Of a DNA stretch of 59,781 nt, positions 1 through 59,781 are shown in pieces. The notes under the pieces are model-generated. The model worked only from the letters and a program-made list of their open reading frames with translations. It was not told where the DNA came from and searched no databases. The translations under genes were made by a program, and so were the position numbers. Origin of the DNA: Chloroflexota bacterium (GTDB lineage: Bacteria; Chloroflexota; Anaerolineae; Anaerolineales; Villigracilaceae); assembly GCA_019873655.1 (NCBI GenBank), contig JAIOAU010000018.1, forward strand, positions 1 through 59,781, in the 5' to 3' direction. Within the stretch, counting starts at the first letter, position 1. Each line of letters starts with the position of its first letter.

Positions 1-1
1 G

Positions 2-652
2 CTTTGTTCCACCTCATCCGGCTATTGCAATTTCATCAACTGCGGCTGCGACTGCAACGGCCAAAACTGCTCTGTCACCAACTGCACTTCTTTTTGCAAC
101 CCTTTAACCAAAACCTGTTTTACCACCTATTCTGGCCCAACCCCGACCCTTGGCCCGGGCACGCCTGTCCCAACCGGCAGTTTCATCGCCTGCACCGGCG
201 ACTACAGCCCTTGGTCCTGTTACCCCGGCGCCTGCGGAGCCTACAGCACCTACGGTATCCGCATCTGTCTCACCCCGCCAAACTCCAACCAGTTCCAACT
301 CATGTGCGGCTGCGACCTGACCACCCCCAACCCCACTGACCAGCCTCCGCCCCTCATCCTGCCGACTGTCACCAACACCCCCACCCCCATCCCCGGCGCC
401 TGGACAAAACTCAAAAACACCTCGTTTTACACCAACCATGCTCTGAACAACAACATTCCTGCCTCTCCTGTCTCCTACGACGCTGATGATGACACCTCTG
501 CCTTTTTCATCCTCTCCTCCCCCGCCTCAGACCCCGGCCTTGTCTCAGCCTCATCCATCAATCTTGGCTCTGGCTCAGGAGCAAAAAGAGACCGCTTCCC
601 TGGAAGAGCCCATGAAGAGCCCGTTTCCTTCAAGGAAACGGGCTCTTCATAA
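2..652 (+). CDS. Cys-rich secreted/surface protein, 5'-truncated
   Basis: The reading frame is open from the window edge, so the N-terminus is missing; about 216 residues remain. The first 45 residues are very rich in Cys, Gly and Asn, followed by a Thr/Pro stretch and a second Cys-containing block (residues about 60-105) and then a Ser/Pro/Asn-rich tail. This composition suggests an extracellular protein; I recognise no named family. The last residues are encoded by a perfect 19-bp hairpin (612-650), and the stop codon falls right after it. A transcription terminator inside a reading frame suggests the 3' end has been rearranged or frameshifted, so the native C-terminus may differ. Function unknown. 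Confidence 0.5.
   Translation, partial: LCSTSSGYCNFINCGCDCNGQNCSVTNCTSFCNPLTKTCFTTYSGPTPTLGPGTPVPTGSFIACTGDYSPWSCYPGACGAYSTYGIRICLTPPNSNQFQLMCGCDLTTPNPTDQPPPLILPTVTNTPTPIPGAWTKLKNTSFYTNHALNNNIPASPVSYDADDDTSAFFILSSPASDPGLVSASSINLGSGSGAKRDRFPGRAHEEPVSFKETGSS
612..650. terminator. Perfect 19-bp hairpin, terminator-like
   Basis: ATGAAGAGCCCGTTTCCTT pairs exactly with its reverse complement across a single central base. No T-run follows, so termination is likely but not certain. It overlaps the end of the upstream reading frame. Confidence 0.5.
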
Positions 653-704
653 GGCAGAATGGAATCGGTTTGGAAAGATCGAAAGGCCTTTGCAAAGATA
701 TCGA

Positions 705-858
705 GACTCGTTGGCAAACATATTAGGACTCGCCGACAAACGTGTTAAGACTCGTTTACAAACGTGTTAAGACTCGTTGACAAACTTGTTAAGACTCGTT
801 GGTAAACGTGTTAAGACTCGTTTGCAAACATGTTAGGACTCGTTGATAAACGAGTCGG
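705..858. repeat. Seven tandem 22-bp repeats
   Basis: Seven consecutive 22-bp units start at 705, 727, 749, 771, 793, 815 and 837. Each begins GACTCG and carries a central AAAC and a GTTAA/GTTAG end; the seventh diverges in its last bases. There are no spacers, so this is not CRISPR. Iteron-like protein binding or a neutral minisatellite are both possible. Confidence 0.85.
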
Positions 859-1148
859 TTCAGCAAAAGCCCCATCTTGACAGACGTGATGAACGGCGAG
901 ATACCCCCTCGTTTTTCTTTCAGAGGATGCTCTTGACCTTGAATTTACAGAAAATACCTTGCACAATCGAGCCGATTTGGGACATTCGTGAAATTCGATG
1001 CTTTCCCTTTCCCGACAATCGTTGGAGCGAGAGGGTCAATCGGTTCAACAAGATCGAAATATGTTTGAAAACCCAGCCATGAAATCTGTGTAATCCGTGG
1101 CCGACTTTAAGAGCCCGCCGAAACGCCCGGAAAAAGCCTGCGGCATGG
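859..1148. other. Noncoding stretch with degenerate dispersed-repeat copy
   Basis: No convincing gene. Bases 983-1050 resemble the right half of the 103-bp repeat family found at 46540 and 50456: both share ATTCG-GAAATTCGATGCTTT, then GACAATC, then AATCGGTTC. A 79-residue frame at 843-1082 has no ribosome-binding site and no family resemblance. Confidence 0.4.
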
Positions 1149-1154
1149 TATAAT
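1149..1154 (+). promoter_or_regulatory. Extended -10 box, near-leaderless
   Basis: TATAAT preceded by TGG (TGn extension). Only 10 nt separate it from the ATG at 1165, so the predicted transcript starts about 4 nt before the start codon. No good -35 is visible. Confidence 0.6.
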
Positions 1155-1164
1155 CGCCTCCCGT

Positions 1165-2301
1165 ATGAGTCCAGAGACTTCCTCAACCAAACTCTGCCCC
1201 ACCTGCGGGACGCGGGTTGCAGAAAACGCCACCCGCTGCGTGGTGTGCGGCAGCGAATTCGCCGTCGAAGCCAAACCCAAATCTCAGAAATCCCTCCAGG
1301 GGGCCCAGATGCCGGAAATCCGGCTCAGCCTGCCGGCCGCGCTGGGCTTCCTGGCGCTTTTCCTGGGCATCGTGGCGCTGGTCGTCTTCCTGATTCTGCG
1401 CGGCGGCGGGACGCAGACCGCTCCCGAACCGACTCCCACCGAAACGCCGACCATCACCCTCACCCCTACCCCCACCCTCCTGCCCACCGACACGCCCACC
1501 CCCACCCCCCTGCCGCCCATCGAGTACCAGGTGCGCGCCGGCGATACCTGCTACTCGATTGCGGCCTTCTTCGACGTTTCGGCCAACGTCATCATCCAGC
1601 AAAACAACCTCTCGCTCTCCTGCACCGACCTGAGAGTGGGGCAAATCCTGCTCATCCCCCGCCCAACGCCGACGCCTCCCCCGCCGCCGACGGCGACTCT
1701 CGAACCGTTCCAGGCCACCATTGCCGCCTGCGAAAAGGTCACCTACACCGTCCAGCGCAACGACACCCTCAGCAGCATCGCCGCCAACTACAACGTCCCG
1801 ATGGATGCCATCAAAACCTACAACGGCCTGACGACCGACAACGTCTATTTGGGACAACCGCTGATCATCCCGCTCTGTGAACGCTACGCCACCCCCGGCC
1901 CTTCGCCGACCCCGACCCCGCCGCCCCCCTATCCGGCCCCGAACCTGTTGCTGCCCGCCGACGGACAACCCTTCACCCTGGCAAATGACACGGTCACCCT
2001 GCAATGGGCCTCGGTCGGGACGTTACGCGACAACGAAGCCTACCAGGTCACCATCGTGGACGTGACCGACGGCACCGGCCGCGAACTGGTCGAATACGTG
2101 ACCGACACCAAATACATCGTCCCGGTTTCGTTCCGCCCGCGGGACAATCTGCCGCACATCATGCGCTGGACGGTGGTCGTCGTCCGCCGAACCGGCACGG
2201 ACGACCGCGGCAATCCCATCTGGACTCAGGCTGGGGCAGTCAGCGCGCCGCGCGATTTCACCTGGAGCGGCGCAGCCCCCGAGGCAACCCCCACCCGCTA
2301 A
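1165..2301 (+). CDS. Zinc-ribbon, membrane-anchored double-LysM protein
   Basis: 378 residues. An N-terminal zinc ribbon has CPTC (C11, C14) and CVVC (C25, C28). One membrane helix spans about 57-79, followed by a Thr/Pro linker (83-118). Two LysM domains lie at about 120-166 and 191-237 (each has YxVqxgDTxxSIA and an L-I-P end), separated by a second Pro/Thr linker. A C-terminal Ig/Fn3-like region covers about 252-372. LysM domains bind peptidoglycan or chitin-like glycans, so the protein probably links the cytoplasmic zinc-ribbon side to the cell wall. The start is the first ATG after the -10 box at 1149. A hairpin terminator follows at 2310. Confidence 0.85.
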
Positions 2302-2309
2302 ACATTCTC

Positions 2310-2338
2310 TTTCCCGGCCTGCAAGCCGGGAAATTTTT
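2310..2338 (+). terminator. Rho-independent terminator
   Basis: TTTCCCGGC and GCCGGGAAA form a 9-bp stem (2310-2318 with 2325-2333) with a 6-nt loop, followed by a T-run. Confidence 0.75.
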
Positions 2339-2369
2339 CGCGGCCGAGAACCAAGAAAGCCAACCCTCT

Positions 2370-3152
2370 ATGAAACGAAAAATCAATGTGCGCGAATACA
2401 ACCGTTTTGCCTGGGATCGTCAGGTCGAAGCAGGGAACAAATTCACCGTGCCGGTCGGTCCCGAGGTCGTCGCCGCGGCGCGGCGGGGCGAGTTCGCCGT
2501 CCTGTTGACCGAGACCCGGCCCGTGCCCCGCGACTGGTTCCCCGCCTCCTTCGAGGGCCTGGACCTGCTCGGGCTGGCCTGCGGCGGCGGGCAGCAAGGC
2601 CCGGTCTTTGCCGCCCTGGGAGCCAACGTCACCATCTTCGACAATTCTCCCGCCCAACTGGAACGCGACCGTCAGGTAGCCGAACGGGAGGGATTGACCA
2701 TCCGCACCGTCGAGGGCGACATGCGCGACCTATCGGCGTTTGCAAACGAGACCTTCGACCTGGTCTTCCATCCCGTCTCGAACGTCTTCTGCCCCGAAGT
2801 GCGTCCCGTCTGGCGGGAGGCCTACCGCGTCCTGCGCCGCGGCGGCCTGCTGCTGGCCGGATTTGCCAATCCTATCTATTATCTATTTGGCACGACTCTG
2901 GAAGAGCAAAGGCGGCTGCGCGTCCGTTACGCCATTCCGTACTCCGACCTGGAAAGTTTCAGCGAGGAAGAATTGCAGGCGTACATGGACGAAGGCACGC
3001 CGCTCGAGTTCGGCCACAGCCTGACCGACCTGATCGGCGGGCAGACAGACGCCGGCTTTCACATCACCGGCTTCTACGAAGACATCTGCCCCGATTCGCC
3101 CATCAGCAAATATCACCCCACCTACATCGCCACACGGGCCGTCAAGCCCTGA
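2370..3152 (+). CDS. Class I SAM-dependent methyltransferase
   Basis: 260 residues from the ATG at 2370 ([18 protein letters not shown]). The same frame is open far upstream, but that part overlaps the previous gene and terminator. Motif I is [14 protein letters not shown] with an acidic residue ending strand 2 (TIFDNS). Motif II/III ([19 protein letters not shown]) and the post-motif ALRRGG-like [12 protein letters not shown] are clear. The family transfers methyl from S-adenosylmethionine to small molecules, lipids or cofactors; the substrate cannot be read from the sequence. It is not obviously in an operon. Confidence 0.85.
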
Positions 3153-3185
3153 GTTTCGCCTACCGCCTCTTTCCCCCTAACAACC

Positions 3186-3293
3186 ATGGACAAGAACCCC
3201 AAGCCCTCCGAAGACAAGATTCTGCGCCTGGCCATCGGCCTGGCGGCGCTGGCCCTGCTCATTTACTTCCTCGTCCAGACGTTTGGGCGATAA
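3186..3293 (+). CDS. Short single-helix membrane protein
   Basis: 35 residues, MDKNPKPSEDK followed by a hydrophobic helix rich in Leu/Ala/Ile and ending QTFGR. The Lys/Asp-rich N-terminus and single helix are typical of small membrane peptides. No strong ribosome-binding site is visible directly upstream; it lies 33 nt after the methyltransferase stop. It could be a real small protein, possibly co-transcribed, or a chance frame. Confidence 0.45.
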   Translation: MDKNPKPSEDKILRLAIGLAALALLIYFLVQTFGR

Positions 3294-3334
3294 AAAGATG
3301 TCCCTTTGATGTGGCAAGTTTAGGAGATTTAATA

Positions 3335-3340
3335 TATACT
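3335..3340 (+). promoter_or_regulatory. -10 box for the P-loop ATPase
   Basis: TATACT inside the A/T-rich stretch TTTAATATATACTG, 42 nt before the ATG at 3382. A TTGATG at 3306-3311 is too far (23 nt) for a normal -35. Confidence 0.4.
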
Positions 3341-3381
3341 GATTCCCGATCCTCATTACTTACCTGCTCTGTGGAGAAGCA

Positions 3382-4938
3382 ATGACTCTCTCAGCGCCAC
3401 CCGAATCCGCCGCAGAAACTATCCGTCTGCACCCATTTGGGGAAGAATCTTGCGAACACGAAATCAAGGTCTTGCAAGATCAGTATCACCAGTACTACTA
3501 CAATCAAAGCCGCTTCAATCAAGATGTCCTCGATCGTGACGTCTATTTGATTGTAGGCCGGCGCGGTTCAGGCAAAACATCGCTGACTCAATATTTCAAC
3601 TTTCAAAATCATATCCGCAACGCTCATAGCATTGACGTCAATGAGCCGCAGGTTTACAGTCACATTCTTCAAGGCATAGCCGACCGCAATTTTATTTCCA
3701 TCGACCTGGCTATCGGTGAGGTGGTCAAAATCTGGGATTACCTGATCTGGACGTTGATTTTCAACGAGTATCGTGAGCATGACCCGCAAATTAAAGCAGC
3801 CGACGTCATGATACGCAAGGGCAATGCCTCGCACTTCATCCACGACGTCCTGGCTGGTTTAATCAAAAAATATGTAGATGAAAGCGGCCGATTGTCAGAC
3901 GAAATCTCTGACTTGCTCACCTCCCCTATATTTGTGAACGCTCAGCAAAAAGTGCTCGAATTTACCGCCCGTGAGCCGGTCATTATCGCCATTGACACCT
4001 TCGAACGTTATGACCTGTACAATCCGCCCATGATGGTAGTCACCGCATCGCTGATTCAATGCGCCAACAATTTCAATATTGCCTACGCCCATAAAGGAAT
4101 TCACGTCAAGGCTTTTGTCGCCGCCGAAATCTTTCCTCATATCCAGGAAACCGTCATCACCAACCCGACGAAATTCATCCGTGATCCTGTGTATTTGCTC
4201 TGGCGGCCCAAAGATTTGATGCGCCTGATCACCTGGCGGTTCTATAAGTACCTCGAAGAATCCGGCTATCGTCTGCCCTTCAATTCCATTGACTGGAATG
4301 ATCAACGCGAAATTCGCCAGAAACTATGGGACCCGTTTTTCGGAAAGCAGGTTCGTAACCTGTGCGGGCGCGAAGAACAAAGCCTGCCTTATATCCTGCG
4401 TCATACCCAAATGCGTCCCCGCCAGATGGTCATTCTGTGCAATCGCATTGCCCGAGATGCAACCAAACAAGGAAAATTCCCGTACTTCAAAGATATCTCG
4501 ATCAGTCGCGCCGTTGCCAGCATCGAGTCGGAACTGGCCGGAGAAATCTTGAGTTCCTACAGCCAGATCTACCCTGGCGCGTCAGACATTGTGACCGCTC
4601 TTTCGGCCGCCCCACCCATTTTCCCGGGCAACTACCTAGATCAAGTCGCCAAGCGGACTTCTGGATTTTGGCCCAAGGGTAGTTATACAGCGAACGGTTT
4701 CCGCCGTCTGGTAACCGAACTGGGAATCGTCGGTCGAGTCAGAAAAGAAGACGAGAAAAGCGGGATCGTGGAGGCAGATTTCGAATACAACATGAACGAT
4801 CGGCTGGTGTTGAGCAGCGACGACAGGTGCGCCATCCATCCCATGTTCTATTCGAAACTGCAAATCAAACGCGATGGCAAATACATCGTCTATCCGTTCC
4901 CGGATGACGAGGAATACCGCGAAATCCAGCAAAACTGA
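3382..4938 (+). CDS. P-loop ATPase, Sll1717-like
   Basis: 518 residues. Walker A is GRRGSGKTS at 59-67 and a Walker B-like strand with an acidic end is VIIAIDTFERY at about 196-206. The overall plan (N-terminal P-loop, long helical region, C-terminal winged-helix-like part) matches the Sll1717/STAND-like ATPases, whose function is poorly known. The ribosome-binding site is GGAGAAG. The gene is monocistronic, bounded by its own promoter and a bidirectional hairpin. Its base and codon use look more A/T-rich than its neighbours (many AAA, ATT and TAT codons), which hints at horizontal acquisition. A defence or stress role is possible but not shown. Confidence 0.75.
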   Translation: MTLSAPPESAAETIRLHPFGEESCEHEIKVLQDQYHQYYYNQSRFNQDVLDRDVYLIVGRRGSGKTSLTQYFNFQNHIRNAHSIDVNEPQVYSHILQGIADRNFISIDLAIGEVVKIWDYLIWTLIFNEYREHDPQIKAADVMIRKGNASHFIHDVLAGLIKKYVDESGRLSDEISDLLTSPIFVNAQQKVLEFTAREPVIIAIDTFERYDLYNPPMMVVTASLIQCANNFNIAYAHKGIHVKAFVAAEIFPHIQETVITNPTKFIRDPVYLLWRPKDLMRLITWRFYKYLEESGYRLPFNSIDWNDQREIRQKLWDPFFGKQVRNLCGREEQSLPYILRHTQMRPRQMVILCNRIARDATKQGKFPYFKDISISRAVASIESELAGEILSSYSQIYPGASDIVTALSAAPPIFPGNYLDQVAKRTSGFWPKGSYTANGFRRLVTELGIVGRVRKEDEKSGIVEADFEYNMNDRLVLSSDDRCAIHPMFYSKLQIKRDGKYIVYPFPDDEEYREIQQN

Positions 4939-4972
4939 TCGGGAGGGCGAATCTGGCAGCCACTCCTAACGT

Positions 4973-5003
4973 AAATCTCCCGGCCTTACCGACCGGGAGA
5001 TTT
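4973..5003. terminator. Bidirectional hairpin between convergent genes
   Basis: AAATCTCCCGG and CCGGGAGATTT form an 11-bp stem with a 9-nt loop between the ATPase and the citrate synthase stop codons. Confidence 0.75.
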
Positions 5004-5024
5004 GCTCTTCAGAAACCGGCAAAA

Positions 5025-6329
5025 TCATTCAGCCTTCGCGGCTGCCTCTTCGAGCATGGCCGTGGTCACCGACTTGGGACGCTCGATCGGCTGTCCGAGG
5101 GCGCGCGCCCAGACGAGGTTGGCCATCACGCCCAGGCCGCGGCCGACGCCGAACAGGACGGTGTAGAAGTCGAACTCGCGCACCCCATAGTAGTACTGCA
5201 ACGTGCCGGAAATCGCGTCCACGTTGGGGGCCGGGTTCTTGGCCTTGCCCTGCTCTTTGAGCACCTGCGGGACGACGTCGTAGACGAGTTCCGCGATTCG
5301 AACAAGGGTATCTTCGGGGAAATGTTGTTTGGCGTAATCCAACTGGGCGGTGAAGCGCGGATCGGTGACGCGCAGGACGGCATGACCGTAGCCAGGAATC
5401 ACCTTGCCACTGTTGAGCGTATCCCAGGCGAACTTGTAGAGGTCCTCGCGGCTGGGCACGCCGCCAAATTGATCGCGCACCGAAATCAGCCATCCCAGGC
5501 ATTCCTGGTTTGCCAAACCATGCAGCGGACCGGCCAGACCATTCAGGCCAGCCGAGAAGGCATAGTAGGCGTCCGAGAGCGCCGAGCCGACCAGGTGGGT
5601 GGCGTGCGCCGAAACATTGCCCGATTCGTGATCCGAGTGCAGGATGAAGTACAGGCGCGAAAGGTCTTCGTAGCCCTTATCCTTGACGCCCATCATGCGG
5701 GCAAAATTGGCCCCGAAATCGGCCTTGGGATCGTACTCGGGTTCTTTGCCATCGCCGTACTTGAGATGATAAATGAAAGCAGCAATGACCGGCAGTTTGG
5801 CGGTCAGATTCAGGGCGTCCTCGAGAGTCGGCTCCCAATAGACGTCCTTCTTCATGCCCTCCTTGTAGCGGCGGGCAAACTCGGAGGTGCCCTCCAGCGC
5901 CAACACCGCCTGCGAGAACAGCACCATCGGATGGGTATCTTTGGGCATGGCGCGCAGAACGTCATAGACGTAAGCCGGCACCTTCGCCCGTTTGGCCCAC
6001 TCAGCCTCGACCGCCTCGGCCTCGGCTTTCGTAGGCACCTCGCCGATCAGCAAAAGATAGAACAACGCGCCCACATAAGGAATGGTAGCCCCCTCGGGCT
6101 TGGGCAGTTTCTCCAACACTTCGGGTATGGACATACCGCGGAATTTGATGCCGGTCGCCGGATCGACAAACGAAATGTCGGTCACCAGCGATTTGATATC
6201 GCGCATCCCGCCATAGACCTGTCCAATGCTGACCTTATCAACAATAACCTCGCCCTTTTCCTTGACCAGTTTGGTGACGCGCGCCCGCCACTCGGGCAAT
6301 TGGGCGGCGATTTTCTCGTGCAGAATCAT
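5025..6329 (-). CDS. gltA: Citrate synthase, eukaryotic type
   Basis: 434 residues. Condenses acetyl-CoA and oxaloacetate to citrate, the entry step of the TCA cycle. The catalytic His region GPLHGLANQE, the second His loop GYGHAVLRVTDPRF and the C-terminal Arg-containing GVGRGLG are present. The long N-terminal part (VIVDKVSIGQVYGGMRDIK) and the length match the mitochondrial/eukaryotic-type Si-synthase rather than the short bacterial type. It starts 28 nt after mdh with a strong GGAGGAA site, so the two are one operon making and using oxaloacetate. Confidence 0.93.
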   Translation of the reverse strand: MILHEKIAAQLPEWRARVTKLVKEKGEVIVDKVSIGQVYGGMRDIKSLVTDISFVDPATGIKFRGMSIPEVLEKLPKPEGATIPYVGALFYLLLIGEVPTKAEAEAVEAEWAKRAKVPAYVYDVLRAMPKDTHPMVLFSQAVLALEGTSEFARRYKEGMKKDVYWEPTLEDALNLTAKLPVIAAFIYHLKYGDGKEPEYDPKADFGANFARMMGVKDKGYEDLSRLYFILHSDHESGNVSAHATHLVGSALSDAYYAFSAGLNGLAGPLHGLANQECLGWLISVRDQFGGVPSREDLYKFAWDTLNSGKVIPGYGHAVLRVTDPRFTAQLDYAKQHFPEDTLVRIAELVYDVVPQVLKEQGKAKNPAPNVDAISGTLQYYYGVREFDFYTVLFGVGRGLGVMANLVWARALGQPIERPKSVTTAMLEEAAAKAE

Positions 6330-6357
6330 GGTTTCCTCCTTCCAAACAGAGACCGGA

Positions 6358-7293
6358 TCAGATTTTGACCAGATTGTGTAAGACCTGGATGCTTTCTTTG
6401 ACCGCCGCCGCCGATTTCTCCAAAGCGGCCTTTTCCTCGGCGTCCAGCGTGTATTCGATGATTCGCTCGACGCCGCTCCGCCCCAATTGGACCGGCACGC
6501 CGAAGAAGATATCCTTCAAGCCGTATTCGCCCTGCAAATAGGCCGAAGCGGGGACGATGAGATGCTTATCCTTGAGAATGGCCTCGGCCATCTGGGCCAC
6601 GGCCACCGCCGGGGCGTAATAGGCCGAGGTCTTCAGCAGGCTGACGATCTCGCCGCCGCCCTTGCGCGTCCGCTCGACGATGGCCGCCAATTTGTCGGCG
6701 GGCAAATAGTCGCGCAGCGGAATGCCGGCGATGTTCGAGTGACGCGTCAGGGGGACCATTTCGTCCCCATGGCCGCCCAGCACGTAGCAGGCGATGTTTT
6801 CCACGCTCACGCCGGTCTCGAGGGCCACGAAGGCGCGCATACGGGCCGAATCGAGGATGCCGGCCTGACCGACCACCCGCTGAGGCGGCAATTTGCCAAC
6901 TTTCATGCTCAGGTAAGCCATCGTGTCGAGCGGATTGGTCAGGATAACAAAAATCGCGTCGGGCGATTCTTTGAGGGCGTTTTCGGTCGCCGTTTGGACG
7001 ATTTGGGCGTTGGTCGTCAAGAGGTCCTCGCGGCTCATGCCCGGCTTGCGCGGCACGCCTGCCGTGATGATGACAATATCCGACCCTTTGGTGGCAGCGT
7101 AGTCGTTGCTGCCCACGATTGCAACGTCCTTGCCGATGACCGGCATGCACTGAAGAAGGTCGAGCGCCTTGCCTTGCGGCATGCCCTCCACAATATCCAC
7201 CAGCACCAGGTCGGCCAGTTCGCGCTCGGCCAGCCAGTGGGCGGTGGTGGCGCCGGTCATGCCGGCGCCGATGATCGAAATCTTTGCACTCAT
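6358..7293 (-). CDS. mdh: Malate dehydrogenase
   Basis: 311 residues. Oxidises malate to oxaloacetate with NAD. Rossmann motif GAGMTG at 10-15 with the acidic VDIVEG turn; the Arg-containing substrate loop GVPRKPGMSREDLL is the malate (not lactate) type; the catalytic His is in GGHGDEMVPL. Lactate-dehydrogenase-like MDH length. Ribosome-binding site AAGGAGG. First gene of the mdh-gltA operon, whose products act in consecutive TCA steps. Confidence 0.95.
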   Translation of the reverse strand: MSAKISIIGAGMTGATTAHWLAERELADLVLVDIVEGMPQGKALDLLQCMPVIGKDVAIVGSNDYAATKGSDIVIITAGVPRKPGMSREDLLTTNAQIVQTATENALKESPDAIFVILTNPLDTMAYLSMKVGKLPPQRVVGQAGILDSARMRAFVALETGVSVENIACYVLGGHGDEMVPLTRHSNIAGIPLRDYLPADKLAAIVERTRKGGGEIVSLLKTSAYYAPAVAVAQMAEAILKDKHLIVPASAYLQGEYGLKDIFFGVPVQLGRSGVERIIEYTLDAEEKAALEKSAAAVKESIQVLHNLVKI

Positions 7294-7413
7294 GCAGCCT
7301 CCTTTTCGAAAACAGACGGGGACACCTTATTTAATTTATACAAAAATTCAAGAGCAAATGAAAGTACGTTTTATCACCCTTCCTGTCATACTTTCAGCAG
7401 GCCGAAAACGATT

Positions 7414-7439
7414 TTGGGCTGTCTCGAAAACCAGCCCAA
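7414..7439 (-). terminator. Hairpin after trxB
   Basis: TTGGGCTG and CAGCCCAA pair across a 10-nt loop, 33 nt past the trxB stop on the minus strand. No strong T-run. Confidence 0.5.
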
Positions 7440-7471
7440 AGCGCCTTTGAAAAATCCATCATTTGCCGCGC

Positions 7472-8431
7472 TCAACCGGCCATTTCCTGCAAGTATCGGG
7501 TCGCTTCGATGGCCGCCGCCGCGCCCATCCCGGCCGAAACCACCACCTGTTTGAAATGCGGGTCGGCCGCCTCGCCCGCCGCAAAGACGCCCGCGACAGA
7601 AGTGCGCATGCGCTCGTCCACTTTGATATAGCCATTTTCCATCTCTAACTGGCCGGCAAACATCTGCGTATTGGGCGTATGGCCGATGAAAATAAACAGG
7701 CCGTCGGTCGGGAAGAGGCGCTCCTCGCCGGTTTGCAGATTCTTGAGGCGGACTCCGGTCAACTTGTCCTGGCCGACCGCCTCGGTCACGACCGTGTTCC
7801 AAATGAAATCGATCTTGGGATTTTCGCGGGCGCGCTTTTGCAGAATGGCTCCCGCCCGCAGCGTATCGCGACGATGGACGATAGTCACCGAACTGGCAAA
7901 ACGGGTCAGGAAGATGCCTTCTTCGAGGGCCGAATCGCCGCCGCCCACGACGACGACTTTCTTGTCCTTGAAGAACCAGCCGTCGCAGGTGCCGCAATAG
8001 GAAACGCCGCGCCCGGTCAATTCGGCCTCGCCCGGCACGTTGAGATGATTGGGGCTGGCGCCGGTAGCAATGATGAGGGTATCGGCGGTGTACTGGCCGC
8101 TGTCGGTCTCGATCTGGAAAGGCCGCGCCGAGAGGTCCACGCGATGGGCAGAACCGAATTCGACTGTCGCGCCGAACCGCTCAGCCTGCTTCTGGAACAG
8201 ATCGCCCAGTTCGGCCCCGCCGACCCCTTCGGGGAAACCGGGATAATTCTCGATGGTGTGGGTCAGGGCGGCCTGACCGCCAATCTGCGTGCCGGTCAAG
8301 ACAATGGGCTGCAGTTCGGCGCGGGCTGCGTAGAGAGCCGCCGAAAGTCCGGCCGGGCCAGCGCCCAGGATCAGAACGCGCGCATGGCGCGGCGCGGCGT
8401 TGGAGGAAGAAATTCCGGAAAGATTAAACAT
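7472..8431 (-). CDS. trxB: Thioredoxin-disulfide reductase
   Basis: 319 residues. FAD-binding GAGPAGLSAALYAAR at 23-37, the redox-active pair CGTC (C146, C149, instead of the common CATC), a second nucleotide-binding GGGDSALEE and the C-terminal FAD motif GVFAAGEAAD. It passes electrons from NADPH to thioredoxin. The N-terminus is about 15 residues longer than usual. It is divergent from the MFS gene, with a compact shared promoter region (8432-8596). Confidence 0.92.
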   Translation of the reverse strand: MFNLSGISSSNAAPRHARVLILGAGPAGLSAALYAARAELQPIVLTGTQIGGQAALTHTIENYPGFPEGVGGAELGDLFQKQAERFGATVEFGSAHRVDLSARPFQIETDSGQYTADTLIIATGASPNHLNVPGEAELTGRGVSYCGTCDGWFFKDKKVVVVGGGDSALEEGIFLTRFASSVTIVHRRDTLRAGAILQKRARENPKIDFIWNTVVTEAVGQDKLTGVRLKNLQTGEERLFPTDGLFIFIGHTPNTQMFAGQLEMENGYIKVDERMRTSVAGVFAAGEAADPHFKQVVVSAGMGAAAAIEATRYLQEMAG

Positions 8432-8521
8432 AGTTGGCCTCGCAAAAGAGATAAGCGTATTGTATCAGATGCGAGCGAAGAGCAAAAGTTGCAACTTTCA
8501 TTTTTCGTTGCCGCCAACGAT

Positions 8522-8550
8522 TTGACTTGCGCGGCATTCTCATGTAAACT
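8522..8550 (+). promoter_or_regulatory. Sigma-70-type promoter of the MFS gene
   Basis: TTGACT (8522-8527), a 17-bp spacer, TAAACT (8545-8550). Confidence 0.7.
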
Positions 8551-8596
8551 TTTTCTACTCGCGCAAGTCATCCTTTCCACAACAAGAGGTGCTGAC

Positions 8597-9907
8597 GTGA
8601 AAAAACAAAGCCGCTTCTATAGGGGGTTCATCATCCTCGTATTCTTCCTGTTCATGTTGCTGCACCAGATTGACAAGCAATTGATCAACCCCTTGCTGCC
8701 CGATGTGATGGCCGACTTCGAGATCAACAAAACCCAGATGGGGGCCGTCATGACGGGCGCAATGCTGGTCGGCACGCTGCTCTACCCGGTGTGGGGATAC
8801 CTGTACGACCGCTACGCCCGGGCAAAACTGCTGGCGCTAGCCTCCTTCATCTGGGGTTCGACCACCTGGCTGAGCGCCATCATCCCCGGCGGGCGCGCCA
8901 ACTACCCCTGGTTCATGGCGACGCGCGCCTCGACCGGCATCGACGACTCGTCCTACCCCGGCCTCTACAGCCTGGTGGCCGACTACTTCGGGCCGCGCCT
9001 GCGCGGCAAGATGTACGGCCTCTTGCAACTGGCCCAGCCGCTTGGCTATCTGCTCGGCATGATTCTGGCGCTGATGGTCGCGCCGGCGCTGGGCGGCTGG
9101 CGCTCGGTCTTCTACCTGACCGGCGGGCTGGGCATCATCGTCGCCGTGCTGATCTTCTTCGGCGTGAAGGAAATGCCGCGCGGCCAGGCCGAACCCGAAC
9201 TGGAGAACCTGGAGATCGGCCAATACCGCTTCTCGTGGGCGGCCGCCAAAGAAGTGTTCAAGAAGCGCACCATGTGGTTCGTCTTCCTGCAGGGGTTTGC
9301 CGGCGTCTTCCCCTGGAACGTCATCACGGTCTGGTTCTTCACCTACCTGGCCGAAGAGCGCTTCTACGACGAGAGCAGCATCCTGTTCACCATGGCGCCC
9401 ATCATCCTGATTCTGGCCTCCGGTTACTTCGTCGGCGGGGCGGCGGGCGACTGGCTGTTCAAGCGCACCAACAAAGGCCGCATCCTGGTCTCCAGCACCG
9501 GCGTCATCATCGGGGCGTTGTTCCTGTTCCTGGCCATCAACACCCCCATCGAAGCCCGGCTGACCTTCTTCATCTTCATGGCGCTGACCGCCCTCTTCAT
9601 GCCGCTCTCCTCGCCCAACGTCATCTCGACCGTCTTCGACGTCACCCCGCCCGAGGTCCGCTCGACCGCCCAGGCGGTGGAGTACTTCATCGAGTCGAGC
9701 GGGGCGGCGTTTGCCCCTCTGCTGGCCGGCATCATCGCCGACGCCTCGAATTTGAAAACGGCCATCCTGACCATCTGCATCACCGCCTGGGTCTTGTGCT
9801 TCGTCTTCTACCTGGGCGCTCTGTTCTTCATCGATGGCGATATCAAAACCCTGCGGACGCAAATGGCCGAGCGAGCCGAGCAGGAGAAGGCAAAACAGGC
9901 CGCATAA
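8597..9907 (+). CDS. MFS transporter
   Basis: 436 residues from a GTG at 8597 (AAGAGGTG site 7 nt upstream); the frame is open further upstream but that part is antisense to trxB. About 12 hydrophobic helices. The MFS signature after helix 2 reads WGYLYDRYARAKLLA, and the central loop GVKEMPRGQAEPE separates the two six-helix halves. Likely a proton-coupled organic anion or sugar-phosphate type carrier; the substrate is unknown. Followed by a hairpin at 9913. Confidence 0.88.
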   Translation: MKKQSRFYRGFIILVFFLFMLLHQIDKQLINPLLPDVMADFEINKTQMGAVMTGAMLVGTLLYPVWGYLYDRYARAKLLALASFIWGSTTWLSAIIPGGRANYPWFMATRASTGIDDSSYPGLYSLVADYFGPRLRGKMYGLLQLAQPLGYLLGMILALMVAPALGGWRSVFYLTGGLGIIVAVLIFFGVKEMPRGQAEPELENLEIGQYRFSWAAAKEVFKKRTMWFVFLQGFAGVFPWNVITVWFFTYLAEERFYDESSILFTMAPIILILASGYFVGGAAGDWLFKRTNKGRILVSSTGVIIGALFLFLAINTPIEARLTFFIFMALTALFMPLSSPNVISTVFDVTPPEVRSTAQAVEYFIESSGAAFAPLLAGIIADASNLKTAILTICITAWVLCFVFYLGALFFIDGDIKTLRTQMAERAEQEKAKQAA

Positions 9908-9912
9908 TCGAA

Positions 9913-9938
9913 ACAGGGGCGGAGCCATCCGCCCCTGT
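9913..9938 (+). terminator. Hairpin after the MFS gene
   Basis: ACAGGGGCGG and CCGCCCCTGT, a 10-bp stem with a 6-nt loop; no T-run. Confidence 0.55.
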
Positions 9939-9961
9939 CCTACTCCCAAACCAAATTGACC

Positions 9962-11092
9962 ATGTACATTACTCCTCTCGACCTCCACAACCGCCGACAG
10001 GTCAGGGCCTTTATTGAACTGCCCTTCCGCATCTATCAGAACTACCCTCTTTGGGTCCCGCCGCTGGAAACAGAAGCGCGCAAACTTCTCGACCCGCACC
10101 GGCATCCTTTCTACCGTTACTCTCAGGCGGCGTTTTTCCTGGCCTGGGGCGAGGACGGCGAGCCAATCGGCCGGATTGCGGTGATTGATAACCGCCGCTA
10201 CAACGACTATTACCACTCCCAGACGGCCTTCTTCTACTGGTTCGAGTGCATCAACGACGAAGGAGCGTCGGCGGCGCTGTTCGAGGCGGCCTTCGACTGG
10301 GCGCGGCAGCGCGGGCTGACGCAGATCATGGGCCCGCGCGGCTTCACGCCGCTCGATGGACGCGGTATGCTCGTCGAGGGCTTCGAACATCGGCCGGCCT
10401 TCGGCATCGCCTACAATCCGCCCTATTATCCCGCCCTGGTCGAGGCGGCCGGGTTCCGCCCGCACCGCGATTACCTCTCCGGCTACCTGCGGCGTGAAAC
10501 GGCCGTCTACCCCCAGCGGGTCGAGGAACTCGCCCAGCGGGTGGCCGCCCGGCGCGGCCTGCGGGTGGTCAACTTCCGCTCGCGGCGCGAACTCCGCCGC
10601 CTGATCCCCCATCTCAAAGAGTTGTACAACGCCTCCCTCGGCGGCGTGCGCGACAACATCCCCGTGGACGACGACGACCTGGCCGCCCTGGCCGACATGT
10701 TGCTGTCCTTCGCCGATCCATCCCTGATCAAGATGGTCATGAAGGGCGACGAGGTGGTCGGCTTCATCCTGGGGTATCCCGATATTTCCGAAGCGCTCCA
10801 GAAGACCCGGGGACGCCTGTTCCCCTTCGGCTGGTTCACCTTATGGCGCGAGTTCAAGCGGACGCAATGGGTCAACCTGAACGGCATCGGCTTGAAGGAA
10901 GAATACCGCGGCCTGGGAGGTTCGGCCATCCTGGCTGCCGAAATCGCCAAGACGCTGCACGGGAAACTTCAGTATAAAATCGGCGACTTCGTTCAGATCG
11001 ACACGACCAACGAAAACATGCTGCGCGAAATCGCCAACTTTGGCGTAGAATTTTGTAAACGGCACCGCGTCTACACCAGAGCGTTGATGTGA
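9962..11092 (+). CDS. GNAT-like N-acyltransferase family protein
   Basis: 376 residues from the ATG at 9962. The N-terminal YPLWVPPL and the GRIAVIDN strand followed by FFYWFECIND are typical of a two-lobe GNAT-like family of unknown substrate; the C-terminal half has an acetyl-CoA-fold feature (GVGL-like IGLKEEYRGLGGSAIL with the R-G-L-G-G pyrophosphate loop at about 310-325). Transfers an acyl group from acyl-CoA or a related donor. Stands before degV with a short gap and may be co-transcribed. Confidence 0.7.
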   Translation: MYITPLDLHNRRQVRAFIELPFRIYQNYPLWVPPLETEARKLLDPHRHPFYRYSQAAFFLAWGEDGEPIGRIAVIDNRRYNDYYHSQTAFFYWFECINDEGASAALFEAAFDWARQRGLTQIMGPRGFTPLDGRGMLVEGFEHRPAFGIAYNPPYYPALVEAAGFRPHRDYLSGYLRRETAVYPQRVEELAQRVAARRGLRVVNFRSRRELRRLIPHLKELYNASLGGVRDNIPVDDDDLAALADMLLSFADPSLIKMVMKGDEVVGFILGYPDISEALQKTRGRLFPFGWFTLWREFKRTQWVNLNGIGLKEEYRGLGGSAILAAEIAKTLHGKLQYKIGDFVQIDTTNENMLREIANFGVEFCKRHRVYTRALM

Positions 11093-11138
11093 AGCGTTTT
11101 CTACAGCCGGAGCATTGATTATTTCGAGGAGGTTTCAT

Positions 11139-11978
11139 ATGGTCAAAATTGTCGCCGACACCACCAGCGGACTGCCGCTCGACCTGGCCGATCGGCTGGG
11201 CATCGCCATGATTCCGCAAATCGTCATCTTTGGGGAAGAATCCTACCGCGACGACACCGAACTGGACACGGCTACCTTCCTGCGCAAACTGCGGGCCTCG
11301 TCCACCCTGCCCAAGACAGCCGCGCCCCCGCCCGCCCTGTACAACCCCATCTATGAAGACGCCGCCCGGCGCGGCGAAAGCGTGGTCGTGGTCGCGCCCT
11401 CGTCCAAAGTGAGCGGGACGGTGCGGGCCGCCAGCGTCGCCGCCCAGGATTTCCCCGGCCTGGAAGTGCACGTCGTCGACTCGCAGACCATCGCCGGCAA
11501 CCTGGCCAGCCTGGTCCTGCTTGCCCACGAATGGGCCAGCAACGGACTGGAGGCCGGCGCCATCGTCGCCCGGCTGAACGAGTGGATTCCGCGCGGGCGC
11601 ATCTTCTTCCTGGTGGACACGCTGGAATACCTGCAAAAGGGCGGCCGAATCGGCGGCGCCAAAGCCCTGCTGGGCGAGATGCTGCAAATCAAGCCTATCC
11701 TGACCATTCGCGAGGGACAGGTCGAACCGTTCGAACAGCAGCGCACCAAACGGCGCGCCGTGGGCCGTCTCATCGAAATCGTCGAGGAACAATGCCCCCG
11801 CTCGGCCGAGGCGCGTCTGTGCGTGATGCAAATCGAGGCCGAGGAGGAGGCCCGGGCGCTGGCCGCCGACTTGGGGTCCCGCACCGGAATCGCCGACATC
11901 CCCATCTACCCCCTGCCGCCCGCCATTGCCGTCCACGCCGGGCCGGGGGTCCTGGCCGTCGGCTTCTTCGTTGCCTAG
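11139..11978 (+). CDS. DegV family fatty-acid-binding protein
   Basis: 279 residues from the ATG at 11139, chosen because GAGGAGG lies 6 nt upstream. Begins VKIVADTTSGLP (the DegV DSTSDLP-type strand); TLPKTAAPPPALY is the TSQPS-like loop, and PSSKVSGT and the Arg-rich RTKRRAVGRL match the family. DegV/FakB proteins present fatty acids to the FakA kinase for phospholipid synthesis; no fakA is in this window. Confidence 0.9.
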   Translation: MVKIVADTTSGLPLDLADRLGIAMIPQIVIFGEESYRDDTELDTATFLRKLRASSTLPKTAAPPPALYNPIYEDAARRGESVVVVAPSSKVSGTVRAASVAAQDFPGLEVHVVDSQTIAGNLASLVLLAHEWASNGLEAGAIVARLNEWIPRGRIFFLVDTLEYLQKGGRIGGAKALLGEMLQIKPILTIREGQVEPFEQQRTKRRAVGRLIEIVEEQCPRSAEARLCVMQIEAEEEARALAADLGSRTGIADIPIYPLPPAIAVHAGPGVLAVGFFVA

Positions 11979-11988
11979 AGGGTACTCA

Positions 11989-11997
11989 TGGTATAAT
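11989..11997 (+). promoter_or_regulatory. Extended -10 box for yebC-ruvC
   Basis: TGGTATAAT, 53 nt before the yebC ATG and just after the degV stop. The same ATGGTATAAT core occurs at 1147-1154. Confidence 0.65.
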
Positions 11998-12050
11998 GGG
12001 CAGGCTATTTTGCAAATCCCCACGTTCGTGGAACTTCTAGGAGTGTTTTT

Positions 12051-12806
12051 ATGTCTGGACACAGCCACTGGGCCACCATCCGGCGCAAGAAGGGCGCCCA
12101 GGACGCCAAACGCGGCGCGCTATTCACCCGCCTGGCGCGCGAAATCGTCATGGCGGCGCGCGAAGGCGGCGGCGACCCCGATACCAACGTCCGCCTGGCG
12201 CTGGCCATCGAAAAGGCGCGCGCCAACAACATGCCCAAGGACAACATCGAACGCGCCATCAAACGCGGCACCGGCGAGGACAAAGAAGGGGCCGCTATCG
12301 AGCAGATCATGTACGAAGGCTACGGGCCGCACGGCGTGGCGTTGATGATCGAATGCGTCACCGACAACCGCAACCGGGCCGTGGCCGAAATCCGCCACCT
12401 GCTCAGCCGCGGCGGGGGCAACATGGCCGAGGTCGGCGCGGTCGGCTGGCAGTTCGACCGCAAATCCTACTTCGTCTTCCCGGCCTCAGCCCTCGACTAC
12501 GACAAAGCCTTCGAACTGGCCGTCGAGGCCGGGGCCGACGACGTGACCCAGGACGGCGATTCGATCGAGATCACCGGGCCGGTCGAGGCCTTCAAATCCA
12601 TCGGCGACAAACTGCGCGCCGCCGGCGTTCAAGTCGAAGAGGCCGGCCTGCGGATGATCGCCAAACAGGAAATGGAACTGTCCACCGAGCAGACCCTCTC
12701 GGTCATGCGGCTGATCGAATCGCTCGAAGACCTGGACGACGTCCAGAACGTCTATCACAACGTCCGCATTTCGGACGAGGCCTGGGCCGCCCTCGAGGCC
12801 GAATGA
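12051..12806 (+). CDS. yebC: YebC/PmpR-family protein
   Basis: 251 residues. N-terminal signature SGHSHWATIRRKKGAQDAKR, followed by ALAIEKARANNMPKDNIERAIKRGTG and the acidic second domain. The family was annotated as transcriptional regulators and more recently linked to translation of proline-rich stretches. That is notable here because many encoded surface proteins carry long Pro/Thr linkers, but the link is inference. Site TAGGAG before ATG. Overlap-free tandem with ruvC (1 nt gap). Confidence 0.93.
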   Translation: MSGHSHWATIRRKKGAQDAKRGALFTRLAREIVMAAREGGGDPDTNVRLALAIEKARANNMPKDNIERAIKRGTGEDKEGAAIEQIMYEGYGPHGVALMIECVTDNRNRAVAEIRHLLSRGGGNMAEVGAVGWQFDRKSYFVFPASALDYDKAFELAVEAGADDVTQDGDSIEITGPVEAFKSIGDKLRAAGVQVEEAGLRMIAKQEMELSTEQTLSVMRLIESLEDLDDVQNVYHNVRISDEAWAALEAE

Positions 12807-12807
12807 G

Positions 12808-13287
12808 ATGAGTCTGGTGCTGGGCATCGACCCGGGGACGGCCACCACCGGCTACGGGCTGGTGCGCGACCTCCCCGACGGCAGCCTGCAAGCGGTTGCC
12901 TACGGGATCATTCAGACCCCGCCCAGCGAACCTGCTCACCGCCGACTGGCCCTCCTCTATCATCAATTGAACGAACTTCTGCTTCTCCACCGCCCCGACT
13001 CGTGCGCGGTGGAGAAGTTGTTCTTCCAGCGCAACATCTCGACCGCCATCTCGGTCGGCCAGGCGCGCGGGGTGGTGCTGCTGGCCATCGCCGAGGCCGG
13101 GCTGGAGGTCTTCGAGTACACGCCCAACGAGGTCAAGCAGGCCGTCGCCGCCTATGGCTCGGCGGGCAAGCGCCAGGTCCAGGAGATGGTGCGGACGCTG
13201 CTGCTCCTGCCCGAAATCCCCCGCCCCGACGACGCCGCCGACGCCCTGGCCGTCGCCATCACCCATCTCAACACCCGCCGCTACTGA
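12808..13287 (+). CDS. ruvC: Holliday junction endonuclease RuvC
   Basis: 159 residues. Cleaves four-way junctions during recombination. Catalytic acidic residues are in LGIDPGTATTGYG (D7), VEKLFFQRN (the conserved E) and the C-terminal PDDAADALAVA (two D). Starts 2 nt after the yebC stop; yebC-ruvC linkage is common in bacteria. ruvA and ruvB are not in this window. Confidence 0.95.
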   Translation: MSLVLGIDPGTATTGYGLVRDLPDGSLQAVAYGIIQTPPSEPAHRRLALLYHQLNELLLLHRPDSCAVEKLFFQRNISTAISVGQARGVVLLAIAEAGLEVFEYTPNEVKQAVAAYGSAGKRQVQEMVRTLLLLPEIPRPDDAADALAVAITHLNTRRY

Positions 13288-13339
13288 GTTCGCCTCGCCA
13301 TCGGCTGGGGGACTGGCCTCCGAACCGCGCCCGGGCAAT

Positions 13340-13347
13340 GGTACAAT
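13340..13347 (+). promoter_or_regulatory. Leaderless promoter of the flippase-like gene
   Basis: TGGTACAAT with the ATG only 6 nt after the -10 box; the transcript should start at or next to the start codon. Confidence 0.6.
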
Positions 13348-13353
13348 GCCCCT

Positions 13354-14364
13354 ATGTTCAAACGTTGGCAATTCTGGGTCGGACTGCTCATCAGCATCGC
13401 CTTCCTGTACCTGGCTCTGCGCGGACTGAAACTGGGCGACTTCTGGCAGGCGGTCAAAACCGCCAACTACTGGTGGATTCTGCCGGGTGTGGCTGTCTAT
13501 TTTGTGGGCGTGTGGGCGCGCGCCTGGCGCTGGCATTATCTGCTCGGCCCCATCAAGAAAATCCCCACCCGCACGATGTTCCCGGTGACCTGCATCGGCT
13601 ACATGGGCAACAACATCTACCCGGCGCGCGCCGGCGAGGTGCTGCGGGCGGTCATCCTGAAGCGGCGCGAGGGGGTCTCGGTCTCGGCTTCGCTGGCGAC
13701 CATCATCGTGGAGCGCATCTTCGACGGGGTGGTGATGCTCGGCTTCGTCTTCGTCAACCTGCCCGAACTGGCGCGCCTGGCCGCCGCCGACTCGGGCTTC
13801 GTGGGCGACCTGCAAACCCTCTCGCTGTGGGGCGCGGGGATTTTCGCCGCCGCCCTGCTCGTCTTCCTGCTGGCGGCCATGTTCCCGCAGACGACCGCCC
13901 GCTTCGGTCAATGGTTCATTGACCGTCTTCTGCCGAAACCTCTCCGCGAGAAGACCAGCGCCATCATGCACAAATTCCTCGACGGGCTGGCTTCCCTGCG
14001 CTCGCCGTTCAATGTGCTGATGGTCTTCATGACCTCGGTAGTCATCTGGCTGCTGGAGACAGTGAAGTACTGGTTCGTGCTACATGCCTTTGGGCTGGAG
14101 GGGCAGGTTGGTTTCTTCGCTCTGATGCTGATGAACGGCGTGGTCAACCTGGCGACGACCATCCCCTCCGCGCCAGCCTACGCCGGCACGTTCGACGCGC
14201 CGGGGATTGCCGTGCTGATGGCCTACGGCGTGCCGCAGCCGGTCGCGGCAGGATACACGCTCGTCCTGCATGTGGCGCTCTGGCTGCCGATTACGGCGCT
14301 GGGCGCATATTACCTGGCGCGGGAGGGCGTCAAGTGGAGCGATTCGCTGCGCGCGGAAGTGTAG
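13354..14364 (+). CDS. YbhN/UPF0104 flippase-like integral membrane protein
   Basis: 336 residues with about 8 hydrophobic segments. The family hallmarks are ARAWRWHYLLGP, GYMGNNIYPARAGEVLRA and the ATIIVERIFDG helix. It belongs to the LPG synthase TM-domain family, which includes membrane lipid or glycolipid transporters; the aminoacyl-transferase domain of MprF is absent. No ribosome-binding site lies before the ATG, consistent with the leaderless promoter. Confidence 0.85.
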   Translation: MFKRWQFWVGLLISIAFLYLALRGLKLGDFWQAVKTANYWWILPGVAVYFVGVWARAWRWHYLLGPIKKIPTRTMFPVTCIGYMGNNIYPARAGEVLRAVILKRREGVSVSASLATIIVERIFDGVVMLGFVFVNLPELARLAAADSGFVGDLQTLSLWGAGIFAAALLVFLLAAMFPQTTARFGQWFIDRLLPKPLREKTSAIMHKFLDGLASLRSPFNVLMVFMTSVVIWLLETVKYWFVLHAFGLEGQVGFFALMLMNGVVNLATTIPSAPAYAGTFDAPGIAVLMAYGVPQPVAAGYTLVLHVALWLPITALGAYYLAREGVKWSDSLRAEV

Positions 14365-14395
14365 GACGGCCTTTCGAGGCTGTCGAAAAAGCATC

Positions 14396-14424
14396 TTGAC
14401 AAATCCGCGCCTGTATTCCATAAT
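14396..14424 (+). promoter_or_regulatory. Promoter of the FitAB-type TA operon
   Basis: TTGACA (14396-14401), a 17-bp spacer, CATAAT (14419-14424). The operator palindrome starts within the -10 box. Confidence 0.75.
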
Positions 14425-14443
14425 GGTTTCAAAATGAAACCAT
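14423..14443. promoter_or_regulatory. Operator palindrome of the TA operon
   Basis: ATGGTTTCA-AAA-TGAAACCAT, a perfect 9-bp inverted repeat covering the -10/+1 region just before the antitoxin. FitA-type ribbon-helix-helix antitoxins repress their own promoter by binding such repeats. Confidence 0.7.
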
Positions 14444-14456
14444 ATTGGAGGCCGTT

Positions 14457-14699
14457 ATGGTCGCCGTCACCCTGAAAAACATTCCGCCAGAAGTGTACGA
14501 GCGCATCAAACAAAGCGCCCGAATCAACCGCCGCAGCATCAACAGCGAATTGCTCGCCATCATCGAGCAGGCAGTCCTGCCGCGCCCGCTGGACGTGACC
14601 GAAACCCTCGAGCGCACCCGCCGCGTCCGCGAACTGACCGCTCCCTACGTGGTCACCGACGAGGAGATTACGCGCCTGAAGAACGAGGGCCGGCAATGA
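14457..14699 (+). CDS. FitA-like ribbon-helix-helix antitoxin
   Basis: 80 residues from the ATG at 14457, with GGAGG 5 nt upstream. MVAVTLKNIPPEVYERIKQSA is the beta strand and first helix, and NRRSINSELLAIIEQAV the second helix, of an Arc/FitA-type DNA-binding fold. The C-terminal tail (LTAPYVVTDEEITRLKNEGRQ) would wrap the toxin active site. Its stop overlaps the toxin start (ATGA). Confidence 0.88.
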   Translation: MVAVTLKNIPPEVYERIKQSARINRRSINSELLAIIEQAVLPRPLDVTETLERTRRVRELTAPYVVTDEEITRLKNEGRQ

Positions 14700-15100
14700 T
14701 TGTGGTGGATACCAATCTCATCGTTCGCCTGCATCTGAGCACCGATTGGTCAGAGCGCGCCTGCGCCCTGCTGAAGAAAGACCCCGAATGGGCCGCGCCG
14801 CTTTTGTGGCGCAGTGAGTTCTGCAACGTGCTGGCCGGGTATGTACGCAAAGGAAGGCTTTCGCCGGAACAGGCGCAGCAAATCCTGAACGAGGCGCAAC
14901 GGACGATGCGCGGGCGCGAGTTTATGGTTCCATCGAACCGCGTTCTCGGCCTGGCCTCGGCCAGCGGCTGCTCGGCCTACGACTGCGAGTTCGTCGCCCT
15001 GGCGCAAGATTTGGGCATCCGGCTGGTTACAGCGGATAGGCAAATCCTGGAAAGTTTTCCTGAAACAGCCATCGGGCTGGATGATTTTCTCAATCAGTAA
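14696..15100 (+). CDS. VapC/FitB-like PIN-domain toxin
   Basis: 134 residues. PIN-domain acidic residues are D5 (MIVVD), E41 (RSEFCNVL), D96 (AYDCEFVALA) and D114 (TADR), all expected for a Mg-dependent ribonuclease. Such toxins cut tRNA, rRNA or mRNA when freed from the antitoxin. Starts with a 4-base overlap with the antitoxin stop, so expression is coupled. Confidence 0.9.
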   Translation: MIVVDTNLIVRLHLSTDWSERACALLKKDPEWAAPLLWRSEFCNVLAGYVRKGRLSPEQAQQILNEAQRTMRGREFMVPSNRVLGLASASGCSAYDCEFVALAQDLGIRLVTADRQILESFPETAIGLDDFLNQ

Positions 15101-15119
15101 GTCGGATTGGCAATCCGAC
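15101..15119 (+). terminator. Small hairpin after the TA operon
   Basis: GTCGGATT-GGC-AATCCGAC immediately after the toxin stop; no T-run. Confidence 0.45.
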
Positions 15120-15151
15120 CTACCGGCCTGCGAGCCACAGGAGAAAACAAC

Positions 15152-16441
<1,290 letters not shown>

Positions 16442-16455
16442 GGCCGCGCTTCTTT

Positions 16456-16485
16456 GCAGCATCGAATGACACGGATTTCGCGAAA
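16456..16485. repeat. Fragment of the dispersed 103-bp repeat
   Basis: GCAGCATCGAATGACAC followed by GGATTTCGCGAAA matches the left end of the units at 46540 and 50456, then diverges. Confidence 0.5.
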
Positions 16486-16506
16486 GAGTCGGCGTCGTTC
16501 TTCGAG

Positions 16507-16512
16507 TACAAT
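16507..16512 (+). promoter_or_regulatory. -10 box for the EamA gene
   Basis: TACAAT, 30 nt before the ATG at 16543. Confidence 0.4.
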
Positions 16513-16542
16513 CGGCGCAAATCCACCCTCAAGGAGAAGACG

Positions 16543-16965
16543 ATGAACGCACAACTGCTTGCCCTCCTGACCGCCATCGCCTGGGGCGTCGGCGGCTACT
16601 TCGAGAAGAAAGGCCTGCACCTGGGCGGACTCTCGCCGCAGATGGGCATCACCATCCGCACGGCGGTGGCGCTGGTCATTTTGGGAATCGTTTCCTACCC
16701 GCAGTGGAAGACCCTGCCGCAGGCCGGGCCGAAGGCGATCCTGATGATGGTCATCGGCGGCGGGATTGTCGCCGGCGCGATCGGCATGCTGTGCTTCTAC
16801 GCCGCCCTGAAGGGCGCGCCGCTCAACCGCGTCATGCCGATTGCCTTCACCTCGCCCCTCTTCGGGGCGCTGATGGGCATCATCTTCGGCGGCGAGCCGC
16901 TGACCTGGAAGGTCGCTCTCGGGACGATCCTGACCATCGCCGGGATCATCACGCTGACCATCTAA
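16543..16965 (+). CDS. EamA-domain small transporter
   Basis: 140 residues from the ATG at 16543 (AAGGAGA site). A single EamA repeat with about five helices, GVGGYFEKKGLHLGG near the start and FTSPLFGALMGIIFGGEPLTWKVALGTILTIAGI at the end. Full DMT carriers have two such repeats, so this half-size protein would act as a dimer. Substrate unknown. Followed 13 nt later by the phosphodiesterase gene. Confidence 0.85.
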   Translation: MNAQLLALLTAIAWGVGGYFEKKGLHLGGLSPQMGITIRTAVALVILGIVSYPQWKTLPQAGPKAILMMVIGGGIVAGAIGMLCFYAALKGAPLNRVMPIAFTSPLFGALMGIIFGGEPLTWKVALGTILTIAGIITLTI

Positions 16966-16977
16966 AAGCGCGCCCTC

Positions 16978-18171
16978 ATGACCTCCGCCTCCTTCGTCAA
17001 GCCGCGCTACGATTCCGGCGGCTTTGCCTCCCTGCCCGGCCGCATCCTCGACTCGCTGACCTCCGGCCATTACGCCAACGTGGTCTTGTTTCTGATCGAC
17101 GGCTTCGGCTGGAGATTCTTCGAAAAATTCCAGGACGCGCCTTTCCTGAAAACCGTTTGCCGGAGCCAGGAGGCCGCCGTCGAGAAACTGACGGCGCAGT
17201 TTCCCTCCACCACCTCGGCCCATCTCACCACCCTGCACACCGGTCAGCCGGTCGGCGAGCATGGACTTCTGGAGTGGAACGTCTACGAACCCGCCCTGGA
17301 CGCCGTCATCGCCCCCGTGTTGTTCTCCTTCGCCGGGACAACGGAGCGCGACACGCTCAAGGCGGTCGGCTTCGACCCGCGCCGGCTCTACCCCTTCGAA
17401 CCCATTTATCCTGCCCTGACCCAGCGCGGCGTCGCCGCCACGTTGTTCCAGTCCCGCGACTATACCCCCTCCACCTACTCGGAGGCGCTCTACCAGGGCG
17501 CGACGGCGCGCGGCTTCAAGACGCCCGCCGAGGCGCTGACCAATCTGGCCGAAGCGTTGACCCGCTCCTCCTCCCCCGCCTATTTCGTCTTCTACTACGA
17601 CCGCATCGACAGCCTCAGCCACGATTACGGCCCCGCCGCGCCGCAGACCGAGGCCGAAATCCTGCACTTCCTGCTGGCCCTGGAAAACGTCTTCCTGCCC
17701 CGCCTGCGCCCGGCCGGCCGGACCCTCTTCCTGCTGACCGCCGACCACGGCCAGACCGAGGTGGACCCCCAAACGACCCTCTATCTCAACACCGACCCGC
17801 GCTTCGCCGGCGTGGAGAAATTCCTCCGGCCCGACCGCGCCGGACGCCCGATCGTCCCCATCGGCGCCTGCCGCGACTTCTTCCTCCCCATCCGCCCCGG
17901 CCTGCTGGACGAGGCCCGTCGCTTCCTGGCGACCCGCTTGGAGGGGCGGGCGGAAGTCCGCCTCGTGGAGGAGATGATCGCCGAGGGCTGGTTCGGGCCG
18001 CGGGTCTCGGAACGCTTCCGCGCCCGCGCCGGCGACCTGGTGATTCTGCCCCGCCGCGGCGAGTCGGTCTGGTGGTACGAAAAAGACCGATTCGTCCAGA
18101 AATACTACGGCCATCACGGCGGATGGACGCCGGAAGAGATGGAAATCCCTTTGGTCAGATGGGAAATGTGA
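16978..18171 (+). CDS. Alkaline-phosphatase-superfamily phosphodiesterase
   Basis: 397 residues. Metal-binding FLIDGFGW and TADHGQTE, with the nucleophile Thr in FPSTTSAHLTTL, place it in the type I phosphodiesterase/nucleotide pyrophosphatase group. The conserved YYDRIDSLSHDYGP carries additional metal ligands. No signal peptide, so probably cytoplasmic. Likely co-transcribed with the EamA gene. Substrate unknown. Confidence 0.87.
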   Translation: MTSASFVKPRYDSGGFASLPGRILDSLTSGHYANVVLFLIDGFGWRFFEKFQDAPFLKTVCRSQEAAVEKLTAQFPSTTSAHLTTLHTGQPVGEHGLLEWNVYEPALDAVIAPVLFSFAGTTERDTLKAVGFDPRRLYPFEPIYPALTQRGVAATLFQSRDYTPSTYSEALYQGATARGFKTPAEALTNLAEALTRSSSPAYFVFYYDRIDSLSHDYGPAAPQTEAEILHFLLALENVFLPRLRPAGRTLFLLTADHGQTEVDPQTTLYLNTDPRFAGVEKFLRPDRAGRPIVPIGACRDFFLPIRPGLLDEARRFLATRLEGRAEVRLVEEMIAEGWFGPRVSERFRARAGDLVILPRRGESVWWYEKDRFVQKYYGHHGGWTPEEMEIPLVRWEM

Positions 18172-18173
18172 TG

Positions 18174-18179
18174 TACAAT
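18174..18179 (+). promoter_or_regulatory. -10 box for ssb
   Basis: TACAAT directly preceded by TG, 62 nt before the ssb ATG and just after the phosphodiesterase stop. Confidence 0.45.
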
Positions 18180-18241
18180 TGATTTCGAATTTCGTTCACC
18201 GCCGCAAACGCGTCGGTTCCAGACCACAAGAGGAGAATCCC

Positions 18242-18667
18242 ATGTACCATACCCTGATCATCGTTGGCAACGTCGGCCGCGACCCCGAAATGCGCTACAC
18301 GCCCTCCGGTCAGGCCGTGACCTCGTTCTCGGTCGCCACCAACCGTCAGTACACCAACAACAACGGCGAATTGGTGAAAGAGACCATCTGGTTCCGCATC
18401 TCGGCCTGGGGCAAGCAGGCCGAAATCTGCAATCAATATCTGCGCAAAGGTTCGAAGGTGCTGGTCGAAGGCCGTCTGACCGCCGACCAGGCCACCGGCG
18501 GCCCGCGCATCTGGACGGGGCAAGACGGCCAGGCGCGCGCCTCCTTCGAAGTCACCGCCCAGACCGTGCGCTTCCTCTCCTCGCGCGCCGAGAGCGAGAT
18601 GGGCGCCGGCGCGCCGATGGTCGAAGAAACCCTGGCCAGCGGCGAAGACGACAACATCCCCTTCTGA
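18242..18667 (+). CDS. ssb: Single-stranded DNA-binding protein
   Basis: 141 residues from the ATG at 18242 (GAGGAG site); an upstream in-frame start is less likely. The OB-fold begins MYHTLIIVGNVGRDPEMRYT and includes ETIWFRISAWGKQAE and GSKVLVEGRL. The C-terminal acidic tip is DDNIPF, which recruits repair and replication proteins. It heads a run of four closely spaced genes (ssb, DUF3467, translin-like, membrane protein). Confidence 0.95.
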   Translation: MYHTLIIVGNVGRDPEMRYTPSGQAVTSFSVATNRQYTNNNGELVKETIWFRISAWGKQAEICNQYLRKGSKVLVEGRLTADQATGGPRIWTGQDGQARASFEVTAQTVRFLSSRAESEMGAGAPMVEETLASGEDDNIPF

Positions 18668-18682
18668 CAAAGCGAGGCCCCC

Positions 18683-19015
18683 ATGGCGCTTCCTCCGCCC
18701 CGACCCGTCCCTCTTCCCATCGAAGTCCCTCCCGACCTGCAGCCGGTATACGCCAACACCGCCCGCATCGCCCATGCCCCGGCCGAATTCGTGATCGAAT
18801 TCGCCCGCATCCTGCCCGGTGAAACCAAAGCCATCGTAGGAGCGCGGGTCATCATGTCGCCGGTGGGGGCCAAACTGCTCCTGCAGGCACTGACCGACAA
18901 CCTGGGCCGCTACGAAAGCACCTTCGGCCCGATCAACATCCCCAGCGGCTCCAGCCTGGCCGACCAACTCTTCCGGCCGCCGCATCCGCCCGAGCCGCCG
19001 CCGGACAAGAAATAG
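18683..19015 (+). CDS. DUF3467 family protein
   Basis: 110 residues. Core features of DUF3467 are YANTARIAHAPAEFVIEFA, the ARVIMSPVGAKLLLQAL helix and NLGRYESTFGPI. Both ends are Pro-rich. Function unknown in the family. Placed 15 nt after ssb and 3 nt before the translin-like gene, so it is probably in the same operon. Confidence 0.85.
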   Translation: MALPPPRPVPLPIEVPPDLQPVYANTARIAHAPAEFVIEFARILPGETKAIVGARVIMSPVGAKLLLQALTDNLGRYESTFGPINIPSGSSLADQLFRPPHPPEPPPDKK

Positions 19016-19018
19016 CGC

Positions 19019-19699
19019 ATGCACAAACTCGACCTCATCTCCGAACAAATCCGCAAGGCTTTCGAGGCGCGCAACGCGGCGCGGGACAAAGCCCTGGCGC
19101 AAGCGCGTCTCCTGACGCGCGCCTGCGCCCTGGCCATCCGCGCCGTCCACCGCGCCGAGGACGAAGTGATGCACGCTCACCTGGCCGAGGCCCGCGACCT
19201 GGTCGCCGCCCTGCGCCGGGAACTGGCCGAGTTTCCCGACCTCTACTATGCTGGCTACACGCAAGACGCCCTCAAGGAATACGCCGAGGCCGCCATCACC
19301 TGCGCCCTCATCCGTCACCAACCTCTCCCCACCCTCGACGAACTCGACCTGCCTCCCGCCACCTACCTCAACGGCCTGGCCGAGGCCATCGGCGAACTCC
19401 GCCGCCGCTGCCTCGACATCCTGCGTCACGGCTACTCCGCCGAAGTCGAACACCTGCTCGGTCACATGGACGACATCTTCTCCGTCCTGGTCACGATGGA
19501 CTTCCCCGACGCCATCACCAACGGCCTGCGCCGCCAAACCGACGTGGCCCGCAGCCTCATCGAACGCACGCGCGGCGACGTCACCTTCAGCCTGCGCGGC
19601 GAACACCTTGAACGCTCCATCCAGCGTCTCAGCGCCCAACTCTCCGGCGAGACCCCGCCCGGCAACCCCCGTCCCCATCCCTCCCCCGACGAGGAATGA
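19019..19699 (+). CDS. Translin-family protein
   Basis: 226 residues, mostly helical. Family features: EARDLVAALRRELAEFPDLYYAGYTQDALKEY-type helix pair early, GLAEAIGELRRRCLDILRHG, MDDIFSVLVTMDFPDAI and GLRRQTDVARSLIERTRGD. These are the translin/TRAX C-terminal helices. Translin and TRAX form RNA/DNA-binding octamers, and the TRAX subunit is a Mg-dependent RNase; homologues exist in archaea and a few bacteria. It sits in the ssb operon, so a nucleic-acid role fits. The last 4 bases overlap the next gene. Confidence 0.75.
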   Translation: MHKLDLISEQIRKAFEARNAARDKALAQARLLTRACALAIRAVHRAEDEVMHAHLAEARDLVAALRRELAEFPDLYYAGYTQDALKEYAEAAITCALIRHQPLPTLDELDLPPATYLNGLAEAIGELRRRCLDILRHGYSAEVEHLLGHMDDIFSVLVTMDFPDAITNGLRRQTDVARSLIERTRGDVTFSLRGEHLERSIQRLSAQLSGETPPGNPRPHPSPDEE

Positions 19700-20238
19700 C
19701 CATGCCCCGCCCCGCCCATCGTCACCGGCTTCTGCTGTACACCTATCTCTTGAACCGCTGGTGGCGGGCGGTCATGGCTTGCGGCGTCACCCTGTTGCTC
19801 TTGACCGCCGGCCTGGCGCTCATCCCCTACTACTTCCCCCAATTCCCCGTCGTCTGGGTCGCCGACTGGATTCTGTGGATCACCGCCGGCCTGGGCGCGC
19901 TGACCGTCTGCGGGGCGCTCTTCCTGGCTTCCATCCGCAAATCGGCCTACGTCCAGGTCTTCCCCGATCACCTGCGCCTGGTGACGCCCTTCCTGCGCCT
20001 CCGCATCGGCTACCAGCGTCTGCGCCGCACGTACACCGCCGAGATGAGCCAGTTGTTCCCGCTCAAGAAACTGCGCGGCCGCAAGCGCGACATCCTGCGC
20101 CCCCTCGTCGGCCGGACGGCGGTCGTGCTGGAACTGCGCCAACTGCCGCTCAGCCGCTCGGCGCTCAGCCTCTTCCTCTCCCCCTTCTTCTTCCCCGATA
20201 AAACCCCCGCCTGGCCCTTCTGGTCTCTGACTGGATGA
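19696..20238 (+). CDS. Two-helix membrane protein with PH-like domain, probably frameshifted
   Basis: 180 residues as read. Two hydrophobic helices lie at about 24-46 and 56-78, followed by SAYVQVFPDHLRLVTPFLRLRIGY and a basic linker, then a strand with AVVLELRQLPLS, as in bacterial PH-like membrane proteins. The frame stops after PAWPFWSLTG, but the next frame continues at 20229 with DWMTFATELDSAFSAFQDHV and runs to a stop at 20355-20357. A single missing base near 20227-20229 explains this. The 4-base overlap (ATGA) couples it to the translin-like gene. Confidence 0.65.
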   Translation: MTMPRPAHRHRLLLYTYLLNRWWRAVMACGVTLLLLTAGLALIPYYFPQFPVVWVADWILWITAGLGALTVCGALFLASIRKSAYVQVFPDHLRLVTPFLRLRIGYQRLRRTYTAEMSQLFPLKKLRGRKRDILRPLVGRTAVVLELRQLPLSRSALSLFLSPFFFPDKTPAWPFWSLTG

Positions 20239-20357
20239 CCTTCGCCACCGAACTGGACTCGGCCTTCAGCGCCTTTCAAGACCATGTGCGCCAAGCGGTT
20301 CGTCCGCCTGCCCCAGGTCTGCTCGGCAACCTGACCGATTCCTCAAGTCATCGTTAA
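20229..20357 (+). pseudogene. Out-of-frame C-terminal extension of the preceding gene
   Basis: Reads DWMTFATELD...LTDSSSHR and then a stop, and follows naturally from FWSL if one base is restored. Could be a true frameshift mutation, programmed slippage, or a sequencing error. Confidence 0.5.
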
Positions 20358-20460
20358 ATTCGCGTTCCACAAAAAATCCGCGCAATCCGCGGCTAAAAAC
20401 ACAAACGTCCGAACTTAAGGAGTCTCAGAAAAAGCCATCAAAGTATTGACCAAAACGGTT

Positions 20461-20466
20461 TATAAT
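20461..20466 (+). promoter_or_regulatory. -10 box of the lipoprotein gene
   Basis: TATAAT. A perfect palindrome GAGCCGCGCGGCTC (20471-20484) follows at the expected transcription start and may be an operator or 5' hairpin. The ATG is at 20516 after AAAGGAG. Confidence 0.5.
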
Positions 20467-20515
20467 GAATGAGCCGCGCGGCTCTCTATATCATTCACAA
20501 TGAAAGGAGTTCTCT

Positions 20516-20998
20516 ATGTCATCAAAAACCAAACTGTGGGGTATTCTGTTGGCAGCCGCCATGCTGACCCTGTCGGTCCTGGCCTGCACGGTCTCTACCG
20601 GCGGAGGCGGAGGGGGGCAAGAACCCTTCACAGGCGGCGAATGTGAGGGAAACAGCATCCGCCTGAACATGAATTCCAGCGCCTCTGGCAACATTCAGGG
20701 CGGCAACACCTTCGAGCAGGTCTATCAAATGTTCTGCCTGTGGGTGCCAGAGAACGGCAGCCGCCTCGTCATCGAGGTCAGCAATTTCAGCGCCGACGTC
20801 GACTTGGACCTCTATGTAGACCGTTCCTACTCCACCCTCCTGTCTGAGTCGGGATTCGGCGAATGGTACTCGAACGATGTTGGCACCACCCGCGAACAGG
20901 TCACCATCAACAATCCGGGCGGGCGCTATTACATCCAGGTCGTCTCCTACAACGGCTCACCGAGTTCCTTCACCATCTCCAACACCTTCACGCCCTAA
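20516..20998 (+). CDS. Lipoprotein with pre-peptidase C-terminal-like domain
   Basis: 160 residues. Signal peptide with lipobox LSVLAC (C24), a Gly-rich linker, then a beta-rich domain with the PPC-like elements VSNFSADVDLDLYVDR and GGRYYIQVVSYNGSPSSFTI. Such domains are found on secreted proteins and bind matrix or are cleaved. Own -10 box and terminator (21023), so monocistronic. Confidence 0.75.
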   Translation: MSSKTKLWGILLAAAMLTLSVLACTVSTGGGGGGQEPFTGGECEGNSIRLNMNSSASGNIQGGNTFEQVYQMFCLWVPENGSRLVIEVSNFSADVDLDLYVDRSYSTLLSESGFGEWYSNDVGTTREQVTINNPGGRYYIQVVSYNGSPSSFTISNTFTP

Positions 20999-21022
20999 TC
21001 AGCAGGACTTCGGGGCAGGCAC

Positions 21023-21049
21023 AGGGGCAGACCACTTCAGTCTGCCCCT
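21023..21049 (+). terminator. Terminator hairpin
   Basis: AGGGGCAGAC and GTCTGCCCCT, a 10-bp stem with a 7-nt loop, followed by CTTTA. Confidence 0.65.
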
Positions 21050-21092
21050 CTTTACATACACCATCTCGTTTGGATTCAGGAAAGGATGACAT

Positions 21093-21905
21093 ATGAAACT
21101 CCGTCTTCTGCCCCTCATCTTCCTGCTTGCGTTATGGCTGGCTGCCTGCGGCAGTCCTTCTCCAGCCGCGCCGACCGTCCCAAGCGCCACCGCCCTCCCC
21201 ACCGACACCCCCCTTCCTCCCACCGAGACCCCCACGCCGTCGCCAACAGAGACGCCGACAGAGACGCCCACGGCCACCTTCACCCCCTCCCCCACCGAGA
21301 CGTTCACCCCCACCCTCACCTTCACCCCCACCGAGACGCCGACCATCACCCTCACGCCGACGCCGGTCGTCTTGCGCTTCGAGGTCCGGGAACAGGCCAA
21401 TTGCCGCTACGGCCCCGGCGCGCCCTTCCTCTATAAATACGGTTTGGTCGCCGGCAGCAACATGGAAGCCATCGGCCGCAACTACAACGCCAGTTGGCTG
21501 TTCGTGCGCGCCATCGGCGGGACCAATCCCTGCTGGGTCAACGCCTCGCTGCTCAACGTGCGCGGCGACCCCGCCACCCTGCCCGAAGTGGACCCCTTCA
21601 TCATCCTGCCCATCTCGCCCTACTACCCCGCCCTGACCGGCGTCAGCGCCGCCCGCAGCGGGACGACCGTCAACTTCTCCTGGGACCCGCTGATTCTGCG
21701 CGCCGGCGACGACTCCCTACAAACCCCCTACGTGGTCGCCGCCTGGGTCTGCCGCAACGGCGCCTACGTGTTCGACGTGGTCGGCTCCTACACCACCTCC
21801 GCCTCGGTCAACGACGACGCCAGTTGCAACGGCGCCCGGGTCGCCTACGTGATGGGCGCCGAGAAACACGGCTACACGCCGTGGGTCCGAGTCAGCCTGC
21901 CGTGA
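21093..21905 (+). CDS. Lipoprotein with Thr/Pro linker, SH3-like and Ig-like domains
   Basis: 270 residues. Lipobox LAAC (C19); a long Thr/Pro/Glu linker (about 22-93) of TPTxTPT repeats; an SH3b-like domain (VREQANCRYGPGAPFLYKYGLVAGSNMEAIGRNYNASWLFVR, about 97-150); and a C-terminal Fn3/Ig-like domain. A surface lipoprotein, probably cell-wall bound. Followed after 13 nt by the GH16 gene, suggesting an operon. Confidence 0.8.
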   Translation: MKLRLLPLIFLLALWLAACGSPSPAAPTVPSATALPTDTPLPPTETPTPSPTETPTETPTATFTPSPTETFTPTLTFTPTETPTITLTPTPVVLRFEVREQANCRYGPGAPFLYKYGLVAGSNMEAIGRNYNASWLFVRAIGGTNPCWVNASLLNVRGDPATLPEVDPFIILPISPYYPALTGVSAARSGTTVNFSWDPLILRAGDDSLQTPYVVAAWVCRNGAYVFDVVGSYTTSASVNDDASCNGARVAYVMGAEKHGYTPWVRVSLP

Positions 21906-21918
21906 TTGCTCGAAACCG

Positions 21919-22719
21919 ATGAAAAGAGTTCTGCTTCTCCTCCTTGTTCTCTCGTTCCTCTCTCTCCCCCTCACCGCCTGCGCGCCCCGCTGGCGGCTCG
22001 TCTGGGCCGATGAGTTCGACCTGCCCGACGGCTCCCCGCCTGATCCGTCCAACTGGAACCATTCGACCGGCGGGACCGGCTGGGGCAACGGCGAGTTGCA
22101 GTATTACACCGACCGCCTCGAAAACGCCCACATCGAGGACGGCATGCTGGTCATCACGGCCATCCAGGAGGATTACATGGGCCGGCATTACACCTCCGCC
22201 CGCCTCAATACGATGGTCTGGCATGAATTCCTGTACGGGCGGATCGAGGTGCGCGCCCGCCTGCCGAACACCCAGGGCATCTGGCCGGCCATCTGGATGA
22301 TGCCGGCGCGCGCCAACTACGGCAACTGGCCCGCCAGCGGCGAAATCGACATCATGGAACTGATCGGCCGGGAACCTTTCCGCGTCTACGGCACGCTCCA
22401 CTACGGCAACCCCCACCAACAGAGCGGCGGATTCTACGACCTCCCCAACGGCGCGACCTTCGATCAGGATTTCCACGTCTTCGCGATCGAGTGGGAGGAG
22501 AACGAAATCCGCTGGTACGTGGACGACATTCTGTACCACCGCGAGACCGAGTGGTTCACTTCCATGCCGAGCGCAAAATACCCCGCCCCGTTCGATCAAC
22601 CCTTCTACCTCATCCTCAACGTGGCCGTCGGCGGACATTGGCCCGGCTCGCCCGATGAGACCAGCGTCTTCCCGCAAAGCATGTGGGTGGACTACGTGCG
22701 CGTCTACCAGAAGAGATAG
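21919..22719 (+). CDS. Glycoside hydrolase family 16 lipoprotein (beta-glucanase)
   Basis: 266 residues. Lipobox LTAC (C21). The GH16 catalytic motif GEIDIMELIG holds E142 (nucleophile), D144 and E147 (acid/base). GTGWGNGELQYYT, GRIEVRARLP and WPAIWMMP form the substrate groove; FDQPFYLILNVAVGGHWPG is the C-terminal family block. Probably hydrolyses beta-1,3 or mixed-linkage glucan at the cell surface. Confidence 0.92.
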   Translation: MKRVLLLLLVLSFLSLPLTACAPRWRLVWADEFDLPDGSPPDPSNWNHSTGGTGWGNGELQYYTDRLENAHIEDGMLVITAIQEDYMGRHYTSARLNTMVWHEFLYGRIEVRARLPNTQGIWPAIWMMPARANYGNWPASGEIDIMELIGREPFRVYGTLHYGNPHQQSGGFYDLPNGATFDQDFHVFAIEWEENEIRWYVDDILYHRETEWFTSMPSAKYPAPFDQPFYLILNVAVGGHWPGSPDETSVFPQSMWVDYVRVYQKR

Positions 22720-22732
22720 CCCGGAATCCCCC

Positions 22733-23635
22733 ATGCAACTCTTCGACCTGTGCCTGGCCTGGAACTGGGAATACGACGCCGACTTCGTCGCCCTGCTCGA
22801 AGCGGCCTGCGCCCGCCGCGGCCTGACCTGCCTCTCCGTCACCCCCGCCAACCTGGACGCCGTCCTGGAGGGCCTGGCGCAGCGGCGACTGGCCTTCCGC
22901 TCCTTCCTCGACCGCGCCTCGGACGCCGACCCGGCCTTCCAGCCGCTCGCCGACCGGGCGCGCGGCCGCGGCGTCTTCCGCATCAACCCCCAGGAACTCT
23001 GCCGCTGGGCCGACGACAAAGCCACCATGCACCTGGAATTCCTCAGCCACGGCATCCACGTTCCCTACACCATCCTGCTTGCCCCCTTCCGCGACGCCCC
23101 CGCCCTGCTCGGCATCGACCTGACCCCTCTGGGCGGACGCTTCGCCATCAAACCGGCGCACGGCGGCGGCGGGGAGGGAGTCATCATCGAAGCCTCCACC
23201 CTCGAGGAGGTCCACGCCGCCCGCCAGCAGCAGCCGGACGAAAAATACATCCTGCAAGCCCACATCCAGCCCTGCCTTCTGGATGGGCGGCCGGCCTGGT
23301 TCCGCGTGTTGTACTGCGGCGGCATGGTTTACCCCTGCTGGTGGGACACCCAAACCCACCTCTACGCCCCCGTGACCGAGGACCAGGCCCGAACGTTCGG
23401 CCTGCGCCCCCTCTGGGACATCACAACCCGCATTGCCCGCGTCTGCCGCCTCGACCTGTTCTCAAGCGAAATCGGCCTCACTGAAGAGGGCCTGTTCCTG
23501 GTCGCCGACTACGTCAACAACCCCATCGACCTGCGCCTGCAATCCAAGGCCGCCGACGGCGTCCCGGACGCCATCGTCGAGAGCATCGCCGAACGGTTGG
23601 CCATGCTGGTCGAGGTGCATGGGCCGATTGCCTGA
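22733..23635 (+). CDS. ATP-grasp-like protein
   Basis: 300 residues from the ATG at 22733. The glycine-rich ATP-grasp loop is RFAIKPAHGGGGEGVII (about 138-155), preceded by DDKATMHLEFLSHGIHVPYT and followed by KYILQAHIQP and the metal-binding end LVADYVNNPIDLRLQ. ATP-grasp enzymes join a carboxylate to an amine or thiol via an acyl-phosphate; the substrate here is unknown. Overlaps no gene but is 13 nt after GH16, with no own promoter seen. Confidence 0.75.
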   Translation: MQLFDLCLAWNWEYDADFVALLEAACARRGLTCLSVTPANLDAVLEGLAQRRLAFRSFLDRASDADPAFQPLADRARGRGVFRINPQELCRWADDKATMHLEFLSHGIHVPYTILLAPFRDAPALLGIDLTPLGGRFAIKPAHGGGGEGVIIEASTLEEVHAARQQQPDEKYILQAHIQPCLLDGRPAWFRVLYCGGMVYPCWWDTQTHLYAPVTEDQARTFGLRPLWDITTRIARVCRLDLFSSEIGLTEEGLFLVADYVNNPIDLRLQSKAADGVPDAIVESIAERLAMLVEVHGPIA

Positions 23636-23658
23636 CAAGAAGGAAACAAGTAAACGCA

Positions 23659-23680
23659 AGGGCGGCCGCACGGCCGCCCT
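23659..23680. terminator. Hairpin between convergent genes
   Basis: AGGGCGGCC-GCAC-GGCCGCCCT, a 9-bp stem between the ATP-grasp gene and folD. Confidence 0.6.
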
Positions 23681-23686
23681 CGTCCT

Positions 23687-24565
23687 TCATTTGTCCTGCA
23701 ACTCCGCCGCCCGCAGGGTATTCTTCATCAGCATGGCAATCGTCATCGGGCCGACCCCGCCCGGGACGGGGGTGATCCAGCCCGCTACCTCCTTGGCCTC
23801 CTCGAAGTGGACATCGCCGACCAGGCGGTGTCCGCTCTTTTTGGTGGCGTCGGGGACCGAGTTGATGCCCACATCGATGACCGCCGCGCCGGGCTTGATC
23901 CAGTCGCCGCGCACGAAGTTGGCCTTGCCGATGGCGGCGATCAGGATGTCCGCCTGGCGGACGACCGCAGGCAGGTCGCGCGTCCGCGAGTGGCAGACGG
24001 TGACGGTGGCGTTCTTGCCGATCAGCAGCAAGGCGGCCGGCATGCCGACGATGTTCGAGCGCCCCAGCACGACAGCGTGAGCGCCCTCGATCGGCACCCC
24101 GGCCTGCTCGAGCAGGTAGATGCAGCCGTAGGGCGTGCAGGGGACGAAGAGCGGTTCGCGGCCCTTCTGCGCCAGCCGGCCGATGTTGATGGGCGAGAAG
24201 CCGTCCACGTCCTTCTCAATGCTGATGAGCGAGAGGACGCGCTCCTCGTTCAAGTGCGCCGGCAGCGGCAGTTGCACCAGGATGCCGTGAATCTTCTTGC
24301 TGGCGTTCAGTTTCTTGATCAACTTCTCCAGTTCTTCCTGGCTGACGTCTGCTGGCAGATGATGGCTGACCGATCCCATCCCAAGTTCGGCGCAGGCTTT
24401 TTGCTTGGAGGCCACGTAGGTGGCCGAGTCGACCCGGTCGCCCACCAGGACGGTCGCCAGGGTGGGCTTGGGCTTGCCCGCCGCGATTCGTTTGGCCACC
24501 TCGGCCGCGACCTGCTCGCGCACCTGTTGGGCGATGGCCTTTCCATCAATGATTTGAGCCGTCAT
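23687..24565 (-). CDS. folD: FolD methylene-THF dehydrogenase/cyclohydrolase
   Basis: 292 residues. Interconverts 5,10-methylene-THF and 10-formyl-THF. Signature TYVASKQKACAELGM carries the catalytic Lys; GILVQLPLPAHLNEERVLSLISIEKDVDGF and the C-terminal PVPGGVGPMTIAMLMKNT are diagnostic. Ribosome-binding site GAGGAGG. Monocistronic with its own -10 box. Confidence 0.96.
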   Translation of the reverse strand: MTAQIIDGKAIAQQVREQVAAEVAKRIAAGKPKPTLATVLVGDRVDSATYVASKQKACAELGMGSVSHHLPADVSQEELEKLIKKLNASKKIHGILVQLPLPAHLNEERVLSLISIEKDVDGFSPINIGRLAQKGREPLFVPCTPYGCIYLLEQAGVPIEGAHAVVLGRSNIVGMPAALLLIGKNATVTVCHSRTRDLPAVVRQADILIAAIGKANFVRGDWIKPGAAVIDVGINSVPDATKKSGHRLVGDVHFEEAKEVAGWITPVPGGVGPMTIAMLMKNTLRAAELQDK

Positions 24566-24588
24566 TTTTCCTCCTCGAAATCATCCTT

Positions 24589-24594
24589 ATTATA
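24589..24594 (-). promoter_or_regulatory. -10 box for folD
   Basis: TATAAT on the minus strand directly preceded by TG, 23 nt before the folD ATG. Confidence 0.6.
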
Positions 24595-24625
24595 CAATGG
24601 ACATCTTGCAAAAGTGCTTCACCGT

Positions 24626-24763
24626 CCTGAGCGGAGCCGCACGCCCTGAGCCTGCCGAAGGGTTGTGCGGCGCAATCGAAGGACGTTTTCTCCAGGATAG
24701 TCTGAGTTTCTTTTCACTCACCCTTCGACTGCGCTCCTCGTTCTGCTCGTCGCTCCGCTCAGG
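24626..24763. repeat. Inverted REP-like element between folD and mtaB
   Basis: CCTGAGCGGAGC (24626-24637) and its exact complement GCTCCGCTCAGG (24752-24763), with inner CGAAGGG/CCCTTCG arms. A widespread type of intergenic palindrome in environmental bacteria. No gene is seen in 24566-24776. Confidence 0.6.
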
Positions 24764-24776
24764 GCGTAGGATGGAC

Positions 24777-26060
24777 TTATGCAAGAGGTTCAATCTTTCC
24801 CGTCAATTCCTCATCGTCCAACCTTTCCAGACGGACGAGGTCGATCCGATTCCAGCGCGGCTGGGAGGCCTCGGCGGAGACGCGCAAGTAGTTGCCGGTC
24901 AGGCCCTCCAGCCGCCAGCGGCCCCCGGCGAGGGGAGAAGCCGTCTCCCACAGCACCGGCAGGGCGCGGCCGAGGAAACGGGCGCGGTAAACCTGCGCCG
25001 ACTCGGCCAGCGCCTGCCGCAGCAGCGCGCTGCGCCGACGGGCGACCTCGCCTGCCACCCGCCCCGGCAGGCGCGCCGCCGCCGTCCCCGGGCGGGGAGA
25101 GTAAGTGAAGACATGCCCCCCGGCGAACTGCATGGCCTGGACGAAAGCCAGAGTCTCGGCGAACTCGGCCTCGCTTTCGCCGGGGAAACCGGCGATCAGG
25201 TCGGTGGTCACGGCCAAGTCGGGGATGGCGGCGCGGGCCGCGGCGACCAGGTCGGCAAAGGCCTCGGGCGTCGTCTTGCGCGCCATGCGGCGCAGCACCG
25301 TCGGGCTGCCCGATTGCAGCGGCAGGTGCAGGTGCGGACAGAGACGAGAGTCCTGCCAGATGGCGAAGAAATCCGGCTCCAGGTCCCACGGTTCGAGCGA
25401 GGAGAGGCGCAGGCGCGGCGTCTCCGTCCCGGCCAGGATGGCCGCGACCAGGTCGCCCAGCCGCCGCGGCGGGGTCAAATCCTGGCCCCACGAGCCAAGA
25501 TGGACGCCGGTCAGGACGACCTCCTGAGTCCCGCCGGCGAGCGCGGCCCGCACCTCGGCGAGGACGGCCTCCACGGAGCGGGAACGGCCCGGGCCGCGCG
25601 CCAGGGTGGTGATGCAGAAGGTGCAGGCGTTGTCGCAGCCGTCCTGCACTTTGAGAAAGGCGCGCGTGCGGGCGCGCAGACCCGGCAGGGGCTGGCGGGC
25701 GAGCGGTTCGAGGTCGAAGAACGCCTGCGGCAGACCGAGCAGGTCGGCGGCCAGCGCGTCCTTGTCCTGGTTGGGGACGACGCGCCAAACCCCCGGCAGG
25801 GCAGCGGCCGCCTGCGGTTCGAGCGTGGCCCAGCAGCCGGTCGCCAGAATGCGCCCGGTCCCGGCCCGCGCCGCCCGCCGGATAGCGGCGCGCGAATCGG
25901 AGGCCGCCTCGGCCGTGACCGTGCAGGTGTTGACGATGGTCAGGTCGGCCTCCGCCGCGCTGGCGACGATTTCGTGACCGGCGGCCCGGAACTGGCGGGC
26001 GATGGTCTCGATTTCAGCCTGGTTCAGACGGCAGCCGACGGTATCGAGAAAAACCTTCAT
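24777..26060 (-). CDS. mtaB: tRNA t6A37 methylthiotransferase
   Basis: 427 residues. N-terminal UPF0004 cluster cysteines C10, C46 and C76; radical-SAM motif CDNACTFC with C142, C146 and C149; a C-terminal TRAM-like domain. Begins MKVFLDTVGCRLNQAE, as in the MtaB subgroup (not MiaB or RimO). Inserts a methylthio group into N6-threonylcarbamoyladenosine at position 37 of tRNA. Last gene of a minus-strand run with the TPR protein and a lipoprotein. Confidence 0.93.
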   Translation of the reverse strand: MKVFLDTVGCRLNQAEIETIARQFRAAGHEIVASAAEADLTIVNTCTVTAEAASDSRAAIRRAARAGTGRILATGCWATLEPQAAAALPGVWRVVPNQDKDALAADLLGLPQAFFDLEPLARQPLPGLRARTRAFLKVQDGCDNACTFCITTLARGPGRSRSVEAVLAEVRAALAGGTQEVVLTGVHLGSWGQDLTPPRRLGDLVAAILAGTETPRLRLSSLEPWDLEPDFFAIWQDSRLCPHLHLPLQSGSPTVLRRMARKTTPEAFADLVAAARAAIPDLAVTTDLIAGFPGESEAEFAETLAFVQAMQFAGGHVFTYSPRPGTAAARLPGRVAGEVARRRSALLRQALAESAQVYRARFLGRALPVLWETASPLAGGRWRLEGLTGNYLRVSAEASQPRWNRIDLVRLERLDDEELTGKIEPLA

Positions 26061-26083
26061 GCCTATACGAAAGAAACGACCAT

Positions 26084-26728
26084 CTACGGAACGACGGCGC
26101 GGAAATTGTCGAAGATGATGTCCACGCCGATTTCATCGAACGAACCGGCCAGCAGGCCGACCTCGCCCTCGGCGTGATCGCCGTCCCGAAAGCGGGCGAT
26201 CTCCTGCCCGTTGACCGAGGCGGTCAGCAGGTCGCCGAGGCAGTCGAAGCCCAGGTGATTGGGAGCCACGCCGGTCAGGATGGCCGGGCTGGAGATCATC
26301 GCCTGACCGCCGAAGAGAATGCGGTTGCCGCCCGTGACCTTGCCGACGCCGAAGTAGCCGTCGCTGGAAATGATGAAAAAGTAGAAATTATAGGGGTCGC
26401 GGTAGCGGCAAATCAGGCCGAAACGGTTGTCGAAGGGACCCGACAGGCGTCCCGCATCCACCTCCAGGCGGACGTCGCGGTAGACGCGCCCGCTCAGCGT
26501 CCAGAGGTCATACTGGGCAGTCGTCACGGTGATGCGGAACGTCCCTTGATAGTAGTTCATCTCACCCACCGGGCTGGAGGAGACCAGCCAGCCGGTGGCC
26601 GGAGAAGAAAAATCATCCAGAAACGTCTCGCCCGCAGGCGGGACGGTCGGGCTGAGCGGCGTCGCCGGCAGGCAAGCCGAGAGGAGAAAAGAAAAGCCGA
26701 GCAAGATGAAAAGCGAAAATCGGCGCAT
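26084..26728 (-). CDS. Lipoprotein, LamG/DUF1080-like fold
   Basis: 214 residues from the ATG at 26728 (GGAAGAG site; earlier in-frame starts lie in the intergenic gap). Lipobox LSAC (C19). The rest is beta-rich: FLDDFSSPATGWLV, then RVYRDVRLEVDAGRL, DNRFGLICRYRDPYNFYFFIISSDGYFGVG and VDIIFDNFRAVVP, a concanavalin-like jelly-roll common in Chloroflexota surface proteins. Function unknown. Confidence 0.7.
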   Translation of the reverse strand: MRRFSLFILLGFSFLLSACLPATPLSPTVPPAGETFLDDFSSPATGWLVSSSPVGEMNYYQGTFRITVTTAQYDLWTLSGRVYRDVRLEVDAGRLSGPFDNRFGLICRYRDPYNFYFFIISSDGYFGVGKVTGGNRILFGGQAMISSPAILTGVAPNHLGFDCLGDLLTASVNGQEIARFRDGDHAEGEVGLLAGSFDEIGVDIIFDNFRAVVP

Positions 26729-26796
26729 GACGAGGACTCTTCCGGGGTGATTGGTTGTCATTGTAACAGACAGAGGCGCAAGGCTGTACCCCGGCG

Positions 26797-28200
26797 TCAA
26801 GGAAAATACTGCTCCAACAACCGCTGCGCCCGCCAGCCGGAGGGACCGTCGGGGTCGAGGGCGGCGGCCTGCTGCAGATACGTCTGCGCGGCAGGAGCGT
26901 TGCCGAGACGGAGGTACAGCATCCCCAGGTGCAAATAGGGATCGGCCTGCTCCGGGGCCAGTTCGACGGCGCGGCGCAGATGCAATTCGGCCTCATTCGG
27001 ATAGCCGAGTTCGGTCATCACCTGCCCGGCCAGGTCGTGCGTCTGCCAGTCGTCGGGGGCCAGGGCGAGCAACTGCTGGACAGCAGGAAGCGCGGCCGTC
27101 TCCAGGGCGGCCGCATTGCGCAGACAAAAGGCCGCCAGCGCGCGCCAGTAGAGGGCCTCCGTCGGGGCCATCTCCGTCGCGCGCTGATAGTAGGCCAGCG
27201 CGCGAATCAAATCGCCCCTGGCCTCCCAAGCCTCGCCCAGAGCAGCCTGCCAGGCCGGGTTGTCCGGCTCGGCGGCCGCCGCCCGGCTGGAATAGAAAAT
27301 CGCCCGGTCGGCGTCCCCCCGCCGCAGCCAGTACATGCCCGCCAGCGCCTGCGCCAGGACGGAGTTGGGATTCAAGCGCAGGGCGTTCATGATCGGGTAA
27401 GAACCGTCCAGGCCAGCCTGCTGACGGGCTTCGCCCAACCAGGCCCAGGCCTCGGCGTAATCGGGCCGCAAAACAATCGCCCGCTCAAAGGCCGCCTGCG
27501 CCAGGTCGAGTTCGCCCAGGGACAGCAGGCCGCGCCCTGCCGTCACCAACCAGTACGCCGGTTCGGCCTCTTCATCCATTGCGCCCAAAGAGGAGCGGAA
27601 AACGCTCACCGATGGCTCATAGTCCGCATTCAGGCGGGCCGCCAGGATCAGTTCGGGCAGGGCATCCTGCGGGCGGACGGCGCACAACAGCAGGCCGAGT
27701 TCGTAGCGGGCGGCGGCGTCATCGGGGACGAGCGCGAGGTACGCGCGCCATGCTTCGACGGCCTGCTCATAGGCTCCCCGCTGGCGATAGGCGCGCCCCA
27801 GACGCAGCCAGGCCTCCGCTTCCGGCAGGGCGCGCCGCCAGGCCTCTACGGCGGCCGTCGCCTCGCCCGTCTGCCAGTAGAGGTCGCCGCGGGCAATCCA
27901 GCCGGTGGAGGTCAGGCCGTCTCGTTCCGCGCGCAGAAAATAAGCCTGAGCCTGGGGAATGTCTCCGACCGCGACAGCCGCCAGCGCCGCCCGTTCCCAC
28001 AAGCCGGCCTGCCAGGGCAGGCGTTCGGCCGCTCCGGCGTAAGCCAACGCCGCCTCGCCGGCGCGGCTGGCCGCCTCCAGCCAGCGCGCCCGCTCCAGGT
28101 CCAGCCAGCCGGCAAAGGGGCGCGGCAGGAGGATCGAGGTCAGAATCGCCAGCAGGACGAGAATCTGTCGGCCGGGCAAGGCAACGAGGGCGCGGCGCAT
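26797..28200 (-). CDS. TPR-repeat protein
   Basis: 467 residues. One N-terminal hydrophobic segment (about 12-27), then about 10 tetratricopeptide units, for example AAVEAWRRALPEAEAWLRLGRAYRQRGAYEQA-type pairs and LHLRRAVELAPEQADPYLHLG near the end. A scaffold for protein-protein contacts, probably facing outside. A leaderless promoter (28207-28212) lies 6 nt before the ATG. First gene of the run TPR, lipoprotein, mtaB. Confidence 0.85.
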   Translation of the reverse strand: MRRALVALPGRQILVLLAILTSILLPRPFAGWLDLERARWLEAASRAGEAALAYAGAAERLPWQAGLWERAALAAVAVGDIPQAQAYFLRAERDGLTSTGWIARGDLYWQTGEATAAVEAWRRALPEAEAWLRLGRAYRQRGAYEQAVEAWRAYLALVPDDAAARYELGLLLCAVRPQDALPELILAARLNADYEPSVSVFRSSLGAMDEEAEPAYWLVTAGRGLLSLGELDLAQAAFERAIVLRPDYAEAWAWLGEARQQAGLDGSYPIMNALRLNPNSVLAQALAGMYWLRRGDADRAIFYSSRAAAAEPDNPAWQAALGEAWEARGDLIRALAYYQRATEMAPTEALYWRALAAFCLRNAAALETAALPAVQQLLALAPDDWQTHDLAGQVMTELGYPNEAELHLRRAVELAPEQADPYLHLGMLYLRLGNAPAAQTYLQQAAALDPDGPSGWRAQRLLEQYFP

Positions 28201-28206
28201 GGGTCA

Positions 28207-28212
28207 ATTATA
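28207..28212 (-). promoter_or_regulatory. Leaderless promoter of the TPR gene
   Basis: TATAAT on the minus strand ending 6 nt before the ATG at 28200; same geometry as at 13342. Confidence 0.6.
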
Positions 28213-28255
28213 GTCCATACGAAAATGTTATCTTTCACAAAGGAAAATTGGGATA

Positions 28256-28282
28256 AACTATCGAAAGACGAACTATCGAAAG
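28256..28282. promoter_or_regulatory. Direct repeat in the divergent promoter region
   Basis: AACTATCGAAAG occurs at 28256-28267 and again at 28271-28282, a 15-bp period just upstream of the -10 box at 28289; a candidate regulator site. Confidence 0.45.
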
Positions 28283-28288
28283 TAGAAG

Positions 28289-28294
28289 TATAAT
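28289..28294 (+). promoter_or_regulatory. Leaderless promoter of the kinase-LCP operon
   Basis: TATAAT ending 10 nt before the ATG at 28305; no ribosome-binding site is visible. Confidence 0.6.
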
Positions 28295-28304
28295 CCTAAA
28301 GACC

Positions 28305-30635
28305 ATGAACGCATTCCTCGGGAATGTCTTCGCCCTTCTGACCACGCCTTCAGGCAACTTGATTTATCACTTGTGCCTGGTGATCTGTATTGGGGGAGCG
28401 CTGCAGGGATCCATCCACCACTGGCGGCTCAGTCAATTCCCGCAGGCGCGGCGCACGACGACCGGACTGATCGTCCTGCTGGGATTGCAACTGCTCCAAT
28501 TCTTCTTCAGCGCCCTCGTCTGGCAGGGACTGCTCGACCCGCAGACCGTCCTGCCGCCGCTCGACCGGGCGGTCAGCCTGCTCAGCCTGGTGTGGATCGC
28601 CTGGCTGTGGACCTTTCCCGAACCGGTTCGGCTGGCCGACGCCGCGGCCATCCTGTTGACCCTGCTGGGGGTGACCGCTTTCGGCGCTACGCTCGTCTTC
28701 TGGACTCAGACGCCAGCCGGGGATTTCAACCTTTCCGTCTTCGATTTGGCCTGGCACGCCTTCAGCCTGGCCGTCATCCTGTTGAGCCTGGTCATCCTGC
28801 TCGTCCGCCGGCCGAACGGATGGGGCAACGGCCTGGCCGTTCTCCTGCTGGCCTTCCTCGGCCATCTGGCCGGGACCTTTCTTCCGATGTCGGGCGACTT
28901 CCCGGGCGCGGTGCGGCTGGCGCATCTGGCGCTCTTCCCCATCCTCTTGACTCTGCCGCAGCGCTTTCCGCTGGGAACCCCGCCCCAGCCGACCGTCACC
29001 CGGTCTGATCAGCCATCTCCCGAACGGCGGCGGTACAGCACCGACCCAAAGACTTTCCACGCCCTCCTTTCCCTGGCTGGCGAACTGGACCCCGAAAAAA
29101 TCAGCCGGGCCGTGACGCGCGGCATCGCCCAGGCCATGCTGGCCGATTTGTGCTTCCTGCTGACCCTCAACGATGACAAGACCCTCAACATCGTCTGCGG
29201 CTACGACTTGATTCGCGAGGAAGCCCTGGATGGGACAACCGTGGACAAAGAGAGCATTCCGCTCCTGGCCAACGCGCTCCAGCGCGGCCGTCCGTTGCGC
29301 CTGCCGGCCAGCAGCACCTCTTCGGACCTGAAGGGGCTGGGACAGATTTTGGGACTCACCAACCCCGGCCACCTGCTGAGCGTGCCGATCAGCGCCTCCG
29401 ACCGCAGTCCGCTGGGCGGCTTGCTGCTCCTTTCTCCCTACTCGAACCGCCTGTGGAGCGCCGAAGACCAGACCTATCTGACGAACGTCGCCTCCCTGTT
29501 CGTCCCCATCCTGGAACGCAGCCGAAGGCTGGCCGAATTGGAAGTGGAAGGCGAGAAGAGCCGCGCCGCGCTCGAAGAAGCCAGGCGGAAAGCCGAAGAA
29601 GCCGAGAAAAAGTACGAGGAACTCTCTCAAAAATACGAAGCCCTCAGCCGACAGGCCTCGCAGGTCGAGATGCAGGCAGAAAACATCGCCGCTCTGCTGG
29701 CTGTTCAGGAAGAATCGCAGCGCACGATCGACCAACTGCGGGCGGAATTGGAGCAGGTGCGCCAGGGCGTCCTGCCGACCGAAACGAGTTCGGCGCAAGT
29801 CCAGCAGTTGGAAAATGAACTGCGCCTGACCCTCAAAGAGGTCGCCCGCCTGCAAAACGCCCTTGCCCAGGCCGAGATGAAAATCCTGGAACTGGAAAAA
29901 CGGCCCGCCTCGGCGATCTCGAACGAACAGGCCGAAGTCATCGCCTCGATCTCCCAGGAACTGCGCCAGCCGATGTCCTCCATCGTCGGCTACACCGACC
30001 TGCTGCTCGGCGAATCGGTCGGCATCCTGGGCGCGTTGCAGCGCAAATTCGTCGAGCGCATCAAAGGCTCCACCGAACGCATCGGCGGGCTGATCGAGGA
30101 CCTGATTCAACTGACCACCCTCGAAGCCGGGCGCATGGACCTCAAGCCCGAGCCGATCGACATCAACCTCATTATCGACAACGCCATGGCCTACACCAGC
30201 ACGCAAATCCGCGAGAAGAACATCACCATGCGGCTGGACGTGCCCAGCGTGCCGCCGCAAATCCAGACCGACCGCGAAGCCTTGCAGCAAATCCTGATTC
30301 ATCTCCTGCAAAACGCCGGCGCCGCCACCCCGGCCGAAGGAACGATTGGCCTGCGGGTTCAAATGCAAAAGGAAAAGAATCAGAACTACCTGCTCATCCA
30401 GGTCTCGGATACCGGCGGCGGCATCAGCGCCGAGGACATCCCGCGCGTCTTTGCCCGCCGCTACCGGGCCGATAACTCGCTCATTCAGGGTCTCGGCGAT
30501 ACCGGCGTAGGCCTCTCGATCGCCAAGACCCTGGTCGAAGCCCAGCACGGGCGCATCTGGGTCGAAACCGAAGCCGGCGTCGGCTCGACGTTCAGCGTGC
30601 TGCTGCCGGTCACGCCTTCGGAAGAAAAGTCATGA
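28305..30635 (+). CDS. 7TM histidine-kinase-like sensor lacking the phospho-acceptor His
   Basis: 776 residues. Seven hydrophobic helices (about 18-219), a GAF-like domain (about 250-405), a long coiled coil (405-535), a HisKA-like dimerisation region and an HATPase domain. The H-box reads ISQELRQPMSSIVGY, so Gln (residue 551, codon CAG at 29955) replaces the His of the usual SHELRTPL. The ATP-binding boxes look intact: LLQNAGAATP (N), SDTGGGIS (G1), GDTGVGLSIAK (G2). It probably binds ATP but cannot autophosphorylate in the normal way. First gene of a four-gene cell-wall operon; its stop overlaps the next start (ATGA). No response regulator is nearby. Confidence 0.85.
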   Translation: MNAFLGNVFALLTTPSGNLIYHLCLVICIGGALQGSIHHWRLSQFPQARRTTTGLIVLLGLQLLQFFFSALVWQGLLDPQTVLPPLDRAVSLLSLVWIAWLWTFPEPVRLADAAAILLTLLGVTAFGATLVFWTQTPAGDFNLSVFDLAWHAFSLAVILLSLVILLVRRPNGWGNGLAVLLLAFLGHLAGTFLPMSGDFPGAVRLAHLALFPILLTLPQRFPLGTPPQPTVTRSDQPSPERRRYSTDPKTFHALLSLAGELDPEKISRAVTRGIAQAMLADLCFLLTLNDDKTLNIVCGYDLIREEALDGTTVDKESIPLLANALQRGRPLRLPASSTSSDLKGLGQILGLTNPGHLLSVPISASDRSPLGGLLLLSPYSNRLWSAEDQTYLTNVASLFVPILERSRRLAELEVEGEKSRAALEEARRKAEEAEKKYEELSQKYEALSRQASQVEMQAENIAALLAVQEESQRTIDQLRAELEQVRQGVLPTETSSAQVQQLENELRLTLKEVARLQNALAQAEMKILELEKRPASAISNEQAEVIASISQELRQPMSSIVGYTDLLLGESVGILGALQRKFVERIKGSTERIGGLIEDLIQLTTLEAGRMDLKPEPIDINLIIDNAMAYTSTQIREKNITMRLDVPSVPPQIQTDREALQQILIHLLQNAGAATPAEGTIGLRVQMQKEKNQNYLLIQVSDTGGGISAEDIPRVFARRYRADNSLIQGLGDTGVGLSIAKTLVEAQHGRIWVETEAGVGSTFSVLLPVTPSEEKS

Positions 30636-31426
30636 GAGGGTTGCGGCAATTCCTCAGCGGTTTGGCGATTGCTCTGGCCTCCTCCATCCTCATCCTGGGA
30701 GGCCTTTCGCTCTCTCTGGCGGAGGGCCGCATGCTGGCCCCCACCATGACCCTGCCGGCCACAGCCACCCCGACCTGGGTCTCTTTCACCCTGCCGCCGC
30801 CCAGCACCGCCACGCCCATTCCTCCCAGCGAAACGCCCACCCCGCCTCCTACGCCCACCACCTGTCCCCCGCCATTCAACTGGATTCCCTACCAGGTCCA
30901 GGCAGGGGATACGCTCGAAAGCCTGGCCCAGCGCTACCGCACCAGCCCCAATCTGCTGGCCCAAAACAACTGCCTGCTGACCAGCAGCCTGCCGGTCGGC
31001 TTTATCCTCTACGTTCCGCCTCTTCCCCTCCCCACCGCTACCCCCTGCCGTCCGCCGCGGGGATGGGTCACCTACATCATTCAGCAAGGCGACACGCTGT
31101 CCAAAATCGCCGCCCGCTACGGAATTCGCTACCCCGAACTCCAGGCCGCCAACTGCCTGACCTCCACCATTATCTATCCAGGCCAGCGACTCTACGTGCC
31201 ACCCTGGCCGCCCTTCACCCTGACCCCCGAATTCACGCTGACCCTTACCTCCACCCCCACCGCGAGTGAAACGTTCACCGCGTCCCCCAGCGCGAGTTCC
31301 ACCCCCGAGGCGTCGCCGACCTTCACCGCCACCGCTACGCCCAGCCAAACGCCGACCGTTGCGCCGACCCCCAGCGCAACACCCTCGCCTGCTCCGTCGG
31401 CTACTCCAACCACGCCCTCGCCATGA
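30632..31426 (+). CDS. Secreted double-LysM protein
   Basis: 264 residues. An N-terminal hydrophobic segment (about 8-30) acts as signal or anchor. Two LysM domains (YQVQAGDTLESLAQRY at about 87 and YIIQQGDTLSKIAARY at about 146), with Cys residues before and after each, are embedded in long Thr/Pro/Ser linkers. The C-terminal 60 residues are pure Ser/Thr/Pro. Binds peptidoglycan. Overlaps both neighbours by 4 bases. Confidence 0.87.
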   Translation: MRGLRQFLSGLAIALASSILILGGLSLSLAEGRMLAPTMTLPATATPTWVSFTLPPPSTATPIPPSETPTPPPTPTTCPPPFNWIPYQVQAGDTLESLAQRYRTSPNLLAQNNCLLTSSLPVGFILYVPPLPLPTATPCRPPRGWVTYIIQQGDTLSKIAARYGIRYPELQAANCLTSTIIYPGQRLYVPPWPPFTLTPEFTLTLTSTPTASETFTASPSASSTPEASPTFTATATPSQTPTVAPTPSATPSPAPSATPTTPSP

Positions 31427-32475
31427 GACCTGCCGACTCCTGCGCCAGCGACTCCCCGCCGCCGCGCCGCTTGCTGGCGCGCCTGCTCTTCATTCTGTTC
31501 TTTTCCGTATCCCTGGCCGGCTGCGGCGCCATGAGCGTCCCCCAGGCGACACCGATGATGACCGTCACCCTGCCGGCCCAGCCATCCGCCACCGCCACCC
31601 CCTTTGCGCCTCAGGAAACCATCGAGGCCACCCCCGCCCTGCCGCCCTGGCAGACGGCCCCCACCCTGCAGGCGACGCCAGCCGCCACCGGCGTCCCGGC
31701 CCCGGCCGCGCCGATTCCCCAGCCGGCCGGCCAGGTCTCGATTCTTCTGCTCGGCTCCGATCAACGCCCCGAGGGCGGTTCGTTCCGCACCGACACCATC
31801 GTCCTGCTCACCCTCCGCCGCGGCTCGCTCACCCTGGTCGGATTCCCGCGCGACCTCTACGTGTACATCCCCGGCTGGCAGATGCAGCGCATCAACACCG
31901 CCTATCCGCACGGCGGCTTCGAACTCCTGGCCGATACCCTGGCCTACAATTTCGGCGTGCGGCCCCAATACTTCGTCCTCACCCATCTCAGCGGTTTCAA
32001 AGACATCGTGGACAGACTGGGCGGAATCGAAGTCGAGACCGCCCGCGCCCTGACCGACCAGCGCGACGGCTATCCGCGCCCCTACACCGTCGGCCCCGGA
32101 ACCGTCCACATGGACGGCGAGACCGCCCTGTGGTACGTGCGCGCCCGCTACAGCACCAGCGACTACGACCGCCTGCGCCGCGCCCAGGAAGTGCTCATCG
32201 CCATCGGGCGCAAACTGCTCAGCCTCGACGGCCTGAGCCGCGTCCCCGAACTCTACTCCCTCTACCGCAACTCGGTCGAGACCAACCTTGATCTCGAAAC
32301 GGCCCTGCAACTCCTTCCGCTTTTGCAGTCCATCGACCCGCAGACCATAGAACGTTACGAGATCGGCGCCGACCAGGTCATCCCCTGGCTGGAACCCGAA
32401 AGCGGAGCGTACTACCTGCTGCCCAAACCAGAAGCCATCCAGGCTGTTCTGCAACAAGCAATAGGCCTTCCATGA
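31423..32475 (+). CDS. LCP-family glycopolymer transferase, lipoprotein-like
   Basis: 350 residues. Hydrophobic N-terminus with lipobox SLAGC (C34), a Thr/Pro linker, then the LCP core: ILLLGSDQR, FRTDTIVLLTL, GFPRDLYVYIPG, QRINTAY and VGPGTVHMDGETALWYVRAR with the basic SDYDRLRRAQE. LCP enzymes move undecaprenyl-linked glycopolymers onto peptidoglycan or proteins. Translationally coupled to its neighbours. Confidence 0.92.
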   Translation: MRPADSCASDSPPPRRLLARLLFILFFSVSLAGCGAMSVPQATPMMTVTLPAQPSATATPFAPQETIEATPALPPWQTAPTLQATPAATGVPAPAAPIPQPAGQVSILLLGSDQRPEGGSFRTDTIVLLTLRRGSLTLVGFPRDLYVYIPGWQMQRINTAYPHGGFELLADTLAYNFGVRPQYFVLTHLSGFKDIVDRLGGIEVETARALTDQRDGYPRPYTVGPGTVHMDGETALWYVRARYSTSDYDRLRRAQEVLIAIGRKLLSLDGLSRVPELYSLYRNSVETNLDLETALQLLPLLQSIDPQTIERYEIGADQVIPWLEPESGAYYLLPKPEAIQAVLQQAIGLP

Positions 32476-33974
32476 AACGTTCCCTGCTCGTTCTTCTCTC
32501 GCTGAGCCTGCTGACCGCCTGCACCGCCGCCCCCGATCCATCGGCAGCCCCCTCCTCCGGCTACTTCGTCCCCACCCCCACGCTGACCCCCTTTCAGCCC
32601 CTGCCGGCTGAAGAAATCCCCCTCTCGACGGCGGCCCTCTCGCCCTCCCCATCCAGCACCGCCATCCCCATCACCGCCCAGGCGCTGCCCACCTGGACTC
32701 CCTCCTCCACGCCTACGGTGGTCCTGCCGCCCGCCAGCACCCCGCAGCCGACCTACGACCCGAACGCTCTCCTGCCCTCCAACTGGACGCCCCCCGCCTT
32801 TTACAGCCCGGGCTACGCCCCGCCTCCCTCCCCCATCCTGACCGACAACCAGACGGTCACCTTCCTCCTGCTCGGCTCCGACACGCGCGGCGGGCCGTCC
32901 TTCCGCACCGATACCATCGTCATCGCCGCCGTCCGCCCGCTCAACGGACAGGTCACGCTCATCTCCGTGCCGCGCGATCTGTGGGTGTACATCCCCAACC
33001 ACGGCATGGATCGCATCAACACCGCCTACCTGTACGGCAACCGCGAGGGATACCCCGGCGGCGGACAGGCCCTGCTCAGAGATACCATCCTGTACAACCT
33101 GGGCATCCGCATCGACCACCTGGCCATGGTAGATTTCAACGGCTTCCGCCGAATCGTTGACACGTTGGGCGGCATTGACGTGCCGGTCGCCTGTCCCTAC
33201 ACCGATTGGCGGCTGCGCTCCCCGGCCCTCGACCCCAACAACGAGAACAACTGGGCGCTCTACACCGTCGGCCCCGGCCTGGTCCACATGGACGGCGACC
33301 TGGCGCTCTGGTACGCCCGCTCGCGTCAGCGTTCGAGCGACTTCGACCGCGGCCGACGCCAGCAAGAGGTCCTGCGCGCCATCTACGCCGCTGCCCTGCG
33401 CGCCGACGCCCTCGACCGCATCCCGCAGCTCTACGCCGACCTCAGTTCCGCCGTCACCACCGATTTGGACCTGCAAACCATCCTGCAACTTTCGCCGCTG
33501 GCCGTCACCCTCACCAACGCCGACATCCGCAGTTACTACATCAACCGCGAATACGTCACGCCGTGGACGACGCCCGCCGGGGCGAGCGTCCTGCTGCCCA
33601 ACAGCCCGGCCATCCAGGCCATGTTGACCCGCGCCCTGGCCCCCGCCGCCCGCGCCCCCCAGGCCGAGTCCATCGTCGTCGAAGTCCGCAACGGCACGCT
33701 CTACGCCGGCTGGGATTCGCTGGCCGCCGAGCGCCTGAACTACGCCGGCTACGAAACCCGCCTCGCCCCCGCCGACCGTCACGATTATCCCGTCACCTAT
33801 CTCTATGATTTGACAGCCGATCAGGACCCGGCTCGCGCCGCCTCCCTCCTGGCCATCCTGGGCCTGCCGCAAAGCGCCCTCGTCTCCGCCCCCATGCAGG
33901 CCAACGTTTCCTACGTGGTCATCGTCGGCGCGAATTATCAGCCCTGCTTCGACCCCTACCACATGGCCCCCTGA
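32472..33974 (+). CDS. LCP-family glycopolymer transferase with LytR C-terminal domain
   Basis: 500 residues. Lipobox LLTAC (C17), a long Thr/Pro linker, LCP core (FLLLGSDTRGG, FRTDTIVIAAV, SVPRDLWVYIPN, DRINTAYLYG, SSDFDRGRRQQEVLRAIY) and a C-terminal LytR_C-type domain (ESIVVEVRNGTLYAGW to the end). A paralogue of the preceding gene, with an extra insertion VACPYTDWRLRSP. Last gene of the operon; no clear terminator in the 207 bases that follow, which look non-coding. Confidence 0.92.
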   Translation: MKRSLLVLLSLSLLTACTAAPDPSAAPSSGYFVPTPTLTPFQPLPAEEIPLSTAALSPSPSSTAIPITAQALPTWTPSSTPTVVLPPASTPQPTYDPNALLPSNWTPPAFYSPGYAPPPSPILTDNQTVTFLLLGSDTRGGPSFRTDTIVIAAVRPLNGQVTLISVPRDLWVYIPNHGMDRINTAYLYGNREGYPGGGQALLRDTILYNLGIRIDHLAMVDFNGFRRIVDTLGGIDVPVACPYTDWRLRSPALDPNNENNWALYTVGPGLVHMDGDLALWYARSRQRSSDFDRGRRQQEVLRAIYAAALRADALDRIPQLYADLSSAVTTDLDLQTILQLSPLAVTLTNADIRSYYINREYVTPWTTPAGASVLLPNSPAIQAMLTRALAPAARAPQAESIVVEVRNGTLYAGWDSLAAERLNYAGYETRLAPADRHDYPVTYLYDLTADQDPARAASLLAILGLPQSALVSAPMQANVSYVVIVGANYQPCFDPYHMAP

Positions 33975-34130
33975 GGCCGCCCCCTCCACGCTCGACGCCG
34001 AAAGCCGCCGGATTCTTCCACGCCCAGCCTGTCAAGCGCAGGTTGCTCAACGCGCTCTGCCGCAGATTGCGCAGACGAGCCGGACTCTTCGACGCCATCT
34101 GCGGCGATTCCAAAACGCCAATCAGCCCTG

Positions 34131-34160
34131 TTGACACGAATCATCTTCCTTTGCTAAACT
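34131..34160 (+). promoter_or_regulatory. Promoter of the recombinase-like gene
   Basis: TTGACA (34131-34136), an 18-bp spacer, TAAACT (34155-34160) with a TGC extension. Confidence 0.7.
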
Positions 34161-34181
34161 ATACGCAGCAAGGAGGTGTCC

Positions 34182-35069
34182 ATGTCTGGAACAACCGCCC
34201 ATCTGACCCCTCAAACCGGCCTTGCGCCGGCGCTGAACGCCTGGGAAATTTTCCTCTACGATCAGGGCCGTTCGCCCCATACCGTCAAGGCTTTCCTCTC
34301 CGACGTACGCCTGTTGAGCGAGTATCTGCCGCCCGATCGCACGCTGGGCGCGATCACCACCGCAGACCTGAACCATTTCCTCGAGTGGATGCAAAGCGAG
34401 CGGGGCGTCCCTTGTTCTCCCAAAACGCTCGCCCGCAGAATCACCTCCCTGAAATCCTTCTTCCGCTGGCTGCACAAAGGCGGGGTGATCCTGGTCGATC
34501 CGGCCGAAAAAGTCGTCCAGCGTTCGGTCGTCAGCCCGCTGCCCGAGGTGCTGACCGAGGCCGAGATGGAGGCCGCCCTCCTGGCCGCCGACCGCTACCG
34601 CCGCAAAGCCAAACCCGACGCCCGCCCCTACACCCTGCTGGCCTTGCTCCTCTCGACCGGCATCAAGAAATCCGAATGCCTGGGAATTCACCTCAATCAT
34701 ATCGATCTGGAAGCCGAAGGCGGACCGATCGTCTTCATCCGATACGCCAGCCCGGCCAACCGTTACAAAGAGCGCAAACTGCCCCTGCCCGACGATTGGA
34801 TTCCCGCCTATGAAGAATACCTGGAACAATACAAACCGGTCGACCGCTTGTTCCCCTGGTCGCCGCGCCGATTGGAGTATCTGCTCGAAGACATCGGACG
34901 AGACGCCGGCCTGCGCAAACACCTCTCCTTCGACATGTGCCGCTGGACCTCGGCGCTGATCGACTATTTGAACAACGTCGAACCGGAGAAGATTCGCCAG
35001 AAACTGGGCGTCTCCAAGATTCAGTGGCGCGAAATCCAGACCAAACTGCGCCAACTGGCAGGCCAGTAA
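34182..35069 (+). CDS. Tyrosine-recombinase-like protein with degenerate active site
   Basis: 295 residues from the ATG at 34182 (AGGAGG site). The N-terminal SAM-like core-binding domain (WEIFLYDQGRSPHTVKAFLSDVRLL) and the catalytic fold (LLALLLSTGIKKSECLGIHLNHID) are clear. The catalytic Arg of TGlR is Lys (GIKKSE), the HxxR box reads DMCR, the second His is lost (KLGVSK instead of LGHS), and no obvious terminal nucleophilic Tyr follows. Probably a DNA-binding relic or regulator rather than an active integrase. Confidence 0.8.
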   Translation: MSGTTAHLTPQTGLAPALNAWEIFLYDQGRSPHTVKAFLSDVRLLSEYLPPDRTLGAITTADLNHFLEWMQSERGVPCSPKTLARRITSLKSFFRWLHKGGVILVDPAEKVVQRSVVSPLPEVLTEAEMEAALLAADRYRRKAKPDARPYTLLALLLSTGIKKSECLGIHLNHIDLEAEGGPIVFIRYASPANRYKERKLPLPDDWIPAYEEYLEQYKPVDRLFPWSPRRLEYLLEDIGRDAGLRKHLSFDMCRWTSALIDYLNNVEPEKIRQKLGVSKIQWREIQTKLRQLAGQ

Positions 35070-35094
35070 CGCCTCCCCCAAAACCGCTGTCAAG

Positions 35095-35130
35095 AAACAA
35101 AAAGGCCTCCTTGCGGAAGCCTTTTTGTTT
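35095..35130. terminator. Strong bidirectional terminator
   Basis: AAACAAAAAGGC pairs with GCCTTTTTGTTT (12 bp, extended by CC/GG pairs), between the recombinase-like gene and groES, with A- and T-runs on both sides. Confidence 0.85.
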
Positions 35131-35142
35131 CGCCCCACGCGG

Positions 35143-35412
35143 CTACGACTTCAAACGGGCGAGGACATCCGAGCATTCCATCAACAGGTATTCTTCGCCG
35201 TCCAGTTTGAATTCGGTGCCGCTGTATTTGGCAAACAACACCTTGTCCCCCACCCGCAACTTGATGGACTCGTCATCGCCAATGGCAATGACCTCGCCCA
35301 TCTGCGGCTTCTCTTTGGCCGTTTCGGGCAGAAGCAAACCAGAAGAGGTCTTGCTCTCCTGTTCCAGCGGACGGATGAGGACGCGCGTCCCCAGCGGTTC
35401 GATTTTGGTCAT
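35143..35412 (-). CDS. groES: Co-chaperonin GroES
   Basis: 89 residues. IEPLGTRVLIRPLEQESKTSSGLLLPETAKEKP is the mobile-loop region and GDKVLFAKYSGTEFKLDGEEYLLM the roof region; the ATP-independent lid of GroEL. No groEL is adjacent, whereas groES usually leads a groESL operon. Site AAGGAGA. It follows the glutaredoxin gene by 42 nt. Confidence 0.94.
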   Translation of the reverse strand: MTKIEPLGTRVLIRPLEQESKTSSGLLLPETAKEKPQMGEVIAIGDDESIKLRVGDKVLFAKYSGTEFKLDGEEYLLMECSDVLARLKS

Positions 35413-35454
35413 AAAACACTCTCCTTGTCAAAATGAATTCGCAATCGGCTCGTT

Positions 35455-35697
<243 letters not shown>

Positions 35698-35737
35698 GCA
35701 AACCTCCGCGCTTTTGGATGCAGACCGGCGTAAAAAG

Positions 35738-37186
35738 TTACATCCGAAAGAGGCGCAATTTCAACAAACGGCGCGTCCCAGCCGTGACGCGTACAGGATG
35801 CGCCAGCCGAAGCCCCGGCGCCCAGACGATTTGCTCTCCCGCGCAGACCAGCGGCCAGCGGGCCCGCGCTCGCCGGGGCAGTTTGGCGTTCACAAAGAAG
35901 TCCTGCAGTTTCATCGGCTCCCCCATTCCGAGCGGCTGAAAGCGGTCGCCGGGCCGGCGGGGACGGACGGACAGGGGCCCAACGAGCGCCTCGGCGTCCA
36001 GCCAGGCCGTCCACGGGTCGGATGATGAGTAGTCGTCTGACAGGACTTCATCCCGCGCCATCCGCTCGATGGCGAGCGTCCATCCGCCGCCCAGGTCGGT
36101 TCGCGGCTCGAGAAGCGGGCGCGGGCCGTCCACCTGGGGATAGTCGGCCATCGGCAGGTCGGCTTCGCAGGCGGCGAGGTAGATGAGTCCCCCCTCCACG
36201 AACAGACGCAGGCCGCCGGTCAGGTCGGCCGGCCGCAAATCGGCAGCGCGTTCCAGGGAGGCAAAATCCAGGTCGCCCAGCCCCGGACGGAGCAGGCCGG
36301 CCGCCCGCCGGAACAGGTTGCGCCGCAGCGGCCGCGACATCCCCGTCAGCGCCGCCCGGTCGAGGGCAACGAAACCCGGCTGGCAAAGGCGCAGCGCCCT
36401 TTCCCAGGCCGCCGCGACGATCTCATCCAGCAGTTCGAAATCTCCCTGCAAGGCAGAGGCGGCGCGCAGCAGCGCCTGACGAAGGCGCGGGTTGTAGGCC
36501 TCGAGAGCAGGCAGCAATTCGTGGCGCAGCCGATTGCGCAAATAGGCCGGATCGGCGTTGCTCGGGTCCTGGACAGGCTGCCAGTGGCGCTCGCGGCAAT
36601 AGGCCTCGGTGTCGGCCCGCCGCAAGCCCAACAGCGGACGGACGAGCGGGATGACCGGATCGAACGAAGGAAGCAGGGCGCGCCAGGTCATGCCTTTCAG
36701 GCCGCTCAGGCCCGAGCCGCGCAGGAAATGCATCAGCACCGTCTCGACCTGGTCGTCGGCGGTGTGACCCACCGCCACGGCCTGGGCGCCGCGCTGACGG
36801 GCCTCGGCGAACAGGAAGCGGTAGCGCAGCGTCCGGGCGGCCTGCTCGATGGACAGTCCCTCCGCCTCGGCGAATGCGCCCACATCGGCGGCCCCGGCGA
36901 CGAAATCCAGGCCGAGGGAACGCGCCAGGGCTTCGACCGCCGCCTGTTCGCGGTCCGCTTCGGGGCGCAGGCGGTGGTTGAAATGCGCCGCCACCACCGG
37001 ATAGCCGGCCTCGTGCAAGACGCCGAGCAGACAGAGGCTATCCGCGCCGCCCGAAACGCCGGCAACGATCGGCCGAGTCGGGTCCAGCCGGCAGGCGTCG
37101 CGCAGGATGGCGTCGACCGCCGCCCTCCACTGCGGCTCCGAATCGCCGGCGTCGGGCGGGGCGACTTGGGAGGTTGGGGGGACCAT
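35738..37186 (-). CDS. tilS: tRNA(Ile)-lysidine synthase
   Basis: 482 residues. PP-loop VSGGADSLCLLGVL, followed by AAHFNHRLRPEADREQ and AVGHTADDQVETVLMHFLRGSGLSGLKGM, with the C-terminal TilS domains (RPRRPGDRFQPLGMGEPMKLQDFFVNAKLPR). Adds lysine to C34 of the minor tRNA-Ile so that it reads AUA. Starts 3 nt after the CYTH gene stop. Confidence 0.95.
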   Translation of the reverse strand: MVPPTSQVAPPDAGDSEPQWRAAVDAILRDACRLDPTRPIVAGVSGGADSLCLLGVLHEAGYPVVAAHFNHRLRPEADREQAAVEALARSLGLDFVAGAADVGAFAEAEGLSIEQAARTLRYRFLFAEARQRGAQAVAVGHTADDQVETVLMHFLRGSGLSGLKGMTWRALLPSFDPVIPLVRPLLGLRRADTEAYCRERHWQPVQDPSNADPAYLRNRLRHELLPALEAYNPRLRQALLRAASALQGDFELLDEIVAAAWERALRLCQPGFVALDRAALTGMSRPLRRNLFRRAAGLLRPGLGDLDFASLERAADLRPADLTGGLRLFVEGGLIYLAACEADLPMADYPQVDGPRPLLEPRTDLGGGWTLAIERMARDEVLSDDYSSSDPWTAWLDAEALVGPLSVRPRRPGDRFQPLGMGEPMKLQDFFVNAKLPRRARARWPLVCAGEQIVWAPGLRLAHPVRVTAGTRRLLKLRLFRM

Positions 37187-37189
37187 CGT

Positions 37190-37702
37190 TCAGGCGTTCT
37201 CCAGCAAGTCGATGTAGGCCTCCTCCACCAGGTCTTCCTGGCAGATGTTCAGGCGGGACATTAAATCGTCGGCGACGGCGCGGCCCTCGGCGTCGGTCTG
37301 GCCGGGACGCAACACGACTTCCAGTTCGACGAATTCGCCCAGCCCCTCGACTCGGTCGAGGTGGATGCGCGTCTGCCCGGCCAGATACAGGCGGCGGGTC
37401 TTGCGGACGACGCCGCGCACCCCCAGGGCCGCTTCCAGGACGGTCTTCAAATGATCCGGGTCGTTGGTCTCAAAGATGAAGTAATCGGACCGTTTCGGAG
37501 CGGCCCGGTCGGGGCGTTCATAATACACCAATTGCGCCCGGTCAGCAGAGAGAATGCGCAACTTGAAGCGGCCGCGCCCAACGTGGAAGAAGATATCTTC
37601 CTGGACAATGACTTGACAAGGCGAATCGCTGAGGGCGGCGGCGCGCGCCTCGAGGTCGGCGAAGTCGCGGACGCGGGCTTTGATTTCGATATTGGCAGGC
37701 AT
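37190..37702 (-). CDS. CYTH-domain protein (class IV adenylate cyclase-like)
   Basis: 170 residues from the ATG at 37702. N-terminal signature IEIKARV (ExK), then DIFFHVGRGRFKLRI and YYERPDRAAPKRSDY, with the acidic GEFVELEVVL near the end. CYTH tunnels bind triphosphates; members are adenylate cyclases or thiamine/inorganic triphosphatases. Its start overlaps the stop of the DUF3368 gene by 1 base (TGATG). Confidence 0.85.
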   Translation of the reverse strand: MPANIEIKARVRDFADLEARAAALSDSPCQVIVQEDIFFHVGRGRFKLRILSADRAQLVYYERPDRAAPKRSDYFIFETNDPDHLKTVLEAALGVRGVVRKTRRLYLAGQTRIHLDRVEGLGEFVELEVVLRPGQTDAEGRAVADDLMSRLNICQEDLVEEAYIDLLENA

Positions 37703-38217
37703 CAGGTTTCCTCCGCAGGCGCTGGGCGCGCCTCGCCCGCCAGGCGCAGAATGCGGCGGCGGATGTCCTCGGTCAGCCACATGCCGGCCTCGGTGTCCAG
37801 CCGGTTGACGAATGGAGCAATGCGTTTGATGAGGCCGCGCTGTTTGGCCTCCAGCAGCACTTGCAGCGTGCCCCAGACCGTCAGCCCGGCGACGCGCCCG
37901 GTCTTGCGCGCCCGGCCGTCGTCGAGCAAGGCCACCGAATCGGGAATCTCGAAGCACAGCGAGAGCGTCACCAGGTCCGAGAGGTTCAATTCCTGGGCAA
38001 GCCAGGCCGAGGGCAGGGTGGCCTGCGGATCGGCGTAGCGGATCCAATCATAATCGAACAGGCGCGGCACGTCCAAGCCGATGAACAGACCGCGCTGCAA
38101 CTCTTCGAGGACGTCCGAAGGCGCCCAGACTTCATCGAACATCTGGGGCAGATATTTCAAGGCCTTGATGCGGTAGAGATAGACCAGAGGGCTGGCGCTA
38201 CAAATCACCTTCGGCAT
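37702..38217 (-). CDS. DUF3368 PIN-like toxin family protein
   Basis: 171 residues. VICSASPLVYLYRIKALKYLP is the PIN-like first strand (the usual Asp is Ser here); LLDDGRARKTGRVAGLTVWGTLQVLLEAKQRG is the diagnostic DUF3368 block. DUF3368 proteins are the toxin partner of UPF0175 antitoxins, and the UPF0175-like domain lies at the end of the upstream gene, which overlaps this start by 20 bases. The missing first acidic residue may reduce nuclease activity. Confidence 0.75.
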   Translation of the reverse strand: MPKVICSASPLVYLYRIKALKYLPQMFDEVWAPSDVLEELQRGLFIGLDVPRLFDYDWIRYADPQATLPSAWLAQELNLSDLVTLSLCFEIPDSVALLDDGRARKTGRVAGLTVWGTLQVLLEAKQRGLIKRIAPFVNRLDTEAGMWLTEDIRRRILRLAGEARPAPAEET

Positions 38218-39505
38218 GCTGCTTTTCCAGTTCGATCAATTCGGCTTCCAGCGGAAAGATGTTGTAGAAACTCAAGTCGAGCAGGAACTCCAGGCTGGAT
38301 TGACCGGCAATCCGGGCGGCGCGGTCGCGGGAGACGCGGTCGGCCAGGTACAGTTTGACGGCGATCAGGCGGCGCATTTCGCGCCACAAAGGCAACGCCG
38401 ACCGCTGACGGGACTGGGTGCGCCCGCTGCGGCGCGAAGTCGAGGGTTCGACCCGCTTGACAGAGACCGGTTTGCGAGGGCGGGCGCTGCTCGCCAGCGA
38501 AAACTGCCGACGGGCCGAGAGGAGCGTTTCGAAATCGATGTCGATATAGGGAACGTCGTTCTCGATCTTCTCGCGGCGGCCGGGCAGGAATTTGCGCACC
38601 CAGGGATCGAGATGGTCGGTCTTTTCCAGGTACAGCAGGTCGGCGTATAGGTTGATTTCGAGCAGTTTCAGAAAGAGCGGAATCTGTTCCACCCAGAAAC
38701 GGCTGATCGAAGTCTGGCTGCAATAGCCATTCAAAAGGTGAATCATAAACTCGCGGGCGAACGCCAGCCGTTCCGGCCCCTCATACAGGACGAGAATATC
38801 GAAGAGCAAGACGGCCAGGTCCATCACGAACCAGCCGTAGGCGCAGTCGTCGAAATCGATCAGGGAGATGCTGCGGCTGGAAAAATCGATGACGAAATTG
38901 CCGAAGTGCAGGCCGGCGTGAATCATGCCGTAGTCATCGCCGCCGCGCGGCAGTTTGCGGATGCGTTCGAGGACGGCCGCTTGCTTGCGCGCCAGCCACT
39001 CGTGTTCGGGCGGCGGATGGTTGAACAGGTTGACCGCCGCGTCCCAGTCGGGCCGGCGCAGGCCAGCCGGAGGAATGTATTTGCGCGACAGGGCATGCAC
39101 CGCGCCAACCGAACGTCCGAGTTCCTGGAACAAGGCCGGGTCCCAGCGGTCGAGGCCGAGAGTCTCGGCCAACAGACCCGGCGGCAGCGTCACCGCCACG
39201 ACCAGCCATTCCTGGTCCTCGTGAAGGATCGATTCCACCCGCGAACCGTTCCTGGTTGGAATCGGCTCGGGAACCAACGCCCCGCCCTCGACCAGATATT
39301 GCAACCAGTGGACGGTGGCCTGCAGATAAATGAGTTCCTGGTCCTCCCCGCGCGGGATGAGGCGCAGCACAAAATCGGCGCCGTCTTTGGAGAAGCGATA
39401 CACGTGGGTATGATGGCCGCCGCGCATCAGGCGCAAAGCCGTAGGGGCGACGTCGTACAAAGCAGCGGCCTGGTTCAACGGAAGGGTGGGCATCGGCGAC
39501 ACCAC
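38198..39505 (-). CDS. Kinase-fold (APH-like) protein fused to a UPF0175 antitoxin domain
   Basis: 435 residues from a GTG at 39505 (an ATG at 39493 is the alternative). Residues 1-300 are a choline/aminoglycoside phosphotransferase fold: GGHHTHVYRF, FVLRLIPRG, then HAGLHFGN at 196-203, where the catalytic Asp of HxDxxxxN is Gly (codon GGC), and IDFDD at 216-220. After a basic, Ser/Arg-rich linker (about 335-375), residues 377-435 (RLIAVKLYLADRVSRDRAARIAG, then SSLEFLLDLSFYNI) match the UPF0175 antitoxin helix-turn-helix. The fusion is unusual, and the lost Asp suggests a pseudokinase. Downstream partner: DUF3368. Confidence 0.7.
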   Translation of the reverse strand: MVSPMPTLPLNQAAALYDVAPTALRLMRGGHHTHVYRFSKDGADFVLRLIPRGEDQELIYLQATVHWLQYLVEGGALVPEPIPTRNGSRVESILHEDQEWLVVAVTLPPGLLAETLGLDRWDPALFQELGRSVGAVHALSRKYIPPAGLRRPDWDAAVNLFNHPPPEHEWLARKQAAVLERIRKLPRGGDDYGMIHAGLHFGNFVIDFSSRSISLIDFDDCAYGWFVMDLAVLLFDILVLYEGPERLAFAREFMIHLLNGYCSQTSISRFWVEQIPLFLKLLEINLYADLLYLEKTDHLDPWVRKFLPGRREKIENDVPYIDIDFETLLSARRQFSLASSARPRKPVSVKRVEPSTSRRSGRTQSRQRSALPLWREMRRLIAVKLYLADRVSRDRAARIAGQSSLEFLLDLSFYNIFPLEAELIELEKQHAEGDL

Positions 39506-39522
39506 TCAAAACAGGATGGTTA

Positions 39523-39528
39523 AGTGTA
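39523..39528 (-). promoter_or_regulatory. -10 box for the minus-strand run
   Basis: TACACT on the minus strand, 17 nt before the GTG at 39505 (29 nt before the ATG at 39493). Confidence 0.4.
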
Positions 39529-39611
39529 CCCCAAAATTGACGAATGAAATCGTCAGACGGCGCGCCCAAGGCGATCTCCTCAAGAGCCGTCCGTCTTTGC
39601 CGCAGACTCAT

Positions 39612-39619
39612 GGTAAACT
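39612..39619 (+). promoter_or_regulatory. Extended -10 box for the antiporter
   Basis: TGGTAAACT core, with TAAACT ending 15 nt before the ATG at 39635; short leader without a clear ribosome-binding site. Confidence 0.5.
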
Positions 39620-39634
39620 AACCGGGTCTTCCCT

Positions 39635-40855
39635 ATGAGCGCCTTCCTGCAACTTGCCCTCGAAATCGCCATCATCTTGATCGCCGCCAAACTGGCCGGT
39701 TATTTGAGCAACCGTCTCGGCCAGCCGTCTGTGCTGGGCGAAATCGTGATCGGCATCCTGCTGGGGCCTTCGCTGCTCGATATTACCCACCTGGCCTTCG
39801 TCAGCGACAAGACACTGCCCGAAATCATTCACGAACTCGGCGAAATCGGCGTTTTGCTGCTGATGTTCATCGCTGGCCTGGAATTGCATCTTTCTGAACT
39901 GAGCCGGAACAGGCGGGTGGCCGCCCTGGCAGGCAGTGTCGGCGTCTTGTTGCCCGTCCTGATGGGCTGGGGGACGGGGACTTTGTTCGGCCTGGACTCT
40001 CAGGCCGCGCTGTTCCTCGGCCTGACTCTGGGCGCGACCTCGGTCAGCATCTCGGCCCAAACGCTGATGGAACTCAAAGTGCTGCGCAGCCGCGTCGGGC
40101 TGGGGTTGCTGGGCGCGGCCGTCTTCGACGACATCCTGGTCATCCTGCTCCTGTCCGGCTTCCTGGTGATGAGGAACGAGAGCGCCAGCGCCATCGGGCT
40201 GATCCATATCGTGGGGCGCATGGCTCTCTTCCTGGGCCTCTCGCTGACTTTTGGAATATGGGTCCTCCCCCGCCTGGCGCGGCTGGCGGCTCGTCTGCCC
40301 ATCAGCCAAAGCGTCCTGTCGCTGGCGTTGATCGTCATGCTGCTCTACAGCATCTCTGCCGAGTTGATCGGCGAAATGGCGGCCATCACGGGGGCCTTCC
40401 TGGCCGGGCTGATGTTCGCCCGCACCCGCGAAAAGGAACGGCTGGAAGCCGGCATCCAGGCGCTGGCCTATGGCCTGTTCGTGCCGATCTTTTTTGTCGG
40501 AATCGGGCTTTCGGTGGACCTGCGCCAGATTCAACCCGACGCGCTCTGGCTGACCCTGGCCGTCATCCTGACGGCCATTGTGAGCAAACTGGTCGGCGCC
40601 GGCCTGGGGGCGCGCCTAGGCGGCCTGACCTGGCGCGAGTCCTGGCAGTTGGGCGCCGGGATGGTTTCACGCGGCGAGGTGGGGCTGATCGTCGTCAGTG
40701 TAGGGATTATCGAGGGGATAGTCAGCCAGAACGAATTCTCCGCCATCGTCGGCGTGGTGATTGTCAGCACGCTGGTGACTCCCCCCTTGTTGCGCGCCTT
40801 ATTCAAGAAGAGTCCAGAAGCAAAAGCATTCGAAGATTCAGAGGAGGGCGTCTGA
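39635..40855 (+). CDS. CPA2-type cation:proton antiporter
   Basis: 406 residues with about 12 hydrophobic helices. The N-terminal NRLGQPSVLGEIVIGILLGPSLL and the ELGEIGVLLLMFIAGLEL helix, then the conserved FDDILVILLL (D-D pair), are typical of Kef/NapA-like exchangers. No RCK/TrkA domain is attached; regulation is probably by the PII-like partner directly downstream (TGATG overlap). Moves K+ or Na+ against H+. Confidence 0.9.
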   Translation: MSAFLQLALEIAIILIAAKLAGYLSNRLGQPSVLGEIVIGILLGPSLLDITHLAFVSDKTLPEIIHELGEIGVLLLMFIAGLELHLSELSRNRRVAALAGSVGVLLPVLMGWGTGTLFGLDSQAALFLGLTLGATSVSISAQTLMELKVLRSRVGLGLLGAAVFDDILVILLLSGFLVMRNESASAIGLIHIVGRMALFLGLSLTFGIWVLPRLARLAARLPISQSVLSLALIVMLLYSISAELIGEMAAITGAFLAGLMFARTREKERLEAGIQALAYGLFVPIFFVGIGLSVDLRQIQPDALWLTLAVILTAIVSKLVGAGLGARLGGLTWRESWQLGAGMVSRGEVGLIVVSVGIIEGIVSQNEFSAIVGVVIVSTLVTPPLLRALFKKSPEAKAFEDSEEGV

Positions 40856-41220
40856 TGTACCTCATCCTGTTTGTCCTCAACGACCCCGACAAAGTGGAAC
40901 AAGTACTGAACGCTTGGGAGCAGGCCGGAGTCAGCGGGGTGACCATCCTGCCCAGCACCGGCCTGGGGCGCATCCGCCAGAAGGAAGGCCTGCGCGATGA
41001 CCTGCCGCTGCTGCCCAGCCTGGAAGACTTCTATCATCATGAAGCGGACATCAATCACACGCTCTTTACACTAGTGGAGAGCGAAGCGCTGGCGCAAAAA
41101 GTGCTCGAAGCGACCCAGGCGGTCGTCGGCGACCTCGACCAGCCCGGCAACGGCATCCTGGCCATTCTGCCGACGGTCAAAGTCTATGGATTGATCAAGC
41201 GCAACGGCGCGGCAAGTTGA
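40855..41220 (+). CDS. PII-like signalling protein
   Basis: 121 residues from the ATG at 40855, overlapping the antiporter stop by 1 base. MYLILFVLNDPDKVEQVLNAWEQAGVSGVTIL is the PII-type beta-alpha-beta start, and the end GNGILAILPTVKVYGLIK is the last strand. The T-loop region (LGRIRQKEGLRDDLPLLPSLEDFYHHEADINH) is not the canonical uridylylated type. Such PII-like proteins, like SbtB or KhtT-type regulators, bind nucleotides and gate their partner transporter. Confidence 0.7.
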   Translation: MYLILFVLNDPDKVEQVLNAWEQAGVSGVTILPSTGLGRIRQKEGLRDDLPLLPSLEDFYHHEADINHTLFTLVESEALAQKVLEATQAVVGDLDQPGNGILAILPTVKVYGLIKRNGAAS

Positions 41221-41277
41221 CCCTCGCCAATTTGCAAAATAGGATAGATGTCATTTGCGCTCGGCGCTCGAAAATGC

Positions 41278-41283
41278 TACACT
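41278..41283 (+). promoter_or_regulatory. Extended -10 box for the Zn-ribbon gene
   Basis: TGC followed by TACACT, 44 nt before the ATG at 41328. Confidence 0.5.
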
Positions 41284-41327
41284 TATTCATGACTTATCGT
41301 ATATCTCTTTGAACGTGTGGAGGCTTC

Positions 41328-41732
41328 ATGAAACCTGTAACCTGGATGTATATCGGAGCGGTCATCCTCTTCCTGATGGCCGCCTGCGGACTCGGCCTCG
41401 GCGGTTTTCTCTACCTCGCTTCGCTGGACCCGGTTCAAGGTCAGTCCTCGTGGGCTACGATGGGGATGGCCCTGGCCTGTCTCGGTCTGATCGTGCTGGG
41501 CGGCGGACTCGCGCTGATCGTTCTGGCCGTCCGCAAGACGAAGCAAGAAACCGCCCAAAACGTCACCCTCAAGGTGGACCTGCCCGGGGAAACCTCATTC
41601 GAAGCGATCAAGTGTAAGTCTTGCGGCGGTACGCTGCACGCCGACGACATCAAAATCGTCAACGGCGCGCCGATGGTCCATTGCCCCTACTGCCAGACCG
41701 TTTACCAATTGACCGAAGAACCGAAGTGGTAA
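41328..41732 (+). CDS. Two-helix membrane protein with C-terminal zinc ribbon
   Basis: 134 residues. Helices at about 8-32 and 45-68, then a cytoplasmic domain with CKSCGG and CPYC, a zinc ribbon, ending VYQLTEEPKW. GGAGG site before the ATG. Lies 60 nt upstream of the Cys-tail protein in the same direction and may belong to that cassette. Function unknown. Confidence 0.75.
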   Translation: MKPVTWMYIGAVILFLMAACGLGLGGFLYLASLDPVQGQSSWATMGMALACLGLIVLGGGLALIVLAVRKTKQETAQNVTLKVDLPGETSFEAIKCKSCGGTLHADDIKIVNGAPMVHCPYCQTVYQLTEEPKW

Positions 41733-41792
41733 CAGCCGTCTGTTGACGAGCCAGCGCCGCTCTTCTGGTCTCACTTCTCACAAGGAGGCGAT

Positions 41793-43475
41793 ATGAAACT
41801 CCGTCTCGCCAGCGCGCTTTTGTTAATGGTGGTGCTTTTCAGCGTCACAACCAGCGCCGCGGCTCAGAACTACTCTTTCCGCTTGTCCCAGGAAATCGTT
41901 CACGTTTTCTGGAACAGCGACGGGACAATGGCCATCGATTACCTGTTCGTCTTCTCCAACGATAGCGGCGCAGCGGCCATTGATTTCGTCGACGTCGGCA
42001 TGCCCAACGGCAATTTCGACCGCGCCAGCATCTCGGCGGACGTAAACGGACAGCCGGTCGCCATTTCCTCGGACTATCAGGGCGGCGGCGCTTACGGGTT
42101 TGCCGTTGACCTGGGCGGCTACGCCATTCAGCCCGGCCAGAGCGGCAGCGTACACGTCTATATTGGGCGCGTCGCGCGCGTGCTCTACACCGATGACGCC
42201 GATGAAAACTATGCCAGCGGCGTCTTCAGCCCCACCTGGTTCGGATCGCAGTTCGTGCATGGCAACACGGACCTGACCGTCGTCTTCCATCTGCCGCCGG
42301 GCGTCCAACCCAACGAGGGCCGCTACCACGAACGCCCGCCGATCGGCTGGCCCTGCAGCAACACGCCCCAGACGTCGCTGGATTCTCAGGGACGCGTCCA
42401 GTACACCTGGGCCTGTCCCAACGCCAACGGATACACGCAATACACCTTTGGGGCGTCCTTCCCCAAACAATACGTTCCCGCTGAGGCGATCGTCAGCCGC
42501 TCCGCTGCTGACTTCGAGAACCTGATCACTGGCCTCCTCAGCAGCCTGGGAGCGATCTTCTTTTTCTGCTGTTTTGGGTTTCTCTTCATCGGCTTGCCCA
42601 TCCTGGGCGTCATCAACGAGCGCAAACGCAAACTGCAATACATGCCGCCAAAAATCTCCATCGAGGGGCACGGCATCAAGCGCGGCCTGACCGCCGTCGA
42701 AGCCGCCATCTTGATGGAACAGCCGCTCGACAAAGTGATGACCATGATTCTGTTCGGCGTCGTCAAAAAGGGCGCCGCCGAGGTCGTTCAGCGCGATCCG
42801 CTCGAATTGAAGATCGCCTCGCCCCTGCCCGAAAATTTGCACGAATACGAAAAGGACTTTCTGGCTGCTTTTGCCGAACCCACCCTGGCCGCCCGCCGTA
42901 AAGCCCTGCAGGAGATGACCGTCAAACTGGTCAAGGCGGTCTCGGACAAGATGAAAGGCTTCAGCCGCCGCGAGACCGTTGACTACTACAAAGCCATCAT
43001 GGAGCGCGCCTGGCAGCAAATCGAGGCCGCCGGCACGCCCGAGGTCAAGAGCGAAATGTACGAGCAGGCCCTCGAATGGACGATGCTCGACAGGGACTAC
43101 GATGAGCGCACCCGCCGCGTCTTCACCGGCCCGGTTTACGTCCCGGGCTGGTGGGGCCGCTTTGACCCGTCTTACCGTCCCGCCTCGATCGGCGGGGGCG
43201 GCGTCAAAGTGGCCGCGCCGACCGTCCCCAGCGGCGGACGCGTCAGCGTGCCCGGCTCGGCCTTTGCCGCCTCGGTCGTTTCCAGCGTGCAGAGTCTCGC
43301 CAGCCGCACCCTGGGCGACATCGGCTCATTTACATCCGGCGTCACCAGCCGCACCAACCCCATCCCCAAGGCTTCCTCCGGCGGCGGACGATGGAGCGGC
43401 GGAGGCGGACACTCCTGCGCTTGCGCGTGCGCCTGCGCCGGTTGCGCCTGCGCCTGCGCGGGAGGGGGAAGATGA
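41793..43475 (+). CDS. DUF2207-like membrane protein with Cys-Ala repeat tail
   Basis: 560 residues. Signal peptide ending TSAAAQ, an extracellular beta-rich part (30-245), one helix (about 250-275), then a cytoplasmic part (GIKRGLTAVEAAILMEQPLDKVMTMILFGVVKKG) like the C-terminal half of DUF2207 proteins. The tail is Gly/Ser-rich and ends CACACACAGCACACAGGGR: seven Cys alternating with Ala/Gly. The Ala codons vary (GCT, GCG, GCC), so the protein pattern, not only DNA repetition, seems kept. The next gene is a PqqD/radical-SAM enzyme, making this tail a candidate substrate. Site AAGGAGG. Confidence 0.75.
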   Translation: MKLRLASALLLMVVLFSVTTSAAAQNYSFRLSQEIVHVFWNSDGTMAIDYLFVFSNDSGAAAIDFVDVGMPNGNFDRASISADVNGQPVAISSDYQGGGAYGFAVDLGGYAIQPGQSGSVHVYIGRVARVLYTDDADENYASGVFSPTWFGSQFVHGNTDLTVVFHLPPGVQPNEGRYHERPPIGWPCSNTPQTSLDSQGRVQYTWACPNANGYTQYTFGASFPKQYVPAEAIVSRSAADFENLITGLLSSLGAIFFFCCFGFLFIGLPILGVINERKRKLQYMPPKISIEGHGIKRGLTAVEAAILMEQPLDKVMTMILFGVVKKGAAEVVQRDPLELKIASPLPENLHEYEKDFLAAFAEPTLAARRKALQEMTVKLVKAVSDKMKGFSRRETVDYYKAIMERAWQQIEAAGTPEVKSEMYEQALEWTMLDRDYDERTRRVFTGPVYVPGWWGRFDPSYRPASIGGGGVKVAAPTVPSGGRVSVPGSAFAASVVSSVQSLASRTLGDIGSFTSGVTSRTNPIPKASSGGGRWSGGGGHSCACACACAGCACACAGGGR

Positions 43476-43508
43476 TTTACGATGGGCGATTGACGATTTA
43501 CGATTTTC
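43474..43508. repeat. Heptanucleotide array 1
   Basis: Five 7-bp units: GATTTAC, GATGGGC, GATTGAC, GATTTAC, GATTTTC; complementary to array 2. Confidence 0.8.
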
Positions 43509-43530
43509 CGAGAAATCTGGAGAAAACTCA

Positions 43531-44898
43531 ATGATTGGATGGCTCAATCGTAAATCGAAAATCGTAAATCCAAAATCCGGCCTCTACCACTACCGCCTCG
43601 AGGGCGCGGACGAAAAGTCCCGCGTCCACCTGCGCCTCGACCCGGACGGCCACGGCACGCTCATCGTCAACGCCAGCCGCGTCCTGCACCTCAACCCGAC
43701 CGCGGCGCGCATGGCCTACCTGCTCCTCGAAGGCCGGAGCCGGGACGAAATCGCCCGCCTCTTCCGCAAAGAATACCACGTCTCCTCCCGGCAAGTCCTC
43801 GCCGACCTGCAGACCTTCGACCAGCAACTCCAGGAACTCCTCCGCCCCGACGGCGCCTGCCCGATTCACGACCTCGACCTGGAGACCGTCGCCCCCTTCT
43901 CGGCGCGTCCCACCGCCCCCTACCGTCTCGACCTGGCCCTTACCTACCGCTGCAACAACGACTGCGCCCACTGCTACAACGTCCAGCATCCGGCTCCCGG
44001 CGCGAACACTGGCGAACTGAACACCGAACACTGGAAACTGGTCCTCGATAAAGCCTGGTCGCTCGGCATCCCGCACATCATCTTCACCGGCGGCGAACCG
44101 ACCCTGCGCGACGACCTGCCCGAACTCATCGCCCACGCCGAAGCCAACGGCCAGATTACCGGCCTCAACACCAACGCCCGCCGCCTCGCCGACCCGAAGT
44201 ATGTCGCCCGCCTCGTCGAAGCCGGCCTCGACCACGTCCAGATTACGCTCGAATCCTCCGACCCCGAAGTCCACAACCAGATGGTGCGCGCCCGCGCCTT
44301 CGACCAGACCGTGCGCGGCCTGCGCAACGCCTTGGCCTCGCCGCTCTTCGTCATGACCAACACCACCATGCTGCGGACGAACGTCCACACCATCCCGGCC
44401 ACGCTCGACTTCCTGGCCGACCTCGGCGTCCCGACCGTCGGCCTGAACGCGCTCATCTACTCCGGGCGCGGCGCGACCGTCGGGACGGGCCTCTCGGAGG
44501 CCGAACTCGCCCCCCTGCTCGAGGTTGCCCGCGCCAAAACCGAAGCGCATGGCCAGCGCCTCATCTGGTACACGCCGACGCAATACTGCAACTTCGACCC
44601 CGTACAGATGGATTTGGGCGTCAAGGGCTGCACCGCCGCCCTCTACAACATGTGCGTCGAACCCGACGGCGGCGTCCTGCCCTGCCAGTCCTACTACCAC
44701 CCACTCGGCAACATCCTGACCGACGACTGGCCGGCCATCTGGGAACATCCTCTCGCCGTCCGCCTGCGCGAGCGGCAAGGTTTGCCGGAGAAATGCAACG
44801 GCTGCCTCCTGCTGGCCGAATGCGGCGGCGGCTGTCCCCTCCAATTCGAAAACGTTCCAACCTTCCAACGCGCAAACGTTCCCACGCTCGACCTCTGA
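43531..44898 (+). CDS. PqqD-domain radical-SAM/SPASM protein
   Basis: 455 residues from the ATG at 43531 (GGAGAA site; the frame is open upstream but that is inside the previous gene). The N-terminal about 100 residues resemble PqqD-type peptide-recognition domains (LIVNASRVLHLNPTAARMAYLLLEGRSRDEIA). Radical-SAM motif CNNDCAHC at 141-148, GGEPTLR at about 187-195, SPASM cysteines in KGCTAALYNMCVEPDGG, LPCQSYY and KCNGCLLLAECGGGC. This is the architecture of PqqE-like enzymes that modify peptides. Directly follows the Cys-tail protein. N- and C-terminal codons lie in heptad repeats. Confidence 0.88.
   Translation: MIGWLNRKSKIVNPKSGLYHYRLEGADEKSRVHLRLDPDGHGTLIVNASRVLHLNPTAARMAYLLLEGRSRDEIARLFRKEYHVSSRQVLADLQTFDQQLQELLRPDGACPIHDLDLETVAPFSARPTAPYRLDLALTYRCNNDCAHCYNVQHPAPGANTGELNTEHWKLVLDKAWSLGIPHIIFTGGEPTLRDDLPELIAHAEANGQITGLNTNARRLADPKYVARLVEAGLDHVQITLESSDPEVHNQMVRARAFDQTVRGLRNALASPLFVMTNTTMLRTNVHTIPATLDFLADLGVPTVGLNALIYSGRGATVGTGLSEAELAPLLEVARAKTEAHGQRLIWYTPTQYCNFDPVQMDLGVKGCTAALYNMCVEPDGGVLPCQSYYHPLGNILTDDWPAIWEHPLAVRLRERQGLPEKCNGCLLLAECGGGCPLQFENVPTFQRANVPTLDL
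43543..43577. repeat. Heptanucleotide array 2
   Basis: CTCAATC, GTAAATC, GAAAATC, GTAAATC, CAAAATC; forms a large inverted repeat with array 1 across the start codon at 43531. Confidence 0.8.
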
Positions 44899-44927
44899 CC
44901 TTCGACTTTTGACTTTTGACTTTCGAC
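44886..44927. repeat. Heptanucleotide array 3
   Basis: GCTCGAC, CTCTGAC, CTTCGAC, TTTTGAC, TTTTGAC, TTTCGAC; includes the stop codon of the radical-SAM gene. Confidence 0.75.
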
Positions 44928-44942
44928 CTCTCAAGGAGACTC

Positions 44943-45284
44943 ATGCCCGACCTTTCCTGGTTCAAAGAACTCCCTCTCGCCATCACCATCTGCGACGCCG
45001 ACGGCATCATTCTCGACATGAACGACGCCGCCGCAGCAGTGTTTCGGGAAGACGGCGGCCGCGCCCTCATCGGCTCCAACGTCCTCGATTGCCACCCCGC
45101 CCCGGCGCGCGGCAAACTGGAACGCATGATGGAACGGCGGGAGAAAAACATCTACACCATCGAGAAGAACGGCCGCAAGAAACTCATCTACCAGACCCCC
45201 TGGTACCGGGACGGCCAATACGCCGGCTTTGTCGAACTCTCGATGGAAATCCCCTTCGACATGCCCCACTTCATTCGGAAATGA
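44943..45284 (+). CDS. Small PAS-domain protein
   Basis: 113 residues from the ATG at 44943 (AAGGAG site). A single PAS domain: LPLAITICDADGIILDMNDAAAAVF at the start and YTIEKNGRKKLIYQTPWYRDGQYAGFVELSMEIP at the end. The conserved DCHPAPAR segment is typical of a small PAS family. Could sense redox state or bind heme or flavin. Encoded between the two radical-SAM-type genes, so probably part of the same system. Confidence 0.82.
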   Translation: MPDLSWFKELPLAITICDADGIILDMNDAAAAVFREDGGRALIGSNVLDCHPAPARGKLERMMERREKNIYTIEKNGRKKLIYQTPWYRDGQYAGFVELSMEIPFDMPHFIRK

Positions 45285-45286
45285 CC

Positions 45287-45342
45287 ATGGACGATGGACG
45301 ATTGACCATCCACCGTCCACGGTCCACCGTCTATCGTCCAAA
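45287..45342. repeat. Heptanucleotide array 4
   Basis: ATGGACG, ATGGACG, ATTGACC, ATCCACC, GTCCACG, GTCCACC, GTCTATC, GTCC; its two halves are partly complementary and could form a hairpin just before the ribosome-binding site at 45342. Confidence 0.8.
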
Positions 45343-45353
45343 AGGAGTACCCC

Positions 45354-46505
45354 ATGTCATCTCTCACCACCTGGCTCCGTGAACGCTTCACCAAGGTTCA
45401 GCCGCTTCCCGCCGAGCACCTGCACTACCAGTCCCCGCCCGGCGACGAACCCGCCTACCGCCTGCATCTGCGCCTCCACCCGGACGGCTCCGGCCTGCTC
45501 ATCGTCAACGCCTCCACCGTCCTGCACCTCAACCCCACCGCCGCCGAGTACGCCTACCACCTGATGAAAGGCACGCCGCCCGAGGAAGTGGCCAAGGAAT
45601 TCGCCCGCCGCTACCGCGTGAACCGGGACACCGCCCTGCGCGACTTCGCCGACTTCCGCGACCGCGTCCAGACCCTCATCCACACCCCCGACCTCGACCC
45701 GGTCACCTTCCTCGACTTCGAGCGCGTCGCGCCCCATTCGGCCGCTCTCACCGCCCCCCTGCGCCTCGACTGCGCCCTGACCTACCGCCTGCCTCCCGGC
45801 GCAAAAGCAGACTACGCCCCCACCAAGCGCGTCGAGCGCGAACTCTCCACCGAGGAGTGGAAGACCATCCTGGACAAAGCCTGGATGCGCGGCATCCCGC
45901 ACGTCACCTTCACCGGCGGCGAGCCGACCCTGCGCGACGACCTGCCCGACCTCATCGCCCACGCCGAAGGGCGCGGCATGGTCACCGGTCTGCTCACCGA
46001 CGGCCTGAAACTGGCCGACAAGGACTACCTGAACACCCTGCTCCAGACCGGCCTCGACCACATCCTCTTCCTGCTCCAGCCCGATGAAAAAGCCTCCTGG
46101 AAGGCTCTGGAGACGATTATGCCGGAGGACATCTTCGTCACTGTGCATCTCACCGTCACGCCGCAGAATGTCAAGAGAGCGGGCGATGTGCTGGAACGGC
46201 TGGCCGGGCTGGAGGTGCGCAGTCTCTCGCTGAGCGCCTCGGACGCCTCGCTCAAAGACGACCTGCTCGCCCTGCGCAACCGCGCCGCCGAACTCGGCCT
46301 GACCCTGCGCTGGGACCTGCCCGTCCCCTACTCGGCGCAGAATCCCGCCGCGCTCGAAGTGGTGGACGAGGAACTCCCCGAAGGCGCGGGCCGGGTCTGG
46401 CTCTACCTCGAACCCGACGGCGACGTCCTCCCCGCCCAGGGCGAACCCGACAAAGTGCTGGGCAACTTCCTGAAAGACCCGTGGGAGAAGATTTACCCCC
46501 GCTAA
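45354..46505 (+). CDS. PqqD/radical-SAM-like protein lacking cluster cysteines
   Basis: 383 residues. Paralogue of the gene at 43531: the PqqD-like part (LLIVNASTVLHLNPTAAEYAY), GIPHVTFTGGEPTLRDDLPDLIAHAE and the end LEPDGDVLPAQ-GNFLKDPW align. The cluster motif is gone: where the paralogue has LTYRCNNDCAHC, this has LTYRLPPGAKAD, and the SPASM cysteines are also missing. It cannot bind the usual [4Fe-4S] cluster and is probably a scaffold or regulatory pseudoenzyme. The precursor-binding domain is kept. Site GGAG. Confidence 0.82.
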   Translation: MSSLTTWLRERFTKVQPLPAEHLHYQSPPGDEPAYRLHLRLHPDGSGLLIVNASTVLHLNPTAAEYAYHLMKGTPPEEVAKEFARRYRVNRDTALRDFADFRDRVQTLIHTPDLDPVTFLDFERVAPHSAALTAPLRLDCALTYRLPPGAKADYAPTKRVERELSTEEWKTILDKAWMRGIPHVTFTGGEPTLRDDLPDLIAHAEGRGMVTGLLTDGLKLADKDYLNTLLQTGLDHILFLLQPDEKASWKALETIMPEDIFVTVHLTVTPQNVKRAGDVLERLAGLEVRSLSLSASDASLKDDLLALRNRAAELGLTLRWDLPVPYSAQNPAALEVVDEELPEGAGRVWLYLEPDGDVLPAQGEPDKVLGNFLKDPWEKIYPR

Positions 46506-46539
46506 CCGGCTTGTTGTTTTGCCCCGTTTTCAAATACCT

Positions 46540-46637
46540 CAGCATCGAATGACGCGAATTTTACGGAAAAGATTTGGAGAATTCGCGAAATTCGATGCTT
46601 TTATCTTCTAGACAATCTCTGCAGCAAAAAGGTTGAA
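46540..46637. repeat. Dispersed repeat, single copy
   Basis: About 98 bases, same family as the tandem units at 50456: CAGCATCGAATGAC, inner palindrome, CGCGAAATTCGATGC, CTGCAGCAAAAAGGTTGAATC. The rest of 46506-46743 shows no gene. Confidence 0.75.
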
Positions 46638-46743
46638 TCAGTTCGACGAAACTGAGCCAAATGATCGTCGAAGACGCCTCGGGCTTTCTCTTTTGGCCAG
46701 CGTCCTGACGACTCCCCCTCTTTCCACCGTTGAATTCAGCCCT

Positions 46744-48351
46744 CTACAACAGCCGGTCGCCGCCGTCCACGCTGTCGGCGCGGTAGTGGCAGCCGCGCGA
46801 CTGACGGTTATGGCGCGCCGCGTCGGCGACGACCAGCGCCGCCTCGACCGCGTTGCGCAGCCCAATCAACCCGTCGCTCAACTTGGTGACGCGGTAGAAG
46901 GTCTCGATTTCGTTCTGCAAATGGCGCAGTTCGCGGATGGCGCGCGACAGCCGGTCGCCAGAGCGAATCAGGCCGACGTAGTGCCACATGATATTCTGGA
47001 TCGTCTGCATGTCGCCCTGGATGAGGGCCGGGTCGGAGTCCTGCGTCAGCCCGGATTCGTCCCAGGGAGGCACCTGCCGCTCCAGGCCGGGCGTCAGGAC
47101 GATCTGCCCCTCGGCAAGGCGCGCCTCGATGTCCAGGGCGGCGCGCCGCCCCCAGACCAGACCCTCCAGCAGCGAGGTCGAGGCCAGGCGGTTGGCCCCG
47201 TGCAGGCCGGTGCAGGCGACCTCGCCGACCGCGTACAAATTCAGGATGTTCGTGCGCCCCCATTCGTCCACGGCGACGCCGCCGCAGGAGTAATGCGCCG
47301 CCGGGACGACCGGGATGGGTTCGCGGGTGATATCGATGCCGGCGCGCAGGCACTCGGCGTAAATCGTCGGGAAGCGCTGCTTGATCTTCGCCGCCGGCAG
47401 GCGCGTGGCAATGTCGAGCAAGACGTGCGAATAATCATGCTCTTCCATCTCGGTGTGGATGGCGCGCGCCACCACATCGCGCGGCGCCAGGTCTTTCCAT
47501 TCGGGGGAATACTTTTCCATGAACGGCCTGCCCTCCGGCGTGAGCAGGACTCCGCCCTCGCCGCGCACCGCCTCGCTGATGAGAAAGCCCTCCGCCCCCG
47601 GCGCGGCCAGGGCGGTCGGATGAAACTGGATGTACTCAGCGTTGAGGATGCGCGCCCCAGCGCGGGCGGCCATCGCCAGGCCGTCGCCGCGCGCCCCGGG
47701 CGGATTGGTCGTGTTGCGGAAGAGCCGCCCCAGGCCGCCGGTCGCCAGGACGGTCGCGGCGGCCAGCGTGCGGTGAATCGCCCCGCCGCGCCGGTCGAAG
47801 ACGTAGGCCCCGTGACAGGTGACCGGTTGATAGGCCGTCAGCGGGTCGCGCGAGTGGTGCGGGAAGGTGATCAGGTCCACGGCGGTGGCGTCGGTCAGCA
47901 GTTCGACATTCGGCAGGCCGCGCAGCAGGCGCATCAGGCCCTCGATGATGACGCGGCCGGTGGCGTCGCCGACGTGCAAAATGCGCCGCCGCGAGTGCGC
48001 CGCCTCCTGCCCGTACTCGATGTCGCCGCCCGAACCGGCGTCAAAGCGGATGCCCGCCTGGCGGATGAGAATCTCCTCCAGCAAGGGCGGCCCCTCCTCG
48101 GCCAGGATGCGCGCCGCGGCGGGCAGACTGGCCCCCGCGCCCGCCGCCAGGATGTCGGCCACCAGCAACTCGGGGCTGTCATCCGCGCCGCGGCCGACGA
48201 TCCCGCCCTGCGCCCAGCGCGTGTTCGACTCGTGCGGGTCGGCCTCGCGCGTGATGAGGATGATCCGCCGCCGCGGGTTGCGCGCCAGTTGCAAGGCGGC
48301 CGTCGCGCCGGCGATGCCGGAACCGATGATCAAAACGTCAGTGGTTTTCAT
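46744..48351 (-). CDS. nadB: L-aspartate oxidase
   Basis: 535 residues. FAD-binding GSGIAGATAALQLAR near the N-terminus; then SNTRWAQGGIV, GGLGRLFRNTTNP, HPTAL and the C-terminal ANRLASTSLLEGLVWGRRAA. Oxidises aspartate to iminoaspartate for NAD biosynthesis. Last gene of nadC-nadA-nadB on the minus strand. Confidence 0.95.
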   Translation of the reverse strand: MKTTDVLIIGSGIAGATAALQLARNPRRRIILITREADPHESNTRWAQGGIVGRGADDSPELLVADILAAGAGASLPAAARILAEEGPPLLEEILIRQAGIRFDAGSGGDIEYGQEAAHSRRRILHVGDATGRVIIEGLMRLLRGLPNVELLTDATAVDLITFPHHSRDPLTAYQPVTCHGAYVFDRRGGAIHRTLAAATVLATGGLGRLFRNTTNPPGARGDGLAMAARAGARILNAEYIQFHPTALAAPGAEGFLISEAVRGEGGVLLTPEGRPFMEKYSPEWKDLAPRDVVARAIHTEMEEHDYSHVLLDIATRLPAAKIKQRFPTIYAECLRAGIDITREPIPVVPAAHYSCGGVAVDEWGRTNILNLYAVGEVACTGLHGANRLASTSLLEGLVWGRRAALDIEARLAEGQIVLTPGLERQVPPWDESGLTQDSDPALIQGDMQTIQNIMWHYVGLIRSGDRLSRAIRELRHLQNEIETFYRVTKLSDGLIGLRNAVEAALVVADAARHNRQSRGCHYRADSVDGGDRLL

Positions 48352-48391
48352 TGGGTGATGGTTTCATTGAGTGATTGGGGCATTGAGGAAT

Positions 48392-49432
48392 TCAGCCGAT
48401 TTGAATCATGCGCTCGACGGCGCGGTAGGCGCGGACGCGAATCTCCTCCGGGACTTCGATGACGTAACGGTTGTACTTCAGGGCGTCGCGCGTCTCTTCC
48501 ATCGTGATCATGTTCATGTGCGGACAGCGCACCATGCACAGACGCAGCATCTCCTTGTCCGGGTTGGCGGCGGCGATATTGTCGCCCATGGCGCACTCGG
48601 TCAGCAGCAAATAATGGCGCGCCTTGGTCTGCTGGACGTGGCGAATCATCGCATTGGTCGAGCCGGAAAAGTCCGAGGCGGCCACCACCTCCGGGCTGCA
48701 CTCAGGATGAGCCAGGATGAGCACGTCGGGGAACTGCGCCCGGACGGTCTCGATGTCCTTCACGGTGAACTTCTCGTGGACCTCGCAGCGGCCGCGCCAG
48801 CCGATCAACTGATAGTCGAGGGTCGAATCGGGGAAATTGGGCGTCCCGGGCGTCGGGAAGATGATGTGTTTGCCGGTCTCGCGGGCCACGTTGCGCGCCA
48901 GGTACTCGTCGGGCAGAAAGATGACCGTCTCGGCCTTGAGCGACTCGACCACCGCCGCGGCGTTCGACGAGGTGCAGCAGATGTCGCTCTCGGCTTTGAC
49001 ATCGGCGTACGTGTTGACGTAACTGACCACCGGCACGCCCGGGAAGCGTTTGCGCAGCATGCGGACATCCTCGGCGGTGATCGACTCGGCCAGCGAACAG
49101 CCGGCTTTGGCCGCCGGCAGGAGCACCGTCTTGGTCGGGTTGAGAATCTTGGCCGTCTCGGCCATGAAGCGCACCCCGCAGAAGACGATCACATCCTTGT
49201 CGGTCTGGGCCGCCTTGCGGGAGAGATCGAGCGAGTCGCCGGTGAAATCGGGCACCGAATGGAACAGGGCCGGCTCCATGTAATTGTGGCCGAGGATGAC
49301 GGCGTTGCGTTCCTTCTTCAAGCGGTTGATCTCGACCGCCAGTTCGGCCTTGTAGCGCAATTCCACGTCGGGCGCAATCTTGCCCAGTTTGGCTTTCAGA
49401 GATTCGTACATTTGCTGAACTTCGGGATTCAT
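48392..49432 (-). CDS. nadA: Quinolinate synthase
   Basis: 346 residues. Condenses iminoaspartate and dihydroxyacetone phosphate to quinolinate. ILGHNYMEPALF, DVIVFCGVRFMAE, DICCTSSNAA, HPECSPEVV and LLLTECAMGDN include the three [4Fe-4S] ligand cysteines. Site GGAGAG. Middle of the nad operon. Confidence 0.96.
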   Translation of the reverse strand: MNPEVQQMYESLKAKLGKIAPDVELRYKAELAVEINRLKKERNAVILGHNYMEPALFHSVPDFTGDSLDLSRKAAQTDKDVIVFCGVRFMAETAKILNPTKTVLLPAAKAGCSLAESITAEDVRMLRKRFPGVPVVSYVNTYADVKAESDICCTSSNAAAVVESLKAETVIFLPDEYLARNVARETGKHIIFPTPGTPNFPDSTLDYQLIGWRGRCEVHEKFTVKDIETVRAQFPDVLILAHPECSPEVVAASDFSGSTNAMIRHVQQTKARHYLLLTECAMGDNIAAANPDKEMLRLCMVRCPHMNMITMEETRDALKYNRYVIEVPEEIRVRAYRAVERMIQIG

Positions 49433-49465
49433 AGGTCTCTCCTAACAGTAAAACGGTGGAAAATA

Positions 49466-49500
49466 GACGGTAGACGGTCCACGGTCTACCGTCCACGGTC
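49466..49500. repeat. Heptanucleotide array 5
   Basis: GACGGTA, GACGGTC, CACGGTC, TACCGTC, CACGGTC; lies between nadA and nadC and encodes the last residues and stop of nadC. Confidence 0.75.
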
Positions 49501-50334
49501 CCAGTAATCAAAACTCACATCGAACACCTTCGCCGAATGCGTCAGCGCGCCGGATGAGATGTAATCCACGCCAGTCTCGGCGATTCGGCGGACGTTCTCG
49601 AGGGTGACGTTGCCGGAGGCCTCCAGCCTGGCCCGCCCGGCCGTCAGCCGCACGGCCTCGGCCATCATCTCCAGCGTCATGTTGTCGAGCAGGATGCGCT
49701 CCACGCCCAGCGCCAGGGCTTCGCGCACGTCGTCCAGGGTGCGGGCCTCGATCTCGATCTCCAGCCCCGGCGCGCCGGCGCGGGCGCGTTCGACCGCCGC
49801 GGTGATCGAACCGGCGAAGTCGATGTGGTTGTCTTTGATCAGCACCATGTCGTAGAGGCCCATGCGGTGATTCTGTCCCCCGCCGCGCCGGACGGCCAGT
49901 TTGTCGGCGGCGCGCAGGCCCGGCGCGGTCTTGCGCGTGTCGAGGATGACCGCCCGCGTCCCGGCGACGGCGTCCACGAAGGCGCGCGTCAACGTGGCGA
50001 TGCCCGACATCCGCCCCAGGAAGTTGAGCGCCGTCCGCTCGGCGGTGAGCAGGCCGCGGGCCGGCCCGCTGACGACCGCCAGCGTCTGGCCGCGGGTCAC
50101 GCGCGCCCCCTCCTCCGCCTGCCGCTCGAAGACGATGCGCTCATCCACCAGGGCATAGACCGCCTCGGCCACATCCAGCCCGGCGACCACGCCGTCCTGC
50201 TTGGCGATGATATGGCCGCGCATGACCGCCTCGGCCGGGACGATGCTCTCGGTGGTCACATCCCCCGGGCCGATGTCCTCGGCCAGGGCGCGCCGGATGG
50301 CCTCCAGCAAATCGGGAGACAAAGAGAAAGACAC
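49486..50334 (-). CDS. nadC: Nicotinate-nucleotide pyrophosphorylase
   Basis: 282 residues from a GTG at 50334 (GGAGG 5 nt upstream); a TTG at 50346 overlaps that site. Key blocks: DTRKTAPGLRAADKLAVRRGGGQNHRMGLYDMVLIKDNH, EIEARTLDDVREAL and LEASGNVTLENVRRIAETGVDYISSGALTHS. Converts quinolinate and PRPP to nicotinate mononucleotide. First gene of the operon, with a -10-like TAAAAT about 35 bases upstream on the minus strand. Confidence 0.95.
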   Translation of the reverse strand: MSFSLSPDLLEAIRRALAEDIGPGDVTTESIVPAEAVMRGHIIAKQDGVVAGLDVAEAVYALVDERIVFERQAEEGARVTRGQTLAVVSGPARGLLTAERTALNFLGRMSGIATLTRAFVDAVAGTRAVILDTRKTAPGLRAADKLAVRRGGGQNHRMGLYDMVLIKDNHIDFAGSITAAVERARAGAPGLEIEIEARTLDDVREALALGVERILLDNMTLEMMAEAVRLTAGRARLEASGNVTLENVRRIAETGVDYISSGALTHSAKVFDVSFDYWDRGR

Positions 50335-50455
50335 GGACGCCTCCAAGAAATGAACTGCGACTGGATTTTACCCCAAATTGCCCGCCGCCGTCCGGGGAAC
50401 GGACTCAGGCGGAATGTCTTTGGACTTTTGCTGCGGCTGGCGCGTTGATGCTTTG

Positions 50456-50757
50456 CAGCATCGAATGACACGAATTTTACGAAAAAATTCGGAAAATTCG
50501 CGAAATTCGATGCTTTTACCTTCCAGACAATCCCTGCAGCAAAAAGGTTGCTGCTTTTCAGCATCGAATGACACGAATTTTACGAAAAAATTTGAAAAAT
50601 TCGCGAAATTCGATGCTTTTACCTTCCAGACAATCCCTGCAGCAAAAAGGTCGCTGCTTATCAGCACCGAATGACACGAATTTTACGAAAAAATTTGAAG
50701 AATTCGCGAAATTCGATGCTTTTACCTTCCAAACAATCTCTGCAGCAAAAAGGTTGA
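50456..50757. repeat. Three tandem 103-bp units (MITE-like)
   Basis: Units at 50456, 50559 and 50662, nearly identical. Each has terminal GCATCGAAT and inverted ATTCGATGC, an A/T-rich centre (TTTTACGAAAAAA) and a conserved CTGCAGCAAAAAGGT end. Single or degraded copies lie at 983, 16456 and 46540. Confidence 0.85.
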
Positions 50758-50795
50758 ATCGGTTCTTCGCTAAAAAAATTGTAAGCCAATTTCGG

Positions 50796-50824
50796 TTGAC
50801 AACTTTGACAAGCCATTCTAAAAT
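50796..50824 (+). promoter_or_regulatory. Sigma-70-type promoter of the giant surface gene
   Basis: TTGACA (50796-50801), a 17-bp spacer, TAAAAT (50819-50824). Closest to consensus in the window; predicted start near 50831. Confidence 0.8.
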
Positions 50825-50830
50825 GCCGTC

Positions 50831-50983
50831 AAAATTAAAAATCGATTAACCACGGAAGCGATGAATCAGGCTTAGACTTGGTCGCTTCACTCCCCTTTGG
50901 GAGGAAATGAGCCTGAGGAGCCAGTAGCGAAACCGGCTGTGGGCAGGTTTCGCTTTCAAATTTTAATTTAGGGAGAATTGACC
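50831..50983 (+). promoter_or_regulatory. Structured 5' leader
   Basis: About 150 nt with several pairings: GAAGCGA (50855) with TCGCTTC (50882); CAGGCT (50867) with AGCCTG (50910), which crosses the first and would make a pseudoknot; CTCCC/GGGAG (50890-50903); and AGCGAAACC/GGTTTCGCT (50926-50954) followed by an A/T-rich run. Resembles a regulatory leader, but matches no riboswitch class I know. Ribosome-binding AGGGAG at 50970. Confidence 0.5.
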
Positions 50984-53900
50984 ATGAACCCCAAATCGCC
51001 CCGCCGCTCGATTCCTCTCTTGCATGTCCTGACTCTGATGGTCTTGTTCACCGGCCTGGTCGCCCTGCCGGCGGCCGCGCCGACGACCGCCCTGGCCGCG
51101 CCCGGGGCGGATTCTGTCCCCCTGGAGCCTCAACCTGCGCCAGCCTACCTCCCCGGCGTCATTGATCCTCCGACCATCGTCATCGGCGGCTTGGGCGAGG
51201 CGATGATCGGCTCCCAGATCACCTTCACCATCACCTTCGACAACACCGACCCCGAAAGCGAGACCGGCTACGGCCCGTTCATCGAGTTCGAACTGCCGAC
51301 CATCGGCGCCGACGGGGCCGGGGCCGCCATCGACGACGGCCTGACCTTCGTCAGCGCCACCTACCTGGGCAACCCCATCCCCGCCCAGGACCTGTTCGTG
51401 AACACCTTCGGCTCCGGCGGCACCCTGCCTCACCCGCTGGTGCGCAACGCCAGCGGCAACTTCATCACCGTCAACGGCACGCCGGGCAATCAATTGGTCG
51501 TCATCCGCCTGCCCTTCGGCTCGTTCACCGCCGGTCAGCCGCCGGCCACGGTCAGCGTCACCGTCCAGATGAGCAACCTGGCCGACCTGGGATACCCGCT
51601 CACCGTCCGGGCGCGCGGCGGCTATCAATACGGCTTCACCCCCCTCGATGACTGGTGCTGCGGCGACGACCCCAGCACCACCCTGAGCGGCTACGTCACC
51701 AGCGCGGCCACCCCCACGGTCATCACCCTGAGAAAGAGTTACGCCGGCCCCTCGAACACCTCCGATGAAACCGCCACCGGCCCCAACTTCACCCGCCAAT
51801 ACACCGTCACGGTGGACATCGCCGCCGGTCAGACGGTCAACAACCTGACCATCACCGACGCCCTCGACAACAACGCCCAGTACGTCCCGACCGCCACCGC
51901 CAGCCCGGCCGGCTACACCCTGGTGGATCAGCCGGTCAGCGGCGCGCCCCAGAACCCGCCCAACAACGACCTGATCGTCCGCTGGGCCGCCGTCACCGGC
52001 GGGGCCGGCTCGAGCGACGCCTCGACCACCCTCTCCTTCTTCATCCCGCGCGACAACGCCAACGGGGCGCGCGTCATCAACCCGGCCAACGGCATAGCCG
52101 TCTCGACCTGCAACCAGGCCTCCGCTTCCGGCACCTGGACGCCCATCGACACGCGCGACGCGCCCCAGGCCATCACCATTGACCCGTTCGGCTGCGAACA
52201 CACCCTGACCGACCGCTCGCTGGCCACCCAGAAAGGATTCACCGTCGTCGGCGGCGGCGCGCCCGCCCCGGGCCGCGTCCTGGAATACACGATTCAGGTC
52301 CAGGTCTCGGATTTCTTCGCCTTCGACGGCCTCTTCCTGGATGACATCCTCTCCGACGGCCAGTCCTTCGACGCCTCCTTCACGCCGACCATGGCCGTCA
52401 GCGGCAACGGCTTCAGCCTGGGCGCGGCCGCCATGACGAACTACACCGTCATGTCGAACAAAGACCTGACCGACGGCCCGCCTCCAGCCCCCGAGGACCC
52501 GTCCAGCGACGGCACCACCATCGTCCGCTTCGAAATCTCGGACGAACTGATAGCGCGCGCCGCCTCCCTGCCCCCCGGCCCGGCCCGCGACCACGCCCAA
52601 GCCGGACGCCTGCTCGGCGGCTGCGTCCCCCTGACCGGCAGCGCCAACCCCGACTGCGGCTCCTACAACGACGGCGGCACGACCGTCACCATCGTCTTCC
52701 GCGCCGTCATCGACGATGAATTCACCGACAACTACCCCTCCGGCGACTGGTCGGTTGACCAGGGCGACATCCTCGGCGACCAGGAGACGGTCACCGGCCA
52801 ACTGCTCAACACCCTGACCTTCGATTCCACCGGCCTGCCGGTCGTCACCGACGACGCCACCGCCTCGCTGACCCTCGGCACCGGCGCGCTGACCAAAGAA
52901 ATCTACGCCATCAACGGCGTCATCTGCCCCGACGCGGTCGTCTGCCCGGCCGGCGGCCCCTACCGCATCAAACCCGGCGACGTGGTCACCTACCGCCTGA
53001 CCTACACCATGCCCTTCGGCGACCAGGAAAACCTCGAATTCACCGACTACTTGCCGCTGCCCATCTTCAGCGCCGCCGAGGTGACCTCCTTCGACAACAC
53101 CGTCAGCGTCGCGCCGCCTGCGGCCGGCGTGGCCAAATTCGGCCCGGCCGACACCTACTACGCCTACTCCGGCATCGTCCCCACCCTCTCGACCAGCGGG
53201 ACGAACAACAGCGTCAACTTCTACTACGGCGACTACGACAATCCGCTCAACCAGCCCAACACGGTTGACCTCCTCTTCAGCGTCACCGTCTCCACCAACC
53301 CCTTCGCCGACGGCCTCTACCTGACCAACCAGGCCCACGCCTACGAGGGCAGCACCAACGGCGGCATCGTCACCGCCGACGCCATCGTTCAACTCGTCCT
53401 CACCGAGCCGGTGCTGGTGACCAGCAAATCGGCCATCTGGAGCAGCAACCCGGCGGCCACCTACCTGCCGGTCACCCCCGTCCCGCCGGTGACCTTCCTC
53501 GATCCCACCCACAGCCCGCGCTGGACCGGCACCATCAACTCGACCAACCTGCACAGCGGCGGCGCATTCACCATCAACCATAACGTGGTCGGCATCGACG
53601 CCGGCGACATCGTCACCTTTGCCATCGTCATCGAAAACCAGGGCTCCAGCCTGAAGGGCGCCTTCGACATCGACATCATCGACACCCTCCCGGCCGGCTT
53701 CCAGATTCCGTCCGGCGGCCTCAACCTGCAAATCTACTACGGCAATGGCACCGGCCCGATCGCCTACACCCGCCCCGACAACACCCCGGCCGCGCCCGGC
53801 GACCTGTTCACCACCGGCATCCGCCTGGTGGACCCGGTCGGCCAGGGCGTCTGCTCGGCCCACGACCCCAACCTGGGCAACAACATCATCCTCATCACCT

Positions 53901-56900
53901 ACGATCTCGAAGCCAGCAGCACGATTTCTCCCGGCACGATCACCAACACCGGCACAGTCGTCCACTACGCCGGTGACGAGGGCGGCCCCAACCACGTCCC
54001 GACCCCCTCGCCCATCACCGACGACGCCACCGCCACCACCCTGACCTCGATGACCAAGACCCTGACCGGCACCGAGATCACCAACTCCGCCAACAGCGCC
54101 ACCCAGGTGGTCATCGGCGAATACGCTACTTACACTTTGGTGGTCACCGTGCCGGAAGGCACCGTCCCCGGCGCCCAAATCGTGGACACGCTCGACGCCG
54201 GCCTGGCCTTCCTCGACCTGGTCTCGGTCACCGTCTCCGACCCGGCGGACATGACCAGCACGGTCATGACCTTCGATTCCGGCGGCGTCTGCACCAACTG
54301 CGTCCCCGGCACGGGCGGCGGCAGCAACCCGCTCATCAGTTCCTTCGGCAGCGGCGCCACCGCGCCCGGCCGCCGCATCACCTTCAACCTCGGCGACTTG
54401 ACCAACGCCGACCGCAACAACGCCGTCCCCGAAACGATCACCATCGTCTATCGGGTGATCGCCCTCAACACCAGCGGCAACCAGCACAACACGCAAATCA
54501 ACAACTCGGCCGCCTACTCCTGGACGGGCGGCAGCCAGGCAGCCGTCTCGGCCGCCAACGTCCAGGTCCGCGAACCGGCCCTGACCATCACCAAGTCCAT
54601 CGTCCCGACCAGCGGCGACGCCGGCGACAGTTTCACCTACACCATCACCATCAGCGGCCCGACCATCACCGACGCCTTCGACGTCACCCTCGATGACGCC
54701 TTCCCGACGCTGATGGAGAACATGGCCCTGACGAGCGTCACCGACACCGCCTCGCAGGTTACAACGGCCAACTTCAGCCTGACCGGCAACAACACCATCG
54801 GCTACACCCTCTCCACCGTCACCCCCTGGGACATGCTCCTGAGCCAGACGCCGCGCACCATCACCCTGACCTTCACCGGCACCGTCTCCTACCTGGCCAA
54901 CCCCCAGCAGACCATCGACAACGTCGCCTACGTGCGCTGGACCAGCCTGGACGGCGACTTCACCGCGCCGCGCTCGGCCTACAACACCAACTCCACCGAG
55001 CGCACCGGCGCGGGCGGTCTCAACGATTACGTCGCCTCCAACCCGGCCACATCGGCTCGCTTCACCGTGGACACCATCGCCACCGACAAGTACGTCGTCC
55101 TGACCTCCGAGGCCTCCACCGCCGAGAACACCAACCCCTGGTACGTGGCCATCGGCGAGGTGGTTCGCTTCCGCATCATCGTCCCCATCCCCGAAGGCAC
55201 CTCGCCCAACTTCCAGGTGCGCGACAACCTGCCCGACGGCCTGACCTTCCTGGACGACGGCACGGCCCGCCTGACCTTCGTCTCCAACGGGGCCGGCATC
55301 ACCTCGACCGGCGTCGGCATCGTCCAGCCGATTCCTGGCGGCTGCACCGTCAGCGGCAACTCGGCCGACGCCAACTCGCCCGCCCGGCCGCTGCTGTGCG
55401 TCCTGGGCGACTCGAACGTCGGCAGCGACAACAGCACCGCCGCCGACCCGGACGTCTACGCCACCGGCACCGACGTCTGGTTCAAACTCGGCACCCTGCT
55501 CAACAGCGACAGCGACGCCGACCAGGAGTTCGTGGTCATCGAATTCAACGCCCTGGTGGACAACACCAACGCTGGCAGCAACGACGCCGGCGACGATCGC
55601 TCCAACACCTTCAACGTCTTCATCGGCGGGACGCAAATCGGTTCCACCTCCACCGCGGCGACCGTCCGCATCGCCGAGCCGTCCATCACCGATCTGCTCA
55701 AGACCGCCGTCCCCGCCAGCGGCGACGCCGGAGACCAGATCACCTACACCCTGACCTTCTCCAACGCCAGCGGCGCGAACAACACCACCGCCTTCGACGT
55801 CCGCCTGACCGACACCATCCCCTCCCAGATGACCTACGACGTCGGCAGCATCAACATCTCCAGCGCCGGCAACTGCGCCATCGGCGTGACCGACAACAGC
55901 GCGCCGCCCAACATGGAAATCCTCATCGACGCTGTCCCTGCCGGCTGCTCGGTGACTGTCACCTACACCGCCACCCTCAACGCCACCGCCACGCCCGAAC
56001 AGGTCATCGCCAACACCGCCGACCTCACCTACACCAGCCTGCCCGGCCCGAACGGCACGACCGGCAACCCGACCGGATCGAACACCCCCGGCGCCAGCGG
56101 CAGCGACAGCGGCGAGCGCGACGGCTCGGCCGGTGCCCGCCCCTGGAACGACTACTACGACCAGTCCAGCGACGACGTCACCGTCCCCGGCGTGACCATC
56201 GCCAAGCAGATCTTTGCCACCTCGGCCTCCCATACCACCGGTACGGATGTCGCCATCGGCGAAGAAATCACCTACGCCATCCTCCTGACCTTCCCCGAAG
56301 GCACCACCCCCGCCGACACTGTCCTCGACGACCTGCCCTCCGGCCTTGAAGTCGTCTCCGGTTCGCCCGAGATCATCACCACCGCAGCCGCCAGCGGCGG
56401 CCTGCTCACCGCCGACTTCAACGGCGCCATCGGCGGCCAGTCCACCCTGGTCGCCCCGGGCGACGGCGGCAGCGTCCAGTTCGACTTCACCAACGTGGCC
56501 GTCAACGGCGACAACAACGCCGCCAACAACACCATCCTCCTGCGCTTCCGGGCGCGGGTGACCAACATCGCCGCCAACCAGGCCGGACACGTCATCTCCA
56601 ACGAAGCCACCAACCAGGTCGGCACCAACCCCGTCACCACCTCCAACCGCGTGGACGTCACCGTCGTCGAGCCCAGCATCACCTTCGGCAAGACCATCGT
56701 CTCCCTGCCCACCCCGCTCGATGCCGGCGGCGTCGTCCACTACCGCATCACCTTCGCCAACGCGACCGGCGCCACCGTCAGCAGCGCCATGGACGTCCAC
56801 ATCACCGACGCCCTGGCAACCGCTCTCCTGCTGCCCTCCACCGGCGCGCCCGACCTCGTCATCAGCACCAGCGGCTCGGTCGGCGCCATCACCAACAACT

Positions 56901-59554
56901 CCACCGCCTCCAATATCGACATCACCGTCGCCTCCGTCGCCCCGGGCGCCAGCGTCACCGTCGACTTCTACCCCGTCATCCAGTCCAACATCACCCCCGG
57001 CCAGATCATCGACAACGTCGGCAACGCCGACTGGACCAGCCTGGCTGGCACGCCCACCGGCGAGCGCACCGGCGCCGACGGCCCCGGCGGCGCACTCAAC
57101 GACTACGCCGCCCAAAGCCTGGTCGTCTCCTTCAACATCGCCGACCCGGCCTTCAGCAAGTCCATCGGCCACACCTCCGCGCCGCACACCATTGACCCGG
57201 CCGTTGCCATCGGCGAGGTCATCACCTTCCGCTTGGACGTGACCCTGCCCGAAGGCACCACCCCCGGCATCACCATCAACGACGACCTGCCGGTCGGTCT
57301 GCGCTACGTGCTTGGTTCGGCCAGCCTGGATACCACCGGCTTCAACGGCTTCGTCAGCGCGTGGAGCGTCACTCCCACCGTCCCGCCGGTCGGCAGCGGC
57401 GACGACCTGATCATCACCATCGGCCAGGTCACCGTGGCCGCCGACAACAACGACGCGAACAACACCTTCTCCATCGTCTTCGACGCCGTCGTCCTCGATG
57501 AGGTCGGCAATCAGGCCTCCCCGCCGCCGCTGGTCAACTCGGCCACCATGACGGTCGCCGGCGTGGACTACACCGACACCGCCAGCGCCGACATCGTCGA
57601 ATCCACCCTGACCATCCTCAAGACGGTGGATGACGACCTGCCCGCTCCCGGCCAGATTCTCACCTTCACCGTCACCGTCGCCCACGATGCGACCAGCAAC
57701 GCCGCCGCCTTCGACGTTGTCGTGATTGACAACCTGCCCGCCGGCCTCGACCTCCAGTCGGTCGCCATCAGCGCCTCGGGCGGCGTCAGCGGCGTGGTGG
57801 ATAACTCCGACCTGAGCGCCGAGCAAATGCGCGTCGATGTGGCCACCTTCCCGCTCGGCGGCAGCCTGACCATCACCTATCAGGCCCTCGTCACCGCGCC
57901 CTTCGGCACGGCCCTCAGCAACACCGCCGACGTCACCTGGACCTCCCTGCCCGGCCCGCAACCCGAGGAGCGCACCGGCGCCGACGGCCCCGGCGGCGCG
58001 CTCGACGACTACGCCGCCCGCGCCAACGTGGCCCTCAACTCAGACCGCAACCTGATCAAGCGCCTCGTGGACGACAACTACCCCGGCACGGTCAACCCTG
58101 ACGCCACCATCGGCGAAATCCTGACCTTCGAACTGACCCTCGTCATCCCGGCCGCCAGCACCGACACCTACATCCTGACCGACAACCTCGACAGCGGCCT
58201 GGCCTTCGTGGACTGCGAATACGTCTCCGCCGGCCCCGACCTGACCAGCAGCGAAATCCCGCTCAACCCGCTTGGGCCGTGCAACCACGGCGCGGGCGCG
58301 GGCAGCAACCCGCTCATCAGCAACCTGGGCCGCACCGTGCGCTTCGACTTCGGCACCATCACCAACGCTCACCCAACCGACACCCAGACCATCGTCCTGC
58401 GCTATCGCGTCGTCGTCCTGGACATCACCTCCAACGTCCGCAACGTGACTCTCGACAACAGCGCCCGCCTCGAGTGGTCGGTCGGCTCGGTGACGCGCAC
58501 CATCGCCCCGGCCATCAACATCCTCGAACCGGACCTGGACCTGGAAAAGACCGTTGACCGTCAGGTTGCCACCCCCGGCATGCCGCTGGTCTTTACCGTG
58601 CGCGTCTTCCACACCGCCAACAGCCAGATGGACGGCTTCGACGTGGTGGTCAACGACATCGTGCCCGCAGGCCTGACCTATGTGCCCGGCACGCTGCAAT
58701 TCGTAGTCGGCTCGGGTGTGCCTCCCACCACGCTGGATGACACCGGCGTGGACCCGGCCACCGGCCGCCCGCTGCTGCGCGCCGTCTGGGATGTGCTGCC
58801 GCTGGGCAGTGAATCGACCATCCAATTCACGGCTCGCTTCGGCAACGTCCCGCCGGGCGGTTCCGTCACCAACACCGCCAGCGTCGAATGGACCAGCCTG
58901 CCCGGCGAAGTCCCCGCGCCGCCCGATACCTACCTCTCGGCCTACGAACAAATCAACTCGCACGAGCGGCGCTACGACCCGCTCAACCCGGCCGATGTGT
59001 ACCGCGTCCAGGCGGGCGCAGCGGTGCGCGCCACCTCTCTGCCGTCCACCGGCTTCGCCCCCGGACGGGTGACCGTCCTGCCGCCTCAGGCAGCCGATCA
59101 GCAATACAACCAAACCGGCGACCTGCGCCTGGAGATTCCCGCCCTCAACCTGAACATCCCCATTGTCGGCGTTCCGCTCGGCGAGAACGGCTGGGATGTG
59201 ACCTGGCTGTGGAATCAAGTCGGCTACCTGGAAGGGACCGCCTACCCCGGCCGCTCCGGCAACTCGGTCCTGACCGCTCACGTCTACACGCCCGACGGTC
59301 TGCCCGGCCCGTTCGTCAACCTGTCCAGCCTGCGGTTCGGCGACCAGATTATCCTGCACAGCGGCGGCCAGCGCTACATCTACGAAGTGCGCAGCAACCG
59401 CCAGGTGCTGCCGGGCAACATGACCGCCCTGCAGCATGAGGACTACGCCTGGCTGACGCTCATCACCTGCCGCGGCTACAACGAAGCGAACAACACCTAC
59501 CGTTACCGCCAGGTCGTGCGCGCCGTCCTGGTGCGGATCGAACCGGAGCCTTAA
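50984..59554 (+). CDS. Giant DUF11-repeat surface protein with LPSTG motif and sortase domain
   Basis: 2856 residues from the ATG at 50984. Signal peptide (residues 1-38), about five N-terminal beta modules (63-1020), then five A-B pairs of DUF11-like domains (A at about 1023, 1365, 1739, 2056, 2356; B at about 1200, 1568, 1899, 2209, 2519). A modules carry IGE then PEGT; B modules start with KT and DAGD-type strands and three end in GERTGADGPGG-like loops. LPSTGF is at 2686-2691. Residues about 2712-2856 are a sortase fold with His 2766 (LTAHVY), Cys 2829 (LITC) and Arg in YRYRQVVRA. No membrane anchor follows. Probably a fibre or adhesin whose own sortase domain processes the LPSTG. Confidence 0.88.
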   Translation: MNPKSPRRSIPLLHVLTLMVLFTGLVALPAAAPTTALAAPGADSVPLEPQPAPAYLPGVIDPPTIVIGGLGEAMIGSQITFTITFDNTDPESETGYGPFIEFELPTIGADGAGAAIDDGLTFVSATYLGNPIPAQDLFVNTFGSGGTLPHPLVRNASGNFITVNGTPGNQLVVIRLPFGSFTAGQPPATVSVTVQMSNLADLGYPLTVRARGGYQYGFTPLDDWCCGDDPSTTLSGYVTSAATPTVITLRKSYAGPSNTSDETATGPNFTRQYTVTVDIAAGQTVNNLTITDALDNNAQYVPTATASPAGYTLVDQPVSGAPQNPPNNDLIVRWAAVTGGAGSSDASTTLSFFIPRDNANGARVINPANGIAVSTCNQASASGTWTPIDTRDAPQAITIDPFGCEHTLTDRSLATQKGFTVVGGGAPAPGRVLEYTIQVQVSDFFAFDGLFLDDILSDGQSFDASFTPTMAVSGNGFSLGAAAMTNYTVMSNKDLTDGPPPAPEDPSSDGTTIVRFEISDELIARAASLPPGPARDHAQAGRLLGGCVPLTGSANPDCGSYNDGGTTVTIVFRAVIDDEFTDNYPSGDWSVDQGDILGDQETVTGQLLNTLTFDSTGLPVVTDDATASLTLGTGALTKEIYAINGVICPDAVVCPAGGPYRIKPGDVVTYRLTYTMPFGDQENLEFTDYLPLPIFSAAEVTSFDNTVSVAPPAAGVAKFGPADTYYAYSGIVPTLSTSGTNNSVNFYYGDYDNPLNQPNTVDLLFSVTVSTNPFADGLYLTNQAHAYEGSTNGGIVTADAIVQLVLTEPVLVTSKSAIWSSNPAATYLPVTPVPPVTFLDPTHSPRWTGTINSTNLHSGGAFTINHNVVGIDAGDIVTFAIVIENQGSSLKGAFDIDIIDTLPAGFQIPSGGLNLQIYYGNGTGPIAYTRPDNTPAAPGDLFTTGIRLVDPVGQGVCSAHDPNLGNNIILITYDLEASSTISPGTITNTGTVVHYAGDEGGPNHVPTPSPITDDATATTLTSMTKTLTGTEITNSANSATQVVIGEYATYTLVVTVPEGTVPGAQIVDTLDAGLAFLDLVSVTVSDPADMTSTVMTFDSGGVCTNCVPGTGGGSNPLISSFGSGATAPGRRITFNLGDLTNADRNNAVPETITIVYRVIALNTSGNQHNTQINNSAAYSWTGGSQAAVSAANVQVREPALTITKSIVPTSGDAGDSFTYTITISGPTITDAFDVTLDDAFPTLMENMALTSVTDTASQVTTANFSLTGNNTIGYTLSTVTPWDMLLSQTPRTITLTFTGTVSYLANPQQTIDNVAYVRWTSLDGDFTAPRSAYNTNSTERTGAGGLNDYVASNPATSARFTVDTIATDKYVVLTSEASTAENTNPWYVAIGEVVRFRIIVPIPEGTSPNFQVRDNLPDGLTFLDDGTARLTFVSNGAGITSTGVGIVQPIPGGCTVSGNSADANSPARPLLCVLGDSNVGSDNSTAADPDVYATGTDVWFKLGTLLNSDSDADQEFVVIEFNALVDNTNAGSNDAGDDRSNTFNVFIGGTQIGSTSTAATVRIAEPSITDLLKTAVPASGDAGDQITYTLTFSNASGANNTTAFDVRLTDTIPSQMTYDVGSINISSAGNCAIGVTDNSAPPNMEILIDAVPAGCSVTVTYTATLNATATPEQVIANTADLTYTSLPGPNGTTGNPTGSNTPGASGSDSGERDGSAGARPWNDYYDQSSDDVTVPGVTIAKQIFATSASHTTGTDVAIGEEITYAILLTFPEGTTPADTVLDDLPSGLEVVSGSPEIITTAAASGGLLTADFNGAIGGQSTLVAPGDGGSVQFDFTNVAVNGDNNAANNTILLRFRARVTNIAANQAGHVISNEATNQVGTNPVTTSNRVDVTVVEPSITFGKTIVSLPTPLDAGGVVHYRITFANATGATVSSAMDVHITDALATALLLPSTGAPDLVISTSGSVGAITNNSTASNIDITVASVAPGASVTVDFYPVIQSNITPGQIIDNVGNADWTSLAGTPTGERTGADGPGGALNDYAAQSLVVSFNIADPAFSKSIGHTSAPHTIDPAVAIGEVITFRLDVTLPEGTTPGITINDDLPVGLRYVLGSASLDTTGFNGFVSAWSVTPTVPPVGSGDDLIITIGQVTVAADNNDANNTFSIVFDAVVLDEVGNQASPPPLVNSATMTVAGVDYTDTASADIVESTLTILKTVDDDLPAPGQILTFTVTVAHDATSNAAAFDVVVIDNLPAGLDLQSVAISASGGVSGVVDNSDLSAEQMRVDVATFPLGGSLTITYQALVTAPFGTALSNTADVTWTSLPGPQPEERTGADGPGGALDDYAARANVALNSDRNLIKRLVDDNYPGTVNPDATIGEILTFELTLVIPAASTDTYILTDNLDSGLAFVDCEYVSAGPDLTSSEIPLNPLGPCNHGAGAGSNPLISNLGRTVRFDFGTITNAHPTDTQTIVLRYRVVVLDITSNVRNVTLDNSARLEWSVGSVTRTIAPAINILEPDLDLEKTVDRQVATPGMPLVFTVRVFHTANSQMDGFDVVVNDIVPAGLTYVPGTLQFVVGSGVPPTTLDDTGVDPATGRPLLRAVWDVLPLGSESTIQFTARFGNVPPGGSVTNTASVEWTSLPGEVPAPPDTYLSAYEQINSHERRYDPLNPADVYRVQAGAAVRATSLPSTGFAPGRVTVLPPQAADQQYNQTGDLRLEIPALNLNIPIVGVPLGENGWDVTWLWNQVGYLEGTAYPGRSGNSVLTAHVYTPDGLPGPFVNLSSLRFGDQIILHSGGQRYIYEVRSNRQVLPGNMTALQHEDYAWLTLITCRGYNEANNTYRYRQVVRAVLVRIEPEP

Positions 59555-59564
59555 CGATCAACAA

Positions 59565-59593
59565 GAACCCGTTTCCTGCCAGGAAACAGGTTC
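59565..59593 (+). terminator. Hairpin after the giant gene
   Basis: GAACC(C)GTTTCCT and AGGAAAC(A)GGTTC, stem with one mismatch, loop GCC. Confidence 0.55.
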
Positions 59594-59608
59594 CTCTCTG
59601 GCGCTGTA

Positions 59609-59642
59609 AGGGCTGTCCCAAAAGATGGGGCAGCCCTACTTT
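59609..59642 (+). terminator. Rho-independent terminator
   Basis: AGGGCTGTCCC and GGGGCAGCCCT, an 11-bp stem with one wobble pair, then ACTTTTT. Confidence 0.75.
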
Positions 59643-59672
59643 TTGAACAGCCACTTGCTTCTTCGGGAACTA

Positions 59673-59781
59673 GAGCCTGTTATGAACTTTCACAAAAGAT
59701 GAGCGATGGATCGGACGAACTGGTGAAGCATCAGGATAGCAAAAGCCAAATAGTGAAGTCCTTCCAGGATTTCAGGGGTTC
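59673..59781 (-). mobile_element. End of an insertion sequence
   Basis: GAGCCTGTTATGAACTTTC (59673-59691) looks like a terminal inverted repeat of an IS, followed on the minus strand by a transposase reading frame running off the window. Confidence 0.55.
59690..59781 (-). CDS. Transposase C-terminus, partial
   Basis: 29 residues visible (TPEILEGLHYLAFAILMLHQ, then FVRSIAHLL and stop). The hydrophobic helix pattern is like the C-terminus of DDE transposases of the IS5/IS4-like type. The N-terminal part lies outside the window. Confidence 0.5.
   Translation of the reverse strand, partial: TPEILEGLHYLAFAILMLHQFVRSIAHLL

Follow-up and report, generated by a model that had tools for sequence, protein, structure and literature searches.

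A membrane protein encoded in Chloroflexota ends in a conserved tail of alternating cysteine and alanine residues, and genomes with this tail almost without exception also encode an intact radical SAM/SPASM enzyme. This pairing suggests that the inner tail of a membrane protein undergoes a chemical modification that has not been described. It is likely, on balance, that the enzyme (E) chemically modifies this tail on the cytosolic side of a protein (T) that stays in the membrane, perhaps by thioether formation and with the help of a dead paralogue (D). No description of the Cys-Ala tail or its pairing with E was found in the accessible text of the open-licence PMC literature.

The window analyzed is a stretch of 59,781 nucleotides, and the genes of interest lie on its plus strand. 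The conserved operon opens with Z (41328..41732), whose 134-residue product has two hydrophobic segments, recognized by eye, followed by a zinc-ribbon-like CxxC...CPYC end (...YQLTEEPKW) that yields weak zinc-ribbon matches at most in Pfam and NCBIfam. T (41793..43475) encodes a DUF2207-like membrane protein of 560 residues with the C-terminal end CACACACAGCACACAGGGR. The tail proper (43416..43472) spans 19 residues, seven of them cysteines, arranged as CACACACA-G-CACACA-GGGR with the stop codon right behind the arginine. E (43531..44898; 455 residues), the proposed tail-modifying enzyme, joins a PqqD (RRE) domain, a radical SAM domain carrying CNNDCAHC, and a SPASM domain. P (44943..45284) encodes 113 residues with a single PAS domain (Pfam PAS_4, 7.5e-7), and D (45354..46505; 383 residues) has a PqqD domain, a radical SAM fold and a GGE motif, with neither the cluster ligands nor the SPASM Cys motif. 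The sequence-only reading had described four consecutive plus-strand genes at 41793-46505, all of which are confirmed by sequence and Pfam. It had included neither Z nor a further member, the class I methyltransferase M, which the source genome encodes on a different contig.

The tail cannot be attributed to chance, since its pattern occurs in 39 of 298 genomes of the class and the reversed pattern in 1 of 298. T itself has matches in 70 of these genomes, the weaker of which partly carry other tail types. Among the 30 loci that best match T by protein similarity, the window's own included, 29 have the tail; in L030 it sits on a frameshifted C-terminal piece, and L033 runs into Ns. Conservation was judged on tails found by homology, because the rows of the 28-row T alignment, except that of the window, were fetched by the pattern CACAGCACACAGGG and are no basis for calling it invariant. 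The 42 T open reading frames found by homology comprise 33 with Cys-Ala tails, seven with a second tail type (CHSA), one frameshifted N-terminal piece (L083) and one that runs into Ns (L092). All 33 readable Cys-Ala tails follow (CA)n-G-(CA)m-GGGR, with block sizes of 2-5 ahead of the glycine and 3-4 behind it. Over their last 11 codons, the share of pairwise comparisons that show a difference is 58% at third positions and 3.8% at first and second positions. Thus, the tail is kept as protein rather than as a DNA repeat, and a microsatellite artefact can be ruled out. A Cys-less T paralogue in the source genome (L267) and three other Cys-less proteins (L260, L268, L269) have plain Gly/Ser ends, and no E homologue is present on the contigs of L267 and L260.

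The pairing of T with E is strongly supported. Each of the 39 tail genomes has E (at least 350 bits), compared with 4 of 259 tail-less genomes, and 255 of the 298 have neither; the co-occurrence has a p value of about 1e-44, uncorrected for kinship. In the genomes with E and no detected tail, E lies at a contig edge in G006, G128 and G157, and away from an edge in G005. T and E are on separate contigs in G100 and G173. Within the source family, Villigracilaceae, 9 of the 14 sampled genomes have T and E and five have neither, one of these five (G179) carrying D alone. A DNA scan for the tail alone returned at least 119 loci, which by record title belong to Chloroflexota, to ten further bacterial lineages and to Asgard archaea; among the 119 listed, one tail ends in GGGGGR instead. 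E is on the same fragment or no more than about 3 kb away on the contig at 111 of these 119, elsewhere in the genome for 7, and was reached for 118 in all; the L159 genome yielded only a partial match (138 bits). Tail and E are also present in the named strains Ornatilinea apprima P3M-1, Bellilinea caldifistulae GOMI-1 and Levilinea saccharolytica KIBI-1, as well as in Leptolinea sp. HRD-7 and Leptolinea tardivitalis YMTK-2. These counts bear out the earlier proposal that the tail protein and an active radical SAM enzyme form a real conserved pair, and tail proteins widespread without radical SAM neighbors, the pattern named as contrary to it, are not what the loci contain. Co-occurrence alone is no proof that E acts on the tail.

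Other members of the operon are distributed differently. Z, searched with our own HMM, is found in 84 of the 119 tail loci listed, including the Asgard loci L122 and L161. P is found in 10 of the 119 listed, all titled Chloroflexota or its members. This distribution rules out the PAS protein as a core component and leaves the redox-sensing role once suggested for it unfounded; P is a local accessory.

An AlphaFold2 model of T (28 sequences; mean pLDDT 81.8, pTM 0.45) predicts a signal peptide, an extracytoplasmic beta domain at about residues 25-226 and one membrane helix at about 236-283, followed by a cytosolic winged-helix/helical part, a Gly/Ser linker and the Cys-Ala tail. Residues 528-560 have pLDDT below 50, and the tail is therefore predicted to be disordered. 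We infer that it is placed in the cytosol. The same topology is described for a DUF2207 protein, SMU.243 of Streptococcus mutans, whose N-terminal part is extracellular and whose Gly/Ser-rich C-terminal part is intracellular, according to the accessible portion of the source (PMC10457818). One CHSA-type T, the single remote homologue scanned, matches PF09972 at 31.0 bits against a cut-off of 24.4, and the four Cys-less controls differ in having Gly/Ser ends. The window protein has no Pfam match, and none of the 28 Cys-Ala T sequences matches PF09972 or PF20990. In the DUF2207 papers of the open-licence PMC literature, the accessible text holds no link to radical SAM enzymes. Structure searches with the model (Foldseek and VIA) find the ectodomain to resemble ribophorin I/Ost1 and M1 aminopeptidase N-domains; this likeness gives a fold and not a role, and a function for T was not read from it. 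By sequence, T has no credible match in PDB (best E 0.04).

A related arrangement is known for TIGR04222 membrane proteins, which have a low-complexity Gly/Ser C-terminus with cysteines and adjoin the gene for a modifying MNIO (DUF692) enzyme; their tails are predicted to be periplasmic, and one third of the genomes with TIGR04222 genes have no MNIO genes, as stated in the accessible part of PMC12452194. Both systems place a membrane protein with a Gly/Ser, Cys-bearing C-terminus next to a modifying enzyme. As far as that part of the source goes, they differ in that MNIO enzymes are multinuclear iron oxidases and E is a radical SAM protein, in that the tails there are predicted periplasmic while the tail here is read as cytosolic, and in that a third of genomes there have no enzyme whereas all tail genomes here have E. 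No MNIO was found with Pfam and NCBIfam among the seven window genes scanned. TIGR04222 matches 1 of the 28 Cys-Ala T sequences (best E 0.0021), below its cut-off score of 43, and the one CHSA-type T scanned reaches 38.3 bits (1.1e-9), likewise below 43, over the membrane/winged-helix part.

E has the motifs and the three Pfam domains (PqqD 8e-8, Radical_SAM 5e-27 and SPASM 9.6e-9, all above cut-off) that define a radical SAM/SPASM maturase with a fused PqqD domain. The alignments of T, D and E hold 28, 24 and 21 hand-picked sequences, respectively, and CxxxCxxC and CX2CX5CX3C are kept in all 21 E homologues; the window E has all cluster ligands. Its best profile matches among solved structures are PqqE and SkfB, and the structures matched include 6c8v, 6efn, 5v1q and 5wgg, the last of which is CteB. 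E shares domain make-up and cluster ligands with PqqE, SkfB, SuiB and CteB, all SPASM maturases with PqqD/RRE. Their substrates are short precursor peptides, whereas E presumably acts on the C-terminus of a membrane protein of 560 residues, a substrate that would stand apart from the short released precursors of RiPPs (sactipeptides and ranthipeptides). Scores against NCBIfam are far below the curated cut-offs: 125.3 bits against 381.35 for the PqqE equivalog (TIGR02109), 94.4 against 400 for SynChlorMet ScmE (TIGR04250) and 57.7 against 267.9 for HxsC, with E falling short for each of the 25 families listed of the 75 matched. These values exclude that E is simply a PqqE, a ScmE or an enzyme of the mycofactocin or heme pathway. 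The His-Xaa-Ser system, in which HxsA accompanies HxsB/HxsC, likewise combines C-terminal short repeats with radical SAM partners, but its repeat and its carrier are different, as is its enzyme family by the HxsC score.

Scores this low also mean that the reaction of E cannot be read off from its family, and SPASM enzymes catalyze varied chemistry. E might thus act on the tail without forming thioethers, either oxidizing, epimerizing, cyclizing or otherwise changing Cys/Ala, or priming Cys for S-methylation by M, which is found at more than 150 bits in 42 of the 119 tail loci listed and lies immediately behind E in L086, L088 and L265, loci in which E and T are apart. This possibility is a tentative one and somewhat unlikely, given that the solved structures matched by E include SPASM maturases that form thioethers or C-C bonds and that the Cys richness of the tail suggests sulfur chemistry. 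Furthermore, the anaerobic sulfatase motif, CxA/PxR, is absent from the tail. Thioether formation would suit a tail folded back at the glycine between its blocks, where each Cys might face an Ala, as nested thioethers need; the varying block length is hard to square with crosslinks of a fixed number and position.

Seven cysteines in CxC spacing could instead form an unmodified, metallothionein-like metal-binding segment, with E serving another substrate of the same operon. The zinc-ribbon-like end of Z and the joint travel of T, Z, E and M would agree with this, and gene clustering covered open reading frames of at least 75 residues, from which a smaller precursor peptide could escape. Such a reading is quite improbable, because metal binding alone requires neither the Ala spacers throughout nor the single Gly and terminal GGGR that are fixed in the homology-found tails, and because the gene clusters listed contain no short conserved family of at least 75 residues besides Z and P. 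Judged from its fixed Ala spacers, the tail seems to fit better as an enzyme substrate than as a simple metal site.

The second tail type has the form (CHSA)n, and 15 of its 16 loci show 13 Cys. It is carried by DUF2207-type proteins and goes with a separate E-type clade of 7 rows (support 100) in a tree thinned to 65 of 114 rows; G059 has a CHSA-type E with no T upstream, and the genome gave no T match. The suggestion that tail Cys number co-varies with the enzyme found weak support, since block sizes vary, but the type of tail, Cys-Ala or Cys-His-Ser-Ala, does track the enzyme clade. A protein with a HEFQH metalloprotease-like motif recurs in six CHSA-type loci (cluster 14), and it might be supposed that T is a carrier from which the E-modified tail is cleaved to give a small product, much as the PqqA and MftA peptides give rise to cofactors. 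The terminal position of the tail behind a Gly-rich linker predicted to be unstructured would permit this, and the E profile resembles PqqE and the mycofactocin maturase. The idea is nevertheless improbable: the HEFQH protein looks secreted and forms no recurrent cluster in Cys-Ala loci among the clusters listed (at least 75 residues), the product would be released inside the cell, and the remainder of T is conserved across domains.

Retention of the tail on T, with modification by E, is the reading preferred here, and D might contribute to it. D matches PqqD (2.1e-5) and Radical_SAM (2.5e-10) in Pfam and has one Cys in the whole protein. As had been claimed, it is devoid of cluster ligands, CxxxCxxC being found in none of the 24 aligned D homologues and GGE in all 24. 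Its AlphaFold2 model (pLDDT 85.5) is nearest in fold to SuiB, SkfB and PqqE by Foldseek. Dead paralogues fall into two clades by tree and motif check: D, a single clade with support 94, and E2 (L091, L092, L094, L095 and L096), in which CxxxCxxC and GGE are both lost and the SPASM Cys motif is kept. Ligand loss combined with conservation fits a non-catalytic helper.

In the proposed mechanism, T would be exported and anchored with its beta domain outside and its Gly-rich Cys-Ala tail left in the cytosol. E would bind T via its PqqD domain and modify the tail by radical SAM chemistry with its SPASM auxiliary clusters, most likely through bonds between Cys sulfurs and Ala carbons. As a conserved dead copy of E, D would most likely present the substrate, M would probably add a second modification or act on the same target, and Z, which is small, might be a partner in the membrane. 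Once modified, the tail would remain on T, facing the cytosol, perhaps as a metal or redox site.

Radical SAM/SPASM enzymes have been described chiefly in connection with cofactors and natural products made from short peptides, and Asgard archaea are the archaea nearest to eukaryotes. There is a reasonable prospect, albeit short of an even chance, that in many bacterial lineages and Asgard archaea the system equips the cytosolic tail of an integral membrane protein with a permanent sulfur-based group, that a dead paralogue was recruited as its helper in two lineages, and that one DUF2207-type scaffold carries two tail chemistries, Cys-Ala and Cys-His-Ser-Ala. Because named strains carry both tail and E, the proposal is directly testable. 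If it is true, radical SAM/SPASM enzymes act on a retained membrane protein in bacteria and Asgard archaea. DUF2207 proteins are widespread and, to our knowledge, have no known function, and the modification would provide the first biochemical handle on them.

The four consecutive genes that the sequence-only reading had described were all found in the window where it placed them: a DUF2207-like membrane protein with a Cys-Ala tail (T, 41793-43475), a PqqD-radical-SAM-SPASM enzyme (E, 43531-44898), a PAS protein (P, 44943-45284) and a dead paralogue of the enzyme (D, 45354-46505). T begins with a signal peptide and continues with a beta domain on the outer side, a single membrane helix, a winged-helix/helical part in the cytosol and, last, a Gly/Ser linker whose end reads CACACACAGCACACAGGGR. 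Its AlphaFold2 model (28-sequence alignment) has a mean pLDDT of 81.8 and a pTM of 0.45, and the last 33 residues, all with a pLDDT below 50, are probably disordered. Because basic residues (NERKRK) lie at the far end of the membrane helix, and because a DUF2207 paper (PMC10457818) places the Gly/Ser-rich end inside the cell, we infer that the tail is cytosolic. The outer domain (residues 25-226) resembles a lumenal domain of ribophorin I/Ost1 (6ezn_A, Z-score 16.6, rmsd 2.8, 183 residues), with M1 aminopeptidase N-domains as less close structural matches. T is present in Asgard archaea as well, and PMC11417166 gives an account of the Ost1 of these archaea; the modelled likeness suggests a common fold, from which common ancestry does not follow.

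Evidence that T and E belong together comes from their distribution. Among 298 genomes of the class, the tail pattern occurs in 39 and a reverse-read control pattern in one, and all 39 belong to the 43 genomes (by tabulated count) with E at 350 bits or more (Fisher p ~1e-44, a statistic that ignores kinship). The four E genomes with no detected tail (G005, G006, G128 and G157) are 85, 93, 93 and 68% complete, and in all of them except G005 the E gene is at the edge of its contig. Within the window's family, nine of 14 genomes have both tail and E and five have neither; one of these five (G179, locus L084, 97% complete) carries D as an orphan.

In the reverse, unbiased direction, scanning genome_contigs for the CACAGCACACAGGG pattern alone yielded at least 119 stretches. 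Their record titles name bacteria (Chloroflexota, Aminicenantes, Fermentibacterota and kin, Acidobacteriota, Zixibacteria, Coatesbacteria, Edwardsbacteria, an actinobacterial lineage, Chrysiogenales, Cloacimonadota and UBP2) and archaea (Hodarch-, Heimdall-, Loki- and Sigynarchaeota), and single assignments may be wrong because most records are metagenome bins. Within fragments of up to 8 kb, E accompanies 107 of the 119 listed tail loci (71/80 plus 36/39). This rises to 111 when nearby contig sequence is included, since in L172, L209 and L220 the fragment stops near T and E comes next, and in L170 E is reached ~3 kb after T, on the far side of D. For seven more (L121, L122, L137, L138, L161, L176 and L207), E is found elsewhere in the genome with strong scores (397-484 bits; 405 for L207), and the genome of L159 has only a partial 138-bit match.

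The tail itself is well conserved. By protein similarity, it is present in 29 of 30 best-match T loci in the class, the window's own counted, and the remaining one runs into Ns. In larger fragments, 33 of 42 T ORFs follow the pattern (CA)n-G-(CA)m-GGGR, with (n,m) of (4,3) in 15, (5,3) in 7, (3,4) in 7 and, more rarely, (3,3) in 2, (2,4) in 1 and (2,3) in 1; the rest are seven of a second type and two unreadable pieces. One pattern-found tail ends in GGGGGR instead of GGGR. Pairwise codon differences reach 58% at third positions versus 3.8% at first and second positions, which shows that the Cys-Ala tail is under protein-level selection.

The second chemotype consists of (CHSA)n repeats, and these remote T homologues end in ACHSACHSACHSACV..., with 13 Cys in 15 of 16 tails and 11 in the other. 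In the single one scanned, Pfam DUF2207 scored above threshold and TIGR04222 below its cut-off (1.1e-9). An E-type enzyme follows T in each of the seven loci L097-L103, and these enzymes form one clade (support 100); G059 has a CHSA-type E without T. A zinc-ribbon protein lies downstream in nine CHSA-type loci (weak HMM scores, 15-27 bits); five zinc-ribbon sequences were examined, one from another locus set. A coiled-coil protein follows E in seven loci, and a protein with a HEFQH metalloprotease-like motif recurs in six (L097, L098 and four more). Four Cys-less proteins of the wider T kind, including L267 in the window's genome, have plain Gly/Ser ends.

Gene order, according to our own HMMs, is Z-T-E-(P)-(X)-(D)-M, where Z is a zinc-ribbon-like gene (41328-41732), P is a PAS domain and nothing more, and M is a Methyltransf_11 protein (Pfam). 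Among the 119 listed tail loci, Z occurs in at least 84, D in at least 59 and M (>150 bits) in at least 42, which are lower bounds because the fragments are short. The window's genome has M on another contig (G000:C9:33189-33911, 60% identity to a relative's M), and two genomes (G100, G173) have Z-T and E-M on separate contigs. Asgard loci contain T-E-M (L114, L115, L146, L181) or Z-T (L122, L161). X is a conserved protein of ~335-345 aa with C-terminal hydrophobic segments (L064-L071 and others); relatives of the window's family have it either between E/P and D or following M. It was not found within the window and matched no Pfam family at E 0.01. In one Chloroflexota group (L117, L124, L169, L199), E sits beside a tailless T-like membrane protein and a divergent M, with T and D close by on the opposite strand, and E of L117 and L124 carries an additional C-terminal Cys/Gly segment, GCSGCSGSCGTGG. 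Short repeats (GATTTACGATT..., GGACGATTGACCATCCACCGTCC...) fill the window's gaps between cassette genes at 43476-43590 and 45285-45350, and one seems by eye to extend into the start of E. At 39635-41220, a Na+/H+ antiporter-like gene leads directly into one that encodes a P-II-like domain (Pfam P-II, 3.7e-6), and the two may form a transporter-regulator pair.

The domains of E are PqqD, radical SAM and SPASM, and all their ligands are in place. D has a single Cys in the whole protein; CxxxCxxC is found in 0 of 24 aligned D sequences (L145 has masked letters beside the site) and GGE in 24 of 24, and its predicted model retains a SuiB/SkfB/PqqE-like fold in structure searches. A quick tree with a midpoint root places D in one clade (support 94) and, from another Chloroflexota group, five sequences of a second dead type (E2) in another (support 100). 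E2 has lost CxxxCxxC and GGE and retained the SPASM Cys motif. Because the losses differ between D and E2, two separate degenerations are likely.

SPASM peptide maturases and the TIGR04222/MNIO proteins (TIGR04222 being an MNIO-linked membrane family; PMC12452194) are among the closest known systems. No description of the pairing of this tail with E was found among the open-licence PMC papers covered, two topic listings being covered in part. The tail is quite probably the substrate that E would modify. Alternating Cys and Ala with one Gly would allow the tail to fold back at that Gly with each Cys facing an Ala, an arrangement suited to nested thioethers; thioether chemistry, a tentative proposal, is put at slightly under even odds. 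D is reasonably likely to be a helper, which would present or shape the substrate, while M would add a methyl group and Z may anchor or regulate. The finished tail might have a metal or redox role, though this is less likely than not.
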